A stretch of 64,000 bases of DNA from Thermococcus sp. Its GTDB lineage: Archaea > Methanobacteriota_B > Thermococci > Thermococcales > Thermococcaceae. How positions within the stretch are numbered: the stretch's first letter is position 1; every line of letters begins with the position of its first letter. Made by a program: the position numbers and the translations under genes. The stretch spans positions 62,001 through 126,000 of the forward strand of contig NZ_JACDNS010000002.1 in NCBI RefSeq assembly GCF_017656495.1, written 5' to 3'. Under the pieces are notes generated by a model. The model was not told the origin of the DNA. It worked only from the letters and a program-made list of their open reading frames with translations, and did no database searches. Positions 1 to 64,000 of the stretch are shown piece after piece.

Positions 1-147
1 TGTTGGTGTGGAAGTTGTTATTTGTGTCTCACTTGGCTTTTCTTGAGTTGCAATTTGAGTAGTTTCTGTTGAAGTTGTTCCTTTCTGGGTACATCCTGCT
101 GAGAAGATAATCAGTCCTATTAAAAGCAACACGAAAAGCTTTCTCAT
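1..147 (-). CDS. Lipoprotein, N-terminal fragment
   Basis: Only the first 49 codons are inside the window; the gene continues past the left edge. The start is a short basic stretch (MRKLF) followed by a hydrophobic segment and a lipobox ending SAGC, so it is a lipid-anchored surface protein. The residues after the Cys are rich in Thr, Ser and Glu, the flexible linker often seen in substrate-binding lipoproteins of Thermococcales ABC transporters. What it binds cannot be seen. It is transcribed divergently from the cupin gene. Confidence 0.75.
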   Translation of the reverse strand, partial: MRKLFVLLLIGLIIFSAGCTQKGTTSTETTQIATQEKPSETQITTSTPT

Positions 148-203
148 GTTTTTCACCAAAAACCCTAAGTAGTTCAAAACTTAAAGACCTTTGGGTGACA
201 GAA

Positions 204-575
204 ATGTTCGTTGGGCATTATCTTGATGTTGAAGAAAAGGAAGTTACAATAGAAGGGGTTGAGAAAACAACAATAAGATGGCTTGTTTCCCCAAAAGTTG
301 GGGCAAAGAATTTTGCGATGAGATATTTTGTTATTAAGAAAGGAGGGAAAATCCCTACACATCAGCATCCATGGGAGCATGAAATATTTGTAGTCAAGGG
401 GGAGGGGTACATAACAAATGGGAGAAAGATGGTAAAAGTTGTTCCGGGCAGCTTTCTGTATATACCTCCAAATGAACCCCATGGATATGAGAATCCAGAT
501 TCGGAGACCTTTGAGTTCCTTTGTATAATACCTGTAACTGAGAAGAGTGTTCCTCCGGAGGAGAGGGGAGATTAA
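204..575 (+). CDS. Small single-domain cupin protein
   Basis: A 123-residue protein forming one cupin barrel. The first metal-binding cupin motif is visible as HQHPWEHEIFVVKGEG (two His, then His and Glu) and the second as PPNEPHGYEN with its His. Proteins of this size bind one metal ion and small ligands; the substrate is unknown. I chose ATG at 204 rather than the in-frame GTG at 195, because GGTGA at 194-198 sits five bases before it as a ribosome binding site. It stands alone between a divergent lipoprotein gene and upp. Confidence 0.8.
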   Translation: MFVGHYLDVEEKEVTIEGVEKTTIRWLVSPKVGAKNFAMRYFVIKKGGKIPTHQHPWEHEIFVVKGEGYITNGRKMVKVVPGSFLYIPPNEPHGYENPDSETFEFLCIIPVTEKSVPPEERGD

Positions 576-650
576 CATTTCCTTTTAAACTTTTTCTTCT
601 CTTCCGCAACATTTTTAAATAGCTTTTTCTAAACTCAAGGCGGGCTTTTA

Positions 651-1328
651 ATGATAGCTGATGAGAGATGGAAAGGTGTTTATTCCTTTGAGGACTCACC
701 ATTTTTGATGGAGATTCTTACAGAGCTCAGAGATAAGAATACGGGTGCAATAGAGTTCAGAAAAGGCTTAGTAAAGCTTGGCAGATATATGGGTTATGAG
801 CTAACAAAAACAATGGACGTTGAAACTGTTGAAATTGAAACACCGTTGGAGAAGACAGAGGGCATAGTTGTTAAAGACAGGAAGAATGTAGTAATTGTTA
901 CAGTTCTCAGAGCAGCAATTCCATTGATGGAGGGCTTGATAAAAGTTCTCGAGCATGCAAGGGTTGGTATAGTTTCTGCATCAAGAGGCAAAGCGCCAAA
1001 GTTTGAGATAGAAATGAATTACATTAAGATTCCAGAAATTAAGCCTGAAGACACTGTAATAATTGCAGACCCCATGATTGCGACTGGGTCAACATTACTA
1101 AAGGTCATTGAGGAAGTTAGGAAGTATGGAACCCCAAAGAGGATTATAGTTCTCGGAGTTTTGGCAGCACCAGAAGGGATAAGCAAAATTAAGGCAACAT
1201 ACCCAGAAGTTGAAATCTTTGTAGCAAAGATTGATAGAGAACTGAATGATCACGGCTACATTCTTCCGGGACTGGGAGATGCTGGAGATAGAGCTTTTGG
1301 TGCACCAATTAAAATAGCGAAAAAATAA
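651..1328 (+). CDS. upp: Uracil phosphoribosyltransferase
   Basis: Salvage enzyme that joins uracil to PRPP to give UMP and pyrophosphate. The 225 residues have the family layout, including the PRPP-binding loop DPMIATGST at about residue 140 and the C-terminal uracil-binding segment around GDAGDRAFG. The length is normal for archaeal UPRT. A TATA-like stretch (TTTTTAAATAG, about 611-621) lies some 30 bases before the ATG, so the leader is short. The next gene, an Lrp-type regulator, follows closely, but nothing in the sequence shows that they are functionally linked. Confidence 0.93.
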
Positions 1329-1361
1329 TAACCTTTCTCTTTCTATTTCCTTTGAGTGAAA

Positions 1362-1853
1362 ATGGTGGGCATAGATGAAAAAGATGAAGAAATTCTCAGA
1401 GAGCTTAGGAAGAATGGCAGGGCTACTCTGACAGAGTTGGGAAGAAAAGTAGGGCTTTCACCAGCAAGTATAAAGAACAGAATTGAAAAGCTGGAAAGCT
1501 TAGGTGCTATCAAAGGGTACTCTGCAATAGTTGATCCAACTTTTCTAAATGAGTTTGTTCAGGCAATAATTGAGGTTGAGCTTCTTAATGATAATGAGGA
1601 AGTCGACAAACTGCTTTATAACATAAGCCAGCTTGACAATGTTATTGGCGTTTACCGGAAGACGGGAGAGTTTCAAGTTTTAATAAGGGCAAACTTTAAA
1701 GATATCTCCCAGCTTAAGGAATTTGTAAGAAATCTTTCTTCCAAATATCTTAAAAAGAGTATGAAAAGGGCTAGGGTATCAGTTATCATAGATGCTTTTA
1801 AGGAGAATGGGGTTGTTCTGTATAGGGAAAGGCGTTCAAGAAGGAGAAGGTAG
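1362..1853 (+). CDS. Lrp/AsnC family transcriptional regulator
   Basis: A 163-residue DNA-binding regulator. Residues 1-60 form the winged helix-turn-helix typical of Lrp (TLTELGRKVGLSPASIKNRI), and the remainder is a RAM/effector domain with the pattern V-x-G-VYRKTGEFQVL. Family members are often amino-acid sensing and form dimers or octamers; the ligand and targets are not visible. The tail is very basic (RRSRRRR). The start is uncertain: GAGTGA precedes both ATG 1362 and GTG 1365, and GTG 1356 is also in frame. The same GAGTGAAAATG arrangement begins the gene at 48744, which favours ATG. Confidence 0.88.
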   Translation: MVGIDEKDEEILRELRKNGRATLTELGRKVGLSPASIKNRIEKLESLGAIKGYSAIVDPTFLNEFVQAIIEVELLNDNEEVDKLLYNISQLDNVIGVYRKTGEFQVLIRANFKDISQLKEFVRNLSSKYLKKSMKRARVSVIIDAFKENGVVLYRERRSRRRR

Positions 1854-1876
1854 TGCAATAAGTTCAGGTGATTTCA

Positions 1877-4411
1877 ATGCTGTTTGTAATCAGAAAAGGC
1901 AGGAAAAAGAATGAGCTTGAGGCATATTACATTGAGAAAGAACCTGAAAAGCTTTCTCAGATGCAGAATTTGAAGGCTGATAGGATTTATCGCTTAATTA
2001 TGAGGGACAACCGTTTGTTTAAAGTTCTTGAGGGAAGTCAATATAGAAATCCCAAAGAGATTGAGAAACTTTTGAGGCAGGCGAGAATTGTTTTGGTGGA
2101 TGCAGATGAGTGGGAAGAATATTTTAAAGTAAGGCTTCAAAACAAGAGGGTCGAAAAAGCTTATCTCTGTCGTTTTTGTCTCCTCAATGGGAAGATAACC
2201 GTCTTAACTAAAGGAAACAGGGTAAAATTCCATAGTGAGTATATTTGTGAGAAGTGTGCGGAGGAAGAGCTTAAAAATGAGCTCCGATACCGTTTTAGGA
2301 GTTTAGGAATGTTTGACCAAGCAAAGAAGCTTTTGCAGCGGTTTAGAGACTTGGATAAAGTTCTAATGGTTTTTGACCCAAGATTTGACCCAACTAAAAA
2401 TCCCGAAGTTACAAAATGGGATGAACTTAAACCAAAGAAGATTAAAGTCAAAAAACTAAGCATTGACGAGCTTGAAATTCCGAAAGAGCTCAAAGATGTG
2501 TTAAGGAGTGAGGGCGTGAGGGAGCTTTTACCAGTTCAGAGCTTAGCTATTCAGCATGGTTTGTTAAAAGGAGAGAATCTCCTCATCGTTTCAGCAACAG
2601 CAAGTGGGAAAACCCTCATAGGAGAATTAGCTGGGGTTCCTAAGGCAATAAAAGGAGAGAAGATGCTCTTTTTAGTTCCCCTTGTAGCTTTGGCAAATCA
2701 AAAATACGAGGATTTCAAACGTCGCTATGGGAAGCTTGGCTTAAGAGTCGCCATAAGGGTTGGTATGAGCCGTATTAAGACTAAAGACGAGCTCGTCGTT
2801 GTAGATACGGGAATTGATGCTGACATAATTGTGGGAACTTATGAAGGAATTGACTATCTATTGAGGGCTGGCAGAAAAATTGGAAAAGTTGGGACTATCG
2901 TCATTGATGAGATTCACATGATTGATGACGAAGAGAGGGGACCTAGATTAGATGGTTTAATAGCAAGATTGAGGAAGCTCTATCCAAAAGCTCAGTTCAT
3001 TGGGTTGAGTGCTACAATTGGAAATCCCGAAGAACTTGCAAAAGAGCTTGGATTGAAGCTTGTTGTTTATGATGAAAGACCAGTGGCTTTAGAGAGGCAC
3101 GTCATTTTAGCGAGAAACGAGAGTGAAAAATGGCGTTACATAGCTCAGCTGGCTAAAGCTGAGACTATGAGAAAGTCGAAGCAAGGCTATAAAGGCCAGA
3201 CCATAGTTTTCACGTTCTCAAGGAAGAGATGCCATGAGCTGGCTGCGTTTTTAACAAGCAGAGGATTGAAGGCAAAGCCCTATCACAGTGGATTGCCGTA
3301 TCATCAAAGAAAGCTCACAGAGATGGAGTTTCAAGCTCAGATGCTTGATGTTGTTGTAACTACAGCTGCTTTAGGAGCGGGGGTTGATTTTCCAGCGAGT
3401 CAGGTAATTTTTGAAAGCCTGGCAATGGGCAATAAGTGGCTGAGCGTTAGAGAGTTCCACCAGATGCTTGGAAGAGCTGGGAGACCTCTCTATCATGAGA
3501 AGGGAAAGGTTTACCTCATAATTGAGCCTGGAAAGAAATACTCAGCTCAAATGGAAAGCACGGAAGATGAAGTTGCATTTAAGCTGTTAACAGCACCTAT
3601 TGAACCCGTTTACCTTGAGTGGAGTGATGAGCTAGAGCAAGACCAAGTTTTAGCTCATGCATGTGTGTTCTCATATTTAGATGATATAGAAGAAGTTCAG
3701 AGCAGATGCTTGGGCGCAAATCAAAGCGCTGAAAAAGTTTTGGAGAAGCTTGAAGAGTATGATTTTGTTAAACTCAGAGGTAAGCTCGTGAATGTTACAC
3801 CTTACGGAAGAGCTGTCAGCATGAGCTTTTTACTGCCAAGTGAGGCTCAGTTCATAAGAGAAAACCTTACAAAGAAAAGTCCGAGAGAGATTGCAATCAC
3901 CCTTTTGCCTTTTGAAAATGTTTATCTCAGCGGAACTTTGCAGAGGGAGCTTGAATCTGCTGTTAGAGGAAGGCTGAGCGCTAACATCTTTTCCCCAAGC
4001 TTTGCTTCGATTTTAGAGGAACTCGATAAGGTTATCCCAGAGCTTAGTCCAAATGCTCAAGAGAGGCTCTTCACGATTTATCAGGATTTCTTTATGTGTG
4101 AAGAAAAGGAGTGTACTGAGTATGCGATGCACAGAATAAGCGACCGCATCATAGAGCTGAGAAGAGAAGGTAAGCATCCAACCCAGATAAGCGAGTACTT
4201 TAGAAAGATGTACGGCCTAATTCTTTATCCCGGAGACATCTTTACGTGGCTTGATGGCATAATTAGAAAGCTCGAAGCAGTTGAGAGAATTGCAAAGGTG
4301 TTTAGGGTTAAGAATGCAGAGTTTGAGGCAAGGACTTTGAGAAGAGAGCTCGAAGAGGGAAGAACTCTCAGCAGAGAGAAGCAGAATGGAAAAAGCCGGA
4401 TGAGACAGTAG
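1877..4411 (+). CDS. Superfamily 2 (Ski2/Hel308-like) helicase with N-terminal zinc finger
   Basis: An 844-residue ATP-dependent nucleic-acid helicase. The N-terminal 200 residues are archaeal-specific and carry a Cys4 zinc-finger pattern (C98, C101, C124, C127). The core then has Walker A SATASGKT at 239-246, DEIH (motif II), GLSATIGN (motif III), and QMLGRAGRP (motif VI), followed by a long helical C-terminal region with a CEEKEC cysteine pair. The motifs place it close to Ski2/Hel308 helicases, but the N-terminal domain is not part of Hel308 itself. ATG 1877 is preferred, with GGTGA at 1867-1871. Role in repair or RNA handling is not determined by context. Confidence 0.85.
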   Translation: MLFVIRKGRKKNELEAYYIEKEPEKLSQMQNLKADRIYRLIMRDNRLFKVLEGSQYRNPKEIEKLLRQARIVLVDADEWEEYFKVRLQNKRVEKAYLCRFCLLNGKITVLTKGNRVKFHSEYICEKCAEEELKNELRYRFRSLGMFDQAKKLLQRFRDLDKVLMVFDPRFDPTKNPEVTKWDELKPKKIKVKKLSIDELEIPKELKDVLRSEGVRELLPVQSLAIQHGLLKGENLLIVSATASGKTLIGELAGVPKAIKGEKMLFLVPLVALANQKYEDFKRRYGKLGLRVAIRVGMSRIKTKDELVVVDTGIDADIIVGTYEGIDYLLRAGRKIGKVGTIVIDEIHMIDDEERGPRLDGLIARLRKLYPKAQFIGLSATIGNPEELAKELGLKLVVYDERPVALERHVILARNESEKWRYIAQLAKAETMRKSKQGYKGQTIVFTFSRKRCHELAAFLTSRGLKAKPYHSGLPYHQRKLTEMEFQAQMLDVVVTTAALGAGVDFPASQVIFESLAMGNKWLSVREFHQMLGRAGRPLYHEKGKVYLIIEPGKKYSAQMESTEDEVAFKLLTAPIEPVYLEWSDELEQDQVLAHACVFSYLDDIEEVQSRCLGANQSAEKVLEKLEEYDFVKLRGKLVNVTPYGRAVSMSFLLPSEAQFIRENLTKKSPREIAITLLPFENVYLSGTLQRELESAVRGRLSANIFSPSFASILEELDKVIPELSPNAQERLFTIYQDFFMCEEKECTEYAMHRISDRIIELRREGKHPTQISEYFRKMYGLILYPGDIFTWLDGIIRKLEAVERIAKVFRVKNAEFEARTLRRELEEGRTLSREKQNGKSRMRQ

Positions 4412-4468
4412 TAATTGTTTTACTCTTCAAAAGTTCCATTTCTGGATGTAAGATACATGCTGTGGCAA

Positions 4469-4482
4469 CAGTTTTTAAACAT
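4469..4482 (+). promoter_or_regulatory. Probable TATA box for the downstream orphan gene
   Basis: CAGTTTTTAAACATC contains a good archaeal TATA element. A transcript starting about 25 bases downstream would begin near 4500, just before ATG 4516. It would exclude the longer reading frame from GTG 4462, so it decides the start of the next gene. Confidence 0.5.
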
Positions 4483-4515
4483 CAGCTATCACATGTATTT
4501 TGGGGGTTAGTTTGC

Positions 4516-5871
4516 ATGCCGGTGAAAGCATATATTGTTCTGGAGTACTTAACCACAGGAGAACGTCTGGAGTTCAAGATTGATAGTGAGGATGTCAAGG
4601 AGTTGCTTAATCTTCTTTTCACTAATACTATCTCTGGAAAGTGCAAGCGTCCATTACCTGTATGGAAGTTTGTAGAAATTAAGCCCGAGCACTTTCCTTC
4701 CAATAAAGCGAGATTACTCTTACGACTCATACCGCTTCACCACTACCTTACAAATCCGTATGACTTTATTGAAGCTGTAAAGAAGGCTGTTGAAGGGAGG
4801 TATCTTCCTAGTCTAATTGAGAAGATTGCGTTCCTCTTTGAACCTCGCTGTCAGTTTAACCCTATGTTAGGAGCATATCACATTGCTCCCCCGACTTTGA
4901 ATGTAACTCAGAAGGACGACTTAACTATCATATCAGAAGGGAGAGATTATTCAAAATATTCAAAAGAGTGCAGAAAGTTGGCAGAACTCAGTGACTTAGA
5001 AGAAATCGCGAAGTTTCTTTTATATCACTGTCCCCATAGTCTAACTGTCATCCAGAAGGGAGACTGGCTCATTGAGAAAAATGTAAAAATACTGGATGGG
5101 GACATGAAGATTGCTGAGGTAGTAGTATTTAGAGAGAAAGAGCAGGTTGTATCAATGAAAGCTGTTGTCATAGAAGCTCTCAAGGAAATTATGATTGATA
5201 CCAACGCACTCCAGTTTGGTGGGGAGGAAAAGTTCATGATTACCAAGAGTACAAGTTTGAAGGAGGCATTTGAGTTCTTAGCCAAGGAACTGTCACGTCC
5301 AGTTTTGAGGCACAATCTAAAAATTACCAAGCTATTTAACTCCTGTCTTATCTGGCCTAATGGGGACAGAATCTGTCTGAAGACAAAGGAAGTTAAGATA
5401 TGGCCCACTGAGATTCGGAGAACTGTCTCACTTATTGAAGCTGAACTGATTTTGATAGAGGGTAGTGAAATCAAGACGAAAAAGCGGTTTATTGTTCCAT
5501 TAATTAAGAACGTTCCCCACAAGGTTTTTGAAGGAGAAAAAGCAAAAGAGCTTCTGAAGCTATATTCGAAGCTTCATGAGTTCTTCTCCAGTAATATCGA
5601 AGTTATTTCGGGTTTCGTGGATGGTGTTTTTCCGTTTTCCTTTGAAAAGGTTATCCTTGTCATGAAACCAGTATTTCGCAGGCAGATTGTACCTGTGATA
5701 ATTGCTGACGCCATACTGAGAAGGGTTCAGAAACCTGAAGGGAATTTAGAGAGTGTGAGAGTTGTTGAGGTAGAATTTGAGCTTCCATGGGTGAAAAAGG
5801 TTGTGACAGCTCGTTTTCCCAGAGAAGAGTTCGAACGTCTGTTTTCAACGTGGAATAATGATAAGGTTTAA
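4516..5871 (+). CDS. Uncharacterised protein, 451 aa
   Basis: I do not recognise this protein. It is soluble, of mixed alpha/beta composition, with no signal peptide, no transmembrane segment and no clear nucleotide-binding or catalytic motif. Scattered cysteines occur (for example FEPRCQF, SKECRK, YHCPHS, NSCLIW) but do not form an evident metal site. The start ATG 4516 is preceded by GGGGGT and by a TATA box that falls inside the longer frame. It is monocistronic, between the helicase gene and a convergent DUF63 gene. It may be a lineage-restricted gene. Confidence 0.75.
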   Translation: MPVKAYIVLEYLTTGERLEFKIDSEDVKELLNLLFTNTISGKCKRPLPVWKFVEIKPEHFPSNKARLLLRLIPLHHYLTNPYDFIEAVKKAVEGRYLPSLIEKIAFLFEPRCQFNPMLGAYHIAPPTLNVTQKDDLTIISEGRDYSKYSKECRKLAELSDLEEIAKFLLYHCPHSLTVIQKGDWLIEKNVKILDGDMKIAEVVVFREKEQVVSMKAVVIEALKEIMIDTNALQFGGEEKFMITKSTSLKEAFEFLAKELSRPVLRHNLKITKLFNSCLIWPNGDRICLKTKEVKIWPTEIRRTVSLIEAELILIEGSEIKTKKRFIVPLIKNVPHKVFEGEKAKELLKLYSKLHEFFSSNIEVISGFVDGVFPFSFEKVILVMKPVFRRQIVPVIIADAILRRVQKPEGNLESVRVVEVEFELPWVKKVVTARFPREEFERLFSTWNNDKV

Positions 5872-5907
5872 TGTTCTAAGTAAAATGCAAAATAATATTG
5901 AGAAAAT

Positions 5908-6699
5908 TTAAGTAATCTGAAGCACCATTTGCGCTGGATCTCTTATTGCAGGACCTAGGCCGAGAATGTAAATTGCCAGATACCAGTATCTCCTTTCTTC
6001 TTTGTCGGGTACCAGGTATTTTAGGCCATAATAAACAACTATTAGGATGAACAGTATCCAGGGATAGTAAATGAATGCTCCAAATTTTGTAACGAGGATA
6101 TTTTCGAGCCAATGGACTTCTCTGTAGCCGTAATAGTGTATTGCCACAACTGTTGAGCCTATGTCAAAGAGATGTGCTAAAACGGGGTATAAATAAAGCT
6201 TCTCAAAGGGCTTAAACTTGTAGAAAACAAGAACTGGGAGTATAAAAACTATCGTCCAGAAAATTGTAAGCTCGTAAGGCTTCCAGCTTTTAACATGTGT
6301 TACAAGGAGGTAGTTTGCATATAATGCCAAAACCACACCCCAAGCTATTGTGACTTTTGGGTATGTTTTCAGCTTTGCATCGGCTATTAGAGCAGGAACG
6401 ATCAGGAAAAAGGCTGTGAAAAATATTCCTGGTGTTAAAATCAGCGGATTTGGATTTAACACTCCACCATCCACTAATGCTCTAACCGTTGCTCCAAAGA
6501 CAACCATGGGAGTAACAGCCCAGAAGAGCTTTTCATCAACTTTAATCTTGAGGGGTTTGATTATGTACCTATAGGAATATATGACGCCCAAACCCAGAAG
6601 AATGGCGTAGACGAGAGTGTTATATGGATTATAGCCTTCTCTTGTGTACATAGGTCTTATGAAGTAAATCCAGAAAAATTCCTTTATCGATTCGAGCAT
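5908..6699 (-). CDS. DUF63-family multi-pass membrane protein
   Basis: A 263-residue integral membrane protein with about seven hydrophobic helices. It matches the archaeal DUF63 family, seen in the opening segment (FFWIYFIRPMYTREGYNPYNT) split by a short charged loop, and in the VRALVDGG and DIGSTVV segments. The function of the family is not known. The start ATG at 6699 follows a GAGGGGATT ribosome binding site. The gene is convergent with the upstream orphan gene and divergent from the small membrane protein at 6816. Confidence 0.8.
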   Translation of the reverse strand: MLESIKEFFWIYFIRPMYTREGYNPYNTLVYAILLGLGVIYSYRYIIKPLKIKVDEKLFWAVTPMVVFGATVRALVDGGVLNPNPLILTPGIFFTAFFLIVPALIADAKLKTYPKVTIAWGVVLALYANYLLVTHVKSWKPYELTIFWTIVFILPVLVFYKFKPFEKLYLYPVLAHLFDIGSTVVAIHYYGYREVHWLENILVTKFGAFIYYPWILFILIVVYYGLKYLVPDKEERRYWYLAIYILGLGPAIRDPAQMVLQIT

Positions 6700-6815
6700 C
6701 TTAATCCCCTCAACACCTAAGGGGAAATGTTTAAAGCTTTTTCGCAGAAATTTTCTTCAATAAATTGGAAAACTTAATAAACTTTGAATGTTTACATTAG
6801 ATAAGGTGATTTGCT

Positions 6816-7187
6816 ATGCCAGTTGGACCAATGGCAATGTTTGGAGCTCTTGGAGCTATGGCAATAGTTGTATTTTTGGTTATGATAGCAATAGACTCAG
6901 TCTTCCTCTGGTTGGGTGCTAAGTTTGCAAAAATCGAAGATGCAAGCTTTGGAAAAGCTTTCATTGCAACACTTGGTGGGTTCATAGTTTCAGCCATTGT
7001 TGGTGCAATAATTCCCTATATTGGAGGACTGCTTGGATTAATAGCGTTCCTCTGGATTGTTAAAACGGTTTTTAACACGGACTGGGGCAAAGCAATAATA
7101 GCATGGCTATTTGCAATAGTGATAGCAATAATCCTGATGATAATAATTGGTGTAATAGTTGGCCTTTCTCTTTTAGCTGCTCTTTGA
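6816..7187 (+). CDS. Small hydrophobic membrane protein, 123 aa
   Basis: An almost entirely hydrophobic protein with three to four predicted transmembrane helices, rich in Ile, Gly, Ala and Val, with one short polar loop (FAKIEDASFGKAF). GGTGA at 6805-6809 precedes ATG 6816 by six bases. No family function can be assigned. It is separated by about 60 bases from the next gene, which has its own TATA box. Confidence 0.75.
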   Translation: MPVGPMAMFGALGAMAIVVFLVMIAIDSVFLWLGAKFAKIEDASFGKAFIATLGGFIVSAIVGAIIPYIGGLLGLIAFLWIVKTVFNTDWGKAIIAWLFAIVIAIILMIIIGVIVGLSLLAAL

Positions 7188-7250
7188 AACTTTTTCTTTT
7201 TCTCACAATTTCGCAAATTATAAATATCCGAACTGAGGATTAACTTTTTG

Positions 7251-7901
7251 ATGCCAATGTTCTTCAAGCCAGCTAGTGAAGAGAAGAAAAAAGTAGGTCT
7301 CATTGAAGAGCTTTCGCCATTAGTTGGTGAGTTAGAAGAGGGTAGCATGGCGGCTGTGGTAACTACTGATGCCCTTGCACAGGCAATTCTTCAGTATTCC
7401 TCCCTTGCAAACGCTCTAAACTCTGGAATAACAGCCTATTATCTTGAGCCAACTAATGGATTTTCTTTGAAGCTTTTAAGCAAGCTCTCTGAAAATACTG
7501 AAAATTTATTCTTGGGCAAAATTTACACTTTAGATGAACTCTCTTCGGCTTTGGAACTTGTTGGGGATAACTCCCTTGTCTTTGTCTCGAACTTCTCAAT
7601 TCTCGAAAATCAGTCGAGAGAAAAGCTAATCAAAATGAGAAGAACGGTAGATGAGAAAGGACTCTTCTTGATTTTATCTCACAACACTCTTGAAATAAAC
7701 GAACTGGACTTAAATTCTGAGTTTAGAAGGCTTTTTAACATTCCCGAGTTATTTGAGCATCTTTTAGTCTTAAGAACAAGTGGGTACAGAGGGCACTATC
7801 GCATGAATATTAGTGTCCTTAGAGCTCCACCAGAGTTCGTGAAAAATATTGGAGAGCACAGCATTCCAATTGATAAAAAAGCTAAGCTTTTCTTAATATA
7901 G
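7251..7901 (+). CDS. Uncharacterised soluble protein, 216 aa
   Basis: Mixed alpha/beta soluble protein. The run of hydrophobic strands (AAVVTTDALAQAIL, GITAYYLEP, SLVFVSNFSIL, GLFLILSHN) resembles a RecA-like fold in which the P-loop is missing; this is a weak inference from pattern only. A TATA-like element (TTATAAATA at about 7217-7225) is only some 25-30 bases from ATG 7251, so the transcript is probably leaderless. The in-frame TTG at 7248 is a less likely start. The 3' end overlaps the convergent ecfT gene by nine bases. Confidence 0.65.
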   Translation: MPMFFKPASEEKKKVGLIEELSPLVGELEEGSMAAVVTTDALAQAILQYSSLANALNSGITAYYLEPTNGFSLKLLSKLSENTENLFLGKIYTLDELSSALELVGDNSLVFVSNFSILENQSREKLIKMRRTVDEKGLFLILSHNTLEINELDLNSEFRRLFNIPELFEHLLVLRTSGYRGHYRMNISVLRAPPEFVKNIGEHSIPIDKKAKLFLI

Positions 7902-8651
7902 CTTTACATATCCAATTCCAAGCTGATACCTCGCATACAGAGCTAAGCCAAACAATAGAAACACAATAATTAGGGCAATATAATCTTTTCCTTTCATTTC
8001 AATTGTGTATAAGAAAGTTCTCTTCTTATTTGCCCCGAATGCTCTACTCTCTAGAGCTATGCTTAGTTCATGAGCAGTTTTTATGGATGCGATTATTAAA
8101 GGAATTAAAACTGGAACTGTCTTTTTAATCTTTGAGAAAAAGTTGCCTTTTTCGAGCTCAAGACCTCTTGATTTTTGTGCATCGATTATTGTTTGAGCCA
8201 AGTTAAAGAGAGTTGGAATATATCTCAGAGCTATTGTGAGAGTTAGTCCAATTTCATAGGGCATTTTAAGCTTTATGAAGCCTAAAATTAACTCTCTCTG
8301 AGTTGTTGTCATTAAAAGACCGAAAGTTATCATAGCCATAGATGCAAGTCTTAAAGCGTATCCTAACCCGATGAACAGTCCAAATGTCTTTGGCTCCAAA
8401 ATAAAAGGCCAGATAGCAATTGTTATAATTATTAGGGGAGTTAGTGGCTTTAACACCTTTATCTGCTCTTTAAAGCTAATCTTCCCAAGGAACCTAAGAG
8501 AAAGAGAGAGCAACGTAAAGAGAATAAAGAGCAAATACGGAGAATTGAAGAGAATCATTGCTAAAATTCCCAGAAGTGAGGAAAGTATCTTAACTCTTGG
8601 GTCTAAACGATGGAGGATTGAATCTCTCTCAACATAGAGATTGTACATCAT
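7893..8651 (-). CDS. ECF transporter transmembrane component (EcfT/BioN-like)
   Basis: A 252-residue membrane protein of the CbiQ/EcfT family, the scaffold that couples ABC ATPases to vitamin-binding S components. It has four to five hydrophobic segments and the long cytoplasmic region with the two conserved coupling motifs, here AQKSRGLEL and ALESRAFGA (both A-x-x-S-R-[GA] type). Its start overlaps the stop of the upstream ATPase gene by four bases (ATGA), so the two are translationally coupled. With BioY encoded 3 kb away, a biotin transporter (BioN role) is the likely use, though a shared T component serving other S proteins is possible. Confidence 0.85.
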   Translation of the reverse strand: MMYNLYVERDSILHRLDPRVKILSSLLGILAMILFNSPYLLFILFTLLSLSLRFLGKISFKEQIKVLKPLTPLIIITIAIWPFILEPKTFGLFIGLGYALRLASMAMITFGLLMTTTQRELILGFIKLKMPYEIGLTLTIALRYIPTLFNLAQTIIDAQKSRGLELEKGNFFSKIKKTVPVLIPLIIASIKTAHELSIALESRAFGANKKRTFLYTIEMKGKDYIALIIVFLLFGLALYARYQLGIGYVKLY

Positions 8652-9442
8652 GCTCTCATCCTCCTGAGAAGTGAAGTCACAAACTCATTAATGTTTCTCA
8701 CAAAGCCTACACTCAAACGCTCACTGATTTTTAGAAGTTCAGGCTTGTCTAGATCATAATTCCTCAAATCAAGCTGGAAAAATTCATTAATAGTACCATC
8801 AAAAACCTTAATCCCTTCATAGAGTAGAACAACTCTTTCAGCTAGCTCTAGAACGAGTTCCATATCGTGAGTTATTAGCATTATTCCGTGTCCTTTTTCC
8901 TTAAGTTTTCTGATGACTTCTTTTACACTTTCAGCACTCTTTGCATCTAAACCTGTTGTTGGTTCATCTAGGATGAGGTACTTTGGGTTCATAGCCAGCA
9001 TGCATGCAATTGCCAAACGCTGTTTTTCACCTCCACTTAAAGAATATGGGCTCCTATCCTCATAGCCTTTTAGGTTTACGGATCTTAATGCCCATTCTAC
9101 TCTTTTTTCAATTTCATCCTTACTTAATCCCAAATTTTTGGGACCAAATGCAACCTCTTTAAAAACATTTTCTTCAAAGAACATGTGCTCAGGATTTTGG
9201 AAAACATAGCCAACAATTCTGGAAAGCTCTGCAACACTAGCTTCTTTGGTATTTATTCCATCAACAATCACGTCTCCCTTTGTTGGCTTTAAAAGTCCAT
9301 TGAGGTGCTTTGCCAAAGTTGTTTTTCCAGAACCGTTAGGACCAACTAGGGCAAGGATTTCATTTTCAATAGTTAAGCTCACATCCTTTAAAGCAATTTT
9401 CCTACCTTCGTAAATATGCCAGAGGTTTTTGACTTCAATCAT
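8648..9442 (-). CDS. ECF transporter ATP-binding component (EcfA/BioM-like)
   Basis: A 264-residue ABC ATPase that powers vitamin or metal uptake. Visible motifs are Walker A GPNGSGKTT, Q-loop FQNPEH, signature LSGGEKQR, Walker B YLILDEPTTGLD and the H-loop THD. The NPEHMFFEENV segment after the Q-loop is characteristic of the EcfA/CbiO group. It is first in a two-gene operon with the T component. Only one ATPase gene is present, so the complex would use a homodimer, as in BioMNY systems. The upstream region is AT-rich without a convincing copy of the bioY operator. Confidence 0.87.
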   Translation of the reverse strand: MIEVKNLWHIYEGRKIALKDVSLTIENEILALVGPNGSGKTTLAKHLNGLLKPTKGDVIVDGINTKEASVAELSRIVGYVFQNPEHMFFEENVFKEVAFGPKNLGLSKDEIEKRVEWALRSVNLKGYEDRSPYSLSGGEKQRLAIACMLAMNPKYLILDEPTTGLDAKSAESVKEVIRKLKEKGHGIMLITHDMELVLELAERVVLLYEGIKVFDGTINEFFQLDLRNYDLDKPELLKISERLSVGFVRNINEFVTSLLRRMRA

Positions 9443-9514
9443 CGTATCTGGATTTGAGTTAGGAGCTTAAAAAAGTGACTAACCAACTAACAAAAAGAGA
9501 AAAGAAGCAAAGAA

Positions 9515-10891
9515 TCAATTACTTATTGTTTCAAGAACTGATGGGTCAATTGTCCACCATTCTTCAATTATCTCGTCACCTTTGAAGTAAATCTCGTATC
9601 TCAATGGGATTTGTTTTCCTTCTTCTGTTGTTACTATGACAATTGCTCTTATGCCGGTCATACCTTCTCCGCTCCTTGCAAGAGTTATATTGTATATCTC
9701 GACATTTGTTACGTTGTTTCCTGCCAAGAATTTGTTCCATGTTGCCTCTATATCACTTACTCCATTGTATGTGCCGTTGAGCGGTTCTCCTACCCAGTAG
9801 AGGGTTGAATTTTCAGCATTCTGCTGCATTAAAGCAGTTAGATTATTATTTTCTAATGCTTGCCAGTGTTTAAGGCCTCTTAATGAATAATCTAGCAGAA
9901 CATAGGCTTTCTTTACATTCATATAAGCCCTTCTCATATAGGGCAAAGCCTGTATATGCCCCCTAATTGGATGTCCATACTGCCAGCCTTTTTGATAGTG
10001 ATATTCTGCCAATGACTTGTATTCTTCTACTTGGGGCATTGTTGCATTTGTTATGTTGTACTGAGCAACACTCTCGTATATTTCATTGAATTTTTCGGTG
10101 TATCTGTTGTAAAGCATGTACCAGATGTAGTTCAGCATGGCGTAGTCAAAATATTCAACTTTTCTCTGAGGTGTGAATTCGAGGTTGCTTGTAATAATCT
10201 CTTTAAGTAGCTCTCTCCAATCATCTCCTTTGTATTTTGCGCTGTACTCTAGGGTCAATCCTGTTGCAAAGACTAGTCCTCTCCCAAATGTATATGTAAT
10301 GGCACTCGGCTTGTTATAGTCTGGGTTTCCTTGGGAATAACTAACGTCTGACTGTACCATTATTATTTTTGCGTCCTCTGGGAGATTAATCAGATAACCA
10401 TGGCTGGCAAGGTTGCTGTAATACCAGACGTCTTTTTCTACGTGATAGTCATAGTTTGAGTATCTCTGGGTTATTTCGACTCCTCCTGGCAGGGGAGTTT
10501 TCCAGACTCCACCATGCCATCCCCAGTTTGCGGCATGCACTTCTAGTACTTTTCCTGCTTTGACGAATTCTTCAATGTCTCCCATTTCTGGTGCAAGCTC
10601 ATCATAAAATGCTTGAGTCTGATCACTTTCTATGATAATCAAATCGTATTTATTTATGAGATCTGAAGCAGTTAAAGGTGCGAACTCAGAAGATGAAAGA
10701 ACATCATATGGAACACCGATTTCATCTAACATGTCTTCAACAGCCTTTGAGTTCCAAGCGTCAACATTCTTCAACACTAAAACTCGCTGGTTGCTATAAT
10801 TACTTTGAGCAGAAACTTCTGAAAAACTAATAAATCCAACGTTACTCGCTAGAAATAAGAATACAATCACTAAACTTGCTATTTTTTTCAT
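9515..10891 (-). CDS. Secreted protein with GATase-like and NTF2-like regions
   Basis: A 458-residue exported protein. Residues 1-28 form a signal peptide with a typical cleavage region (SEVSAQS). Residues 35-230 look like a flavodoxin/glutamine-amidotransferase-like Rossmann domain (RVLVLKN, YDLIIIESDQT, GKVLEVHAANWG) without a recognisable catalytic Cys. A helical middle section follows, and the last 110 residues resemble a SnoaL/NTF2-like cone fold ending EEWWTIDPS. Many N-x-S/T sites suggest surface glycosylation. Domain names are inferred from strand patterns, and no function is assigned. It is monocistronic. Confidence 0.7.
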   Translation of the reverse strand: MKKIASLVIVFLFLASNVGFISFSEVSAQSNYSNQRVLVLKNVDAWNSKAVEDMLDEIGVPYDVLSSSEFAPLTASDLINKYDLIIIESDQTQAFYDELAPEMGDIEEFVKAGKVLEVHAANWGWHGGVWKTPLPGGVEITQRYSNYDYHVEKDVWYYSNLASHGYLINLPEDAKIIMVQSDVSYSQGNPDYNKPSAITYTFGRGLVFATGLTLEYSAKYKGDDWRELLKEIITSNLEFTPQRKVEYFDYAMLNYIWYMLYNRYTEKFNEIYESVAQYNITNATMPQVEEYKSLAEYHYQKGWQYGHPIRGHIQALPYMRRAYMNVKKAYVLLDYSLRGLKHWQALENNNLTALMQQNAENSTLYWVGEPLNGTYNGVSDIEATWNKFLAGNNVTNVEIYNITLARSGEGMTGIRAIVIVTTEEGKQIPLRYEIYFKGDEIIEEWWTIDPSVLETISN

Positions 10892-10980
10892 AAACTTCCC
10901 TCCAATTTCGACTGCTAAGCAGTTGTATTGCTTTATTCTATGCTCTTGACCTATTTTAGTAATGACAGATTACCGAATAA

Positions 10981-11739
10981 TTAAGAGAAGAGATTGTGTT
11001 CTTTCAACTCTTTCATGAGATTAGCAAACAATTTTCGTGAAAACTCAAGAAGATTAATCTCTTTTCCAAGTTCTTTTTTTAAAGAAGTTGCGTTAAGCTC
11101 TTCTGGGACTTCATTATTAATGTTCACACCTATTCCAAGTATAAGAAAATCGACCATATCAAGTTCCCCTTCAGCTTCAACTAATATCCCAGAAACTTTT
11201 TTTCCATTAATAAAAACATCTCCAGCTTGGCTAACTTGGGGGACTAATCCATATTCTTGAATAGTTTTGGCAACTGCACGGGATGAGGGGATCAAAATTT
11301 TCTCAATCTCTGTGAGCTTAATCCTTGGTTTTAAGATTACAGAGAAGTACAAGCCACCTTTTTGAGATATCCATGACCTTTTTAGTCTTCCTCTTCCAGC
11401 AGTTTGCTCTTCTGCAATTATAAAAGTCCACTTTTCTTCTCCTTTTTCAGCGAGCTCTTTGGCAACGTTCATGGTTGAATCAACACTTAAGTAATAGTAG
11501 GCTTTGACATCTAGCTCCCAAGGATAGGGCTTATTGGGCTCTTTTAAAAGTTTATATCCTCTATGTGTTGATTCTATCTTGTAGCCAAGCTCAATAAGTT
11601 CTTTTACATGCTTCCACACAGCAACTCTTGAGATACCTAGTTTTGTCCCTATTTCATCACCTGAGACAATGTCATTTTCGCGAAGGATCTTTAAGAGCTC
11701 TCTTTTTATTCTGCTATCCTTAAGCACTTTTCTTGGCAT
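10981..11739 (-). CDS. BirA-like biotin repressor with a broken ligase motif
   Basis: A 252-residue protein of the biotin-protein-ligase family. Residues 10-60 form an HTH_11 winged helix (SGDEIGTKLGISRVAVWKHV), which makes it a group II, DNA-binding BirA. The biotinyl-adenylate loop GRGRLKRSW is present at 115-123. The catalytic KWPND motif is replaced by SQAGD at 170-174, so the essential lysine is a serine. It probably senses biotin and represses rather than ligates. It is divergent from bioY across a 104-base intergenic region carrying paired GTTAACC boxes. ATG 11739 is preferred to GTG 11748 on spacing. Confidence 0.82.
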   Translation of the reverse strand: MPRKVLKDSRIKRELLKILRENDIVSGDEIGTKLGISRVAVWKHVKELIELGYKIESTHRGYKLLKEPNKPYPWELDVKAYYYLSVDSTMNVAKELAEKGEEKWTFIIAEEQTAGRGRLKRSWISQKGGLYFSVILKPRIKLTEIEKILIPSSRAVAKTIQEYGLVPQVSQAGDVFINGKKVSGILVEAEGELDMVDFLILGIGVNINNEVPEELNATSLKKELGKEINLLEFSRKLFANLMKELKEHNLFS

Positions 11740-11786
11740 ATTCCTCACTTAATTTTACTATGCTTTGAGTATTAAAAAGCATTTTC

Positions 11787-11814
11787 GTTAACCATAAAAA
11801 TTTTAAAGTTAACC
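11787..11814. promoter_or_regulatory. Probable operator/promoter of bioY
   Basis: GTTAACC occurs at 11787-11793 and again at 11808-11814, exactly 21 bp apart (two helical turns). The boxes bracket the TATA-like stretch ATAAAAATTTTAAA, about 30-50 bp before bioY. GTTAAC is self-complementary and resembles half of the bacterial BirA box (TTGTAAACC). A dimeric BirA-like repressor bound here would block TBP. The site lies between bioY and the BirA-like gene and could regulate both. Confidence 0.6.
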
Positions 11815-11843
11815 AAATAAATTGAGTTATAAAACACTGGAGG

Positions 11844-12368
11844 ATGGCTGGAATGAAGGCAAAGGATATTGCATACTCAGCTTTATTCGCGGCTTTAACG
11901 GCAGTTGGGGCTCAAATAAGCATTCCAATTGGGGAAGTGCCAGCAACTTTGCAAGTTCTCTTCGTCCTGCTCAGCGGGTTGATTTTAGGGGCGCGTTTAG
12001 GTTTTCTAAGTCAGTTGATATACCTTCTGATGGGCGCTATCGGGCTCCCAGTTTTTGCTGGATTTAAAGGGGGATTTGTTTACCTCTATGGTCCAACGGG
12101 AGGCTATTTGATAGCTTTCCCAATAGCTGCATTTTTGGTTGGTCTGATAAGTGAGAGATATGAGAATCTAAAAGGCTATATCTTGGGTTCTTTAATTGGC
12201 ATTGGTGTTATCTATCTCTTAGGCTGGCTTAGACTGGGTTTCTACTTTGGAGGAAACTTTGGGAAAGCCTTTGCAGTGGGTGTTGCACCATTTGTGGTTA
12301 TTGATCTGATAAAAGCTGGGATTGCTGTGGTGGTTGCGGACAGGGTGAAAAAATCTGGAGTTATTTAA
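11844..12368 (+). CDS. bioY: Biotin transporter BioY (S component)
   Basis: A 174-residue membrane protein with about six helices and the BioY signatures: GEVPATLQVLFVLLSGLILGARLG near residues 30-55, LYLLMGAIGLPVFAGF-type helix, and GPTGGYLIAF. It captures biotin and feeds it to an ECF module, probably the T/A pair at 7893-9442. ATG 11844 directly abuts GGAGG, so ATG 11853 may be the true start. Its last codon overlaps the convergent MobA-like gene by four bases. The paired boxes upstream suggest repression by the BirA-like protein when biotin is plentiful. Confidence 0.9.
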   Translation: MAGMKAKDIAYSALFAALTAVGAQISIPIGEVPATLQVLFVLLSGLILGARLGFLSQLIYLLMGAIGLPVFAGFKGGFVYLYGPTGGYLIAFPIAAFLVGLISERYENLKGYILGSLIGIGVIYLLGWLRLGFYFGGNFGKAFAVGVAPFVVIDLIKAGIAVVVADRVKKSGVI

Positions 12369-12970
12369 ATCTCCCCTCTTTCAATCTTTTTGAGTGTTTC
12401 TTCAGTGAATCTTAAATCAAATCTGCTCTTAACTTTAAAGAAGCTTAGCGTTACTTTGGGATTTCTCTTAGCAAGCTCTTCAATGCTCACTGTTTCGTAA
12501 TCCAGATATCCTTTAATACAGCTCAGCTTTTTCTCGTTTTCTGCCAAACAAGCCTCTAGTGCACTCTTTAATGCTTTTGCATCATAAAATGCATGTGTGA
12601 CCTCTAATGTTCCATCGCTCCATGATGGAATTAATGCTTCGCTGTCTGAATCTAAAAACAGCGTTGAGAGATAATTTACTAGAAAAGGCATTATCAGCGG
12701 CATATTTCCTTCAACAAGGAAGAATTCTCCAGAAGCTGGTAAAGCTTTGTAAAGCGCTTCGATTTTGTTTTTGGCTTTAACTTCAACGGGATTTGAGACG
12801 TGAAGGGAAAAACGCTTCAGCTGTCCCTTTCTTATGATTGTATAGACTTCATCAATCCTCTTTGCCATTCTGAGCCTTTGCTCAACTATCTTAACGAGAG
12901 GCTCTTCATTCAAAGGTATGAGATAGCTCTCCCAGCTTCTTTCTGGGAATGCTAAAATATAAGCGCGCAT
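12365..12970 (-). CDS. MobA-like nucleotidyltransferase homologue, degenerate
   Basis: A 201-residue protein with the overall pattern of molybdenum-cofactor guanylyltransferase MobA. VEGNMPLIMPFLVNYL corresponds to the GDMP-LI region, ALIPSWSDGTLEVTHAFY to the P-W-G-P-x-HALY region, and FFKVKSRFDLR to FFNVNTPEDL. The N-terminal LAGGxSxRxGxxK nucleotide loop is replaced by LAFPERSWESY, and the metal-binding Asp of GDMP is Asn. It probably no longer makes MGD. The longer frame from 13021 is unlikely, because a TATA-like TTTTTAAAT lies inside it and ATG 12970 would give a leaderless message. Confidence 0.65.
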   Translation of the reverse strand: MRAYILAFPERSWESYLIPLNEEPLVKIVEQRLRMAKRIDEVYTIIRKGQLKRFSLHVSNPVEVKAKNKIEALYKALPASGEFFLVEGNMPLIMPFLVNYLSTLFLDSDSEALIPSWSDGTLEVTHAFYDAKALKSALEACLAENEKKLSCIKGYLDYETVSIEELAKRNPKVTLSFFKVKSRFDLRFTEETLKKIERGEI

Positions 12971-13083
12971 GGAATATTGGTATAATGTGGATTTAAAAAG
13001 ATTTTTGCTAATTTTTGTCATTTAATCAAAAATTTTTGCAAAAAACTTAAATTGTCCACATTTACGCATTTCTGGTGGGCAAA

Positions 13084-14514
13084 ATGATACCAAAAACCAT
13101 GAGCACTCAGCATCCTGACAATGTGTATATACCTTTCTTTGCTCAGGAGCCTCAGCTGAGTGGTGAGGATGAAATAATTGAAGCGTTTTATGCCTTCAGC
13201 GTTCTTGGTATAGAAGAACAGATGTGGGATTTTGAAGGAAAAGAGGTGGATGAGTTTGTTGTTAAAAAACTTCTGGAGAGGTACCCCCACTTCTTCCGAA
13301 AGCATAAACTTGGGGAGGATTTTAGGTTAACTCCAAGAGTTCCCAATCCAAGTGTCGAGAAAGCTGAAGCAAAACTTTTACTTGAAACGCTCGAGAGCAT
13401 TTCCCGTTCAGCTGATTATTCAAAGATATTCTATGGGGAAGAAATTGCCCCGATATTTGAAGTTATTCTTCCGATGACAACTTCAGCAAACGAAATTAAC
13501 AGAGTCTACGAGCTGTATAAACACTATATTGTTGGAAAGCAGTACAAGAGAGTCTATGACATAAAGCTCTACGAGTGGATTGGGGAATTCTTTCCTGGGG
13601 AGATCAACGTAATACCTCTTTTTGAAACAAAAGAGGCAATACTAAACTCAGCTGAAATATTGAGAGAGTACTTGCATGGAAAGGACTTTGAGTATCAGCG
13701 TGTTTTCTTGGCAAGGAGTGACCCTGCTATGAACTATGGATTACTAAGCGCTGTTATTTATGATAAATATGCTCTCTTCAAGCTCCAAGAGCTTGAAGAG
13801 GGGGAGAGTGTTAATATCTATCCAATTATCGGTGTTGGGAGTGCGCCATTTAGAGGTCATCTTGTTCCTGAGAATGTTGAAAATGTCTTGGAAGAGTATA
13901 AAGGAGCTCAGACGTTTACAATTCAAAGTTCATTTAAATATGACAATCCACCAAGGGAGGTTATAAAAGCCGTTGAGGAACTTAAAAGCTCAAAGAGAAA
14001 GGAAGCTGAGCCAATTGATGAGCAACTTCTTTCACTTCTCAGAAAATATGAAATTGAATATTCCAAGCAGATTAAGGCTTTGGCAAGCTCAATAAGAGAG
14101 ATTGCGAAGTTTGTTCCTTCTAGAAGAAAGAGAAAACTCCACATTGGACTATTTGGTTATGCTAGGGACGTTAATGGTTTTGCACTTCCGAGGGCAATAA
14201 AGTTCACAGCATCTCTTTATTCTCTTGGCATACCCCCAGAGGTTCTTGGATTAAATGCACTTAGCGAAAAGGACATTGAGATCTTAAGTGATGTTTACAA
14301 GGGCATTTACAAAGATTTAAGCTTTGCATTCACTTATTTCAATCCTAAATCAGCTGAGAAATTTAAATTCCTAAGGGACATTCTGAAAATGAGTCAACTG
14401 TTCGAATTTGAGAGAAATGAGGAGCACTGTGAGATTACAAACAAAATACTGGATGGCGAGATTAATGAGGAGTTAATAATCAAAGCAGCTAGCATTAGGG
14501 GATTCTTGGGATAG
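13084..14514 (+). CDS. ppcA: Phosphoenolpyruvate carboxylase, archaeal type
   Basis: A 476-residue enzyme that carboxylates PEP to oxaloacetate, an anaplerotic step. It belongs to the short archaeal PEPC family, half the length of bacterial PEPC. The N-terminus [12 protein letters not shown], the segment [15 protein letters not shown] and the [10 protein letters not shown] loop are hallmark sequences, and the C-terminus ends in [12 protein letters not shown] 13084 is the start, with GGTGGG at 13074-13079; GTG 13075 is in frame but less likely. It is followed after about 50 bases by a separately promoted DUF1931 gene. Confidence 0.93.
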
Positions 14515-14563
14515 AAAGTTTTATATACTCTTAGTTACTAAAATATTGTCGGAGGTGGGAGCA

Positions 14564-15025
14564 ATGGCAGAGATGATAATCCCATACCCACAGCTTCAGA
14601 AGATTCTTGAGAGAACATGTGAGTTAGCAGTAATAAAGCCAAGAGCGGAGGAGATGATGGAGATAGTTGAGAAGAAGCTCAGTGATCTCTTTGAGGTTGC
14701 CTATGAGAACGCAAAAGCTGAAAATACCGGAATAATAAAGCTCAGACATCTTCCGCTAACAAAGGGATTCAAGAATTCAATGAATCTCTTCAGAGCTGTC
14801 ATTGAGGATGAGAAAGTGGAAATTGAGCCGATAAGAAAGTTCGTTCTTAAGAAGATACCCTCTGACCTGCCGCTTGACGAGGAAGTTGTTAACGAGTTGC
14901 CCATTATAACAGGAACGCTGTTTGTGCTCGTTGGAAGGGTTATCAAGGCTTTGCACCCAGAGGTCAAGAATGTTTACCCAGAGCACATTGAAGAGGCTGG
15001 AAAGGTTCTGGATTATACGCTGTGA
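14564..15025 (+). CDS. DUF1931-family protein (tandem histone-fold-like)
   Basis: A 153-residue, largely helical protein matching DUF1931, whose bacterial and archaeal members fold as two histone-like motifs in one chain. The regions [20 protein letters not shown] and [22 protein letters not shown] correspond to the two helical halves. Function, including whether it binds DNA, is not established. The ribosome binding site GGAGGTGGGA (14551-14560) sets ATG 14564 as the start. TTTTATATA at 14518-14526, just after the ppcA stop, is a strong TATA box, so it is transcribed independently. Confidence 0.82.
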
Positions 15026-15058
15026 AAATATGGTAAAATAGTCATTGCTAAGTTCTTT

Positions 15059-16489
15059 CTAGTTTTCTTCTTTTTCGGGGTTAATATATAGCTCACCTAG
15101 GGATACACTAAGTTTACCAGATTCTTTAAGTTTCTGGAAAATCCGCTTAAACTCGTCCCATTTTTCTGGATTTTTCTTAAAATAACTCTTCAGAGCGTCT
15201 CCAACGTCGTACGGATAATGTCCATCCTTGTCTGAAAAGACAATGCTTATTTTCTCTACAATGTCTTCATCTAAACCTTTATATTCAATGTAAATTGCGG
15301 GCAATAACGATCTTTCATTTGCTATGTTAAAGCTATGTCCCTTAGGAACTATTACTTTGTCGAGTAAAACTCTTTTGAAAGTTTCAAAGAACTCATATTC
15401 CTCTAGCATCTTTATGAGTTCTGGCTTTCTCGATAATAACTCATATACCTCTAGAATATTCCAATCTGTGAGGGTATAAGGTATTCTTTTTATTAACTTT
15501 ATGCATTTATCGAGACTATCTTTTGGCAAATATGCAGGGCCCATCAATAATAACTCTAGAAATTGTGGAAGGACGTAAGGAGGTACTTCCTCTTTTTCCT
15601 TGAGTGCATTTTCTAGCAAACCAAGAAACTCTTCGACATATATTGGCCTTTGTGTTAAAATATCTCTCAGGCTTTCAGGATATAATCCTGCAAAAACTTG
15701 TATATCAATATCATCATCTTGGATAACATATTTGACAAGTTCTTCATTATACTTTCTATATTCAGGGCTTTCTCTAGAGAATTTTTGCAAGATCTCATAT
15801 AACTTGGCAATAACTCTATGCCGTGCCATTTTTGGCATATTCTTGTTTTTAAGTTCGTTGTTTAACATTTCCAAGAATCTTGAAAAAGATTCCACAGGGA
15901 TCGCCTGTAGAGCTTGATACAGTGAGGTGGCAATTAATTTGTCATTATCAATTCCAAACTTATCAAATATATCTATTAATCTATTTACAAATACCTCCGT
16001 TTCTCCAGCTATAGTTATCTTTGATAGAGCATCCAATACAAAGCCCCAAAGAGCTTCTACATGAGAATAGGAAATGTTGTAGTCTTTTCCATGGGCACAG
16101 ATATTCCGGTATTTGCGATAGGCTTTAATTAACGTAGGAAGGTCACTCGGGACATTAAATATCTTTTCGATCTCTTTTTTGTGTTTCTTATGTTCCTTGC
16201 GGATGTTTTCACGCAATATCACGTTTACTACATGGGAATCCCACAAATTTTCATCAGTAAACCATTCTTTTACTAACTCCCAACTTTCTTTGGAAATGCC
16301 CTGTGGACAATGCGGGATTTTCAGAAATCTTTCCTTTATCGCTGAAACAAAAAATAACCATCCCATAATATATGCCGCCCGGTAAGCTCCTGCTTTATAT
16401 GCAATGATAGACTCCAGTAATAATTCTTGAGAGTTTTCGTATTGTCTTCCTTTACTCTCAATCCACTTTTCAATTTCCAAAGGTCTCAA
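15059..16489 (-). CDS. Solitary HEPN-motif protein, candidate ribonuclease
   Basis: A 476-residue, almost wholly helical protein of unknown family. The N-terminal 150 residues look like a HEPN domain: a first helix with ESIIAYKAGAYRAAYIMGW, and then RNICAHGKDY at 128-137, fitting the R-x4-H active-site motif of HEPN ribonucleases with a Tyr three residues after the His-Gly-Lys-Asp. The remaining 320 residues are helical and unassigned, perhaps a sensor or repeat scaffold. The start is TTG 16489, preceded by GGGGGAAT. No toxin, antitoxin or nucleotidyltransferase partner is adjacent. A defence or abortive-infection role is inferred only. Confidence 0.68.
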   Translation of the reverse strand: MRPLEIEKWIESKGRQYENSQELLLESIIAYKAGAYRAAYIMGWLFFVSAIKERFLKIPHCPQGISKESWELVKEWFTDENLWDSHVVNVILRENIRKEHKKHKKEIEKIFNVPSDLPTLIKAYRKYRNICAHGKDYNISYSHVEALWGFVLDALSKITIAGETEVFVNRLIDIFDKFGIDNDKLIATSLYQALQAIPVESFSRFLEMLNNELKNKNMPKMARHRVIAKLYEILQKFSRESPEYRKYNEELVKYVIQDDDIDIQVFAGLYPESLRDILTQRPIYVEEFLGLLENALKEKEEVPPYVLPQFLELLLMGPAYLPKDSLDKCIKLIKRIPYTLTDWNILEVYELLSRKPELIKMLEEYEFFETFKRVLLDKVIVPKGHSFNIANERSLLPAIYIEYKGLDEDIVEKISIVFSDKDGHYPYDVGDALKSYFKKNPEKWDEFKRIFQKLKESGKLSVSLGELYINPEKEEN

Positions 16490-16601
16490 AATAATTCCCC
16501 CCTAGGGATACCTATTGTTGTGTAATCTTTGAACATAACAATATTAAAAGATAATGATGTCACAAGGAATTATTCAAATGAAAGAGGAAAGAACAATGAC
16601 T

Positions 16602-18512
16602 TTACTCCTTAAGCCATCTCTCAAACCACCCAACAATCAGCTCAAGCCTCTTGACTCTATGTTTCGGCTTTCCACTCCTTGATAAGTCGTGATTTTCTCC
16701 TGGAAAGACTGCCAGCTCAACAGTTTTTCCAAAATACTTTAGTGCGGTGAAAAGCTGCAATGCCTCCGGAAGCCAGCAGCGATAATCTTCCATGCTGTGG
16801 ATTATCAAAAGCGGTGTTTCAACGTTGGGAGCATATTTCAGAGGTGATTTCTCCCAGTACCCTTCAAAATTGCTCCATGGGTCTTCTCCGATTTGATCTG
16901 GGGCAAAGAAGTAGCCTATGTCAGTCGTTCCAAAGAAGCTCACCCAGTTGGAAATGGAGCGCTGAGTTACTGCTGCCTTAAATCTATTTGTGTGCCCAAC
17001 TATCCAGTTCGTCATGAAGCCGCCATAGGAACCGCCGGTAACTCCAATTCTTTCAGCATCAATGAAGTCAAAGCGCTTCAAGGCTTCATCCACAACTTCC
17101 ATTAAATCTTGATAGTCCCTTTCGCCGTAGTGTTTTCTTATATCGGCAAACTCCTCCCCGTAACCGTCGCTTCCTCTTGGATTGCTGAATATCACTACAA
17201 ATCCTCTAGAGGTTAAAACGTGGAACTCATGCATGAAGGAGTAGCCATAGGCCGTCTTTGGTCCTCCATGGATTTCGAGAATGGCAGGATACTTTTTGCC
17301 TTCTTTAAAGTCAACTGGCTTCATTATCCATGCATCAATTTCTACGCCATCGCTTGCCTTAACTTTGAAGTGCTCAGGTTTTGAGAGCTTATACTCCTTG
17401 ATCCACTCATTGAAGTTTGTGACCTTCTTTTCTTTGCCGTCTCTTAGAATGTACAGTTCTGTTGGAGTTACCACATCTTGAGCAATAAATGCTATGTAGT
17501 TTCCAATTCCAAAAGTTTCAATACTCCTATCGCCACCTATGACCCTCTCAATGTTTCCTTTCAAATCTACTCTAAAGAGGTTCGCCCTCGGTCCATCTGT
17601 TGCTATGTAGTAAACCCAGCCATCCTTGTAAATCAGCGGATTTCTTGACTTTCCTCTCACATCGCAGTTAAGTGAGTTGTAAGCTGAGCGATCGAGCTTT
17701 TCAGTGAGCTTTTTAATCTCCTTTGTCTCGACGTTGAAGAGGTAGAGGTGCATGTTTGTTGGTATTCCCCTCTCAAGGGTGCTCATCCTTAAAACAAAAT
17801 GCTTCTCATCAATTATCACAAAGTCTTCAATGCGCCACTTAGAATCGGTGAGCTTTTCAATCTTCTTGCTCTTAACATCTAAAACGTAAAGGTCGCTTAT
17901 CATTGGCTTTCTTTCTCTGTCTTCTTGAGCAACGAAGTAAATTTTACTTCCATCGTCGCTCCACTTGAGAGTTAGGATGTCTAGTTTTCCCTTAGTTAGC
18001 TTTCTCTTTCTCCCGTTCTCTGTGTTAACTAAGAAAATTTGGGCTCTCTTTCCGTAAATCCAGCCTATCCCGTTGAACCAGAAGGGTATCTCTTTGATTA
18101 CGTGGACATCATCCTTTCCCTTTTTGCGTTCAATTTCTACCGGTGAAATAACAGCGAGAGCTTTCCCATCGGGAGAGAATTCAAAGTCGTTGATCCCGTA
18201 TTTAAACCTCGTTAAAAGCTTAGCCTCTCCACCCTTTGTTGAAATTAAATAAAGTTCACTTTCCTTGCTTTCTTTATCTCTCTTCGACGCAAAGGCTATG
18301 AACTTCCCATCTGGCGAGAACTTTGGATTTGAATCTTTAGGGCCAGCTGTGAACTGCATAACCCTTCTACCGTCATAAAGGTAGATTTTGCTGAAGTAGT
18401 CATCTTTCTCAAGGCTTATCTCCGTAACTGTGAATGCCGTCTTGTTCTTGTGGACATCCAATCCGCCAACGAGTTTGAATTTTCCCAAGTCCTTGATGTC
18501 AAGCTTCTTCAT
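16602..18512 (-). CDS. Acylaminoacyl-peptidase, S9 family
   Basis: A 636-residue serine peptidase that removes acylated residues from short peptides. Residues 1-370 contain seven-bladed propeller repeats (NPKFSPDGKFIAFAS, DFEFSPDGKALAV, LKWSDDGSKIYFV). The alpha/beta hydrolase domain follows, with oxyanion strand EIHGGPKTAYGYSF and a catalytic triad of Ser495 in GGSYGG, Asp576 (SMEDYR) and His608 (ENHDLSRSG). Length and motifs match Pyrococcus acylaminoacyl peptidases. It has no signal peptide, so it is cytoplasmic. It is divergent from tmcA with a TATA-containing intergenic region of about 140 bases. Confidence 0.92.
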   Translation of the reverse strand: MKKLDIKDLGKFKLVGGLDVHKNKTAFTVTEISLEKDDYFSKIYLYDGRRVMQFTAGPKDSNPKFSPDGKFIAFASKRDKESKESELYLISTKGGEAKLLTRFKYGINDFEFSPDGKALAVISPVEIERKKGKDDVHVIKEIPFWFNGIGWIYGKRAQIFLVNTENGRKRKLTKGKLDILTLKWSDDGSKIYFVAQEDRERKPMISDLYVLDVKSKKIEKLTDSKWRIEDFVIIDEKHFVLRMSTLERGIPTNMHLYLFNVETKEIKKLTEKLDRSAYNSLNCDVRGKSRNPLIYKDGWVYYIATDGPRANLFRVDLKGNIERVIGGDRSIETFGIGNYIAFIAQDVVTPTELYILRDGKEKKVTNFNEWIKEYKLSKPEHFKVKASDGVEIDAWIMKPVDFKEGKKYPAILEIHGGPKTAYGYSFMHEFHVLTSRGFVVIFSNPRGSDGYGEEFADIRKHYGERDYQDLMEVVDEALKRFDFIDAERIGVTGGSYGGFMTNWIVGHTNRFKAAVTQRSISNWVSFFGTTDIGYFFAPDQIGEDPWSNFEGYWEKSPLKYAPNVETPLLIIHSMEDYRCWLPEALQLFTALKYFGKTVELAVFPGENHDLSRSGKPKHRVKRLELIVGWFERWLKE

Positions 18513-18653
18513 GAAACCACCACAAAAATTTGAAGTCGTTTATATAAAAATTTGGCGTTTCGATATTTGTTTTAAAATACACCAACAAATTGAAGCTGCA
18601 TAATCTAAACAACTTTTTAAACTTCCTTTCCATCTTTTTACGGAGGTGAGAGA

Positions 18654-21107
18654 ATGACGGTAAAAATTAGATTTGACAAAGAAGTGAGAGAGTATGCAAA
18701 GGGAGAGAAGGTTAAGGATTCACTGTTAAGGCTCACCGAAACAGCTCTGGCTGAAGCACTGGAGAACTTTCACAGAAGGATGATTGTTCTTCAAGGAGAG
18801 AGCATGAATAAAGCAAGGCTAGCTGGAATTTTGGCTGGAGCTTCTGCTAAAGTCTTATCCTCCCTAACTGATGAATTAATTGCGAGAAAGTTAAGAGATG
18901 AGAGTGAGGAAAAGGTTGAGGTTTTATATGCTACCGACGCTCTTGGAGAGGGAACGTTTGGAAGAGCCCGCTATGAAGAGTTTAGGAAACATTTTGATCT
19001 CTTAGCAGGCGAAAATGTCGAACTTACTCGGGTTACATTCAAATATACAAGCGATATTCTTGGAAGAACTTTTGATTTGCTCATTTTGGATTTGAGCTAT
19101 GACTTCTCTCCCAACGATTTGGGCAGGATAATTGAGACTATTAGGGGCGGTGGCTTAATTTTCGTCCTCACGAACCCATTTGAAAAGTGGAAAAATATGT
19201 GGACTGGCTTCCACAAGAATCTCGTAACCCCCCCATACACCATTGATGACGTCAAGAAGCGCTTTAACAGGAGATTAATCAGAAAATTTGAGGAGCATGA
19301 GGGAATATACATAGTGAATGCCGAAAATCAAAAGCTTCTGAAAAAGCCAGAGAAAAACAAGAGCCAAGCAAAGCTTCCAGAGAGAGAAAAAATCGATGTC
19401 CCCGAGGAAACTAGATTTCCAAAAGAGCTTTATGAGCTCTGTCTCACAAATGGGCAAGTTGAAGTTCTCAAAAATCTTGAAGAGCTAATAGAGAATGATG
19501 GTATGGTTGTTCTGACAGCAGACAGGGGAAGAGGAAAAAGTGTGAGCGTTGGTATTGGGGTTGTTGGCCTAGCTTTGTCTTCAAAGAGAAGAAGATTCAG
19601 AGCAGTAATAACAGCTCCTGAATTAGAAAACGTCCAAAGCCTATTCAGATTTGCAAAGAAGAGCTTGGAGCTTCTTGGCTATAAAGTCAAAGTCGTTACG
19701 GAGAAGAACCTCATAAAGGAGCTCTATGCCAAAGGCATTGGGCTGAGATACTATCCACCAACCCAGGGATACAAGAAAAATGCCGATGTTTACGTTCTTG
19801 ACGAAGCCGCTGGTATTCACGTTCCAATTCTTCACAAATATCTTGAAAAGCCAAAAGTTATTTATTCCTCAACCATTCATGGCTACGAGGGTGCAGGAAG
19901 AGGCTTCTCTGTTAAATTCCTAAAGAAAGCGAAGGAAAAGCGAGAATTTAGAGAAATCCATCTCTCAGTTCCAATTAGATACTCCAGCGGAGACCCAATT
20001 GAAAAGTGGCTCTTTGATGTACTTTTGCTGGATGCAGAGCCAGTGCCGCTAACGGAAGAGGATTATGAGCTGATTAGGAAAAAGGAAGTTTACTTTGAAG
20101 AACCAGACCTAGATGATTGGTTCGAGAATGACAGGGAGGACTTGAAGCACTTTGTCGGAATTTATGTTCTAGCTCACTACCGCAACAGACCAAGCGATGT
20201 AGCTTTGCTTGCAGATGCTCCACATCACGAAGCCCGTGTACTGAGACTGAAAAACGGCAAGATAGTATGTGCTATTCAAATTGCAAAAGAGGGAGGAATT
20301 CCGAAGGGTGTAATTGAAAAGATGGCAAAGGGCTACAAGCCAAGAGGAAACATAATCCCGGATATGATGGTCAAGCACCACTATGCCAAAGAATTCGCAA
20401 AGCTCAAAGGATATAGAGTCGTGAGAATTGCTACACATCCAGACGCTATGGACATGGGGCTTGGAAGCAAAGCCCTTGAACTGCTCATAAAGGAAGCTGA
20501 AGAGAAAGGCTACGACTGGGTTGGCTCGGGCTTTGGGGCAAGTGAGGAGCTGATTAGGTTCTGGATTAGAAACGGCTTTGCCGTCGTTCACCTAAGTCCT
20601 TCAAGAAACCCAGTTAGCGGTGAATATACGGCAATAGTAATTAAGCCCATAAGTGAAAAGGCCAAGCAGATAGTGAAGCAAGCAAATGCAGAGTTTAGAA
20701 TTCGCCTGTTAGACTGGCTTGGCGATACTCACAGGGATTTGGAGCCCGAAATTGCAAGATGGCTCTTTGAAAGCCCCTTCGGTGAAGCAGTTGATTATCC
20801 AGTACATCTGACAAAGACTCAGATAAGAAGATTAGAAATGTTTGTTGGTAAAGTCCTAACTTACGACACTGTTGTTGATGCGGTGAAGCCAATAGTGAAG
20901 CTCTACTTCCTTGATGGCTGGATGAGACCATATTTAGATGAGCGCCAAATTCTGCTCTTGATTTATCGCGTCCTTCAAGCCCACACTTGGGAGGAAACCG
21001 CTAAGTTCATTGACAGAACATCTCTCTTCACGATGATAGAAGTGAGGGACATAATCAGGGGGCTTTGGTATTACTATAAGCACATAATCAAGGGCTTTTC
21101 CAGCTAA
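18654..21107 (+). CDS. tmcA: tRNA(Met) cytidine acetyltransferase
   Basis: An 817-residue ATP-dependent RNA acetyltransferase that makes N4-acetylcytidine; in Thermococcales the homologue acetylates many RNAs. The domain order is an N-terminal TmcA domain, an RNA-helicase-like module with Walker A ADRGRGKS at 289-296 and Walker B VYVLDEAAGI, a GNAT acetyltransferase domain (VVRIATHPDAMDMGLGSKAL), and a C-terminal tRNA-binding helical part. GGAGGTGAGAG directly precedes the ATG. The NYN-domain pair follows after 70 bases with its own TATA box. Confidence 0.94.
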   Translation: MTVKIRFDKEVREYAKGEKVKDSLLRLTETALAEALENFHRRMIVLQGESMNKARLAGILAGASAKVLSSLTDELIARKLRDESEEKVEVLYATDALGEGTFGRARYEEFRKHFDLLAGENVELTRVTFKYTSDILGRTFDLLILDLSYDFSPNDLGRIIETIRGGGLIFVLTNPFEKWKNMWTGFHKNLVTPPYTIDDVKKRFNRRLIRKFEEHEGIYIVNAENQKLLKKPEKNKSQAKLPEREKIDVPEETRFPKELYELCLTNGQVEVLKNLEELIENDGMVVLTADRGRGKSVSVGIGVVGLALSSKRRRFRAVITAPELENVQSLFRFAKKSLELLGYKVKVVTEKNLIKELYAKGIGLRYYPPTQGYKKNADVYVLDEAAGIHVPILHKYLEKPKVIYSSTIHGYEGAGRGFSVKFLKKAKEKREFREIHLSVPIRYSSGDPIEKWLFDVLLLDAEPVPLTEEDYELIRKKEVYFEEPDLDDWFENDREDLKHFVGIYVLAHYRNRPSDVALLADAPHHEARVLRLKNGKIVCAIQIAKEGGIPKGVIEKMAKGYKPRGNIIPDMMVKHHYAKEFAKLKGYRVVRIATHPDAMDMGLGSKALELLIKEAEEKGYDWVGSGFGASEELIRFWIRNGFAVVHLSPSRNPVSGEYTAIVIKPISEKAKQIVKQANAEFRIRLLDWLGDTHRDLEPEIARWLFESPFGEAVDYPVHLTKTQIRRLEMFVGKVLTYDTVVDAVKPIVKLYFLDGWMRPYLDERQILLLIYRVLQAHTWEETAKFIDRTSLFTMIEVRDIIRGLWYYYKHIIKGFSS

Positions 21108-21179
21108 CTTTTTTATACTTTAAGTGCATTTTATAAATAGGAATCTTAACGATGCTGCATTACATCGATGGTGATTGGA

Positions 21180-21737
21180 ATGCCCAGTAACTGGGAAAGG
21201 ATAATGGCTATCACAAAGGAGGGAATGAGGAGTATAGCAATGATGAAGCGCAAAATGCGGAGGGGCAAAAGGATTGCTCTTCTAATTGATGGTCCTAATA
21301 TTTTGAGGAAAGAGTTCAACATCCACCTTGAGGATATTGTTGAAGCGCTTGAGCAACTTGGAAATATTAGAGTTGCCAAAGTTATTCTCAATCAATATGC
21401 CCCTCAGGGGCTAATTGAAGCCGTAGCTAACCAAGGTTTTGAGCCAATAATTGTTCCCGGAGAAACGGGAGTTAAGCTGGCAGTTGAAGCTATGCGTGAG
21501 ATATATAATCCAAACATTGACATAATAGCTTTAGCAACGAGAAACGCTGAATTTTTGCCAATAATCCTCAAAGCAAAAGAGAAGGGTAAAGAAACTGTAA
21601 TAATTGGAGTTGAGCCGGGATTTAGTGCTGCTTTAAAGCATGGAGCGGATTATGTCATCATTTTGACCCCACGGGGTGGAGAGAGTGGTGAAAGAAAAGA
21701 TATTCAGAATTCTAAAAAGAGAGGAAAGAGAGGCTAA
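21180..21737 (+). CDS. NYN-domain protein, catalytic acids altered
   Basis: A 185-residue PIN-like NYN protein (TIGR00288 type). The first acidic motif is intact ([13 protein letters not shown]), but the second reads GETGVK and the third ATRNAEF, where the downstream paralogue has GDTDVR and ATRDADF. Two or three metal-ligand aspartates are therefore missing, and this copy is probably not a nuclease. GGTGA at 21170-21174 sets ATG 21180. TTTTATAAATAG at 21129-21140 is the likely TATA box. The tail ([19 protein letters not shown]) is produced by reading through the start region of the next gene. Confidence 0.82.
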
Positions 21738-22209
21738 GGAAAAGGGTGAAGAACCTAGAAAAACAATTGGACTCATCATTGATGGACCAAACATTCTTAG
21801 AAAAGAATTCGGGATTAGATTAGAGGATATAAAGGAAGCTCTTGAGAGAATTGGAAAGATTAGGGTTGCCAAAGTTGTTCTAAATCAATACGCTCCTCAA
21901 GGTCTCATTGAGGCTGTTGTGAATCAAGGCTTTGAGCCGATTATTGTTGCTGGGGATACCGATGTTAGAATTGCTATAGAGGCAATGGAGTTGATATACA
22001 ACTCGGATGTTGACATAATTGCTATAGCAACTAGAGATGCTGACTTCCTTCCAATAATTAGTGAAGCTAAGAGAAAGGGAAAAGAGACTATTGTGATTGG
22101 CGTTGAACCAGGTTTTAGTGTTGCTCTGCAGAATGCTGCTGATTATGTAATCAGAATGGAGGGTCGGGAAGGGGGAGTAGGGTACGAGAAGGAGCATAGA
22201 GAGCACTAA
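21688..22209 (+). CDS. NYN-domain nuclease-like protein
   Basis: A paralogue of the preceding gene, 173 residues from GTG 21688 (GTG 21685 and 21676 are also in frame). It keeps all NYN acidic motifs: [25 protein letters not shown] and [12 protein letters not shown], expected to bind Mg2+/Mn2+ for RNA cleavage. The gene overlaps the upstream one by 50 bases or more in a different frame, so translation is probably coupled. The two proteins are about 60-65% identical by eye over the domain, implying tandem duplication and perhaps a heterodimer of active and inactive subunits. Confidence 0.85.
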
Positions 22210-22252
22210 AGCATAGCTTTTTAAATTCTATGCCATTTACAGAATACCGGCG

Positions 22253-23173
22253 ATGACAATGATACAAGAGTTCATCATGTTCATAGTAGGCTTGGCGCTG
22301 TTAATCAAAGGCAGTGACGAGTTCGTTGAAGCTGGAAGCAGAGTGGCTAAAGGTTTCGGTGTTAGTGAGTTTCTGATAGCTCTTATATTAGCCAGCATAG
22401 CTACAACTCTTCCAGAAGTTACGGTGTCTGCAATTGCGGCTTATGAAGGTAACAGCGGAATTGCCTTGGGAAATGCTGTAGGTAGTGCTTTAGCAAATAT
22501 AGCGTTAATTTTGGGAATTTCTGCCATGATTATGCCCCTCAAAGTTGATGAAATTGCTTGGAGGAATTCCCTCTTTATGCTTGCTGTAACTTTCTATGCT
22601 TGGTTCTTGATGAAAGATATGACAATTTCGAGAGTTGAAGGATTTACACTGATTTTAATTTATCTTGGCTTTCTTTACTATCTCTACAAGAAGCACATTG
22701 CCCTTGAGGAAGTTGGGGAAGGAAATGGTAGAAATGTGAAAAAAGACGTTGTGATACTGTTTTTAAGTGGGATTGTCGTTGTAGTTGGAGCTAGAATGGT
22801 TGTCACGAGTGCAGTAACAATAGCCAGAGCTTTAGGAATCTCTGAGGTTGTCATTGGCCTGACATTGGTCTCTATTGGAACATCTCTTCCAGAACTTGCA
22901 AACTCTCTGGCTGCAACATTAAAGAAAATACCTAATATAAGTGTTGGGAACGTTGTTGGGGCAAACATTTTGGATATACTGATGGTAATTGGAATAGCTT
23001 CAATGATACGACCAATAACAGTTGATGCAAGCATCTTTTCATTTACAATGCCCCTCACGTTGCTGGTTATGGGAATTCTCACCTTATCCCTCAGATTGAC
23101 AAATAAAGTTAGCAGAGCAACGAGTGCTGTTCTCTTAATGATTTATGCCTATTTCCTCTATTCTCAATTCTAA
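22253..23173 (+). CDS. Sodium/calcium exchanger family transporter (CaCA)
   Basis: A 306-residue integral membrane antiporter of about ten helices. The two inverted alpha-repeats are clear: ASIATTLPEVTVS with GNAVGSALANIALILG in the first half, and VSIGTSLPELANSLAA with GNVVGANILDILMVIG in the second, carrying the paired Glu ion ligands. Related to Methanocaldococcus NCX and to YrbG. It likely exchanges Na+ or H+ for Ca2+. Start ATG 22253 or 22259; no strong ribosome binding site is visible. It is monocistronic. Confidence 0.9.
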   Translation: MTMIQEFIMFIVGLALLIKGSDEFVEAGSRVAKGFGVSEFLIALILASIATTLPEVTVSAIAAYEGNSGIALGNAVGSALANIALILGISAMIMPLKVDEIAWRNSLFMLAVTFYAWFLMKDMTISRVEGFTLILIYLGFLYYLYKKHIALEEVGEGNGRNVKKDVVILFLSGIVVVVGARMVVTSAVTIARALGISEVVIGLTLVSIGTSLPELANSLAATLKKIPNISVGNVVGANILDILMVIGIASMIRPITVDASIFSFTMPLTLLVMGILTLSLRLTNKVSRATSAVLLMIYAYFLYSQF

Positions 23174-23257
23174 TTTCCCATTTTTGCCCCAATAAAGTTT
23201 TAAACCTCCTTTTATTACTGGCTTATGGAAGTTAAAAAGCAAGTTGTGGTGATGGAG

Positions 23258-24334
23258 ATGAAAAAAGTTGCTCTAATATTGGCTTTGATGATTATAGCTG
23301 GTGGATTGGGATGCATCAGCAGTAATAAAGAGCAGACAACAACAGAAACCCCGGAGCTCGTTGTTTACGCTTATGACAGTTTCGTCAGCTGGGGTTTGGC
23401 AAATGCAACGATACCAAAGTTCGAGAAGATGTACAATGTAAAAGTCAAGATAATCACAGTTGGAGATGCTGGAGAGGTTTTGAACAGACTCATCTTAGAA
23501 AAAGATAATCCAAGGGCAGACGTTGTCATTGGAATTGACAACAATCTCATAGCAAAGGCAATTGAAGCTGGTGTCCTTGAACCATACAAGCCAAAGAACA
23601 TTGATGTTGTACCTGAAGAGCTTATTCAAGCCCTTGACCCAACTTACCATGTGGTTCCATTTGACTATGGATTCATTGCAGTTGTGTACAAGAAGAGCGA
23701 GGTTCCAAATCCACCACAGAGCTTTGATGACCTAACAAAGCCTGAGTGGAAGAAGAGCTTAATTGTTGAAGACCCAAGAACAAGTTCAACAGGAGCAGCA
23801 TTCTTGTTGTGGACAATTGCCGTTTATGGAGATCCAGGATGGCTCTACTTCTGGGAGAAGCTTAAGCCGAACATCTATCAAATAACCAAAGGCTGGGACG
23901 CTGGATGGGAGATGTGGGACAAAGGCGAAGCTCCGCTATTTGTCAGCTATGCAACAGACCCAGCTTATTCCGCCTATTCATCAGGAAAAGAGCCAGACAT
24001 TGGGGCAATAATCTTCAAGGAAGGAGGTTACCCACAAATTGAAGGAATTGGTCTTGTTAAAGGAGCAAAGCACCCGGATTTGGCTAAGAAGTTCATTGAG
24101 TTCGTTCTCAGTGAGGACTTCCAGAAGGAGATTCCACTCACAAACTGGATGTTCCCAGTGAACAAGAACGTCCAGCTTCCAGATGTTTTCAAGTATGCAG
24201 TTAAGCCAGAGAAGCTTGTGAGCCTTGATCCAAAAGAAATTGAGCAGAACTACTCAAGATGGCTCGAAGAGTGGACAAAGCTCATGATCGAGGGCAAGAC
24301 CCCGGAGGAGATAATTAAGGAGAGGCAAGGCTGA
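23258..24334 (+). CDS. Thiamine-binding lipoprotein (ABC transporter substrate-binding protein)
   Basis: A 358-residue surface lipoprotein resembling thiamine-binding TbpA/ThiB. The N-terminus MKKVALILALMIIAGGLGC carries a lipobox, followed by a Thr-rich linker. The mature part begins LVVYAYDSFVSWG and includes ADVVIGIDNN, YGFIAVVYKK and DPRTSSTGAAFLLW, all characteristic of the family. GGTGA at 23248-23252 decides ATG 23258; the longer frame from 23225 would bury the signal peptide. No permease or ATPase gene is adjacent; the CRISPR leader follows directly, so its partners are elsewhere. Confidence 0.87.
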   Translation: MKKVALILALMIIAGGLGCISSNKEQTTTETPELVVYAYDSFVSWGLANATIPKFEKMYNVKVKIITVGDAGEVLNRLILEKDNPRADVVIGIDNNLIAKAIEAGVLEPYKPKNIDVVPEELIQALDPTYHVVPFDYGFIAVVYKKSEVPNPPQSFDDLTKPEWKKSLIVEDPRTSSTGAAFLLWTIAVYGDPGWLYFWEKLKPNIYQITKGWDAGWEMWDKGEAPLFVSYATDPAYSAYSSGKEPDIGAIIFKEGGYPQIEGIGLVKGAKHPDLAKKFIEFVLSEDFQKEIPLTNWMFPVNKNVQLPDVFKYAVKPEKLVSLDPKEIEQNYSRWLEEWTKLMIEGKTPEEIIKERQG

Positions 24335-24819
24335 TTTTGAAGATTTTTCGATTTTTGTCTATCTTTCTGTTTTTGTGATTTTTGGTTGTTAAAAAGAGCT
24401 AATTTCAAAATAATGGTTTGAAAGTTCTTTTGAAGTTTTTAATAATTATTTGTTAAGAAATTACTTTGTGTTACACATTTTTCTAAAACTATAACGTTTT
24501 AAATGTGCACATTTGGATTTGGGAATTTTTAGGACTTATTTTGTAAGCACTCCTCATCGAAATCTGACCATTTTGGATTTAGGGAGGTTTAAGATGAGAT
24601 TTTTGAAATTAAAGGGTTGTTTAGGCGCTGGAAGTTTCTTGAACATTTTTGTGCAGTGGTGGATTTGGGGGAGTAGGTAGGTCTGATTTATAAGAAAATT
24701 GTATTGACTACCTAAATCCGGGGCTTGCTTTGGTTTTGTTATTAACCCTTCAGCAAAAAGCTTTTATAATTCAAGCGTTTTTACAGTTTTATTGGGGAAA
24801 TAGAGCAAAATTGCGCCCT
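24335..24819 (+). promoter_or_regulatory. CRISPR leader
   Basis: A 485-base AT-rich stretch with no credible gene lies between the lipoprotein gene and the first CRISPR repeat. It contains an imperfect inverted repeat (GGATTT...AGGTAG at 24661-24680 against CTACCTAAATCC at 24708-24719). A TATA element, CTTTTATAAT at 24761-24770, would start transcription about 25 bases before the first repeat. Long AT-rich leaders of this kind precede Thermococcales arrays; the exact left boundary cannot be seen. Confidence 0.7.
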
Positions 24820-24968
24820 GTTTCAATAAGACTTTAGAAGAATTGAAAAATACGGGCATCTATGTTGATGAGAACTTTTGGGAGTGGGTTTCAATAAGAC
24901 TTTAGAAGAATTGAAAGGCGGCTCAATGACTTGCTGTTCTTCTGGCATTGGCTGTTTCAATAAGACTT
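24820..24968 (+). CRISPR. Minimal CRISPR array: two repeats, two spacers, truncated end repeat
   Basis: Two identical 29-30-base repeats at 24820-24848 and 24888-24916 begin GTTTCAATAAGACTT and end GAATTGAAA, the Thermococcales repeat type. A third at 24954-24968 keeps only the first 15 bases. Spacers are 24849-24887 (39) and 24917-24953 (37). The degenerate end and upstream leader set transcription as left to right. No cas genes are in the window, so it depends on Cas proteins encoded elsewhere. Confidence 0.92.
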
Positions 24969-25032
24969 GTCCTGCTCATTTTCTAATGAATATCAGTTTT
25001 CTTTGACAAAGAACAGCCAGAATTAATGATGG

Positions 25033-25107
25033 TGGGGCCGCCGGGATTTGAACCCGGGTCCCCGGCTCCCGAAGCCGGAAGGATAGGCCAAGCTACCCCA
25101 CGGCCCC
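25033..25107 (-). tRNA. tRNA-Pro (anticodon CGG)
   Basis: The minus strand folds as a cloverleaf: acceptor GGGGCCG/CGGCCCC with discriminator A, anticodon stem CCGGC/GCCGG around loop TTCGGGA, and T-arm CCGGG-TTCAAAT-CCCGG. The anticodon CGG reads the proline codon CCG. No intron is seen and CCA is not encoded. On the minus strand a TATA box (CTTTATAAC, 25132-25140) lies about 25 bases before the 5' end. Confidence 0.95.
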
Positions 25108-25181
25108 TCGAGAATGAAGTTTAAGGAAATTGTTATAAAGATTTCGTAATGAGAAAAGATGAAAAGTAGGAAGGGATTGCC

Positions 25182-26249
25182 ATGATTTCAGTTATAGTGC
25201 CAACTTATAATGAGCGGGAAAATCTTGAGGAGCTCGTGAGTAGAATAAGCAAAGCATTAGAAAGTTATGGATTTGAAATTGTAATTGTTGATGATGATTC
25301 TCCAGATAAAACGTGGGAGAAAGCCCAAGAATTAGCACAAAACTATCCTGTTAGAGTGATTAGAAGGACAAAGGAGAAAGGTCTCTCTTCTGCGGTGATT
25401 AGAGGATTTAAAGAGGCTAAAGGCGACATTTTCGTAGTCATGGATGCTGATTTGCAGCATCCTCCAGAGGTAATTCCAAGGCTCATTGAGGCAATTGAAA
25501 GCGGGGCTGATATTGCAATTGGCTCCCGCTATGTAAAAGGTGGAAAAGTTGAGAACTGGTACTGGTGGAGGAAGCTAATCTCAAAAGGTGCAATAATGAT
25601 TGGTCGTGTTGCGTTGCCCAAAATTAGGAACATAAAAGACCCCGTGAGCGGATTCTTTGCCCTCAGAAGAGAGGTTGTTGAAAATGTTGAGCTGAACCCT
25701 GTTGGTTTTAAAATTCTCCTTGAGATTCTCATAAAGGGAAAATACAGCAAGGTAGTGGAGATCCCGTACACATTTGGCTTAAGGAAAAGTGGGGAGAGTA
25801 AGCTAAGTCAAAAGCAGATTTTCAACTATTTGAGGCATCTCTATCGTTTAATGAAATGGGAAGGTGAAATCGATCGTTTGATTAAGTTTTCAATTGTGGG
25901 AATGAGCGGGATAGTTGTAAATCAATTTTTCTTGTGGCTTTTTGTTGAGAAGGTTTTTGGAAATGGACTTGAGAGCTACATGCTAGCCAACATCCTTGCG
26001 ACTGAGCTTGCAATTCTTAACAATTTTACTTGGAATGATTTATGGACGTTTAAGGATTTGAAGAACAAACCGCTTTATAAGAGACTTTTCAGCTTTCACT
26101 TGGCTGCTTTAAGTGGAGCTTTTGTCCAATGGGTAATATTTGGTGTGCTTGTCTACCTTGGTATACACTATCTAATAGCGAATTTAATTGGAATTGGATT
26201 CTCGTTTATCGTTAGATTTCTGGTTAACAGACATATTACTTGGGGGTAA
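25182..26249 (+). CDS. Dolichol-phosphate mannose synthase-type glycosyltransferase with GtrA domain
   Basis: A 355-residue membrane-bound GT2 enzyme, expected to transfer mannose from GDP-mannose to a polyprenol phosphate for glycoprotein or glycolipid assembly. The catalytic half (1-225) has VIVPTYNERENL, VDDDSPD, the metal motif DADLQHP (Asp88, Asp90) and GSRYVKGG. Residues 230-355 hold four hydrophobic helices of the GtrA type (FSIVGMSGIVVNQFFLWLF). Length and architecture match the Pyrococcus furiosus DPM synthase. GGAAGGGATT before ATG 25182 is the ribosome binding site. Confidence 0.92.
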   Translation: MISVIVPTYNERENLEELVSRISKALESYGFEIVIVDDDSPDKTWEKAQELAQNYPVRVIRRTKEKGLSSAVIRGFKEAKGDIFVVMDADLQHPPEVIPRLIEAIESGADIAIGSRYVKGGKVENWYWWRKLISKGAIMIGRVALPKIRNIKDPVSGFFALRREVVENVELNPVGFKILLEILIKGKYSKVVEIPYTFGLRKSGESKLSQKQIFNYLRHLYRLMKWEGEIDRLIKFSIVGMSGIVVNQFFLWLFVEKVFGNGLESYMLANILATELAILNNFTWNDLWTFKDLKNKPLYKRLFSFHLAALSGAFVQWVIFGVLVYLGIHYLIANLIGIGFSFIVRFLVNRHITWG

Positions 26250-26310
26250 TGCTCCAATTAAGCGAGCACCTTAAATAAGCATTGCGAAATTATTTTTGGT
26301 GATACGTACC

Positions 26311-27993
26311 ATGAAGGAGTTTCTTGAGGAAGCAATAATAAATGTGGATGAAATTTTGAGGCACATAATGAACATTTCAGGATTTCACAGAATTCAAGGC
26401 TCAAAAGAAATTGTTGAGGCAGCGGAGTATGTTCTTGGGGAGCTTAAAAAAGCTGGAATTGATGCCCAGCTTTTGAAAGATGTATATGATGGAGAAACCT
26501 GGCATCTAACATTGAAATCTCCAATTGCATGGGACTTAATTTATGGCGAAATTGAGATTTTTGAACAAAAATTCACCACTGAGGAAATTCCTCTCGTAGT
26601 TATGGCACACTCGCCAAGCGGAGAAGCTGAAGGGGAGATAGTTTACATTGAAAGAGAAGAGGACTGGGAGAAAGTAAAGGGAAAAATAGTCCTAATTGAC
26701 AAGAAATGGAAGGACAACTATGAAAAAGCAAATAAGAAGGGTGCCATTGGTTTTATAGCCTATCGCAAAGGAACTGGGAAAGCCTTTCCATATATGGGGC
26801 TGTTTCTCTCAAAGAAGGATTTAGAATGGGCAAAGATCCCAGCTGTTGCTGTGAGTGAAGAGATTGCGAATAAAATAATTGGCAAGTTAAAGAAGGGGGA
26901 GAGCGTAAAAGCCAAGATGAAAGTTCAAACGGAGGTTAAAGATAAACAAATTTTGCCAATGGTTTATGCAAAAATTGGAAAGCCACCGTATATTCTCTTC
27001 ACAGCTCACATCTGTCATCCAAAGCCAGGGGCAAATGACAACGCAAGCGGTTCAGCAATGCTCATAGAGTTGGCAAGGGCATTGAAAGAAAGATATGGCG
27101 AAGACTTCAGATTCGGCTTTGCATTCCTGTGGATTCCCGAGTACCACGGAACACAGGCATTCATTGAAAAGTTCGCTGAGCTTGAGAACTATTATGCGGT
27201 GATAAACCTCGACATGGTAGGAGGGAGCGAAGATCGCTCGAATTCAACAATAATGATTGTAAGAACACCGTTATCAAGATTCTCGATTGTTAGCGGGCTT
27301 TTGGAGTACTACCTCAATCTGGCGAACTCCCAAGGTGAGAGCTTTGGCGGTGAAGGAATGCCCAAGCTGAAAGTTAAAAGCTACTCTTATCAAATGGGAA
27401 GCGACCACGACATCTTCAACTTCTTTGGAGTTCCTGGGGTCATGCCAATAACTTGGCCTGACAAGTTTTATCACTCAAGTGAAGATAGCATAGAAAAGAT
27501 AAGCAAAGATTCTCTCGAAGTAATTGGGAAGGCTGTTTTAGCTACTGCCTTAGCGCCGGCGAAAGCTGAGAAAGAAAAACTGCAGAGATTTGCAAGAGGC
27601 TATGCTATGAAATATCTGGGAGAACTTGGCATGGATAGAGAAATTGAGGTTGCGGAAAAGCTTGTTATGAAAGGTCTTGCGAGGGATGGAAAGTTTTTGG
27701 GAATTGACATAGGTCATGATTTTGAGTTCAAGACTTGGATAAAGTGGGAAAAGAAGGGATTAGTCTCAGTTAGGACAATTAGGGAATTTGATGAAAAAGC
27801 AGCAAAAGAACTTGAAGAATTTATGGAAGACAAAAAGTTCTCAATTCATCTTCACGAGCTTCTAATGCTAGGAGAAACCCTTCCAGAGGAAGAGGCGTTT
27901 AAAGCTCTAGAAGAAGAATTTGGAAAAATTGACAGAGAAAAGCTTAACAAAGCCCTTGAAATTTTGAAGAAGCTGGGATTTGTTAGCTATTAG
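26311..27993 (+). CDS. M28-family aminopeptidase-like metallopeptidase
   Basis: A 560-residue cytoplasmic protein with a PA-type insert (120-220) and an M28 zinc peptidase core. Metal ligands are recognisable: His and Asp in AHICHPKPGANDNASG, catalytic Glu in PEYHG, Asp in NLDMVGG, and His in FYHSSED. The C-terminal 150 residues form a helical extension ending with a winged-helix-like segment. It resembles DUF4910-type aminopeptidases. ATG 26311 has GGTGA eight bases upstream. Its stop overlaps the convergent HTH gene by four bases. Confidence 0.85.
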   Translation: MKEFLEEAIINVDEILRHIMNISGFHRIQGSKEIVEAAEYVLGELKKAGIDAQLLKDVYDGETWHLTLKSPIAWDLIYGEIEIFEQKFTTEEIPLVVMAHSPSGEAEGEIVYIEREEDWEKVKGKIVLIDKKWKDNYEKANKKGAIGFIAYRKGTGKAFPYMGLFLSKKDLEWAKIPAVAVSEEIANKIIGKLKKGESVKAKMKVQTEVKDKQILPMVYAKIGKPPYILFTAHICHPKPGANDNASGSAMLIELARALKERYGEDFRFGFAFLWIPEYHGTQAFIEKFAELENYYAVINLDMVGGSEDRSNSTIMIVRTPLSRFSIVSGLLEYYLNLANSQGESFGGEGMPKLKVKSYSYQMGSDHDIFNFFGVPGVMPITWPDKFYHSSEDSIEKISKDSLEVIGKAVLATALAPAKAEKEKLQRFARGYAMKYLGELGMDREIEVAEKLVMKGLARDGKFLGIDIGHDFEFKTWIKWEKKGLVSVRTIREFDEKAAKELEEFMEDKKFSIHLHELLMLGETLPEEEAFKALEEEFGKIDREKLNKALEILKKLGFVSY

Positions 27994-28322
27994 ATTTCCT
28001 TCTCTTTCAATTCTCTCTCTAACTCGTTTATCTTTTTAACGATGTTCTCTTTCAGCTTTTCAAGGAGTTCTGTTGGTGACGTTGCAGTGTAAACGTAGCC
28101 GAGCCATCCCTTTTGGATTAGCTCTCTCTTTAGGAGTCCTTTTCTATATAGGCTTAGCACATGTTCTCTCACGCTTCTCTCACTTATGCCTAACTCTCTT
28201 TGAATCTCTGTAATTCTCATAGGCACTTTTTTCTCGAGAAGTAATCTATAAATCCTGATTTCAGTCTTTTTAACACCCAATGATCTCAATAAGCTTTCAA
28301 GCTTCTCATGTATCTCACTCAT
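27990..28322 (-). CDS. HTH transcriptional regulator (TrmB-like), 110 aa
   Basis: A short winged-helix regulator. KKTEIRIYRLLLEKKVPMRITEIQRELGISERSVREHVLSLYRKGLLKR is the TrmB-type HTH, followed by a short basic coiled helix (LKENIVKKINELERELKEKE) for dimerisation. It has no sugar-binding domain, so its ligand is unknown. AGAGGTGTGAG precedes ATG 28322; the longer frame to 28352 is unlikely. It sits between the convergent M28 peptidase gene and the phosphoesterase gene in the same direction. Confidence 0.82.
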   Translation of the reverse strand: MSEIHEKLESLLRSLGVKKTEIRIYRLLLEKKVPMRITEIQRELGISERSVREHVLSLYRKGLLKRELIQKGWLGYVYTATSPTELLEKLKENIVKKINELERELKEKEI

Positions 28323-28379
28323 TTTCTCACACCTCTGCAAATTTATCTTCATACTTTGATCTTCATAAAGGTTGCGGTT

Positions 28380-29030
28380 CTAAATGAAATTTATTCTACC
28401 AATATAGGTTCCATCCGGTAAATACACGTCTCCTTCTTTACTATTTTTCAAGAAGGGAATCATCTTAATTCCTTCTTTTACATCAAATCCCTCTATGTAG
28501 GGATTTATCGTGGGAAGGATTAGAAAGTTTTCAATCCTCAAAAAGCATTTTACTCTTTTTGCAATGCTCCCAAATTTTATTGTAATTGCTGGGTGAATAT
28601 GTCCAAGAAAAGCTTTCTCAAACTTTACATCTGGGAGATTTTGGTGACCATGAACAAAGAGGAAATTATCGATGAAGTAATAGTGTACAACTTTAACGTT
28701 TTCAAAATCCCTTAAAGCTTCTTCAATTTTTCCATCATGATTCCCTCTTGTTATTATTACCTCAAAGTCCCTAAGCTCAGAGAAGAACTCTAAGAGAAGC
28801 TTTCTTGTAAAAGCGTCAATTCCTAGAGGCTCTTTGACATCACCAAGAATAATTATAAAATCAGGTTTTTTAGTCTTTACGAACTCAGCAAGCTTTCTTT
28901 CAAATTTTATTCTTATCCTTAACCCCCTTGAAAGTTCAAAAGCTATGTGGGGGTCAGCAAACACCAGAATTTTTCCCTTTGATGTTTTAAGTTCAATAGA
29001 AAGATTCTCAAAGGTTTTTTCAACCTCCAA
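28380..29030 (-). CDS. Metallophosphoesterase
   Basis: A 216-residue calcineurin-like phosphoesterase. The five dimetal motifs are present in order: DPH (FADPHIAF), GDVK, GNHD, GHQN and GHIH. It belongs to the compact archaeal group related to SbcD/Mre11 and to the ligase-associated phosphoesterases, though it lacks a capping domain. Substrate not determinable. The start is TTG 29030, preceded by GGAGGTT, as no suitable ATG exists. It may share a transcript with the L41e gene just upstream and the HTH gene downstream. Confidence 0.87.
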   Translation of the reverse strand: MEVEKTFENLSIELKTSKGKILVFADPHIAFELSRGLRIRIKFERKLAEFVKTKKPDFIIILGDVKEPLGIDAFTRKLLLEFFSELRDFEVIITRGNHDGKIEEALRDFENVKVVHYYFIDNFLFVHGHQNLPDVKFEKAFLGHIHPAITIKFGSIAKRVKCFLRIENFLILPTINPYIEGFDVKEGIKMIPFLKNSKEGDVYLPDGTYIGRINFI

Positions 29031-29078
29031 GTTGAAGAACCTCCGGATAATGAAAGGGATAGAAAAGAACTGAAGGTA

Positions 29079-29192
29079 TCAGATTAATCCTCTTTCCTTC
29101 TTTCTCTGTCTCTTGAGTCTCCTAATTCTCTTCTTGATCCACTTCCACCTCATCCTGCCCTTCTTTTTCCACTTCCTTGGTCTCCTCTTCAT
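29079..29192 (-). CDS. rpl41e: Large-subunit ribosomal protein L41e
   Basis: A 37-residue, extremely basic protein, beginning [20 protein letters not shown] and ending [10 protein letters not shown]. This is the sequence type of ribosomal protein eL41, a single helix sitting at the subunit interface. A full ribosome binding site, AGGAGGGATC, lies just before ATG 29192. It is easily missed because of its size. The phosphoesterase gene follows some 50 bases downstream in the same direction. Confidence 0.92.
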
Positions 29193-29219
29193 GATGATCC
29201 CTCCTATGATCGCTCCGCT

Positions 29220-29324
29220 TTAAGCTCTCTCAAGTATATTTTTAAGCTTTTCTCCTAAAAGCAATGAACCTAAAACAATGCTCAAAAGAAGCTAGATTAT
29301 CGCTATTAAGATTGCTTTACCCAT
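29220..29324 (-). pseudogene. Small membrane-protein reading frame interrupted by an amber codon
   Basis: From ATG 29324 the minus strand encodes MGKAILIAII, then TAG at 29292-29294, then LLLSIVLGSLLLGEKLKNIL ending with TAA at 29220. Read through, it is one transmembrane helix with a charged cytoplasmic tail, a plausible 34-residue protein. GGAAGTG lies upstream. A sequencing error, a recent nonsense mutation or coincidence are all possible. It lies directly upstream of the L41e gene. Confidence 0.4.
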
Positions 29325-29594
29325 TGGGAGCACTTCCTTTTTACCATTTTTTCTGCAGGCGTATAAACAATCTTTGTTTCATCCAGACATCAAATTGCAG
29401 GTTGATTTGATGTTGCGATGTTCTGAACTATGTTTTTTACAGTCTACATGTTTTTAACGATTTTTCTGAATATTTGGGATTTGTTGGGTGGGAAAACTAA
29501 CATCCCGTCGATGTGAGTTAATTATTTGGCTGGAGAATATTAACCACCAATTTTATTAGGTTTAGTACTTATTAATTCTTTGCTGGTGATAAGC
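29325..29594. other. Non-coding stretch with a perfect hairpin
   Basis: No supported gene lies here. A 9-bp perfect inverted repeat (ACATCAAAT at 29387-29395 and ATTTGATGT at 29405-29413) has a TATA-like GTATAAAC about 25 bases before it, so it could be an operator, a short RNA or the start of the nitrilase leader. The promoter of the nitrilase gene presumably lies in the AT-rich end of this stretch. Confidence 0.35.
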
Positions 29595-30389
29595 ATGAGA
29601 ATAGGGTTCATTCAAATGGAGCCTAAGCTTTTAGATTTAAACGCTAATTTAAGCAAAGCTGAGAAGCTTTTAAAAGAAGCCGCTAAGCGAGAGGCTCAGT
29701 TAGTTGTTCTCCCTGAACTTTTTGATACTGGCTATAACTTCGAGAGCAAGGAGGAAGTGCAGGAAATTGCCCAACAGATACCCGATGGAGAGACAACGCA
29801 GTTCTTAATAGATCAGGCAAAAGAACATGAAATGTTTATTGTTGCGGGGACTGCGGAAAAAGACGAAAAGGGAAGGCTTTATAATTCAGCTGTCCTTGTA
29901 GGACCAATTGGATGGGGATACATAGGAAAATACCGCAAGATTCATCTATTCTACAGAGAAAAACTGTTCTTTGAACCGGGAAATTTGGGATTCCATGTGT
30001 TCAACATTGGAATGGCAAAAGTGGGCATAATGATTTGCTTTGACTGGTTCTTCCCAGAAGCTATGAGAACCTTAGCGTTAAAAGGTGCTGACATAGTTGC
30101 TCATCCAGCGAATCTTGTGATGCCTTATGCTCCAAGGGCAATGCCAATTAGAAGCTTAGAAAACAGGGTCTTTTCAATTACAGCCAATAGGATTGGGGAA
30201 GAGAGAGGGCTTAGGTTCATTGGAATGAGCCAAATCAATTCGCCAAAGGCCGAAATTCTGCTCAGAGCAAGTGAAGACAAAGAAGAGGTGGGCATTGTGG
30301 ATATAAACATAGAAGAAGCGAGGAACAAAAAGATAAACGAATACAATGACATATTCAAGGATAGACAGCCCAAGTATTATTTTGTCTAA
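29595..30389 (+). CDS. Nitrilase / carbon-nitrogen hydrolase
   Basis: A 264-residue hydrolase of the nitrilase superfamily. The Glu-Lys-Cys triad is visible as E41 (LPELFDTGY), K115 (KYRKIHLF) and C148 (ICFDWFFPE). The protein is very like the Pyrococcus abyssi nitrilase, which acts on small aliphatic dinitriles; the physiological substrate is unknown and could be an amide. GGTGA at 29585-29589 selects ATG 29595. It overlaps the convergent SdpI-like gene by four bases. Confidence 0.9.
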   Translation: MRIGFIQMEPKLLDLNANLSKAEKLLKEAAKREAQLVVLPELFDTGYNFESKEEVQEIAQQIPDGETTQFLIDQAKEHEMFIVAGTAEKDEKGRLYNSAVLVGPIGWGYIGKYRKIHLFYREKLFFEPGNLGFHVFNIGMAKVGIMICFDWFFPEAMRTLALKGADIVAHPANLVMPYAPRAMPIRSLENRVFSITANRIGEERGLRFIGMSQINSPKAEILLRASEDKEEVGIVDINIEEARNKKINEYNDIFKDRQPKYYFV

Positions 30390-31201
30390 TCCGGGCTTCC
30401 AGAGGCAAGCAGCATTCTAAAGACCTCAATAAAGATTAAACCCACTCCTCCAAAAATCGTTGCGGAGAGTAGTGCATTCGAATGGAAGTTATAGGCGTTG
30501 TAAAGAATCAAGTACACATTTGCCCAAGCCAACATTACCCCAGTTATCGTCATCATCTCAGCAAATATCTTTAATCCCTTTTTACTAATCTTTGGGGTGG
30601 CTCTTATCATCATTGGGTCTTTGGCTAAGTACGTGAGAATTAGGGGGATTGCCGAAACAGCTAATGGAAATAGAAACACCCCAAGGGTCTTCTGTGCAAA
30701 GTTATCCGGCTCACCAGCGATGTTGAAGTGGATTGCAACTGTGTCGGGGAGTTTATCCCAGCTGAAAATCAAAAACAGAAAACTGAAAGTTAAGGTCGCA
30801 ATTTGAATTGCGAGGTATGGTTTCACGTTTATCCCTTCAATAGGTTTGGGCTCACCAAAAACTGGCTCTTTAAGGCTTTCTTTTTCAACGATTTCTTTGG
30901 CCATCCTGTATCCAGTGAGCGTTATCAACAAAATCCCAGCAACCATTACAATTGAGAAAATTAAGGGATTATAACCATTTAAGCTAAAAATGAATAGCAA
31001 AACACCGAAAACCATGAAAGCTTTGCCAGTAAAAGTGTTAACTTTCCTCCAAGCCTCTTTTGAGGCGAATGTGTATCCAATTCTAAATCCTATTGCCATG
31101 TTCGGTTTATCTCTAAAAAGATAAGTCAGTAAACCTGCTATGAACATCAGGGAGGCAATGAACATCTCAAACATCATGTTGAAAACTTCAATCCCATCCA
31201 T
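30386..31201 (-). CDS. SdpI/DUF1648-family membrane protein
   Basis: A 271-residue membrane protein with about seven helices. It has the DUF1648 signature WDKLPDTVAIHFNIAGEPDNF at residues 150-170 and, nearer the N-terminus, the SdpI-like stretch FRIGYTFASKEAWRKVNTFTGKAF. In Bacillus, SdpI is both immunity protein and signal receptor for the SdpC toxin. Here it is co-directional with, and overlaps by 14 bases, the PadR regulator gene. GGTGA five bases upstream fixes ATG 31201. Confidence 0.83.
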   Translation of the reverse strand: MDGIEVFNMMFEMFIASLMFIAGLLTYLFRDKPNMAIGFRIGYTFASKEAWRKVNTFTGKAFMVFGVLLFIFSLNGYNPLIFSIVMVAGILLITLTGYRMAKEIVEKESLKEPVFGEPKPIEGINVKPYLAIQIATLTFSFLFLIFSWDKLPDTVAIHFNIAGEPDNFAQKTLGVFLFPLAVSAIPLILTYLAKDPMMIRATPKISKKGLKIFAEMMTITGVMLAWANVYLILYNAYNFHSNALLSATIFGGVGLIFIEVFRMLLASGSPD

Positions 31202-31559
31202 ATTCATCACCCGTCAGCTTTTTCATCATTCTGCTGACTGATTCTACTTCCTTTCTAAGCTCTTCAAGAACTTCCTCCCCAAGAGGGGTTATCCGGTAAT
31301 ATTTCCTAGCTCTTCCTCCAACTTCGGCCCAGAATCCTTCTATGAGCTTGTATTTCTCCAAACTTTTGAGCAGATCATAGAGAGTTCCTTCGCTTGGCAC
31401 TATTTTACCATTACTCAGCTTTTCAAACTCCTTTCTGATTGCGTAGCCATGCATATCCCCTTTATTCTCAAGAATAGATAGGATAATAAAGGAGTAAGTG
31501 CCAGCCCTAAGCTCCCTCCTCAGCTTTTTTAGGGCTTTCTCTTTCGGATCACCAAACAA
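31188..31559 (-). CDS. PadR-family transcriptional regulator
   Basis: A 123-residue winged-helix repressor. The PadR core is clear: ELRAGTYSFIILSILENKGDMHGYAI, then IVPSEGTLYDLLKSLEKYKLIEGFW and RKYYRITPLGEEVLEEL, with a short C-terminal dimerisation helix. It starts at TTG 31559, 11 bases inside the 3' end of the protease gene, and ends inside the SdpI-like gene, so all three are one operon. It probably autoregulates the cluster. Confidence 0.88.
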   Translation of the reverse strand: MFGDPKEKALKKLRRELRAGTYSFIILSILENKGDMHGYAIRKEFEKLSNGKIVPSEGTLYDLLKSLEKYKLIEGFWAEVGGRARKYYRITPLGEEVLEELRKEVESVSRMMKKLTGDEYGWD

Positions 31560-32649
31560 CCTTTTCTTCCTCCTTTTCTACTTTCGCTTTTGGAATGCCA
31601 TACCGCAGTAGTATGAGTGTTATAACAATGATGATACTATAAGTCATTATTAAGCTTGTCTGGGAATTTGTGAGCTGATAATATGCGGCAAACATATCAA
31701 TAAACCCATGAGCAATACTTAGAGCTACTAACGCTTTTCTCCCAAATCCATTTTTATAAGCGTATGCCAGTATTAGAGTGATTCCTCCATGGAAAAGAGT
31801 CGCTATGTATCTTTCAAATGAGCTAAGCAGTACTTGTGTCAGCTGGACTGGAGGCAAACCTCCTAGAGTAAAACTTTGAACTACTTGAAGCAACGGCACT
31901 AAAACTGCCTCACCGAGTCCAAATCCAATTCCAACGAAGAGTGCTTCTTTAAGAGTCTTATTTCTCACAAAAGCATACTTCAGACCCTCTTGGAAGAATC
32001 CAGCAATGAATCCAAGCCATATAGCTGTGATAACTGTGAAGCTAAACCCTTTAGCAATTATATCTGCATTTGATTTAATTCCTAGAGCTAGGAATGGAGC
32101 TTGCTGAATTATTGGCTGAATGAAAAGTGTTATCGCGACCAAAAAGAAGCCTAAAATTAATTCTGCTCCTTTGATTTTTTTGAATTCAGCAGTGTAGAAT
32201 GTCAACAGAGCTAAAATTCCACCCAAAATAGGTAAACCGACTGCCAATGGAAGGGGAATTCCTTTCTCCTTCCAGATAACTTTCTGAATCCAAAGTCCGG
32301 AAAGTTTGTATTTGCTATCAACTTGGCTAAAAACGAGCTTCAGTGTAACGTCAGCTTTTTCGAATTCAAAACGATAATATCCTAAGATAAATGCTCCTGC
32401 TTTTCCTTCTTCAAGGAATTCAAAGCTTTCAAGATTGCCATATTTCGAAATCATCTGGTCTCTTAATGCATTAAAGACTTTTTCATTAAAAGCCTCTTTC
32501 ATCTTTTCATCCAAATATGGCTCAAGAATTGAGTAATTTCCAGTTTTTAGGCTCTCAAAAACTGCTTTTGCAACTTCATCATAAGGCTGTTGAGCAAGAG
32601 CATAAAAAGTGAGCATTGTTACGATAAAAACTAACGCAACTTTTTTCAT
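31549..32649 (-). CDS. YhfC-like intramembrane protease with extracellular DUF3887-like domain
   Basis: A 366-residue protein, first gene of the operon. A signal-like helix (MKKVALVFIVTMLTFYAL) is followed by an exported 110-residue alpha/beta domain resembling DUF3887, then seven or eight helices. Conserved polar residues inside the membrane, FFQEGLKY, GFGLGEAV, HGGITLIL and HGFID, are those of the YhfC/PrsW/CAAX-type glutamic proteases. GGTGA five bases before ATG 32649 sets the start. A role in cleaving a membrane-bound signal or peptide is inferred. Confidence 0.72.
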   Translation of the reverse strand: MKKVALVFIVTMLTFYALAQQPYDEVAKAVFESLKTGNYSILEPYLDEKMKEAFNEKVFNALRDQMISKYGNLESFEFLEEGKAGAFILGYYRFEFEKADVTLKLVFSQVDSKYKLSGLWIQKVIWKEKGIPLPLAVGLPILGGILALLTFYTAEFKKIKGAELILGFFLVAITLFIQPIIQQAPFLALGIKSNADIIAKGFSFTVITAIWLGFIAGFFQEGLKYAFVRNKTLKEALFVGIGFGLGEAVLVPLLQVVQSFTLGGLPPVQLTQVLLSSFERYIATLFHGGITLILAYAYKNGFGRKALVALSIAHGFIDMFAAYYQLTNSQTSLIMTYSIIIVITLILLRYGIPKAKVEKEEEKVVW

Positions 32650-32739
32650 CTTAATCACCTATACCTCGGACCTCGATGTATTATGGGAGCATTAGAAATA
32701 TAAAGCTTGTGGTCAAAGCTTTTCCACAGAGGGATTAAA

Positions 32740-33789
32740 GTGAATATCTTACACGAAATTCCTTTCCAAGAGATACTCCAAAAAATTAAAGAGTTAAATG
32801 CAGAGAAAGTGTTAATTCAAACTCCAGAAGGGTTAAAGAGAGAAGCCCAAGCTTTGGCCGAATTTTTAGAGGGGAATGGAATTGAGGTAATAATAAGTGG
32901 TGATATAAATTATGGAGCTTGCGATTTAGCGGATAGAGAGGCTAAGATGCTTGGCTATGATGTTTTGGTTCACTTAGGTCATTCTTACATGCAACTCAAC
33001 TTGGAAGTCCCAACTATATTTGTACCAGCTTTTGCCAAGGTTGATGTTGTGAAAGTCCTTGAGAAAAACCTCGATGAAATTAAAAAGCTTGGCAAGAAAA
33101 TTGCTCTTGTAACTACAGTTCAGCACATAAGGGATTTGGAAAGAGCAAAGCAGTTTTTAGAAGGGAAGGGCTTTCAAGTTTTTATTGGCAAAGGAGATAA
33201 TAGGGTTTCATTTGCTGGACAGATTTTGGGCTGCAACTTTACAGCAGCAAGGGTTGGAGAAGACGTTGATGGGATTTTATTCATTGGTGCTGGCTATTTT
33301 CATCCAATTGGTGTTGCTTTAGCCACAAAAAAGCCAACGTTAGCTATCAACCCTTACAGTGGAGACTTCGCTTGGATGGATAAGGAAGTAGAAAAGATTG
33401 TGAGGAAAAGGTGGGGAATGATTGCTAGAGCTTATGATGCCAAGAAATTTGGCATTATTATAAGCACAAAGAAGGGACAGCTACGCTTAGGGGAAGCTAA
33501 GAGAATAATGGGGCTTTTAAAAGAGCACGGGAGAGAAGCACAGCTGATAGCAATGAACTACATAAATCCAGAGGCTTTGGAGGGTTTTGATTTTGATGCC
33601 TATGTTGTGGTTGCTTGTCCGAGAGTTCCAATAGACGATGCAGAGAGATGGAGAAAGCCCGTATTAACTCCTCCGGAAGTTGAACTATTGCTTGGCTTGA
33701 GAGAAGAATATGAGTTTGATGGAATTCTTGGAGGTAGAAGAGAAAAAGATGAACCTTTTGGAATAAGCTTAAAGCTTCCAAAGAGGTGA
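32740..33789 (+). CDS. dph2: Diphthamide biosynthesis enzyme Dph2
   Basis: A 349-residue iron-sulfur enzyme. It cleaves S-adenosylmethionine to a 3-amino-3-carboxypropyl radical and attaches this group to the modified His of elongation factor 2, the first diphthamide step. The three cluster cysteines lie in INYGACDLADREA, ILGCNFTAAR and VVACPRVPIDD. Alignment by eye with the P. horikoshii protein supports a start at GTG 32740 (MNILHEIP), behind AGAGGGAT; the longer frame from 32707 is spurious. Confidence 0.93.
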   Translation: MNILHEIPFQEILQKIKELNAEKVLIQTPEGLKREAQALAEFLEGNGIEVIISGDINYGACDLADREAKMLGYDVLVHLGHSYMQLNLEVPTIFVPAFAKVDVVKVLEKNLDEIKKLGKKIALVTTVQHIRDLERAKQFLEGKGFQVFIGKGDNRVSFAGQILGCNFTAARVGEDVDGILFIGAGYFHPIGVALATKKPTLAINPYSGDFAWMDKEVEKIVRKRWGMIARAYDAKKFGIIISTKKGQLRLGEAKRIMGLLKEHGREAQLIAMNYINPEALEGFDFDAYVVVACPRVPIDDAERWRKPVLTPPEVELLLGLREEYEFDGILGGRREKDEPFGISLKLPKR

Positions 33790-33793
33790 AACG

Positions 33794-34171
33794 ATGCTTA
33801 GACTCATATTGGACTCTGCGCTTCACGTTTTGCTAATCTTCATGTACTACAGCTTCTTGAAGACTGCTATAGAGGTTTTCACGTATAAGAAGCCAAGAAA
33901 GCTTTTGCTCCTAGCCATTTCAATATTTGGTGTTTTTATTTCTCTTTACATTGATATTTTCCTCGGCTTTTTCTTCCTCTTCATTATGCTGATTATCACA
34001 GGCTTAAACTCAAGGGAAGCGATAGTATCAGCTTTAACAGCGGGGTTTGGTTTTATAATAGCCCTTGTTGTTGTAATGTTCATCTTAACAACAATTGGCA
34101 CAATGTATAATATTCCGGGCTTCAGATTTGAGATGCGCTTTGAAGAGTTGCTCCGCTACATGAGGGGTTAG
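33794..34171 (+). CDS. Small membrane protein, 125 aa
   Basis: Three transmembrane helices with basic loops (TYKKPRKLL) and a charged C-terminus (FEMRFEELLRYMRG). GAGGTGA overlaps the dph2 stop, and the METTL5-like gene follows two bases after this gene ends, so dph2, this gene and the methyltransferase form one operon. No family assignment. Confidence 0.75.
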   Translation: MLRLILDSALHVLLIFMYYSFLKTAIEVFTYKKPRKLLLLAISIFGVFISLYIDIFLGFFFLFIMLIITGLNSREAIVSALTAGFGFIIALVVVMFILTTIGTMYNIPGFRFEMRFEELLRYMRG

Positions 34172-34173
34172 CT

Positions 34174-34800
34174 ATGAAGAAGAAGCATCTTGCAATGCTC
34201 CTCTCAAGGCTCAAAGGGTTTGAAAATCCTAAAGCAGAGCTAGAGCAGTACAGAACTCCAGGAAACGTTGCGGCTGAGCTTTTATGGTTAGCATATTCTT
34301 TGGATGACGTTGAAGGCAGAGTTATAGCTGATTTAGGTGCCGGCACGGGAGTTTTAAGTGTGGGGGCTTGTCTTTTAGGGGCAGAAAAGGTCTATGCCGT
34401 TGAAATAGATGAGAGTGCTTTGAGAATAGCAGAGGAAAACGTAAAGGCCTTGGGTGTAGAAACCTGTGTTGAGTTGATTTTGTCCGATGTGAGCTTTTTT
34501 GATAAGCGAGTTGATACTGTCCTCATGAATCCTCCATTTGGCTCTCAAAATCCAAAAGCAGACAGACCTTTTCTCCTCAAAGCTTTTGAAATAAGCAAAG
34601 TTGTCTATTCAATCCATCTGGCAAAGCCTGAAGTTAGGAAATTCATTGAGGCTTTCGTAAGGGATAATGGCTTTACAATAACGCACCGACTAACAGTTGA
34701 CTTTGAAATTCCGGCTCAGTTCTTCTTTCATCGAAAGAGGTTGGAGAGGATAAAGGTTGACATATACCGTTTTGAGAGGGCTCAGCCAACCGAGTGCTAA
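34174..34800 (+). CDS. METTL5-type RNA adenine methyltransferase
   Basis: A 208-residue Rossmann methyltransferase. The SAM loop is DLGAGTGVLSVGA, the ribose-binding acid is in AVEIDESAL, and the catalytic NPPF motif is MNPPFGSQNPKADRPF. These match METTL5, which methylates adenosine N6 in small-subunit rRNA, and its Pyrococcus homologue. The C-terminal strand pair (VDFEIPAQFFFHRKR) is also family-typical. Its last codons lie opposite a box C/D RNA candidate on the minus strand. Confidence 0.87.
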   Translation: MKKKHLAMLLSRLKGFENPKAELEQYRTPGNVAAELLWLAYSLDDVEGRVIADLGAGTGVLSVGACLLGAEKVYAVEIDESALRIAEENVKALGVETCVELILSDVSFFDKRVDTVLMNPPFGSQNPKADRPFLLKAFEISKVVYSIHLAKPEVRKFIEAFVRDNGFTITHRLTVDFEIPAQFFFHRKRLERIKVDIYRFERAQPTEC

Positions 34801-34830
34801 TCACCAATCATTTAGTGCCGGTGTCATCAT
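34782..34830 (-). ncRNA. Candidate box C/D guide RNA, antisense to the METTL5 gene end
   Basis: On the minus strand: box C ATGATGA (34824-34830), a 12-base guide, a weak D' (ATGA or CTAA), C'-like TGGTGA (34801-34806), a guide of about 14 bases, and box D CTGA (34782-34785). The 49-base span agrees with the two better candidates (50 and 51). The D' box and short D'-C' spacing are irregular, so this is the weakest of the three. Confidence 0.45.
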
Positions 34831-34917
34831 CGCATACCTTATTCTCCACAACGCATATTAAAATAGATGGCGATAGTCTTATTAATTTCATTTGGGTATT
34901 ACATTTTGGTGATTGTA

Positions 34918-35160
34918 ATGGTAACGGTTACAAGGAAATACCAAGTGACAATTCCCAAGGAAGTTAGGGAAGCACTCAATATAAAGGCTGGTGATGAGGT
35001 TGTCTTTGTCAAGACTAAGGAAGGGTATGTGATTATGAAATTTGAAGACCTTCTCGAAGAAATGACTGAGCTTTCAAAGGACATTGATGAGACCATTGAA
35101 GAGATGAGAGAAGGGCTTAGTAAAATTTTCAGGGGGAAAACAAATGAAGATAGTTCTTGA
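34918..35160 (+). CDS. vapB: AbrB/SpoVT-type antitoxin (VapB)
   Basis: An 80-residue protein with an N-terminal swapped-hairpin AbrB DNA-binding domain (VTRKYQVTIPKEVREALNIKAGDEVVFVK) and an acidic helical tail that would wrap the toxin. It neutralises the PIN toxin encoded next and probably represses the operon. GGTGA at 34908-34912 selects ATG 34918. The last 17 bases overlap vapC. Confidence 0.9.
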   Translation: MVTVTRKYQVTIPKEVREALNIKAGDEVVFVKTKEGYVIMKFEDLLEEMTELSKDIDETIEEMREGLSKIFRGKTNEDSS

Positions 35161-35545
35161 CACAAACGTTCTTCATGACAAAGAATTCCTCAAATGGCTT
35201 AAGAAAAGTCCCCACGAGCCTATACTGAGCGCAGTGGCGTATACAGAATACCTTTATCACCATTCAAAAAAGCATGGTAGTTATGAAGAAGGTAAAGCCT
35301 ATGTTGATGCTTTTCTTAATGTCTTGGGAATAAGAGTTTATCCATTTGATGATGAGTGTGCCAAGATTGTTGTGAAAAATGCTCTTGGTAGATGGGATTT
35401 TTCAAAAAACGCAAGAGACTACATGATAGGCGCATTAGCAGTGAAGCTTAACGCCCCGTTGATAACAAACAACAAGAAAGACTTTGAATGGTACAGTAAA
35501 GTTTACACTCCTACTGAATTTATGAAGCTAATGAAAGACAAGTAG
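35144..35545 (+). CDS. vapC: PIN-domain toxin (VapC)
   Basis: A 133-residue PIN ribonuclease. The catalytic acids are Asp6 (VLDTNVL), Glu35 (AYTEY) and Asp92 (NARDYMIGALA), with the final acidic position in TNNKKDF. It is the toxin of a type II pair with the overlapping antitoxin gene; VapC enzymes cleave tRNA or rRNA, but the target here is unknown. The active site looks intact. Confidence 0.9.
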   Translation: MKIVLDTNVLHDKEFLKWLKKSPHEPILSAVAYTEYLYHHSKKHGSYEEGKAYVDAFLNVLGIRVYPFDDECAKIVVKNALGRWDFSKNARDYMIGALAVKLNAPLITNNKKDFEWYSKVYTPTEFMKLMKDK

Positions 35546-35581
35546 CATAACTTTATAAGCTGTCCATCGTTCAAAAGCTTG

Positions 35582-36202
35582 ATGCCAATGATTGGAGAAA
35601 TACTCAGCGCTTCACTGCTGATGCTCATCATGATTGATCCGAGCGATAAGATACTCCTGGTTAGCTTACTTAGGGAGGACTTTCACATAGAGGATATAAA
35701 GCAGCTCATCATCAGGGCAAACTTAATCGGCTTTATCCTGCTCATAATCTTTGCATTGGCTGGTAAAATAATCCTGCAGGACATTTTTCACATTGATCTG
35801 AATGCCCTGAAGATTGCTGGAGGGTTTGTTCTGTTTAAAATAGGTCTTGAGGCGCTAGAAGGCGGCGGCATGGTGACGCTCAAGAAGGAGAAGAACATCT
35901 TAGCCTTAGCTGCCGTTCCGGTTGCGACTCCCCTTATAGCAGGACCTGCTGCAATAACAACTGCAATCACTTTGACAGCGGAGTATGGGATAAAGGTCTC
36001 CGCCTCGGCTATCTTGATAGCGATTCTGCTAACTGCTCTGCTGATGTTTGTAACGCTCTACATGATTCAGAACATTAAGAAAACAACTTTAGGTGTCTTT
36101 ATTAGGATAATTGGTCTCTTCACGATGGCAATTGGTGCCCAGATGATGGTTGAAGGTGTTGGTGGAATTTTCCTTAAACTGCTCCAAACTTCGTCTGCCT
36201 GA
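35582..36202 (+). CDS. MarC/SnatA-family membrane transporter
   Basis: A 206-residue membrane protein with six helices and the duplicated MarC motifs [11 protein letters not shown] and [18 protein letters not shown]. The Thermococcus homologue SnatA carries small neutral amino acids, so amino-acid transport is the likely function. TTTATAAGC at 35551-35559 is only about 25 bases from ATG 35582, and no ribosome binding site is seen, so the message is probably leaderless. Confidence 0.87.
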
Positions 36203-36254
36203 AGCAAATAACTTTTAAGGTTTTTTGTATTCTTAATGGCAGGAAGGTGATAAA

Positions 36255-37568
36255 ATGGTAAAGGAGAGAATTGAGAGGGTAAAAGGAACGAGAGATTTGC
36301 TTCCAGAGGACATGGCTAAAAGGAGATGGGTGTTTGAGAGAATAAGAGAGGTCTTTGAGGTTTATGGCTTCAAAGAAATCCTCACTCCAACCTTTGAGTA
36401 CACCAAACTCTTTCAGCTCAGAAGCGGTGAGGAAGTAGTAAAACAGCTTTATGCTTTTAAGGATAAGGGTGGGAGAGACATCTCTTTGAGACCTGATCTA
36501 ACCTCAAGCGTAGCTCGCTTATTTGTTAATAAATTTCAGAATGCTCCAAAACCCGTGAAGTGGTACTACATAACAAATATGTTCCGTTACGAAGAGCCAC
36601 AGAGCGGTCGCTTGAGGGAATTCTGGCAAGCTGGTGTTGAGCTAATAGGTTCAGCGAACATCGAGGCTGATGCTGAGGTAATAGCTCTAATGATTGAGAG
36701 CTATCTTGCAACAGGTCTTAAGGAGTTCACCGTTAATATAGGTGACAGAGTTCTTTTAGATGAGTTTGCTAAAATGTTAGGCGTTGAGGATGATATTGGC
36801 TTAATGCGCTTGATTGATAAGAAAGACAAGATGAGCAGAGAAGATTTTATTGCTTCACTCAAGGACTTTGGACTGAGTGATGATGCCATTGACAAAGTTC
36901 TCTTTTTGATTGAGCTTAAAGGAAAGCCTGATGAAATCTTACCCAAAGCTTACGAGCTGTTTACAAGTGAAGTAGCTAAGGAAGAGCTGAAAAAAATTGA
37001 GGAATTATTTGAGCTTTTAAAGGCTTATGGTGTTGAAAAATATGCTTTAATCGACTTTGGAATCGCGAGAGGCTTTGACTACTACACGAGCATTGTGTTT
37101 GAGGCAATAGCTCCCAACGAGCTGGGAATAGGCTCCATCGGGGGCGGTGGGAGGTATGACAACTTAATAGAGGTCTTCGGTGGAAAGCCGACACCAGCGA
37201 CAGGTTTTGCAATTGGAATTGAAAGGCTAATCCCAATATTGGAAAGCAAAGGACTTTTGCCCAGCTTTAGATTAAGTCCAGACGTTTTTGTGGTCTACAT
37301 TGGAAAGGAGCTTGAGGTTAAAACCAAGGTGATAGAGATGACCCAAGCCCTTAGGAAAGCTGGAATAAAAGCTGAGTATGACTTGCAGGGTAGAAAACTC
37401 AGGAAAGCTTTGGAATATGCTGATAAGCTTGAAATACCTCTTGTTGTGATACTTGGAAAGAGGGATTTGGCTGAAGGAAAAGCCACGATTAGGGATATGG
37501 CAACTGGAGAGCAGAAGAGTGTTGCAATTGAAAAGATAGTTGAGGAAGTTAAGGAAATGCTTGGGTGA
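36255..37568 (+). CDS. hisS: Histidyl-tRNA synthetase
   Basis: A 437-residue class II synthetase. Motif 1 is near GTRDLLPEDM..., motif 2 is FRYEEPQSGRLREFWQ, the His A-box is ARGFDYYTSIVFE, and motif 3 is ATGFAIGIERL. The C-terminal 95 residues form the anticodon-binding domain (DVFVVYIGKE... EYDLQGRKLRKAL). GGAAGGTGATAAA precedes the ATG. The stop codon TGA forms part of box C of a guide RNA that begins here. Confidence 0.95.
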   Translation: MVKERIERVKGTRDLLPEDMAKRRWVFERIREVFEVYGFKEILTPTFEYTKLFQLRSGEEVVKQLYAFKDKGGRDISLRPDLTSSVARLFVNKFQNAPKPVKWYYITNMFRYEEPQSGRLREFWQAGVELIGSANIEADAEVIALMIESYLATGLKEFTVNIGDRVLLDEFAKMLGVEDDIGLMRLIDKKDKMSREDFIASLKDFGLSDDAIDKVLFLIELKGKPDEILPKAYELFTSEVAKEELKKIEELFELLKAYGVEKYALIDFGIARGFDYYTSIVFEAIAPNELGIGSIGGGGRYDNLIEVFGGKPTPATGFAIGIERLIPILESKGLLPSFRLSPDVFVVYIGKELEVKTKVIEMTQALRKAGIKAEYDLQGRKLRKALEYADKLEIPLVVILGKRDLAEGKATIRDMATGEQKSVAIEKIVEEVKEMLG

Positions 37569-37614
37569 TGATTAAACCCGTTGCTGACCGGTGATGAGAG
37601 GACTGACTAGCTGA
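37565..37614 (+). ncRNA. Box C/D guide RNA overlapping the hisS stop
   Basis: All four boxes are canonical and ordered: C GTGATGA (37565-37571), 12-base guide TTAAACCCGTTG, D' CTGA (37584-37587), spacer CCG, C' GTGATGA (37591-37597), 13-base guide GAGGACTGACTAG, D CTGA (37611-37614). By the N+5 rule it would direct 2'-O-methylation of the G in CAACGGGUUUAA and the first U after CUAG in CUAGUCAGUCC. Targets in rRNA or tRNA were not located. Confidence 0.85.
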
Positions 37615-37631
37615 CTGTGATGGGGAGTGGT

Positions 37632-37949
37632 ATGGGCAGAAAAATCTTTGCTCCTCTCTATATTTTAACTGGAGTCGCCGGGATAGTCTTCTCTGCAGCT
37701 TATCCAAAAATCTCTTTTCCTAATCCTCTCAATCCAATCTTCTTTTCAGCTTTTCTTGTCTTTGGTCTGCATCTTTATGGTGTTAAAAAGATGATAACTT
37801 ACGGAATGTTTTTGCTGTTGCTTTCGCTGTCTCTTGGAATTGAATTTTACTACCTTCTGAATGCTCAGCTTAAAAAAGCCGTTCTTTTTCTAATAACTCC
37901 CTTATTCGTGGGTGTTAAGTTTGCCATAGTATATTCCCAAAACTCGTAA
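37632..37949 (+). CDS. Small membrane protein, 105 aa
   Basis: Four hydrophobic helices with few charges (FAPLYILTGVAGIVF, IFFSAFLVFGLHLYG, MFLLLLSLSLGIEFYY, AVLFLITPLFVGVKFAIV). GGGGAGTGG just before ATG 37632 favours this start over ATG 37620. It follows the box C/D RNA by only 17 bases, so RNA processing would separate the guide from this message. Function unknown. Confidence 0.68.
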   Translation: MGRKIFAPLYILTGVAGIVFSAAYPKISFPNPLNPIFFSAFLVFGLHLYGVKKMITYGMFLLLLSLSLGIEFYYLLNAQLKKAVLFLITPLFVGVKFAIVYSQNS

Positions 37950-37951
37950 CT

Positions 37952-38071
37952 TCAAGTGTTCTTCCTTTTAATTTCAAACTTATTTTTCTTCCTTTCAAAG
38001 CGCCATTTTTCGATTGCTCTTATGAATGGGCATCTTCTCCTCCATTCTGCAAAGAATTCTTTAAGCCCCAT
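37952..38071 (-). CDS. Small basic peptide, 39 aa
   Basis: A reading frame starting MGLKEFFAEWRRRCPFIRAI and ending KFEIKRKNT. It is supported by a perfect GGTGA (minus strand, 38077-38081) five bases before ATG 38071 and by a TATA-like TTTTTAAA further upstream. The peptide has an amphipathic helix and a strongly basic C-terminus, as in small ribosome-associated or nucleic-acid-binding proteins. I do not recognise it. It is convergent with the membrane protein gene. Confidence 0.6.
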   Translation of the reverse strand: MGLKEFFAEWRRRCPFIRAIEKWRFERKKNKFEIKRKNT

Positions 38072-38134
38072 GCTTTTCACCCGAAAATAAATTAGGAGAG
38101 GAGGTTTAAAAATTAAATCATGAAGGAAAATTCA

Positions 38135-39520
38135 TCAATGCCAAGTAACAACTTTGTGAGTAACTTTTCCGGCCAATGCATCTTTCAAAGCCTGCTCCAT
38201 AATCTCTAATCCTTTCTCTGCTATTTCTTCAGTTATAACTAGTGGAGGTGTAATTCTGATGACATTTCCAAACATTCCATAGCTCGGCAGAATTAAGCCG
38301 AGTTCAAAGGCTCTCCAGCATATCTTTCCAGTTAGCTCTGGATCTGGCTTTTTAGTGTTTGGCTTAACGATTTCAACGCCAATCATCAGTCCTTTTCCTC
38401 TAACGTCCCCCATAACATCATATCTTTCCTGCATTTCTTTTAAGCGTTTCATTATGAATGCTCCAACCTTTTGAGCGTTCTCAATAATCTTTTCCTCTTC
38501 AATTATCTTCAGCGTAGCATAGGCTGCTGCTGAAATCACTGGATTGGCTGCTGGGGTTAATAGTGCTGACCCGCTTGTCATGTCCATTAGCTCGGCCCTT
38601 CCTATAACTCCGCTCAGCCCCATTCCACTAGCAACTCCCTTTCCAAAGGAAATGAAGTCTGGCTCTACTTTGAACCACTCTGTTGCAAACCACTTTCCGG
38701 TTCTTCCAATGCCCGTTTGAACTTCATCCATTGCCAAAAGAATGCCATGCTCATCTAAAACTTTCTTCAGCTCTTTGAAAAAGTTCTCTGGTGGGACAAC
38801 TATCCCAGCATCACCTTGAATTGGCTCTGCTATTAGAACAGCAACTTCATCTGGAGGAACTACATGGGCTAAAACGTAGTTCTCAAGGTAATCCAAAAAA
38901 CGGTTTATTAGTTCATCGGGCTCTTCATACCCATTAATTCCCCAAATGTTACGATATGGATTGGGATAGGGAATCCACACGACATTAGGCACTAGAGGTG
39001 AGAATCCCCTCTTCTGGGAGCTCTGGAATGCAGCTATGGAAGTTGCACCGTAAGTTTGTCCGTGATAAGCTCCAATAAATGCTATGAACCATGGCTTCCT
39101 TGTGGCAAAGCGTGCTACCTTCATAGTCAAATCCATTGCGTCACTCCCGCTCAAACCAAAGAGTATCTTTGGATTTTCAATTGGAGCTTTTTCTGCTAAA
39201 ATCTCTGCAACTTCTATGGCTCTTTTGCTATAAGTATAGCCTATCATGGAGTGTTGAATCTTTGCTACCTGCTCTTGAACTTCTTTTACAAGCTTGGGAT
39301 GAGCATAGCCTGTTGAAGCTGCAGCGGCTCCAGCCAGGAAGTCAATGAAAACATTCCCATCAACATCCTCTATTAATGCTCCATAACCCCTCTCGGGTAC
39401 AACGGGGAAAAGCTTGACACCAAGACCAGAGGAGATAACCTTCTTTTCCCTCTCAATGAGCTCTTTTGCCTTTGGTCCCGGAGGCTTAACAATTATCTTT
39501 GGAAATTCATTAAAAGTCAT
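38135..39520 (-). CDS. Class III PLP aminotransferase / amino-acid racemase
   Basis: A 461-residue fold-type I PLP enzyme. The PLP lysine is in ISFGKGVASGMGLSGV, with DEVQTGIGRTG before it and GAYHGQTYG for phosphate binding. In Thermococcales this family includes ornithine aminotransferases and the unusual alanine/serine and broad-specificity amino-acid racemases; sequence alone does not separate them here. The Na+/alanine symporter gene directly upstream in the same direction suggests alanine or serine. ATG 39520 with GAGGTGG is preferred to GTG 39529. Confidence 0.82.
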   Translation of the reverse strand: MTFNEFPKIIVKPPGPKAKELIEREKKVISSGLGVKLFPVVPERGYGALIEDVDGNVFIDFLAGAAAASTGYAHPKLVKEVQEQVAKIQHSMIGYTYSKRAIEVAEILAEKAPIENPKILFGLSGSDAMDLTMKVARFATRKPWFIAFIGAYHGQTYGATSIAAFQSSQKRGFSPLVPNVVWIPYPNPYRNIWGINGYEEPDELINRFLDYLENYVLAHVVPPDEVAVLIAEPIQGDAGIVVPPENFFKELKKVLDEHGILLAMDEVQTGIGRTGKWFATEWFKVEPDFISFGKGVASGMGLSGVIGRAELMDMTSGSALLTPAANPVISAAAYATLKIIEEEKIIENAQKVGAFIMKRLKEMQERYDVMGDVRGKGLMIGVEIVKPNTKKPDPELTGKICWRAFELGLILPSYGMFGNVIRITPPLVITEEIAEKGLEIMEQALKDALAGKVTHKVVTWH

Positions 39521-39608
39521 AAAAACCACCTCAAATTAGTATTTTTGAATCTAGACTTTCCTAAGTACAAAAGGTATAAATCAAAAGAGGAAAAATGGAA
39601 AACTAAGT

Positions 39609-41156
39609 TCATGGATTCGCTGTGACGAACTCATCGGTGTATCTCTTAATGACTGTGTAGAGCAGTATTAGACCAATCAGGTTGGGTATTGCCATTAGAC
39701 CGTTCATCATATCTGAGAATGTCCAGACGTTTTCTAGGACTGTTGTTGCACCGATATAGATGAATATTACGAAGAGTAGGTTGTAAATCAGGTGAAGCTT
39801 TGGATATAGCCTGGCGAATTTCTCTGGATCTCCCTCAATCCACTTAGCCAAATACATGATGTTCTGCCTTCCATAGAATGACCATGCCAAAACTGTTGAG
39901 TATGCGAAGAGTATGACACCGATAACGACCATTATCTCACCGATATGTCCAAATGCTCTTGCAAATGCTTCCTGTGTCAATGCTGTGCTTGTCTTGCCTG
40001 TCTGCCAAGCACCTGTTGCTATGATTGAAATTCCGGTAAGTGAACAGATAATGAGCGTGTCAATGAATGGTCCAAGCATAGCAACGTGAGCCTGTCTTGA
40101 TGGGTGATCTGTTCTTGCAGCTGCGTGGGCAAGTGTTGCCGTACCAAGCCCAGCCTCGTTAGAGAACAGACCTCTTGCCACACCCCACCTTATGGTTGTA
40201 CCAACTGCACCACCAGCAACTGCACTTCCCGTAAATGCATCCTTGAAGATTAGAGCAATTGCACTTGGGAGTTGTCCAGCAAACTTGATCCATACTCCAA
40301 TTGCGAAGATGAAGTAGATTATTGCCATAAATGGTACTAATCCTTCAGCGACCTCACCGATTCTCTTAATTCCACCGACAATAACTATGAATGTCAGGAA
40401 TGCGAAGAATGCTCCACTTGCCCACTCTGGAACGTTAAATGCAACCTTCATTCCCAAGGCTAAGGAGTTTGCCTGTGTCATGTTACCAATACCGAATGCT
40501 GAAATTGCCGCAAATAATGCGAACAGTACTGCAAGGGTCTTTCCAAGCTTTGGAAGTGAGCTTTCGTTCAAGAGGGCAAGTGCCAACAGTACGAAGAGCA
40601 GTGCAATTATAATTGCCAAGATCTTGAGACCTCCACCCAGTCCAAGGGCTTCGTAGCCGATGAAGATTGCAAATAGCAATGTAAACCCTGCGGCAAGGTA
40701 TCTTGCTGTCGGTGATATCTTTTCTTCTGCAAGGCCTCTTTCAAGGAAGTTAAATGTTCCACCAATCATTGTTCCATCTGGCAACTTGCTTCTGAATGCA
40801 ACACCTAGAAGACCCTCTGAGTATCTGGTTGCCATACCAACCAATGCTGTAACCCACATCCAGAACAGTGCTCCAGGACCACCAAGATGGATTGCAGTTG
40901 CGACACCAGCAATGTTTCCAATACCTACTGTTCCAGCTATAGTTGCCATCAATGCTTGGAATGGTGTAATGTCACCCTCACCTTGCTTCTTTCTTCCCTC
41001 AAAGAGGGTAAATCTAATTGACCATCCAAGTCTGCGGAATTGGATTCCTCTTAGAACTATGGTGAGGAAGAGTCCTGTACCAACAAGCAAAATCATTATG
41101 GGTGGACCCCAAACCATGCCATCCAACCAGTTAATAAATTCTATTATAGCTCCCAT
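39609..41156 (-). CDS. Sodium:alanine/glycine symporter (AGCS family)
   Basis: A 515-residue transporter with about eleven helices. Family motifs are GTVGIGNIAGVATAIHLGGPGALFWMW near residue 90, RWGVARGLFSNEAGLGTATLAHAAARTDHP, and the N-terminal FLTIVLRGIQFRRLG. It imports small neutral amino acids with Na+. GGAGGTG precedes ATG 41156. It is likely co-transcribed with the PLP enzyme gene 88 bases downstream. Confidence 0.92.
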   Translation of the reverse strand: MGAIIEFINWLDGMVWGPPIMILLVGTGLFLTIVLRGIQFRRLGWSIRFTLFEGRKKQGEGDITPFQALMATIAGTVGIGNIAGVATAIHLGGPGALFWMWVTALVGMATRYSEGLLGVAFRSKLPDGTMIGGTFNFLERGLAEEKISPTARYLAAGFTLLFAIFIGYEALGLGGGLKILAIIIALLFVLLALALLNESSLPKLGKTLAVLFALFAAISAFGIGNMTQANSLALGMKVAFNVPEWASGAFFAFLTFIVIVGGIKRIGEVAEGLVPFMAIIYFIFAIGVWIKFAGQLPSAIALIFKDAFTGSAVAGGAVGTTIRWGVARGLFSNEAGLGTATLAHAAARTDHPSRQAHVAMLGPFIDTLIICSLTGISIIATGAWQTGKTSTALTQEAFARAFGHIGEIMVVIGVILFAYSTVLAWSFYGRQNIMYLAKWIEGDPEKFARLYPKLHLIYNLLFVIFIYIGATTVLENVWTFSDMMNGLMAIPNLIGLILLYTVIKRYTDEFVTANP

Positions 41157-41412
41157 ACAGACACCTCCAAATTATTTAGGTTTTTCTGAACGTTGCTGTA
41201 CTATAAAGTAGAGTTTTTTTGCATTGGTGTACTTTACAAACTTATCTTAATATCGACAAAATATTTAAGGATTTTGGCTATTCGTTGAATTTAACCTCAA
41301 GTAATTTTTACATTGCTCATGTATAAATGTAAATGACAAAGGCTTTTGTGAACAATTGTAAAGCGGGAATAAATAATATATAGGAGGATTGCATAAAACA
41401 AAAATACAAGGA

Positions 41413-41463
41413 ATGATGAGTCTGGAGCCCCCTGAAATCAGTGATGAGGTTTCGCGGGTCTGA
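41413..41463 (+). ncRNA. Box C/D guide RNA, possible tRNA-Trp guide
   Basis: C ATGATGA (41413-41419), 12-base guide GTCTGGAGCCCC, D' CTGA (41432-41435), spacer AATCA, C' GTGATGA (41441-41447), 12-base guide GGTTTCGCGGGT, D CTGA (41460-41463); every element is canonical. A TATA-like AATAATATATA lies about 30 bases upstream. The first guide is complementary to GGGGCUCCAGAC, which has the form of a tRNA-Trp anticodon arm (CCA), placing the methyl group on C32. Confidence 0.88.
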
Positions 41464-41475
41464 CCGGTGTTGCTC

Positions 41476-41736
41476 ATGCTCAAAGAAAAGATATGTAAAG
41501 ATTTGTATGAGGAAATTGAAAGGTTGGAACGTTCGATTATTGAACTTGAGGATGAGATAATAGAGCTTAAGGCCCAACTTAGAGCCAAGACTGAAGAAGT
41601 TACAAGTTTAGCTATTGAGAATCAGAACTTAAGATATAAACTCGAACGCTTAAAGAAAACACATGAACAGCTCATAGAAATGCTCAAAAAGATGAATTTC
41701 CCAATCATCATAATCAATGAGAACGAAGATGAGTAA
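41476..41736 (+). CDS. Short coiled-coil protein, 86 aa
   Basis: A heptad-repeat helix through residues 5-75 (DLYEEIERLERSIIELEDEI, ENQNLRYKLERLKKTHEQLI) ending in a hydrophobic, acidic tail (IIIINENEDE). It would form a parallel or antiparallel coiled-coil dimer; no function is known. GGTG at 41466-41469 lies six bases before ATG 41476 and only three bases after box D of the guide RNA, so both probably come from one primary transcript. Confidence 0.75.
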   Translation: MLKEKICKDLYEEIERLERSIIELEDEIIELKAQLRAKTEEVTSLAIENQNLRYKLERLKKTHEQLIEMLKKMNFPIIIINENEDE

Positions 41737-41810
41737 ACTTAATATAACTTCACTCTTCTGTTGTTTTTAAGGTAGGCACTTTTCATTGTTAATTTTGGAA
41801 GGTGATTAAG

Positions 41811-44546
41811 ATGTCAATGGACATGACAACGAGGATGTTTAAAGAGGAAGGTTGGATAAGGAAAACTTGTAAAGTCTGCGGAAAACCCTTCTGGACCTTA
41901 GACCCAGATAGAGAGACATGTGGAGACCCTCCGTGTGATGAATATCAGTTTATTGGAAAACCTGGTATTCCAAAGAAATACACTCTCGAAGAAATGAGAG
42001 AAGCATTCTTGAGCTTCTTTGAGAGACATGGACATGGAAGGGTGAAAAGATATCCAGTTTTGCCGAGATGGAGAGATGACGTGCTCTTAGTAGGAGCAAG
42101 CATCATGGACTTTCAACCTTGGGTCATTAGTGGGGAAGCTGATCCTCCAGCAAATCCTCTGACAATTTCCCAGCCATCAATTAGATTCACAGATATTGAT
42201 AATGTTGGAATAACGGGAAGACACTTTACGATATTTGAGATGATGGCTCATCATGCCTTTAATTACCCAGGAAGACCAATATACTGGATGGATGAGACTG
42301 TTGAGCTGGCATTTGAGTTCTTTACAAAGGATTTAGGTATGAAAGGAGAGGACATAACTTTCAAAGAGAACCCATGGGCAGGTGGAGGAAACGCTGGGCC
42401 AGCTTTTGAAGTTCTTTACAGAGGTTTAGAGGTTGCTACGCTTGTGTTCATGCAGTACAAGTTAGCCCCCCCTGGAACTCCGGATGACCAGGTTGTAATC
42501 ATCAAAGGGGATAGATACGTTCCAATGGATACTAAGGTCGTTGATACAGGTTACGGTCTTGAGAGATTGGTTTGGATGAGTCAGGGTACCCCAACGGCTT
42601 ACGACGCTGTCTTAGGTTATGTTGTTGAACCCCTCAAGAGAATGGCTGGTATTGAGAAAATTGACGACAGGATTTTAATGGAGAACTCAAGGCTAGCTGG
42701 AATGTTTGACATTGAGGACATGGGTGACCTCAAAGTTTTGAGAAGAGAAGTTGCGAGCAGAGTAGGGATAAGTGTTGAGGAACTTGAGAGATTAATAAGG
42801 CCTTACGAGCTTATCTATGCAATAGCCGACCACACAAAAGCCTTAACTTTCATGCTGGCTGATGGCGTTGTTCCTTCAAACGTTAAAGCTGGTTATCTTG
42901 CTCGTCTGTTAATAAGGAAGAGCATTAGGCATTTAAGAGAACTCGGCTTACAAGTTCCGCTCAGCGAAATTGTTGCCATGCACATAAAAGCCCTTCATAA
43001 GACATTCCCAGAGTTCAAGGAAATGGAAGATGTAATTTTGGACATGATTAATGTGGAAGAGAAGAGATATCAAGAAACCCTTAAGAGAGGCTCCGATTTG
43101 GTTAGAAGAGAGATTAAGAAGCTCAGGAAAGAAGGTAAAAACGAAATACCACTGGAGAAGCTCATACTGTTCTATGAAAGCCACGGCCTAACGCCGGAGA
43201 TTGTTAAGGAGATAGCAGAGAAAGAAGGAGTTAAGGTTCACATACCCGACAACTTCTATAGCTTAGTAGCAAAGGAAGCAGAAAAGACGGCAAAAGAGGA
43301 AAAAGAGGAGCAAATCGTTGATTTTGAGCTTGTGAGAGATTTGCCAGACACGAGAACGCTCTACTATGAAGACCCGTTCATGAAGGAGTTCGACGCTAAA
43401 GTTCTCAAAGTCATTGATGATTGGGTTGTTCTTGATAAAACGGCATTCTATCCAGAAGGTGGTGGACAGCCGTACGATACTGGTGAGCTTAACGGTGTTG
43501 AAGTTCTAGAGGTTCAGAAGGTTGGAAAGGTGATACTCCACAGAGTTAAGGAGCCAGAGAGGTTCAAAGAGGGAATGATGGTCCACGGAAAAATCAACTG
43601 GGATAGGAGAATTCAACATATGAGGCACCATACAGGAACTCACGTTTTGATGGGCGCTTTGGTGAGGGTTCTTGGCAGGCACGTCTGGCAAGCTGGCTCA
43701 CAGCTGAGCACAGATTGGGCGAGGTTGGATATTTCCCACTACAAGCGCATTAGTGAAGAGGAGCTGAAGGAAATAGAGAGGCTTGCTAATAAGGTTGTCA
43801 TGGAGGACAGAAAAGTCACTTGGGAGTGGTTGCCAAGGACAGAGGCAGAGCAGAAATATGGCTTTAGACTTTACCAAGGTGGAGTTGTACCGGGAAGAGT
43901 CATTAGGGTTCTCAAGATTGAGGACTGGGACGTTCAGGCATGTGGTGGAACTCACTTGCCGAGTACTGGCTTAGTCGGTCCAATAAAGATCTTAAGAACT
44001 GAGAGAATCCAAGATGGAGTTGAAAGAATTATCTTTGCATGTGGGGAAGCGGCGATAAAGGAGTGGCAGAAGGAAAGGGACATAATAAAGAGGACAAGTG
44101 AAGTCTTCAGAGTTCCACCAGAAAAGTTGCCAGAGACAGCTGAAAAGTTCTTCGAGGAGTGGAAGCAGGCAAGGAAGGAAGTTGAAAAGCTCAAGAAAGA
44201 ATTGGCTAAGCTTCTCGTTTACGAGCTTGAGAGCAAAGTCGAGAAGATTGGCGAAATCGAGTTCATCGGAGATATTGTTGAGGGGGACTTGGACCACTTA
44301 AGAGAAGCAGCACTCAAGTTAAAGAAGCCCAACAGAGTGATTGCACTCATAAGCGAAGACACGAACGCTGTGGTCGTTGCAGTTGGAGATGAAGTTCCAT
44401 TTAAGGCTGGCGAGCTTATAAGAATAATAACTTCAATCGCTGGCGGCGGCGGTGGAGGGAAGAAGGACTTAGCCCAAGGAAAAATAAAGGATATAAGAAA
44501 GGCAAGAGAAGCTTTGGAGGAGCTTAGGAAGAAGCTCTCTTCTTGA
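41811..44546 (+). CDS. alaS: Alanyl-tRNA synthetase
   Basis: A 911-residue archaeal AlaRS. An archaeal N-terminal zinc motif ([23 protein letters not shown]) precedes the class II core ([27 protein letters not shown]). The editing domain has HHTGTHVL and CGGTH zinc ligands, and the C-Ala domain ends with a [14 protein letters not shown] loop. GGTGA at 41801-41805 selects ATG 41811. Followed by a small nuclease-like gene 14 bases later. Confidence 0.95.
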
Positions 44547-44559
44547 TTTATCTTTATTT

Positions 44560-44961
44560 GTGGAGGGTTTGGAAATCAGGATTAAATATCTTCTAAAAGA
44601 AGCTGAAGAATTCTGCGATCTCCATGGGTTCAGAGCAGTTAGAGAGTTCCGTACTGAAGATGGGAGCAGAATTGACTTGGTAATTTTCAATGGGGATGAA
44701 AAAGTCCTTGCAATTGAGTTTGAGAACTCCTACAAGTGGATAAAACAACGCATCTTATACAATGCTGTGAAAGCTAAAAGAGCTGGATTCAATAGGCTTG
44801 TGATAGTTTACCCCTTCAACAATGATCCTCTAAGTAAAAGCTGGGTTGAAGAATACGTAAAAGAAGAGCTAAGAGTAGAATTGGTTCTTGTTAAGCCTGA
44901 CTGTTTTCTTTCGGCATTAAAAGAAAGCTTAAAAGTCAAAGACTTGTTGGATTGTCAATGA
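44560..44961 (+). CDS. Small PD-(D/E)xK-like protein, 133 aa
   Basis: An alpha/beta protein whose centre, SRIDLVIFNGDEKVLAIEFENSYKW, looks like a restriction-endonuclease fold: Asp in the first strand, E-x-E in the next, then a helix. The usual E-x-K lysine is not present, so catalysis is uncertain. It lies directly after alaS in the same direction, starting at GTG 44560 (TTG 44569 is an alternative). Its end overlaps the convergent Nif3-like gene by 26 bases. Confidence 0.65.
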   Translation: MEGLEIRIKYLLKEAEEFCDLHGFRAVREFRTEDGSRIDLVIFNGDEKVLAIEFENSYKWIKQRILYNAVKAKRAGFNRLVIVYPFNNDPLSKSWVEEYVKEELRVELVLVKPDCFLSALKESLKVKDLLDCQ

Positions 44962-45694
44962 AAATCGTCTTAACTTCAAACTTTTCTCTTAGGAGGGGCA
45001 TTAGTGCTTTAAGTCCCAGTGTCTCTGTTGCATAATGTCCAGCTACGAGAACACTCAGCCTTAAGTCTTCAGCTGTTCTGTAGTTTCCATGAGTGAACTC
45101 GCCTGTTATGAACAAATCAACATTCCTTCTCACAGCTTCTTCAATTGCAAATCCTCCAGCTCCGCTTATGACTCCTACCCTTTTGATTTCCTGCCTTCCG
45201 AACTCATAGCTCTTCACATAGTCAATTTTCAGCTTTTCCACCAAAATTTGAGCTATCAGCGGCAGAGGCTTTGGTTCTTCAAATTCGCCGATAAACCCGA
45301 TTGTAACTCCTCCATAGTCTCCGAAGGGTTCTTTAGGCTCTAAATCAAGGAGCTTTAAAAGTTGGGCGTTGTTTCCAACTTCTGGATGGGCATCTAAGGG
45401 AACATGGGCAACGTACAAGTTGATGTCGTTCTCAAGGAGGAACTTGAGCCTCTTTTGAATGAGTCCTGTTATATAATCAACTCCTCCCCAGACTATGCCG
45501 TGATGAACTATTATCATGTCAGCTTTGAATGCCTTTGCCTTTACAAAAGTATCTAAGCATGCATCGACGGCGAAGGTTATTGTGTTAACCTCACTCTTCC
45601 CTTCAACTTGGAGACCGTTTTTCGATTTGTCCGGGAAGGCTTTTATGTTCAAATACTCATCAAGAAACCTTACAATCTCATCTCTGCTCGCCAT
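44936..45694 (-). CDS. Nif3/YbgI-family dinuclear metal protein
   Basis: A 252-residue protein of the NIF3 family, hexameric with a dinuclear metal site. Ligands are visible in IIVHHGIVWGG, LYVAHVPLDAHP, and ITGEFTHGN...VAGHYATE. Often annotated as GTP cyclohydrolase I type 2, but its in vivo activity is not settled. GGTGAATAAAA precedes ATG 45694. A perfect palindrome between it and the divergent elp3 gene may regulate one or both. Confidence 0.9.
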   Translation of the reverse strand: MASRDEIVRFLDEYLNIKAFPDKSKNGLQVEGKSEVNTITFAVDACLDTFVKAKAFKADMIIVHHGIVWGGVDYITGLIQKRLKFLLENDINLYVAHVPLDAHPEVGNNAQLLKLLDLEPKEPFGDYGGVTIGFIGEFEEPKPLPLIAQILVEKLKIDYVKSYEFGRQEIKRVGVISGAGGFAIEEAVRRNVDLFITGEFTHGNYRTAEDLRLSVLVAGHYATETLGLKALMPLLREKFEVKTIFIDNPTSL

Positions 45695-45713
45695 TTTTAT
45701 TCACCAGCCGAAT

Positions 45714-45730
45714 TATTCACCAAGTGAATA
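45714..45730. promoter_or_regulatory. Palindrome between nif3-like and elp3 genes
   Basis: TATTCAC-CAA-GTGAATA is a perfect 7-bp inverted repeat with a 3-bp centre, about 20 bases before the nif3-like start. TATTCACC also occurs once more at 45698-45705, overlapping the ribosome binding site of the nif3-like gene. It could be an operator for a dimeric repressor or an RNA hairpin. Confidence 0.4.
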
Positions 45731-45799
45731 TAAACTGACAACCTTTTTAAGCTAACCCGCTTTCCTTAAACCAAAGGGTGAGACTTTAGAGGTGTGTGG

Positions 45800-47572
45800 A
45801 TGATGGATGCTTATAGAAAAGCCTGCGAGGAAATCGCTCAGATGATAATTTCGGGTGAGATTAAAAGTAGAGAGGAATTAAACAAAGTTAAGGTTAGAGT
45901 TGCGAGAAAATATCATTTGAGTAAGCTTCCTGGTAACGCTGACATTTTGAGAGTTATGAGCAAAGGGGATAGGGAGAAGTTCAAAGACTTCCTTAAGAAG
46001 AAGCCTACGAGGACAATAAGCGGTGTTGCAGTTGTTGCAATGATGACAAAGCCTTTTCCATGTCCTCACGGCAGATGTATTTATTGTCCTGGAGGTCCTA
46101 CTGAAGGTTCGCCGCAGAGCTACACTGGAAAAGAACCATCAGCTTTGAGAGCAATTCAAAGTGCTTATCACCCTTACATAATCATGCTCCGCCGTTTAAA
46201 GCAACTCTATGACATAGGACATGACATTGATAAGGTTGAAGTGATTATTCAAGGCGGAACATTTCCGGCAATGGACTTGGATTATCAAGAATGGTTCATA
46301 AAAAATGCATTTAAGGCAATGAATGACTTTCCTTACTTTAAGGACATAGAGAACCTTGAGGAAAAGCTGATTAGGGTTCTGGTCAAAAAAGACTACTCGG
46401 TATTTGATGAAGATCCGAAGTTTAAAGCCGCTTGGGAGAGAACTCATAAGAAAAAATACTACTACCTCGAAGACGAGCAGAAAAAGAATGAGAAGGCAAA
46501 GGTCAGAATGGTCGGCTTGACTATTGAAACTCGTCCAGATTGGTCTTTTGAGAGACACATTAATAGAATGCTCGCCTTTGGTACTACAAGAGTAGAGCTT
46601 GGTGTTCAAACTGTTTTCAACTTCATATATGAGAGAGTTAAGAGGGGACACACTGTTGAAGACGTTGTTAGAGCGACTCAGCTTTTGAAGGATGCTGGAC
46701 TTAAAATAAACTACCATATGATGCCCGGTTTGCCGGGAAGCAACTTTGAGAGGGATTTAAAGGCCTTTCAGATAATCTTTGAAGATTCTCGCTTTAAACC
46801 AGATATGTTGAAGATTTATCCGACGCTTGTAACTGAGGATACAATCCTGTACAAGTGGTACAAAGAAGGCAAATATAGGCCATACACTACTGAAGAAGCA
46901 GTTGAGCTCCTTGTTGAGGTTTACAAGATAATTCCAAAGTGGGTTCGCGTTATGAGAATCCAAAGAGACATTCCCGTTCCTCTAATTGCTGCTGGGGTTA
47001 AGCACTCCAACTTAGGACAGCTCGTCTTCAACGAGCTCATCAAGAGAGGCATAAGGCCAAGAGAAATTAGATTCAGAGAGGTTGGTCATGTAATGCAGAA
47101 GTTTGGAATTCAGCCAGAAGTTGACCATATAAAGCTTTTGAGAGAGGACTATGAGGCAAGTGAAGGTCATGAAATCTTTCTTAGTTTTGAAGATGTTAAG
47201 AACGACATTCTAATTGGATTCCTTAGGTTGAGGATTCCAAGCGAAAAAGCCCATCGCAAAGAGATTAACTGCTGTCCCTCTGCAATTGTTAGAGAGCTTC
47301 ACGTTTACGGCCCACTGGTGCCAATTGGAGGCAAACCTAAATATGAGTGGCAACACAGAGGATATGGAAGGGAGCTTTTGGCAGAGGCAGAGAGAATTGC
47401 AAGAGAGGAGTTTGATGTCAAGAAGATGCTTGTCATCAGCGGCGTTGGAGTTAGGGAATATTACAGAAAGTTTGGTTATAGAAAAGACGGTCCTTATGTG
47501 AGCAAGCGCCTGGATAAAAGCTATGCAGACGTTGGAAAGAGCAAAGAGTTTGATGCGCATTTGAATACCTGA
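45800..47572 (+). CDS. elp3: Elp3: tRNA U34 carboxymethyl-forming radical SAM/acetyltransferase
   Basis: A 590-residue enzyme that modifies wobble uridine 34 of tRNA using acetyl-CoA and SAM. The radical SAM cluster motif is CPHGRCIYC at about residues 92-100, followed by QGGTFP, LTIETRPD and VELGVQT in the barrel. A C-terminal GNAT domain has WQHRGYGRELLAEAERIA and GVREYYRKFGYR. AGAGGTG precedes ATG 45800. As usual in archaea, no other Elongator subunits are encoded nearby. The cysteine-cluster gene follows with overlapping signals. Confidence 0.95.
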   Translation: MMDAYRKACEEIAQMIISGEIKSREELNKVKVRVARKYHLSKLPGNADILRVMSKGDREKFKDFLKKKPTRTISGVAVVAMMTKPFPCPHGRCIYCPGGPTEGSPQSYTGKEPSALRAIQSAYHPYIIMLRRLKQLYDIGHDIDKVEVIIQGGTFPAMDLDYQEWFIKNAFKAMNDFPYFKDIENLEEKLIRVLVKKDYSVFDEDPKFKAAWERTHKKKYYYLEDEQKKNEKAKVRMVGLTIETRPDWSFERHINRMLAFGTTRVELGVQTVFNFIYERVKRGHTVEDVVRATQLLKDAGLKINYHMMPGLPGSNFERDLKAFQIIFEDSRFKPDMLKIYPTLVTEDTILYKWYKEGKYRPYTTEEAVELLVEVYKIIPKWVRVMRIQRDIPVPLIAAGVKHSNLGQLVFNELIKRGIRPREIRFREVGHVMQKFGIQPEVDHIKLLREDYEASEGHEIFLSFEDVKNDILIGFLRLRIPSEKAHRKEINCCPSAIVRELHVYGPLVPIGGKPKYEWQHRGYGRELLAEAERIAREEFDVKKMLVISGVGVREYYRKFGYRKDGPYVSKRLDKSYADVGKSKEFDAHLNT

Positions 47573-47581
47573 GGTGAGTCA

Positions 47582-48097
47582 ATGAGATTCAAACCAAAAC
47601 CTCTCAAAAATGACGTTAAATTTGAGTGCAAATTCTGTATAGATTGCTGTCGAGGGCGCTTTATCTACCTCACACTCTACGACATCAAAAGGATAGCCGA
47701 GCATGACCATGATCCTCAAGACTTCGTTCTCTTCACGGCTGAAAATGGGAGGATTAGGTTTGTCTTGGCTTACAGAGAGTGGGATTTGGGCTGCGTCTTT
47801 CATGACCCAGAGACGGGCAAATGCAAAATCCATGATTACAATCCATTAGTTTGTCAGATTTACCCGTTTATGGTCTCTCACAAACCTTTGGGCATTGAGA
47901 ATGAGGAACCTTTTGAATATAAAGGGGAAAAGCTCTGGCTGTATTATGATGAAAGCTGTCCGGGAATAGGGGAAGGAAAAGAAATCATCACAAGAGAAGA
48001 GATAGCTGAGCTCGGTTTGAAATTCAAGGAGGGGTTTGATAAGACTGATTTGGATGGGCTGAGCAAGATTTTAGACGAAACCGAAAAACAGATATAA
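47582..48097 (+). CDS. YkgJ-family cysteine-cluster protein
   Basis: A 171-residue protein with the zinc/iron-chelating pattern of the YkgJ/CxxCxxCC family: CKFCIDCCRG, then GCVFHDPETGKCKIHDYNPLVCQIYPF, and a late Cys in DESCPGIGEG. It probably binds an Fe-S cluster or metal; the reaction is unknown. GAGGTGA overlaps the elp3 stop and lies just before the ATG, implying an operon with elp3. Confidence 0.87.
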   Translation: MRFKPKPLKNDVKFECKFCIDCCRGRFIYLTLYDIKRIAEHDHDPQDFVLFTAENGRIRFVLAYREWDLGCVFHDPETGKCKIHDYNPLVCQIYPFMVSHKPLGIENEEPFEYKGEKLWLYYDESCPGIGEGKEIITREEIAELGLKFKEGFDKTDLDGLSKILDETEKQI

Positions 48098-48119
48098 CAC
48101 TCCACCCTTAATTTTTGAT

Positions 48120-48704
48120 ATGAGATGGAAGTCGAATATTTTGCTTGGGTGTTTTGTTTTCCAAGCCGTTACTAACCTTGCATTCTACGGTTTTGTGCCA
48201 ATTATGTTTTCCAGCATCGTTCCAAGTTCTGCTTATCGTCATATTGCATGGGTTTTACCGTTTCTTATACTTGGTTACTTTGCTTTAGGGACAATTTCGC
48301 TTTACTACTTGGGAATTGCTACAAATTTCAAAAGAGCAAAGAAGTTTGGAGCAGTTTACTTTCTATTTGGCTTACTTGGGTCGCTCTGGGCTCTTCTTTA
48401 TTTTATGAGAACTCCCGTGGAAACTCCCATATTGTTTGCTGTTCTCGAAACATGGGTACTGTCTTCTCTGGTGGGGCTAATAATCTTTCTGAAGGGAAAA
48501 GAGGTTTCTGTGCCTCCTGCTCTCTCTGTCATAGCGATTGCTCTCCTAAGTGCTTCGGCTTTCCTCAGCGCCTTTTCTGCCCAGTGGCTGGCGAGTGACT
48601 ACTATGTTCATGTAAAGATGGAAGAAAACGTGCCCAAGAACGCCACGGTAATTGTGGCTTATCCGGAACAAGTGCCTTCTCCAAATATCACAACCTCAAG
48701 CTAA
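48120..48704 (+). CDS. Membrane protein, 194 aa
   Basis: Five hydrophobic helices, then an extracytoplasmic tail of about 35 residues (YYVHVKMEENVPKNATVIVAYP...). No family was recognised. It follows the cysteine-cluster gene by 22 bases and may be in the same transcript. Two N-x-T sites in the tail suggest it faces outward. Confidence 0.72.
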   Translation: MRWKSNILLGCFVFQAVTNLAFYGFVPIMFSSIVPSSAYRHIAWVLPFLILGYFALGTISLYYLGIATNFKRAKKFGAVYFLFGLLGSLWALLYFMRTPVETPILFAVLETWVLSSLVGLIIFLKGKEVSVPPALSVIAIALLSASAFLSAFSAQWLASDYYVHVKMEENVPKNATVIVAYPEQVPSPNITTSS

Positions 48705-48743
48705 CCTTTTAAGGGTCATTGTGTTAGTCAATTTTGAGTGAAA

Positions 48744-49256
48744 ATGGAGCAGGAGCTTAGATATCGAAGAGTTTCCTCATGGGAGTTCGACTTAATTTTG
48801 AGAGAAGCAGAAAAATATGGCGAGCTTAGGCACAGCTTTTTTGCAGTTGTTGAAGGCAAATTCAGAGATGTTTATGCTGTGAACGAGGAAGTTTGGAGGG
48901 AGATTGAAAATCTAAAGCTCAAGCCCTATTCCTTTGGGACTTTTGTTGGAACGATAAAAGTTGATGAAAATTTGGTGGAGAAATTCTATCCAAACATTGA
49001 GTTCTTCTACTTCGTTGATATCAAAAAGAACTATGCCATCTTGAAGCCAAAGGCTGCTTTCCTTTTCACAACTGGTAAAGATGTTCCAAGGAGGGGCATT
49101 AAAGAATACAAATGGGAAGGTACAAAAAAGCTCGTTCTCTTCGATGAGAATGGAGTGATTTTGGGAATTGGCAGAATTCAATCCGACAGTGAGAGAAGCT
49201 TTATTAAAAACATTACAGATGTTGGTGAGTTTATACGGCGGCACAAAAAAGCGTAA
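48744..49256 (+). CDS. Nip7-like ribosome biogenesis protein (PUA domain)
   Basis: A 170-residue protein closely resembling archaeal Nip7, a factor for large-subunit/rRNA maturation that binds U-rich RNA. Residues 1-90 are the Nip7 N-terminal domain ([33 protein letters not shown]). Residues 95-170 form a PUA domain ([32 protein letters not shown]). GAGTGA lies just before ATG 48744; GTG 48738 is also in frame. Confidence 0.85.
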
Positions 49257-49358
49257 CTTTTATATACCTCCACGTTTATAGTATCTTTCGGTAATTAAAA
49301 TCAGAGCTTTTTCTGATTATGTTAAAATAACCTAATTTTGATGATGGGGGTGGTGGAG

Positions 49359-50102
49359 ATGGTTAAGCGCGTTAAGACGGGAATTCCGGGAATGGATGAA
49401 ATACTTCATGGGGGTATACCAGAGAGGAACGTCGTTTTACTAAGCGGTGGGCCAGGAACTGGTAAGACAATTTTCAGTCAGCAGTTCTTATGGAACGGTC
49501 TCCAGATGGGCGAGCCAGGCATATATGTTGCTTTGGAAGAGCACCCAGTCCAAGTGAGGCAGAACATGGCTCAATTTGGCTGGGATGTGAAAAAATATGA
49601 AGAAGAGGGATTATTTGCAATGGTTGATGCATTTACAGCTGGAATTGGGAAGTCAAAAGAATACGAAAAGTATATTGTTCACGACTTAACGGACCTTAGA
49701 GAGTTCATTGATGTTTTGAGACAAGCAATTAGAGACATCGGAGCAAAAAGAGTGGTTGTTGACTCAGTAACAACTCTCTACATAAACAAGCCAGCCATGG
49801 CAAGAAGCATAATCTTACAGCTCAAAAGAGTTCTAGCTGGAACTGGATGTACATCAATCTTTGTGAGCCAAATCAGCGTTGGTGAGAGAGGGTTTGGTGG
49901 ACCTGGAGTTGAGCACGGCGTTGATGGCATCATAAGGCTTGACTTGGATGAGATTGACGGTGAGCTTAAGAGGTCACTAATCGTATGGAAGATGAGAGGA
50001 ACCTCACACTCAATGAGGAGACACCCATTTGACATTACTGACAAGGGGATAATTGTTTATCACGACAAAGTGCTGAAGAGAGGTAGGGTTTTAGAGTTGT
50101 GA
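49359..50102 (+). CDS. KaiC-like RecA-family ATPase
   Basis: A 247-residue single-domain KaiC homologue. Walker A is GGPGTGKT (30-37), the catalytic Glu pair is in ALEEHP, and Walker B is [11 protein letters not shown]; the C-terminus has KMRGTSHS as in KaiC. Such proteins bind ATP and form hexamers, acting in signalling rather than in a clock in these archaea. GGTGGTGGAG precedes ATG 49359, and the next gene has the same signal 14 bases later, so the two are an operon. Confidence 0.88.
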
Positions 50103-50115
50103 GGAGGTGGTGGAG

Positions 50116-51066
50116 ATGACAATCGAGGTTCCACTTAACCCTCTTGGAAGACAAGAGATTCACCAGCTTGAAAGCATTCTCTTATTTGCAACACTTTTCA
50201 GACCAGAGGTAATTGAGCTTATCAAAGACCCAGCTGAGAGGCTCACATGGGTTGACAGCTTAGCAGTTGCCGCTGGTGCTATTGCGAGAGAAAAGGCTGG
50301 AATGACAGTTAGCGAGATTGCAAGGGAGTTAGGAAGAACTGAACAGACAATTAGGAAGCACCTCAAGGGAGAGAGCAAAGCTGGACAATTAGTTAGAGAG
50401 ACCTACGAGCTGATCAAGCAAGGAAAGCTTGACGAGCTCATTAAGACAATTGAAATGATTGAGAAAGGCGGGCTGAAAGAGGTAATCGCTAAGGAAGAGT
50501 ACGAAAAATTAATGCAGGAGTATGAGAAGCTTAAGTTTGAGTACGAGAAGCTTAAAGAAGAGCTTGAGAAAATGAAGCAGACAGTGGAGCTTGAGAGCCT
50601 AGAGAAAGCTAGGGAAGAGATTGAAAAATTAAAGAGAGAGCTTGAGGAGACAAAGGCAGAACTCGAGAAGGTTAGGAGGGAAAAGAAAGAGCTAGAAAAG
50701 GAGCTGAGTGAGGCAAAGGTTAAGCTTATGGAATTGCAGGCAAAGAAATTCGATGAGACCAAACTCAAAGAGCTTGAAGAGAAGCTTAAGGCTAAGGAAG
50801 AGGAAGTAGAAAAGCTTGAAAGGATTGTCAAAGAGTTAACATTAGCAAAAGAGGAACTTGAAAAGAAGGTAGAGGAGTTAGAGGGCCTAGCTGATGAACT
50901 CAGGAGAGAGAAGGAGGAGCTTCAAAAGAAAGTCGAGGAATTAAGCAAAGAAAATGAGGAACTTAAAAAGAGAGTTGATGAGCTTGAACCATACAAGATT
51001 AAGTTCGAGGAACTCAAAGAAAAGATTGAAAGACTAAAGGAAGAGATTGAAAAGCTCCTAGAATGA
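50116..51066 (+). CDS. HTH protein with long coiled coil
   Basis: A 316-residue protein. Residues 15-105 are helical and include an HTH (MTVSEIARELGRTEQTIRKHLKG), suggesting DNA binding. Residues 130-316 are an uninterrupted, highly charged coiled coil of about 185 residues (EYEKLK, ELEEKLKAKEEEVEKLE). It is likely a partner or output of the KaiC-like ATPase encoded just upstream. Archaeal chromosome-associated and sensory coiled-coil proteins have similar composition, so the exact job is open. Confidence 0.75.
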   Translation: MTIEVPLNPLGRQEIHQLESILLFATLFRPEVIELIKDPAERLTWVDSLAVAAGAIAREKAGMTVSEIARELGRTEQTIRKHLKGESKAGQLVRETYELIKQGKLDELIKTIEMIEKGGLKEVIAKEEYEKLMQEYEKLKFEYEKLKEELEKMKQTVELESLEKAREEIEKLKRELEETKAELEKVRREKKELEKELSEAKVKLMELQAKKFDETKLKELEEKLKAKEEEVEKLERIVKELTLAKEELEKKVEELEGLADELRREKEELQKKVEELSKENEELKKRVDELEPYKIKFEELKEKIERLKEEIEKLLE

Positions 51067-51076
51067 TTCTTATTTC

Positions 51077-51487
51077 TTATTTTTTTCTATCAAGCTTTTC
51101 TTCCCATGTCAGAATCATGTGGGTAAATGTGTTATCTTCTTCTTCAATGCCCCTCTTGACTTCTGAGACGTGGGCATATTCTGCTTTTATTGCATCGAGA
51201 ATGTAATCAACGGCCTTTTCTGGATCGGCTTTTTCCCCACAAGTGTAGACGTCTATGGCAGCATAGCCCTTCTCGGGCCATGTGTGAATTGAGATATGTG
51301 ATTCTGCAACAATAACCATACCGCTGACACCTGTTGGTGAAAACTTGAAAAAGTAGCTTGCTTTAACTTCCATATCTCCAACTTCTGCGGCTTTAAGAAA
51401 GATTTCTCTTATTTTGTTAGCATCACTTAGAATCTCAGGGTCACAGCCTGAAGCTTCAACCACATAATGATATCCTATGGTGTCCAT
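51077..51487 (-). CDS. speD: S-adenosylmethionine decarboxylase proenzyme
   Basis: A 136-residue pyruvoyl enzyme of polyamine synthesis. It self-cleaves between Glu62 and Ser63 in VAESHISIHTWPEKGYAAIDVYTCG, with Ser63 becoming the pyruvoyl group. Related archaeal proteins can act on arginine instead of AdoMet; the sequence here has the standard AdoMetDC motif. GGTGAGGCTC precedes ATG 51487. Convergent with the coiled-coil gene and divergent from secF. Confidence 0.93.
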   Translation of the reverse strand: MDTIGYHYVVEASGCDPEILSDANKIREIFLKAAEVGDMEVKASYFFKFSPTGVSGMVIVAESHISIHTWPEKGYAAIDVYTCGEKADPEKAVDYILDAIKAEYAHVSEVKRGIEEEDNTFTHMILTWEEKLDRKK

Positions 51488-51639
51488 GAGCCTCACCTAA
51501 CATAACCTTTAAGCTTTCACCTTTTAAAGTTGAGTGCTCGAGGGCAAACTTAAATACCACATACTTTTAAAATACTTTCGCCGAAATAATGGAAAAGAGT
51601 TTAATCGAACACCTTTAAAATTGTCCAGAGGTGGAAGGA

Positions 51640-52569
51640 ATGATCAAAGACAAACTTAAAAAGCTCACAGAAATTGAGACTAAGAAAATGATAATTTATC
51701 CCTTAGCAGTTTTTTTTGTAGCAGTCTTAATTCTGGCAGTTCACTTCCCCCAGCTTGGGATTGATCTTAAGGGTGGAGTAGTTGTAACTGCCTACGGCGT
51801 GGATGCAAATCCTGATGAAATTGCTAAATATCTCTCTCAGCAGCTTAATATAGATGTTAGAGTAGAGAAATTCACGGGAATTGGAAAAGAGAGCAGCGGA
51901 ATAAATGTTTATGCACCAGTAGATGTTGATCCTGAAAAAATAAGGGAAGCTCTCAAGCAACGCTTCCCAGATGCAAAGTATGCAATATCTGAAGTTCGAC
52001 CCACTTTTGGAGCAATGGCAAGGGAACAAGGAATAAAGGCCATTTCATTAGCATTCCTTGGAATGGCAGTTGTCGTCTTTCTGTTCTTCAGAGTTCCAGT
52101 TCCGTCATTCACAGTCATATTCTCAGCGTTCTCAGATATGGTGATAGCTTTAGCTTTAATGAGCATTTTTGGCATTGAACTAAGCCAAGCAACAATTGCA
52201 GCTTTGTTAATGCTCATAGGTTACTCAGTTGATAGTAATATTCTTTTGACTACAAAGCTCCTCAAGAGAAAGGAAGATACTGTTGAGGAGGCCTATTTCT
52301 CTGCAGTATCAACTGGTTTTACAATGAGCACAACAACTTTAGGAGCTTTAGCTTCACTCTGGCTGTTCTCAACAGCTAAGGTTATTGATGAAATCGCAAT
52401 AGTCCTAATCTTTGGTTTGCTAGCGGATTTCATGAACACATGGATTTTGAATGCTGGTGTCTTGAGATGGTTTATAGCAAAGAAAGAGGATAGGGAGAAA
52501 AGTAAGGCTCCTAGAAAAGTATCCACAACATCAAAAGCTCCTAAGAAGAAAAAGGGGGGTAAGAAATGA
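51640..52569 (+). CDS. secF: Protein-export membrane protein SecF
   Basis: A 309-residue membrane protein with six helices, helping Sec-dependent export. The family motif [13 protein letters not shown] follows the first helix, a short periplasmic-equivalent domain comes next, and [18 protein letters not shown] marks the fourth helix. The basic Lys-rich tail ends with the secD start (ATGA overlap of four bases). GAGGTGGAAGG precedes ATG 51640. Gene order secF-secD is the archaeal arrangement. Confidence 0.93.
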
Positions 52570-54089
52570 GCTGGAAAAAGCTTCTTTTTAATTGGAGAGT
52601 CTTGTTGCTTACAATCTTTATCATTGGTTCAATTGTGTCATTGCTTACTTACGGCTTAACTTTTGGTCTTGACATAAGTGGTGGAACGGCTATTACTGTT
52701 AAACTTGAGAAGCCTGTTGACCAAAATACAATGGAGCAGGTAAAAGTTTCTCTAGAAAAGAGATTGAATCAACTTGGTGTTAAGGATATAAAGGTTCAGC
52801 CTTGGGGAGATCAATACATAATTGTTAAAGTTGCCGGTGTTACGGAAGAAGAAGCAAGAAGTGTGAAAGAGACTATTGAGAGACAAGGTGTATTCTATGC
52901 AGAATTTGAGGGGGTAATTTTTGCAACTGGTGAAGATATTGTCCAAGTGTTTCCAATTCACATAGAGCCAAAAGGCACGTATTATGAATGGTCTGTTCCA
53001 TTTAGAATCTCAAAACAAGCAGCAGAGAAGTTTGCTCAGTTAGCTAAAGACAAAGCGGGCTATCCCGTTGACATGTTCCTTGATCCACCTGTAAATTCTC
53101 TCTTCGTAGTCCCTCAAGAAGGTTATAATCTAATGATTACTGACTTCAAAGGGGAAGCTCCAGACGCAATGCCCTTAACTGAGAGGATTAAGAAAGCTTT
53201 CAACATTGACACAATTGCATATACAAATCAAAGCGTTGACGAGATAGCAAATCTCGCTAAGAACAAGGAGCTTGTTGTTCTAGTTGGTGTTGATAAAAAC
53301 CTCAAAGAGCAGCTTGAGGCTAAAGGTTTAAAAGTTAGATACTTTGAGTCTCAAGAGGGAGAAACCTTAAAGGACTTAATAACAAGAGCTCTAGGATTAT
53401 ATGGTCCGTATTCACTCGGTTCTGGACTTGCTCAAGGAATCCCTCAAACTGATGTGAGAATAACTGGAACGGCACCAAACCAATACATTGCCCAGCAAGA
53501 GGCGCAAGTCATAGCCGTTGTTTTAAGCAGCGGTTCTCTGCCTGTCAAAGTTTACGTTGAAGGTTCCCAATATATTTCACCAGAGCTTGGAGAGAACTTT
53601 AAGAGACAAGTTTTGATAGCAGGAATAGCCGCTTTAATAGTTGTTGGATTAGTAATTTATGCTCACTACAGAAAGCTCAAGATTGCAATACCTGTGACGT
53701 TTACAAGTCTGAGTGAAGTCATCATAATTCTTGGAATAGCTGCATTAATTAAGTGGAACTTAGATCTACCAAGTATTGCTGGTATAATTGCCGCAATAGG
53801 AACGGGAGTCGATCAGCAGATAGTTATCACTGATGAGCTTTTGGGAAGGAGCAAGAGAGAAAAAATTGTAAAAAGAAGTAGCATACTTAAGAGAATGGGA
53901 AGGGCATTTTTCGTTATCTTAGCATCAGCAACGACAACAGTTGTAGCAATGAGCTTCCTCTTCAAGTTCTTCGTTGGGGGACTGAGAGGATTTGCATTCA
54001 CAACAATCCTTGGAGTCATAATTGGAATTTCAATAACAAGGCCTGCCTATGCTGAGATAGCTAAACTCCTCATAGGGGAGAAGAGGTGA
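52566..54089 (+). CDS. secD: Protein-export membrane protein SecD
   Basis: A 507-residue partner of SecF. Visible features are [15 protein letters not shown] after helix one, a large external domain of about 300 residues, and the C-terminal six-helix region with [15 protein letters not shown]. SecDF uses the ion gradient to assist late steps of translocation. Translation is coupled to secF. The trkA-like gene begins four bases after its stop. Confidence 0.93.
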
Positions 54090-54093
54090 TTGG

Positions 54094-54780
54094 ATGTTTG
54101 TTGTAATAATGGGGGCAGGCAGAGTTGGATATTTAGTTGCAAAGATGCTTGAAGCTGAAGGTCATGATGTTACAATAATTGAAATGGACAAGGAGAGAGC
54201 CAAAGAGCTCTCCCTTTTAATTAATGGTCTCGTTATTGAAGGTGATGCAACTGACCAAAAAACCCTTGAAGAGGCGAATATAAAGCAGGCAGATGCTTTT
54301 GCTGCTTTAACTGGAAGGGACGATGCAAATCTCCTTGCTTGTATTTTAGCAAAGCACTTGAATCCAAAAGTTACCACAATCTTGAGAGTCAGCAATCCAA
54401 AGAATAAAGAGGTCTTTGAGAGGGTTGAAGACCTCAAGAGATACTTTGACTTCGTTATAAGTCCAGAGGAGATAGCAGCGAACTATATTTTCAGGAGCAT
54501 AATAACTCCAGGCTTCAACAGGGTCATATTCCCAAAAGAAGGAGCAGAAATTGTTCAATTCCAAATTGACGAGAACAGTGAAGTTGCTGAAAAAGTTGTA
54601 AAAGATCTTGGTCTTCCAAAAGATTCCCTCATAGTTGCAATTTACGATGAGAAAGGCAATTTGGTTATTCCATCAGGTGATACTAAGCTTCCAAAGAAAG
54701 GACAGATTGTAATATTTGCTAAAAATAATGCACTTAAAGAAATTAAATCCCTTCTTGAAAGGAAAAAGAGTGAGGAATAA
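54094..54780 (+). CDS. trkA: TrkA-type potassium channel/transporter regulator
   Basis: A 228-residue cytosolic regulator with an RCK-N Rossmann domain (MGAGRVGYLVAKMLEAEGHDVTIIEMD, EGDATDQKTL) binding NAD(H) or ATP, and an RCK-C domain from about residue 140 (DENSEVAEKVVKDLGLPKDSLIVAIYDEKG). It controls a Trk/Ktr-type K+ channel subunit that is not in the window. Co-transcribed with secF-secD. Confidence 0.9.
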   Translation: MFVVIMGAGRVGYLVAKMLEAEGHDVTIIEMDKERAKELSLLINGLVIEGDATDQKTLEEANIKQADAFAALTGRDDANLLACILAKHLNPKVTTILRVSNPKNKEVFERVEDLKRYFDFVISPEEIAANYIFRSIITPGFNRVIFPKEGAEIVQFQIDENSEVAEKVVKDLGLPKDSLIVAIYDEKGNLVIPSGDTKLPKKGQIVIFAKNNALKEIKSLLERKKSEE

Positions 54781-54908
54781 CTCTCTATTCTTAAATCTTC
54801 CTTTCTTTTTTCGGCATAATGTCATATTCTACGAGCATAAACTATTTAAACCAGTTAGAGTAGCCAAAAATGTACCTCATTTTCACCCATCATTGGGAGA
54901 TGATGCTC

Positions 54909-55220
54909 ATGGAGGAAGTAATTAAGCAAATCGTTGAGGCTGAAAAGAGAGCAGAGGGGAGAATTGAAAAAGCGAAGGAAGAAGCAAAGCTTATTATCCA
55001 AAAAGCAAAAGAGGAAGCAAAAGAGCTTGAGAATAGAATAATTGCTGAGGCTGAAGAGAAAGCAAGAATGATAATTGAGGATAAAAAGAAAGAAGGTGAA
55101 ATTGAGGCTAGTAAGCTTATTGAGGAAGGAAATAAAGAGCTTGAGGAACTTAAAGTGAGAGCAACTGAAAACTTTGAAAAAGCCATCGATGAAGGAATAA
55201 AACTCATAAGAGGGGGCTGA
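54909..55220 (+). CDS. atpH: A-type ATP synthase subunit H (AhaH)
   Basis: A 103-residue, all-helical coiled coil (EAEKRAEGRIEKAKEEAK... EEAKELENRIIAEAEEKARM) that forms the peripheral stalk with subunit E. TATA-like ACTATTTAAA at 54841-54850 precedes it, so this is the operon's first gene. I prefer ATG 54909 over ATG 54870, as GGGAG at 54895-54899 lies nine bases upstream and the N-terminus then matches family length. It overlaps no other gene; atpI starts one base after its stop. Confidence 0.88.
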   Translation: MEEVIKQIVEAEKRAEGRIEKAKEEAKLIIQKAKEEAKELENRIIAEAEEKARMIIEDKKKEGEIEASKLIEEGNKELEELKVRATENFEKAIDEGIKLIRGG

Positions 55221-55221
55221 A

Positions 55222-57198
55222 ATGTTTAAGCCCGAAGAGATGGTTAAAATTGAACTTATAAGCATTAATAGGTATAAGGACAGGCTTTTGACATATCTTC
55301 ATGAAGAAGGAGTGGTTGAAATAAGAGAGCTTGATGTCGAAATTGCTCAAAAAGATGTCCCTAATGAGTTTTATCGTAAAGCAACGTCTTACAGCATTGG
55401 AATATCTCGTTTAGTCGAATTTCTTAAGGCATATAAGGAAGAGAAGAAAGGTGGCATTAAAGAGTTTTTCTTCCCACCAATGAAGTCCAAGAAGAAATAC
55501 ACATACAAAAGCATTGAAGACCTTGTAAAGGATGTTGAGAAGTTTTTGGAGGAAGTTGAACCTCAAATCAAGCAAGTTGAGGGTAAGATAAGCTCGATTA
55601 ACACTGAGATAGAGAGGATAAAGAATAACATAGCAGTCCTTGAGCTTTTATCTGCCCTAAACATTGATGTTTCATATTTAAGACCGACCGAGAAGATTGA
55701 AATCGTCGTTGGCTTTGTTGACAGGGATAAGTATGCGCCTCTTGTAGAGGAATTAACGAAAACCCTTGAAGGCAAAGTTGCTTACGTTTCAAAAGAGTTT
55801 AAGGCCAGGTATCTGGTTGTGTTCGCTATCCTCAAGAGAGATTACGACAGAGCAAACCCGGTGTTGGCTAAGTATGCTTTTGAGCGTATAGAGGTTCCAG
55901 AAGGAAAGGGTACTCCAGGGGAAGTCATAAGGGAATACAAGCATCAGTTAGTTGAAAAGGAAAAAGAGTTGGCAGAGGCAGAGAAAGAAGCAAAAGAGCT
56001 TGCGAGAAAGTATTATGACGATGTAGTTTTCTATCAAGAGCTTATGGAAAATGAGAGGGACAAAGCAAACATCTTAAACAATCTCGTTAGAACTAACATG
56101 ACTTTTGCTTTACTCGGCTGGCTTCCAAGGAGAGATATTCCAAGAGTATTGGAGGGCATAAAGAGAGTTACAGAAGGTAAAGTCTACATTAACATCAAGG
56201 AGCCAACTAAAGAAGAGCTTGACGATATTCCAATCAAACTTAAAAATCCAAAGTTTATAGCGCCCTTTGAAATGCTTACAGAGATGTTTGGAGTTCCAAA
56301 GTACAATGAAATTGACCCAACACCGATTTTGGCCTTTACATATTCGTTCTTCTTTGGTTTCATGCTTACGGACTTCATGTATGGCCTGTTAATAGGAATA
56401 ATAGCTGCATTATTAGTCAAAGGCCACAAGCATCTCCAAGACGGAACTTGGAAATTTGCAAATATATTGCTTTGGAGTTCCTTCTTTACAATGCTCTTAG
56501 GAATATTCTTTGGTAGCTATTTCGGAAACGCCCTTGACCTTGCAGGGTTCCATGTGTGGAGGAAACTTGATGCAATGAGAGATGCATTAATGGTCCTCGA
56601 AATTTCTTTAGCAATAGGCCTCATGCACTTGTTCCTAGGATACACAGTGGGCTTCATAGTCAAAATCAAAAACGGTGAAATAAAAGATGCAGTACTTGAT
56701 CAACTCACTTGGATGTTTATAATCCTTGGTACAGCATTATTTGCACTTTCCTTGGCAGGAATGGTTCCATTAATTGTAGCTGAAGCATTATTTGGCATTG
56801 GGCTAGTCCTATTTGTCCTCAGTGAGCTTAGAAACGGAGCTTTGGCAATATTGATGATAATCTCTGACTTCTTCGGCTTTGTCGGAAACTGGCTCAGCTA
56901 TGCAAGATTGATGGCACTAGCTCTGGCAACATCAGGAATTGCTATGGTCATCAACATAATTGTTCAGATGATATGGGGCCTAAAGATAGGTCCAGTTCCT
57001 CTTGGCATTGCTGTTGGTTTGGTTGTTTTCATAGGTGGCCAGATATTCTCAACAGCAATAAACGCTTTAGGTGCTTTCGTTCACGCTCTTCGTTTGCACT
57101 ATGTTGAATTTTTCGGAACATTTTACTCTGGAGAAGGCAAAAGGTTTGAACCTTTCAAATCAAGAAGGGAAATATCTGAAATTGAACTCGAAATTTGA
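55222..57198 (+). CDS. atpI: A-type ATP synthase subunit I (a)
   Basis: A 658-residue stator subunit: a soluble N-terminal 340-residue part with coiled coils, then seven or eight membrane helices. The transmembrane half-channel helices include FGFVGNWLSYARLMALALATSG with the essential Arg, and HALRLHYVEFFGTFYSGEG. It conducts ions past the K ring. Immediately downstream of atpH. Confidence 0.93.
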   Translation: MFKPEEMVKIELISINRYKDRLLTYLHEEGVVEIRELDVEIAQKDVPNEFYRKATSYSIGISRLVEFLKAYKEEKKGGIKEFFFPPMKSKKKYTYKSIEDLVKDVEKFLEEVEPQIKQVEGKISSINTEIERIKNNIAVLELLSALNIDVSYLRPTEKIEIVVGFVDRDKYAPLVEELTKTLEGKVAYVSKEFKARYLVVFAILKRDYDRANPVLAKYAFERIEVPEGKGTPGEVIREYKHQLVEKEKELAEAEKEAKELARKYYDDVVFYQELMENERDKANILNNLVRTNMTFALLGWLPRRDIPRVLEGIKRVTEGKVYINIKEPTKEELDDIPIKLKNPKFIAPFEMLTEMFGVPKYNEIDPTPILAFTYSFFFGFMLTDFMYGLLIGIIAALLVKGHKHLQDGTWKFANILLWSSFFTMLLGIFFGSYFGNALDLAGFHVWRKLDAMRDALMVLEISLAIGLMHLFLGYTVGFIVKIKNGEIKDAVLDQLTWMFIILGTALFALSLAGMVPLIVAEALFGIGLVLFVLSELRNGALAILMIISDFFGFVGNWLSYARLMALALATSGIAMVINIIVQMIWGLKIGPVPLGIAVGLVVFIGGQIFSTAINALGAFVHALRLHYVEFFGTFYSGEGKRFEPFKSRREISEIELEI

Positions 57199-57702
<504 letters not shown>

Positions 57703-57734
57703 GCCCTTTAACTTTCCTTTAGGGAGGCAGAGCA

Positions 57735-58346
57735 ATGGAAGGAGCAAGGCTAATCATCGAGGAGATAAACAGAGAGGCAGAGCAGAAGATAAGGTATATC
57801 CTAAGTGAAGCGGAGAAGCAAGCTGAGGAAATTAAAGCAGAAGCAGAAAAGAGAGCTAGGGCTAGGGCGGAGTGGATTTTAAGAAAAGCACAAACACAAG
57901 CTGAAATAGAAAAGCAGAGGATTGTAGCAAATGCTAAGCTCGAAATTAGGAAGAAAAGGCTTGCTCTTCAAGAAGAATTGATAAAAGAGGTTCTTAAGAG
58001 CCTCAAAGAGAAACTAGCAGCTCTTCCAAAGGACGAGTACTTTAAGGTTGTCAGTGATTTAATGCTCCAAGCTGTTAAAGAGCTCGGTGAAGATAAGATT
58101 AGAGTTAGTTCAAACGAAGCAACTTTGCAGTTAATAGCAGAGAAAATTGACGAAATTAAGACATTCTTGAATGAGAAAACTGGCAGAGAGATAAGCATTG
58201 AACTCGGAGATAAAATTGAAACAATCGGTGGAGTTTTAGTTGAGAATGTTGATAGAACAATTAGAGTCGATAATACATTTGAGGCTAGGATTGAACGTTT
58301 GGAAAGTGAGCTTAGGTCAAGAATTGCTAAAGTGCTCTTTGGGTGA
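57735..58346 (+). CDS. atpE: A-type ATP synthase subunit E
   Basis: A 203-residue peripheral-stalk subunit. The N-terminal 100 residues form a coiled coil (EINREAEQKIRYILSEAEKQ) that pairs with subunit H, and the C-terminal globular domain (GRKIETIGGVLVENVDRTI-like) binds the catalytic head. GGGAGGC precedes the ATG. Confidence 0.93.
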   Translation: MEGARLIIEEINREAEQKIRYILSEAEKQAEEIKAEAEKRARARAEWILRKAQTQAEIEKQRIVANAKLEIRKKRLALQEELIKEVLKSLKEKLAALPKDEYFKVVSDLMLQAVKELGEDKIRVSSNEATLQLIAEKIDEIKTFLNEKTGREISIELGDKIETIGGVLVENVDRTIRVDNTFEARIERLESELRSRIAKVLFG

Positions 58347-58352
58347 TGGAAA

Positions 58353-59465
58353 GTGGAAATCAACACAATAACTGGCATCTTGGACACAACCCTTGCCATT
58401 GTGTTTACATGGATAGCTTACAAGACAGGCTCGATTATCTATAAATACACTCCATACTCCTACCCAAATGCAAGAATTAGAGCTATGGAAGCAAGGCTTT
58501 TTACGGAGCAAAGGTTTAATGAGCTTGCGGAATCAAAAACCCTAAACAATTTTGTAATGAACCTTGAAGATAGCGACTATAAGCCCTATTTGGGTAAGCT
58601 CTCGGTATATACTGTTGAAACAATTGACAGGGCATTTGATGAGGCCCTTGTAGATACTTACAATTTAATGTTTAAGATTTTGCCTAAAAGAGTTAATCCC
58701 TTCTTTAGGCTCCTCCTTGAAGAGTGGGACATTAGGAATATAGCCGCTGTTGTTAAGGCCAAGCTCTATGGTGAGGTTGCAAGGGATTACATAGCAGAGC
58801 TTGGAACTATGGTTGAGAGAATTAAAGCGATGGCTGAAGCCAAAACCATGGAAGAAATCCTTGTTATCCTTGAGGGAACGGAATACGAAGAGGTTTATCA
58901 GAGACTCCTCCTTAAAGAAATTACTGTTGAGGAGTTTGAAACGGAGCTTTATAAGATGCACTATGCCAAATTACTGAGATATGCACAGTCAAGAAAAGAT
59001 GAAGAGAGAAAAATCCTTGAAGAATTTGTTAAACTTAAAATTGACAAGATAAACTTGATGACAATCTTGAGAGCAAAGCTCCATGGTTTAGGTGCTGATA
59101 AAATAAGACCGTTTTTGATTCCAGGGGGGAGTCTAAACCAGAGAATCCTGGACACTTTAATGCATGTTGAAGACTTGAGCATGGCATTGGCTGAGCTTGA
59201 TTCAACAAAATACAATGAAGTTCTCAGGGAGGTAAGGGAAGGCCTTGAGAGCGGCGACTTAGACGCATTTAATAAAGCATTTGAGAGATACATAAAGAGG
59301 AAAATCAACGAATTAACAAGATTCTACCCATTAAGTGTTGCAATTCCGCTAAACTATATCCTTGCAAAGGAGAGCGAAATAAGGAAGCTTAAGGCAATAG
59401 CAAAGCTTATTGAGGACAAAATCAAGCCAGAGAGCATAAAAGCTATTGTAGGTGAACTGCCATGA
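58353..59465 (+). CDS. atpC: A-type ATP synthase subunit C (d)
   Basis: A 370-residue helical funnel linking the central stalk to the K ring. Three repeated helical units are evident, each with a motif like [41 protein letters not shown] and [16 protein letters not shown]. The start is GTG 58353, since the nearby ATG is out of frame; GGTGATGG serves as ribosome binding site and overlaps the atpE stop. It overlaps atpF by four bases. Confidence 0.92.
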
Positions 59466-59770
59466 AGATAGTTTTGATGGGAGATAGAGACACTGCACTA
59501 GGCTTTAAGCTTGCTGGAGTCCATGAAGTTTATTCTTTTGAGGAGACTGCACTAGAAGACGAAAGAGCAAAAAATAAGTTGAAAGAGCTTATAGAGAGGG
59601 AAGATGTTGGTATAATATTAATCACTGAGCGCTTAGCTCAGAGAATTGGAATCCCTGACGTGACGTTTCCAATCATCCTTCAAATTCCCGATAAGTTTGG
59701 TTCAGTCTTTGGTGAAGAACAACTGAGGGAAATTGTAAGAAAAGCAATTGGTGTTGAGCTAAAGAGGTGA
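59462..59770 (+). CDS. atpF: A-type ATP synthase subunit F
   Basis: A 102-residue Rossmann-like subunit of the central rotor ([46 protein letters not shown]). It binds subunit D and the B subunits and may control activity. Overlapping starts and stops on both sides indicate tight operon coupling. Confidence 0.93.
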
Positions 59771-59775
59771 AGAAA

Positions 59776-62700
59776 ATGGGAAGGATAATTAGAGTTACTG
59801 GACCTCTGGTTGTTGCCGACGACATGAGAGGAGCAAGGATGTATGAGGTCGTTAGGGTTGGTGAACTTGGTCTGATAGGAGAAATTATCCGTTTAGAGGG
59901 CGATAAAGCTGTTATCCAGGTTTATGAGGAAACTTCTGGTCTTAAGCCTGGAGAACCCGTTATTGGAACAGGAGCTTCACTTAGCGTTGAACTTGGTCCT
60001 GGATTACTGACTTCGATTTATGATGGTATTCAGAGACCTCTCGAGGTTCTTAGAGAGAAGAGTGGTGATTTCATTGCAAGAGGTCTGACAGCTCCAGCCT
60101 TACCGAGAGACAAAAAGTGGCACTTCACACCAACTGTTAAAGTTGGAGACAAGGTTTTGGGTGGAGATATTATTGGTGAAGTCCCAGAGACAAGCTTAAT
60201 TGTTCATAAGATAATGGTTCCTCCAGGGATTGAGGGAGAAATTGTTGAGATTGCTGAAGAAGGAGAGTATACAATCGAGGAAGTCATTGCAAAGGTAAAG
60301 ACACCAAACGGTGAGATTAAGGAGCTAAAGATGTATCAAAAGTGGCCTGTTAGAAAGAAGAGACCATATAAAGAAAAATTGCCTCCACATGTTCCATTGA
60401 TTACAGGACAGAGGACAATCGACACATTCTTCCCACAAGCTAAGGGTGGAACTGCAGCAATTCCCGGACCCTTCGGAAGTGGAAAATGCGTTGATGGAGA
60501 TACATTAGTTCTTACGAAGGAGTTTGGGCTGATAAAGATCAAGGAGCTTTACGAGAAACTTGACGGAAAGGGCAAGAAAGTTGTAAGGGAGGATGAAGAA
60601 TGGACCGAGCTTGAGGAGCCAATAATTGTTTATGGGTACAAGGATGGAAAGATTGTAGAGATAAAGGCCACTCATGTTTATAAAGGCCATTCCAGAGGAA
60701 TGGTCGAAATAAGGACAAAAACGGGTAGAAAGGTTAAGGTAACACCAATTCACAAACTGTTCACTGGAAGAGTAACTAAGGATGGTCTCGTTCTTGAGGA
60801 AGTTATGGCGATGCACATTAGACCAGGAGACAGAATAGTGGTTGCAAAGAAGATAGATGGCGGGGAGGATGTAAAGTTAAAAATTACTGTAAGCCAAAAG
60901 AAGGCTAAGAAAGTCAAAATCCCGGAAGTTCTTGATGAGAAGTTGGCGGAGTTCTTAGGCTATCTAATGGCCGATGGTACGCTCAAGCCTAGAACGGTAG
61001 CTATATACAACAATGATGTTTCCCTTCTTGAGAGGGCTAAGAAACTTGCTAAAGAACTCTTTGGAGTTGAAGGAAAGATAGTTCAGGAAAAGTCTGTTAA
61101 GGCCCTTCACATCTACAGCAGACCTCTTGTGGAGTTCTTTGAGAAACTTGGCGTTCCCAGAAGGAAGAAGGCTAGAAGCTGGAAGGTTCCGAAGGGACTA
61201 CTATTGGCAAAGCCAAGTGTAGTTAAAGCCTTCCTCAATGCTTACATAGCTTGTGATGGTTACTACAACGAGAGAAAGGGAGAGATTGAGATAGTTACAG
61301 CCTCAGAGGATGGAGCTTACGGATTAACTTACCTCTTCGCAAAGCTTGGCATATATGCAATGATTAGGGAAAAGATGATTAGGGGTTCCAAGTATTATAG
61401 GGTCATCATTAGCGGAAAGGTCAACCTTGAGAAGCTTGGAATCGGAAGGAAAACAAAGGGATACACGAGCATAGATGTGATTCCAATAGATATTGAGGAC
61501 ATATATGAAGAGCTCGGAAGGCCATATGCAGAGCTTAAGGAAGCCGGAATTGAAATACACAACTACCTAAGTGGAGAGAATATGAGCTATGAAACCTTCA
61601 GGAAGCTTGCGAAGTTCGTGGGAATTGAGGAGATAGCCGAGAATCACCTGGCCCACATACTCTTCGATGAAGTCATTGAAGTCAATTACATAAATGAGTC
61701 CCAGGAGGTCTATGACGTTACAACAGAAACCCATAACTTCATCGGAGGAAACTTACCAACGCTACTTCACAACACTGTTACACAGCACCAGTTAGCAAAA
61801 TGGAGTGATGCTCAAGTTGTGGTTTACATTGGATGTGGTGAGAGAGGTAACGAGATGACGGATGTTCTCGAAGAGTTTCCAAAGCTCAAAGACCCAAGAA
61901 GTGGAAAACCGTTAATGGAGAGAACGGTTTTAATTGCAAATACCTCAAACATGCCTGTCGCAGCTAGAGAGGCTTCAATTTACACTGGAATCACGATTGC
62001 TGAGTACTTCAGAGACATGGGTTATGACGTAGCTTTGATGGCAGACTCAACCTCAAGATGGGCTGAGGCTTTGAGAGAAATTTCCGGTAGATTGGAAGAA
62101 ATGCCCGGTGAGGAAGGCTATCCAGCATATTTAGCTTCAAAAATTGCTGAGTTCTATGAGAGAGCTGGAAGAGTTGTCACACTGGGAAGCGACTACAGAG
62201 TTGGAAGCGTTTCAGTTATTGGAGCTGTTTCACCACCCGGTGGTGACTTCTCAGAGCCTGTCGTTCAGAATACATTGAGGGTTGTCAAGGTCTTCTGGGC
62301 GTTGGATGCTGACTTGGCAAGAAGAAGACACTTTCCAGCAATCAACTGGCTTATGAGCTATTCCCTTTATGTTGATGCGGTCAAAGATTGGTGGCATCAA
62401 AACGTTGATCCAGAGTGGAAGGAAATGAGGGACACTGCAATGAAGCTCCTCCAGAAGGAGGCTGAACTCCAAGAGATCGTCAGAATCGTCGGTCCAGATG
62501 CTCTACCAGATAGGGAGAGAGCTATTCTTTTGGTCACAAGGATGCTCAGAGAGGACTACCTTCAACAAGATGCATTCCATGAGATTGATACCTACTGTCC
62601 ACCGAAGAAGCAGGTTACAATGATGCGCGTTCTGCTCAACTTCTACAACTACACCATGCAGGGAATTGACAGGGGAATACCGGTTGAAGAGATTGCCAAA

Positions 62701-62820
62701 CTTCCAGTGAGGGAGAAGATTGGTAGAATGAAGTTTGAACCTAACGTTGATGAGATCGCCAGGCTTATTGATGAGACCAAAGAGCAGTTTGAAGAACTCT
62801 TTAAGAAGTACGGAGTGTGA
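59776..62820 (+). CDS. atpA: A-type ATP synthase catalytic subunit A, with intein
   Basis: A 1014-codon gene; after splicing the protein is 585 residues, normal for subunit A. The N-terminal beta barrel and archaeal non-homologous insert come first. The P-loop GPFGSGK is interrupted after Lys237 by a 429-residue intein, and the downstream extein resumes with [10 protein letters not shown]. Later motifs include the catalytic [11 protein letters not shown] and [27 protein letters not shown] before ATG 59776 fixes the start. Without splicing the P-loop is broken, so intein activity is essential. Confidence 0.95.
60487..61773 (+). mobile_element. Intein with LAGLIDADG homing endonuclease in subunit A
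   Basis: A 429-residue insertion beginning CVDGDTLVL and ending [10 protein letters not shown], followed by Thr of the extein. Splicing elements are complete: Cys1, block B TPIH, penultimate His, terminal Asn and +1 Thr. Two LAGLIDADG motifs, [14 protein letters not shown] (about 156-169) and [15 protein letters not shown], indicate an intact homing endonuclease. The insertion site, inside the ATPase P-loop, is the one used by Pyrococcus VMA inteins. Confidence 0.95.
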
Positions 62821-62825
62821 TTAAA

Positions 62826-64000
62826 ATGTCAGGAAAGGAATACTCCACAATTAGCAAGATTTACGGTCCTCTCATGATTGTTCAGGGAGTTAAAGGAGTA
62901 GCTTATGGTGAAGTCGTTGAGATAGAGACAGAGAGCGGTGAAAAGAGAAAAGGACAGGTCTTAGAAGCAAGAGAAGATATGGCAATTGTTCAGGTTTTCG
63001 AGGGAACAAGGGATTTGGATGTTAAAACTACGCGCGTAAGGTTCACAGGCGAAACATTGAAAGTTCCAGTGAGCATGGATATGCTTGGAAGAATATTCAA
63101 CGGTATTGGTAAGCCGATTGATGGGGGCCCAGAGATAATTCCGGAGGACAGGAGAGATGTCCATGGTGCGCCACTCAACCCAGTTGCGAGGGCTTATCCA
63201 AGAGACTTCATCCAAACAGGTGTTTCTGCTATAGATGGAATGAATACTCTTGTCAGGGGACAAAAACTGCCAATCTTCAGCGGTTCAGGTTTACCTCATA
63301 ACATGCTTGCCGCACAGATAGCAAGGCAAGCTAAAGTCTTGGGTGAGGAAGAGCAATTTGCTGTAGTTTTTGCAGCTATGGGTATTACATATGAGGAAGC
63401 AAACTTCTTCAAAAAGAGCTTTGAAGAGACAGGTGCAATTGAGAGAGCTGTGCTCTTCCTTAACCTTGCAGATGATCCAGCTATTGAGCGTATCATCACC
63501 CCAAGAATGGCCCTTACAGTTGCTGAATACTTGGCTTTCGACTATGACATGCAGGTTTTAGTCATTCTTACGGACATGACAAACTACTGTGAGGCTTTGC
63601 GTGAAATTTCAGCAGCAAGAGAGGAGGTTCCCGGAAGAAGAGGTTATCCCGGTTACCTCTACACAGACTTGGCAACAATCTATGAGAGAGCTGGAAGAGT
63701 TAGAGGAAAGAAGGGAAGCATTACTCAGATGCCAATCCTCACAATGCCTGACGACGACATTACACACCCAATCCCAGACCTGACAGGTTACATTACAGAG
63801 GGTCAGATAGTTCTCAGCAGAGACCTGCACAGAAAAGGTATCTATCCACCAATTGACGTTCTGCCATCATTGAGCAGATTGATGAAAGACGGTATCGGTA
63901 AGGGAAGAACAAGAGAAGACCATCCACAATTGAGCCAGCAGCTATATGCTGCTTACGCTGAAGGTAGGAGCTTAAGAGATTTAGTCGCTGTTGTCGGTGA
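62826..64000 (+). CDS. atpB: A-type ATP synthase subunit B (partial, runs off the window)
   Basis: The first 391 codons of the non-catalytic subunit B are present. It starts [21 protein letters not shown], and carries [23 protein letters not shown] in place of a P-loop, plus [23 protein letters not shown]. It is intein-free as far as seen. It begins six bases after atpA and should be followed by atpD. Confidence 0.95.

Follow-up and report, generated by a model that had tools for sequence, protein, structure and literature searches.

A BirA-type protein of the Thermococcaceae as a probable dedicated, ligase-inactive repressor of the biotin transporter gene bioY

BirA is the textbook example of an enzyme that doubles as a repressor, its corepressor being its own catalytic intermediate. 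The group II BirA proteins of E. coli, B. subtilis and S. aureus have in common a winged helix-turn-helix (HTH), a biotin pocket, the catalytic lysine and a palindromic GTTAAC-type operator at biotin genes, whilst the group I enzyme of P. horikoshii (PhBPL; 1wnl and others) lacks an HTH and carries the KWPND motif and BPL_C. In Lactococcus lactis, an HTH protein (BirA1) and an HTH-free ligase (BirA2) occur in one genome, and BirA1 both binds a GTTAACC-type site at bioY and is still a working ligase (PMC4861984). BirA itself, its operators and split BirA/ligase pairs have all been described before. Our literature search, which excluded Rodionov et al. 2002 (said to cover archaeal BirA sites), found no account of a clade of BirA-type repressors that is without KWPN and BPL_C and has a strictly co-inherited operator. 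The Thermococcus protein described here shares with group II BirA all of the features listed above, but it has neither KWPN nor BPL_C, is 252 aa long rather than about 320, and leaves ligation to a separate enzyme of the PhBPL type. It shares the catalytic-domain fold of PhBPL and, in contrast to L. lactis BirA1, it has no ligase motifs. It probably serves solely to repress bioY in response to biotin, without acting as a ligase, and would descend from a group II BirA that gave up its ligase function.

The window, that is, the whole 64,000-nucleotide stretch of Thermococcus sp. DNA that was analysed, contains the regulator gene amongst the following genes, the transporter components being assigned by profile matches:

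7893-8651, minus strand: T component of an ECF transporter (CbiQ/BioN-like)
8648-9442, minus strand: ECF ATPase (EcfA/BioM-like), same cluster
10981-11739, minus strand: regulator gene, 252 aa from its ATG, with HTH_11 and BPL_LplA_LipB and without BPL_C
11853-12368, plus strand: bioY, the biotin S component of the ECF transporter

The T component, ATPase and bioY surrounding the regulator (7893-9442 and 11853-12368) make up a complete ECF biotin transporter cluster, and the same cluster is found in T. gammatolerans (tg1801, tg1802 and tg1804; PMC3407056). A protein of 458 aa, which has a signal-like N terminus and no confident Pfam family, is encoded at positions 9515-10891, in the interval that separates the ECF genes from the regulator; it also lies beside a regulator remnant in another genome (G092, locus L216). 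The first ATG of bioY is at 11844, and the start at 11853 is better spaced from a GGAGG. For the regulator, a GTG at 11748, upstream of the ATG at 11739, would give 255 aa; the ATG is preferred because it lies downstream of a GAGG and agrees with the starts of orthologues. No bioB match over the cut-off was found in this genome, in which biotinyl/lipoyl domains are present, so that the cell probably must import biotin. Two LplA-like proteins are also encoded in this genome; one (L003) adjoins a gene for a radical-SAM protein that matches bioB weakly and the other (L004) is near a biotinyl/lipoyl-domain gene.

Within the regulator gene, the following features were located, all on the minus strand:

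11551-11703: winged helix-turn-helix (HTH_11 profile match, E 7.5e-14), which holds the SRVAVWKH recognition segment
11122-11484: BPL_LplA_LipB domain with the biotin pocket (PF03099, 60 bits; AF2 model)
11371-11397: GRGRLKRSW biotin-binding loop, retained (sequence and orthologue comparison)
11218-11232: SQAGD in place of KWPND, with K, W, P and N lost and Asp retained in this genome
11197-11199: codon of the retained catalytic lysine K181, equivalent to E. coli K183 and P. horikoshii K111 (orthologue comparison; PMC2384007)

Its HTH places the protein with group II BirA and apart from the HTH-free group I biotin protein ligases; in the recognition segment, S, R, V, W, K and H are invariant amongst 56 HTH-bearing BirA proteins, outgroups included. 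The AF2 model (pLDDT 93.7) aligns over its full length with SaBPL, its best fold match, and this confident model points to the same fold for the regulator; against the PhBPL catalytic domain, the rmsd is 1.5-1.8 Å in most entries, with about 36% sequence identity across the aligned segment. The protein falls below the NCBIfam BirA equivalog cut-offs, with 117 bits against 353 for the best PRK11886 model and 62.2 against 70 for TIGR00122. No match to BPL_C (PF02237) was found in the regulator, in contrast to the ligase paralogue of the same genome, and none of the complete regulators in the alignment has BPL_C, the position of E. coli R317 being missing with it. In the active site of PhBPL, the carrier protein is put in place by a movement of BPL_C loops (PMC2821413).

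The initial annotation had seen SQAGD in place of KWPND at residues 170-174 of a protein that keeps its winged helix and GRGRLKRSW loop, and each of these observations was borne out: the residue numbers hold from the ATG at 11739 (173-177 from the upstream GTG), the protein contains no KWPND at another position, and the altered motif is common to orthologues, three of the same genus having SQAGD or NEAGD, which led us to reject a frameshift or sequencing error. Its further claim, that the catalytic lysine has been lost, was mistaken. In E. coli BirA, KWPND spans residues 172-176 and K183 stands seven residues beyond the motif Asp, a numbering that agrees with the literature; K183 lies in KLAGILVE, downstream of KWPND. 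The lysine needed for catalysis, said by the initial annotation to be that of KWPND in the P. horikoshii and E. coli enzymes, is placed by the published work inside KxAGxLVE (Lys183 of E. coli BirA and Lys111 of PhBPL; PMC2384007; lysine also PMC3048393), and PMC2384007 also states that KWPND makes no ligand contact. The K183 equivalent is kept in the regulator as K181 and in 45/45 orthologues. The case for loss of ligase function is accordingly built on the loss of KWPN together with BPL_C, and not on loss of the catalytic lysine.

The loss of K, W and P extends to all of the family's regulators. In 45 of the 94 Thermococcaceae genomes sampled, the HTH paralogue is complete or nearly so; in two more (G047 and G052), it is interrupted by a contig edge. 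When motif positions were counted back from the catalytic lysine without gaps, none of the 45 orthologues had K, W or P of KWPND, 11/45 had N and 11/45 had D, as against 17/17 for all five residues in the ligases. The regulator of this genome is amongst the 11 with the motif Asp, the other 34 being without it. KWPND is present in 74 of 78 readable HTH proteins from named genomes, the four exceptions being those from Thermococcaceae, and in all ten sister-order HTH proteins examined. A second, HTH-free ligase with an intact motif, which the initial annotation had suggested looking for, is indeed encoded in the same genome (IKWPND and BPL_C), so the regulator is not its sole biotin protein ligase homologue. 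An HTH-free ligase is found in nearly every genome of the family, fragmentary assemblies apart, with KWPND in 16/16 of those whose sequence was examined.

In the phylogenetic tree, the regulators form one clade (100/100) and the Thermococcaceae ligases another (100/100), and the sister of the ligase clade is an HTH-bearing group II BirA from another family of the same class (95/95; family f3). This topology points to loss of the HTH in the ligase lineage and of the ligase parts in the regulator lineage. The regulator has a dN/dS of 0.11-0.22 and is therefore under purifying selection. It is present only where bioY is present (Fisher p 0.001, computed without regard to kinship) and in 40 of 42 loci the two genes are immediate neighbours in divergent orientation; at the two exceptions (L056 and L069), bioY lies 1.5-2 kb away on the same contig and the operator is still present. 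A third biotin protein ligase in a Thermococcus MAG (L050; G086:C59:6871-7656), with HTH and KWPND, 349 aa and a long branch in the tree, was excluded as not orthologous and is possibly a contaminant of the MAG.

The intergenic region between regulator and bioY contains two further elements:

11787-11813, no strand assigned: predicted operator palindrome GTTAACCATAAAAATTTTAAAGTTAAC, with half-sites at 11787-11792 and 11808-11813; the single site of this form in the genome
11800-11807, plus strand: ATTTTAAA, probable bioY TATA box between the half-sites (promoter sequence)

The palindrome is best read as the binding site of the regulator. Wherever a genome has the regulator, GTTAAC-N15/16-GTTAAC flanks the TATA-like core of its bioY promoter, and none of the bioY promoters examined from genomes without the regulator has it. 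The AT-rich core itself (TTTTAAA) also occurs at several bioY promoters without a regulator. In 43/43 genomes with the regulator, 11-12 of the 12 half-site positions agreed, as against no more than 10 in the 21 bioY promoters that lack a regulator and typically 7-9 in shuffled sequences. One apparently regulator-less exception, G052, encodes the N terminus of a regulator at a contig edge. A pattern search of the 94 genomes returned 36 bioY-linked sites and four stray ones, and the reversed control gave two. At two loci (L043 and L076), the site has a variant right arm, which a regular expression for the promoters missed and the position score recovered. Since the operator is unique in this genome, the predicted regulon is bioY, perhaps with the regulator itself. 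Two genomes, G092 (L216) and G087 (L242), retain only a C-terminal remnant of the regulator, beside an intact bioY, and in these a shared deletion took with it one half-site of the operator as well as the greater part of the regulator gene.

From this arrangement we infer repression by a ligand-dependent dimer that has no ligase activity and may regulate its own gene. The winged helix would bind the palindrome around the bioY TATA box; with ample biotin, ligand would fill the preserved pocket, and the regulator would dimerise on the operator and block TBP/TFB binding, switching bioY off. When biotin is scarce, the operator would be freed and uptake would rise, the biotinylation of proteins being carried out throughout by the separate HTH-free ligase. 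The initial annotation had likewise proposed a biotin-responsive repressor separate from the ligase, and the second ligase, the orthologues, the synteny, the operator and the tree all agree with that proposal; the reason that it gave, loss of the lysine, did not survive. Two points stand against a ligase-inactive protein. The regulator of this genome keeps the equivalents of R118 and R121, the loop Trp, the adenine-side Asn, the motif Asp and the catalytic lysine, so that residual adenylation is possible on sequence grounds, and TIGR00121 (birA_ligase) still classes it as a ligase domain (131.6 bits, above the cut-off of 83.1, the match ending at model position 170 of 235).

The state of the pocket bears on which ligand is sensed. 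Equivalents of E. coli S89, T90, Q112, G115, W123, S125, G128, S134, K183, G186 and E190 are present in 45/45 regulators, and those of G204 and N208 in 44/44 that cover the position. On the phosphate side, R118 is kept in 40/45 regulators and R121 in 28/45, both being kept in 16/16 ligases; R118 is replaced by Ser in four orthologues of one genus (g3). The STN of the ligases is STM in 45/45 regulators (window 11470-11478, residues 88-90); this substitution lies within the biotin pocket, is characteristic of the clade and might change the contacts made with the ligand. Biotin itself is the likeliest ligand, with about an even chance, and biotinyl-5'-AMP the less likely candidate. The fuller proposal built on this, to which we give slightly under an even chance, is that of a one-component regulator sensing free biotin and not biotinyl-5'-AMP, which would have arisen when a BirA, duplicated or acquired, degenerated in complementary ways, the ligase dropping its HTH and the repressor dropping KWPN and BPL_C, such that repression is uncoupled from the catalytic cycle.

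Amongst the alternatives, the one that fares best, though we hold it to be unlikely, is a repressor that senses in trans: the HTH-free ligase would release biotinyl-5'-AMP, and the repressor would take this up as its corepressor. Adenine-side W123 and N208 are kept throughout, and R118 in most orthologues, even though the catalytic parts are gone, and B. subtilis BirA needs both biotin and ATP in order to dimerise (PMC4016012); the relaxation of R121 and the Ser at R118 in genus g3 speak against it. Biotin ligases also hold the adenylate tightly, and its transfer in trans would be slow. A poorer prospect still is a half-enzyme that makes and keeps its own biotinyl-5'-AMP and passes none to a carrier protein, because KWPN and BPL_C, with its carrier docking, are gone. 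This would fit the placing of the carrier by the BPL_C loops of PhBPL, and the retention of the lysine in all regulators and of the Asp in this one and 10 others, but the Asp has been lost in the remaining 34/45. By their PDB entry titles, PhBPL K111A and K111G were crystallised with biotinyl-5'-AMP and D104A with unreacted ATP and biotin (2dxt), the latter a hint that the Asp of KWPND supports, and is important for, adenylation. An ordinary bifunctional group II BirA with an odd motif and a working ligase would account for the kept lysine and pocket and for the TIGR00121 score, but it is very improbable given that KWPND and BPL_C are missing clade-wide and that nearly every genome, fragmentary assemblies apart, keeps a normal HTH-free ligase. 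Genuine decay is seen in the remnants of G092 and G087, but a decaying pseudogene can be all but dismissed here, given a gene intact in 45 genomes, its low dN/dS and a maintained operator.

About half of the family, this heat-loving archaeon included, probably splits BirA into a biotin-attaching enzyme and a dedicated repressor. Annotation pipelines are predicted to misname such regulator genes as biotin ligases. A natural lineage that has only the repressor half, and for which operator and partner ligase are known, would make it possible to test directly whether BirA-type repression needs adenylation.

Follow-up and report, generated by a model that had tools for sequence, protein, structure and literature searches.

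HEPN RNases are known defence effectors, and many of them work with a partner, be it an antitoxin, a small RNA, a CRISPR signal or a reverse transcriptase. Single-chain HEPN defence also exists, as illustrated by a one-protein CBS-HEPN system (PMC13092281). Here we describe a protein encoded in the window (the whole 64,000-nucleotide stretch of Thermococcus sp. DNA that was analysed), in which an N-terminal HEPN domain followed by a helical solenoid is predicted.

Three groups of described proteins have a related architecture. Lactococcus AbiA, an anti-phage protein, carries its HEPN domain and an alpha-solenoid on a single polypeptide, as is predicted for the window protein; however, AbiA has a reverse transcriptase and its HEPN domain is C-terminal, whereas that of the window protein is N-terminal (PMC11077055). 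HEPN-TPR proteins (LA2681, C6orf70/DUF4209 and others) likewise combine HEPN with helical repeats (PMC3710099), but the window protein has no HEPN or TPR Pfam model above cut-off, and its repeats look HEAT/ARM-like. Table 1 of the HEPN survey holds TPR fusions in several families and, within that table, no HEAT/ARM-like tail (PMC3710099). DS-11, from the DefensePredictor work, is a single-gene HEPN effector with a regulatory domain, in which HEPN residues are needed for defence (PMC13092281); we liken the two by description, although the regulatory domain of DS-11 is CBS and that of the window protein a predicted solenoid. HEPN and helical repeats in one chain are thus already known, and the combination with HEAT/ARM-like repeats is a variant.

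Other systems share the nuclease part. The best Pfam match of the window protein is Abi_2/AbiD/AbiF (PF07751), with which it has an RNxCAH-type motif in common, but the match falls below the gathering cut-off (20.3 vs 25.6 bits; E 0.00074; residues 101-135, motif included), and no abiF RNA was found where we searched. AbiF is kept in check by a small RNA, and its toxicity depends on the R and H of its motif RNQCAH (PMC12373285). HEPN-MNT pairs (HepT/MntA) share the HEPN fold and a motif of the R-x4-H type; the window protein differs in its predicted solenoid tail. No nucleotidyltransferase partner was recognised by eye beside its gene, and no MNT nucleotidyltransferase family recurs in the neighbour clusters of the 42 bacterial loci. 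Csm6/Csx1 also have a HEPN fold and a second, regulatory part, but the models place HEPN first in the window protein and predict a helical second part, with no CARF Rossmann domain.

Gene, motif and predicted fold

The open reading frame that the earlier note had put forward was recovered at exactly its coordinates, on the minus strand and with a product of 476 aa (Table 1). The ribosome-binding site GGGGGG lies seven bases before its TTG start, and orthologues 85% and 69% identical to the window protein keep the TTG start with a G-rich site before it. The dN/dS of the window gene is 0.07 and 0.08 against these two orthologues and 0.24 against a 34% identical copy, values that are rough since synonymous sites are close to saturation. 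These low ratios indicate that the ORF is a gene under purifying selection. Promoter-like sites were not in excess (7 vs 6.7 in shuffles), and terminator-like sites numbered 3 vs 1.4 in shuffles. A short direct repeat near both gene ends was set aside as within chance by a rough estimate.

Table 1. Positions in the window of the gene, its predicted domains and the elements before it
Feature	Position	Strand	Details and basis
CDS, HEPN-solenoid protein	15059..16489	minus	476 aa; TTG start codon at 16487-16489
Predicted HEPN domain, residues 1-160	16010..16489	minus	Predicted model; best VIA-align rows are HEPN entries
R-x4-H motif RNICAH, residues 128-133 (R128, H133)	16091..16108	minus	R, N and H identical in 45/45
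Predicted HEAT/ARM-like alpha-solenoid, residues 161-476	15062..16009	minus	Full-length model; generic solenoid matches
G-rich ribosome-binding site GGGGGG	16497..16502	minus	Sequence; similar site in two orthologues
A+T-rich TATA-like element TTTTAATATT, possible own promoter	16540..16549	minus	Similar stretch in upstream alignment of the four carriers; function inferred

The R-x4-H motif by itself is weak evidence. Shuffling the window protein 20,000 times produced it in 33% of cases and the stricter RN-x3-H in 1.7%; among the 52 window ORFs of 150 aa or more, taken from all six frames with spurious ones included, the two patterns occur in 12 and 1, respectively. The motif is significant because of its conservation across homologues. 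All 45 aligned rows (the window protein and 44 homologues) have the same R128, N129 and H133, although some rows are near-identical to each other (L026/L028, L006/L031). Residue 131 is C in 43 rows and residue 135 K in 44, and E26 is E or D in 43, with gaps in the other two. Loci that are broken or cut by a contig end (L032, L034, L040, L041, L049) were left out, as was L114, the same gene as L046; L115 and L116 were aligned from their first methionine, so that part of their N-terminus is absent.

Many of these loci were found with a pattern containing the motif itself, which is a source of bias. Thirteen of the 44 homologues were found without requiring it (3 archaeal, 6 of 16 plasmid records, L109 and L115-L117), and R, N and H are kept in all 13. 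When viral contigs were scanned with an alignment that stops short of the motif, 9 loci were recovered, 8 of them already known and one new (L109), and all 9 carry it. The HEPN survey defines the HEPN superfamily by R-x4-6-H with a polar residue (N, D or H) after the R (PMC3710099), and RN-x3-H is present in 45/45 aligned sequences. The earlier note had read RNICAHGKDY as a match to the R-x4-H motif and had named loss of R and H across homologues as a reason to drop that reading; neither residue is lost in any of the 45.

An AlphaFold2 model of residues 1-178, built on 35 sequences, reached a pLDDT of 92.9 and a pTM of 0.87. Its best VIA-align match was 2hsb (Z 10.1, 3.7 A over 119 residues), followed by 1ufb (8.9), 2jpu and 2q00 (both 8.5), 4nqf (7.8), the human sacsin HEPN domain (7.7), 1wol (7.7) and 1o3u (7.1), with HEPN toxins at 6.3-6.9, Csm6 at 6.5 and AbiV at 6.4; helical folds match promiscuously, and a Z under about 13 can reflect mere arrangement in helical bundles. 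Seventeen of the first 22 rows are titled HEPN, Csm6 or AbiV. One of the 22, 3c18 (Z 5.7), is a nucleotidyltransferase-like protein, and row 23 is a designed protein (Z 5.4). Foldseek against the PDB gave no E of 0.001 or better with either model, and 1ufb and 2hsb headed its list for residues 1-178 at E above 0.001. We take 1ufb to be a HEPN structure. Both 2q00 (2jpu being the same target) and 1jog stand in the table of the HEPN survey (PMC3710099). On these models, residues 1-160 are predicted to form a HEPN domain. This is in line with the assignment in the earlier note, and the confident match to a non-HEPN family that it had named as a reason to abandon the assignment did not appear, the best structural matches being HEPN proteins.

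The full-length model comprises 27 helices at a mean pLDDT of 82, and its confidence dips at about residues 260-350 (block means 54-76). In this model, residues 161-476 form a stack of helices without strands. Structural matches of this half include transportin 3, CAND1, the PP2A scaffold and Pumilio (Z up to 9.6); we do not read these as kinship, the matches being generic for helical repeats. When the full model was compared with viral models in Foldseek, all E-values stayed above 0.001. The helical character noticed from the sequence is confirmed in the model, and the half that had been left unassigned can now be described as a predicted HEAT/ARM-like solenoid. In the 45-row alignment the mean frequency of the top residue is 0.55 in the HEPN half and 0.38 in the solenoid.

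Profile searches placed the protein in no named family. Nothing in Pfam exceeded the cut-off for the window protein, whose list comprises four matches at E up to 10 (HMMER filters drop weak ones) and contains neither the LA2681 nor the C6orf70 model. Abi_2 was matched by 3 of the 10 members of profile A1 (E up to 1) and by 1 of 31 members of profile A3 (E up to 0.1), another of the 31, or the same one, matching the HEPN model PF05168 at E 0.018. Weak matches to Pfam models such as YonK, Tad5 and NCD2 were rejected, being below cut-off in the window protein and each found in one or two members. NCBIfam gave one chance-level match (E 9.5). PADLOC 2.0.0 (2023), whose models presumably include ApeA, gave 0 families, both for the window protein (E up to 10) and for the 10 A1 members (E up to 1). 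Matches in PHROGs were weak, one of them being to an abortive infection family (E 0.0015, residues 100-146). In the PDB sequence search, Dandelion-hepn 9wx2 appeared at E 0.0013 with A1, was absent with A3 and fell to E 0.71 with A4; because the match was unstable between profiles, we did not use it as evidence. A retron chain at E 0.18 was likewise not used. A literature search yielded no description of this protein family in the excerpts it returned. The family is unnamed in the Pfam and PADLOC copies searched; its predicted catalytic domain is ordinary, and the combination with a predicted solenoid is a new variant.

Homologues and bacterial neighbourhoods

The family is widespread, mainly bacterial, and mobile. 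A plasmid search returned 16 records at E up to 1, all from Bacillota and 12 from Enterococcus, and the homologues of 6 of the 16 were fetched. With an alignment of plasmid and archaeal members as query, 28 genome loci were found in Bacillota, Bacteroidota, Chloroflexota, Planctomycetota, a deltaproteobacterium and others, together with loci on 8 predicted viral contigs. Single-protein queries gave no match in genome contigs or viral contigs, probably because the automatically chosen peptides are poorly conserved; three queries gave none in 50,697 phage records. In the order of G115 (Sutcliffiella), at least 9 of 397 genomes have a match when the best few candidates per genome are scored, 3 of them already in the query and two broken (G352, G366). 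Four of 200 genomes match in the family of G120 (Hymenobacter), two already in the query and one broken (G552). The fourth match, in G585, spans 27 residues of what looks like a different HEPN protein. Broken copies, split or with several stop codons, were also seen at L034, L040 and L041; such copies are often seen for costly defence genes.

Bacterial context was assessed over 42 loci, broken copies included. Genes of mobile elements are recurrent: of the 42 loci, 11 have a tyrosine recombinase family in their fetched flanks, 4 a resolvase family, and 5 (L015, L016, L039, L042, L043) a small-protein family that we take to be an ArpU-like phage regulator. In L044-L047 the gene lies between Phage_Mu_F and XkdF protease genes (neighbours called by Pfam in L044 and by BLAST cluster in L045-L047), and the HEPN proteins of these loci are 33-55% identical in the four pairs computed. 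In L048 the gene follows a phage integrase. The prophage contig of L044 also has a match to the BsrG type I toxin-antitoxin RNA at 15819-16069 on the minus strand.

Defence genes adjoin several loci, among them those for a TIR protein (L028), an NgoPII restriction enzyme (L018), AbiJ-NTD3 (L024), an Eco57I-type protein on a plasmid (L008) and GmrSD (L034, itself a broken copy of the family). At E 1e-5, 111 neighbour proteins from 30 loci matched 158 PADLOC families, compared with 33 for 110 control proteins, which came from 13 arbitrarily chosen regions in 13 of the genomes that carry these loci. This comparison is supportive only, as it counts families and not loci, a single methyltransferase may hit dozens of them, and the neighbour set had been thinned by hand. 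The families that can be named come from the first 25 of each list (158 vs 33 matched). Within three genes of L021 and L025, no defence gene was recognised by eye. Downstream of one Enterococcus plasmid homologue (L010), two DUF5677 proteins are encoded at 10316-12892.

The archaeal site and probable transfer

A presence/absence check, suggested in advance, gave a patchy picture: the gene is carried by 4 of 94 genomes of the window's taxonomic family, and the same 4 are the carriers among 115 in the phylum. In a tree of 43 sequences the four archaeal ones group as a single clade with support 0.994. In every carrier the gene stands next to the same peptidase gene, presumably an acylaminoacyl peptidase; the genes on the HEPN gene's side of it appear to be a DUF1931-like gene, a PEP carboxylase gene and a 218-aa gene.

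At this site in 40 non-carrier genomes, an anchor gene was located within about 7 kb in 33 and in none of the other 7, and the gap between matched ends runs from about 63 bp (L060, L085) to 3.9 kb (L063). By eye, a PIN-toxin-like ORF occurs in 11 of the 25 site intervals listed, and the one that was scanned matched PIN. Ten site ORFs from six genomes were searched against Pfam: AAA_23/SMC_N, HD, DUF4062 and PIN were above cut-off, PHP and MauJ below, and four ORFs had no match. Because many other site ORFs look like secreted or membrane proteins, we regard the site as variable and not purely a defence site.

The GC content of the gene in the four carriers is 0.352, 0.355, 0.349 and 0.327, compared with 0.405, 0.547, 0.540 and 0.511, in the same order, for the surroundings. 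Between the window genome and G048, which belongs to a different genus, the HEPN proteins are 85% identical and five nearby proteins 53-78%, and the synonymous difference is 0.60 for the HEPN gene and 0.77-0.92 for nearby genes. Since the HEPN protein exceeds its flanks in identity and its synonymous difference is lower, the gene appears to have been transferred between these genera, probably by recombination in the flanks. The archaeal argument for transfer, drawn from sequence comparison, rests on this single pair; in the other two pairs the HEPN protein is no closer than its flanks, identities being 69% for the HEPN protein and 61-81% for the flanks against G032, and 34% and 57-86% against G020.

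Proposed function and alternatives

We lean towards the reading that the family is a mobile, usually single-gene HEPN-RNase effector of abortive infection, in which the solenoid restrains the nuclease and/or senses the invader, and we hold it with moderate confidence. The earlier note had suggested that the gene may encode a single-gene abortive-infection or stress RNase, a reading of function that is probably right. In the mechanism we envisage, two HEPN copies would pair, and R128 and H133 from both chains would together make up the active site. The solenoid, which changes fast, would keep the RNase inactive and respond to a viral component; the freed RNase would cut host or viral RNA, tRNA being a frequent target of immune HEPN RNases (PMC13405049), and this cutting would stop growth or kill the cell before the virus matures. 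The architecture fits the proposal of the HEPN survey that, in Abi proteins, the domains fused to the RNase hold it in check until they contact viral components, with the solenoid in the sensing place (PMC3710099). If the family works alone, a single chain of about 410-480 residues would both sense and cut. One more defence gene, unnamed in the Pfam and PADLOC copies used, would then be common to the window's archaeal family, Bacillota, Bacteroidota, Chloroflexota and others.

A wider version of this proposal is more speculative, and we put it forward tentatively. The proteins might be an uncatalogued family of cross-domain, one-protein immune RNases whose fast-evolving solenoid itself senses a protein or nucleic acid of the virus and directly unlocks the N-terminal HEPN domain; temperate phages might use them against rivals, archaea might exchange them at one site, and ABC-three-component (ABC-3C) systems might have recruited them as a killing arm.

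Alternatively, the protein could be the HEPN toxin of a toxin-antitoxin or addiction module that maintains the mobile element and does not act in defence; the partner that keeps it inactive, perhaps a small RNA or small protein, would then have escaped notice. The resemblance of its RNxCAH to the RNQCAH of small-RNA-controlled AbiF (PMC12373285), its location on plasmids and beside integrases, and the PIN-toxin-like ORFs that fill the same archaeal site in other genomes are all consistent with such a module. We nevertheless consider it unlikely. No partner gene recurs in the 42 loci besides mobile-element genes and the ABC-3C operon (3 loci). Rfam, abiF RNA included, gave nothing for the window gene up to E 1, and none of the 8 bacterial loci searched (of 42) had an abiF RNA at gathering score. 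The gap upstream of the gene is 43-112 bp in the four archaeal carriers, which also argues against a module.

It is more doubtful still that the protein is an effector arm of ABC-3C (Lamassu-related) systems whose gene has spread on its own as well. The gene is directly 3' of CTD7-MC3-DUF3732 in L027 (gap of 41 bases) and in L029 (gap of 47 bases). In L022, which comes from another phylum, homologues of the three ABC-3C genes adjoin it in the opposite orientation, with one overlapping ORF, probably spurious, in between (calls by Pfam for L027 and L029, by BLAST cluster only for L022). However, these are 3 of the 42 bacterial loci, and none of the 4 archaeal ones is of this kind. The description of the gene as stand-alone in the earlier note thus holds as far as no partner recurs across the 42 loci, but not for the three genomes in which an ABC-3C operon adjoins it. 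Least probable of all is a non-defence host protein, whether an RNA-processing or stress RNase or a non-catalytic RNA-binding protein: strong purifying selection between close orthologues (dN/dS 0.07-0.08) and some neighbourhoods without recognised defence genes would suit it, but the patchy distribution (4/94, and at least 9/397 in the order of G115), foreign GC, prophage and plasmid locations and invariant motif speak against it.

If the abortive-infection reading is correct, the peptidase-side archaeal site could harbour more defence genes. Several of its other occupants are of interest in their own right. In genome G025 (L090) the site is filled by an ORF of 662 aa that matches nothing in Pfam at E 0.001. 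In G014, a 452-aa ORF at the same site (L081:265-1620, plus strand) has RNAIVHSK near its C-terminus and, judging by this sequence, is possibly another, unrelated HEPN nuclease. In G088, three genes share the interval L063:277-4136 and may form an unnamed defence operon: one for a PHP-like protein that stays below the Pfam cut-off, one for an AAA_23/SMC_N ATPase of 658 aa, and an ORF of 371 aa for which Pfam has no match.
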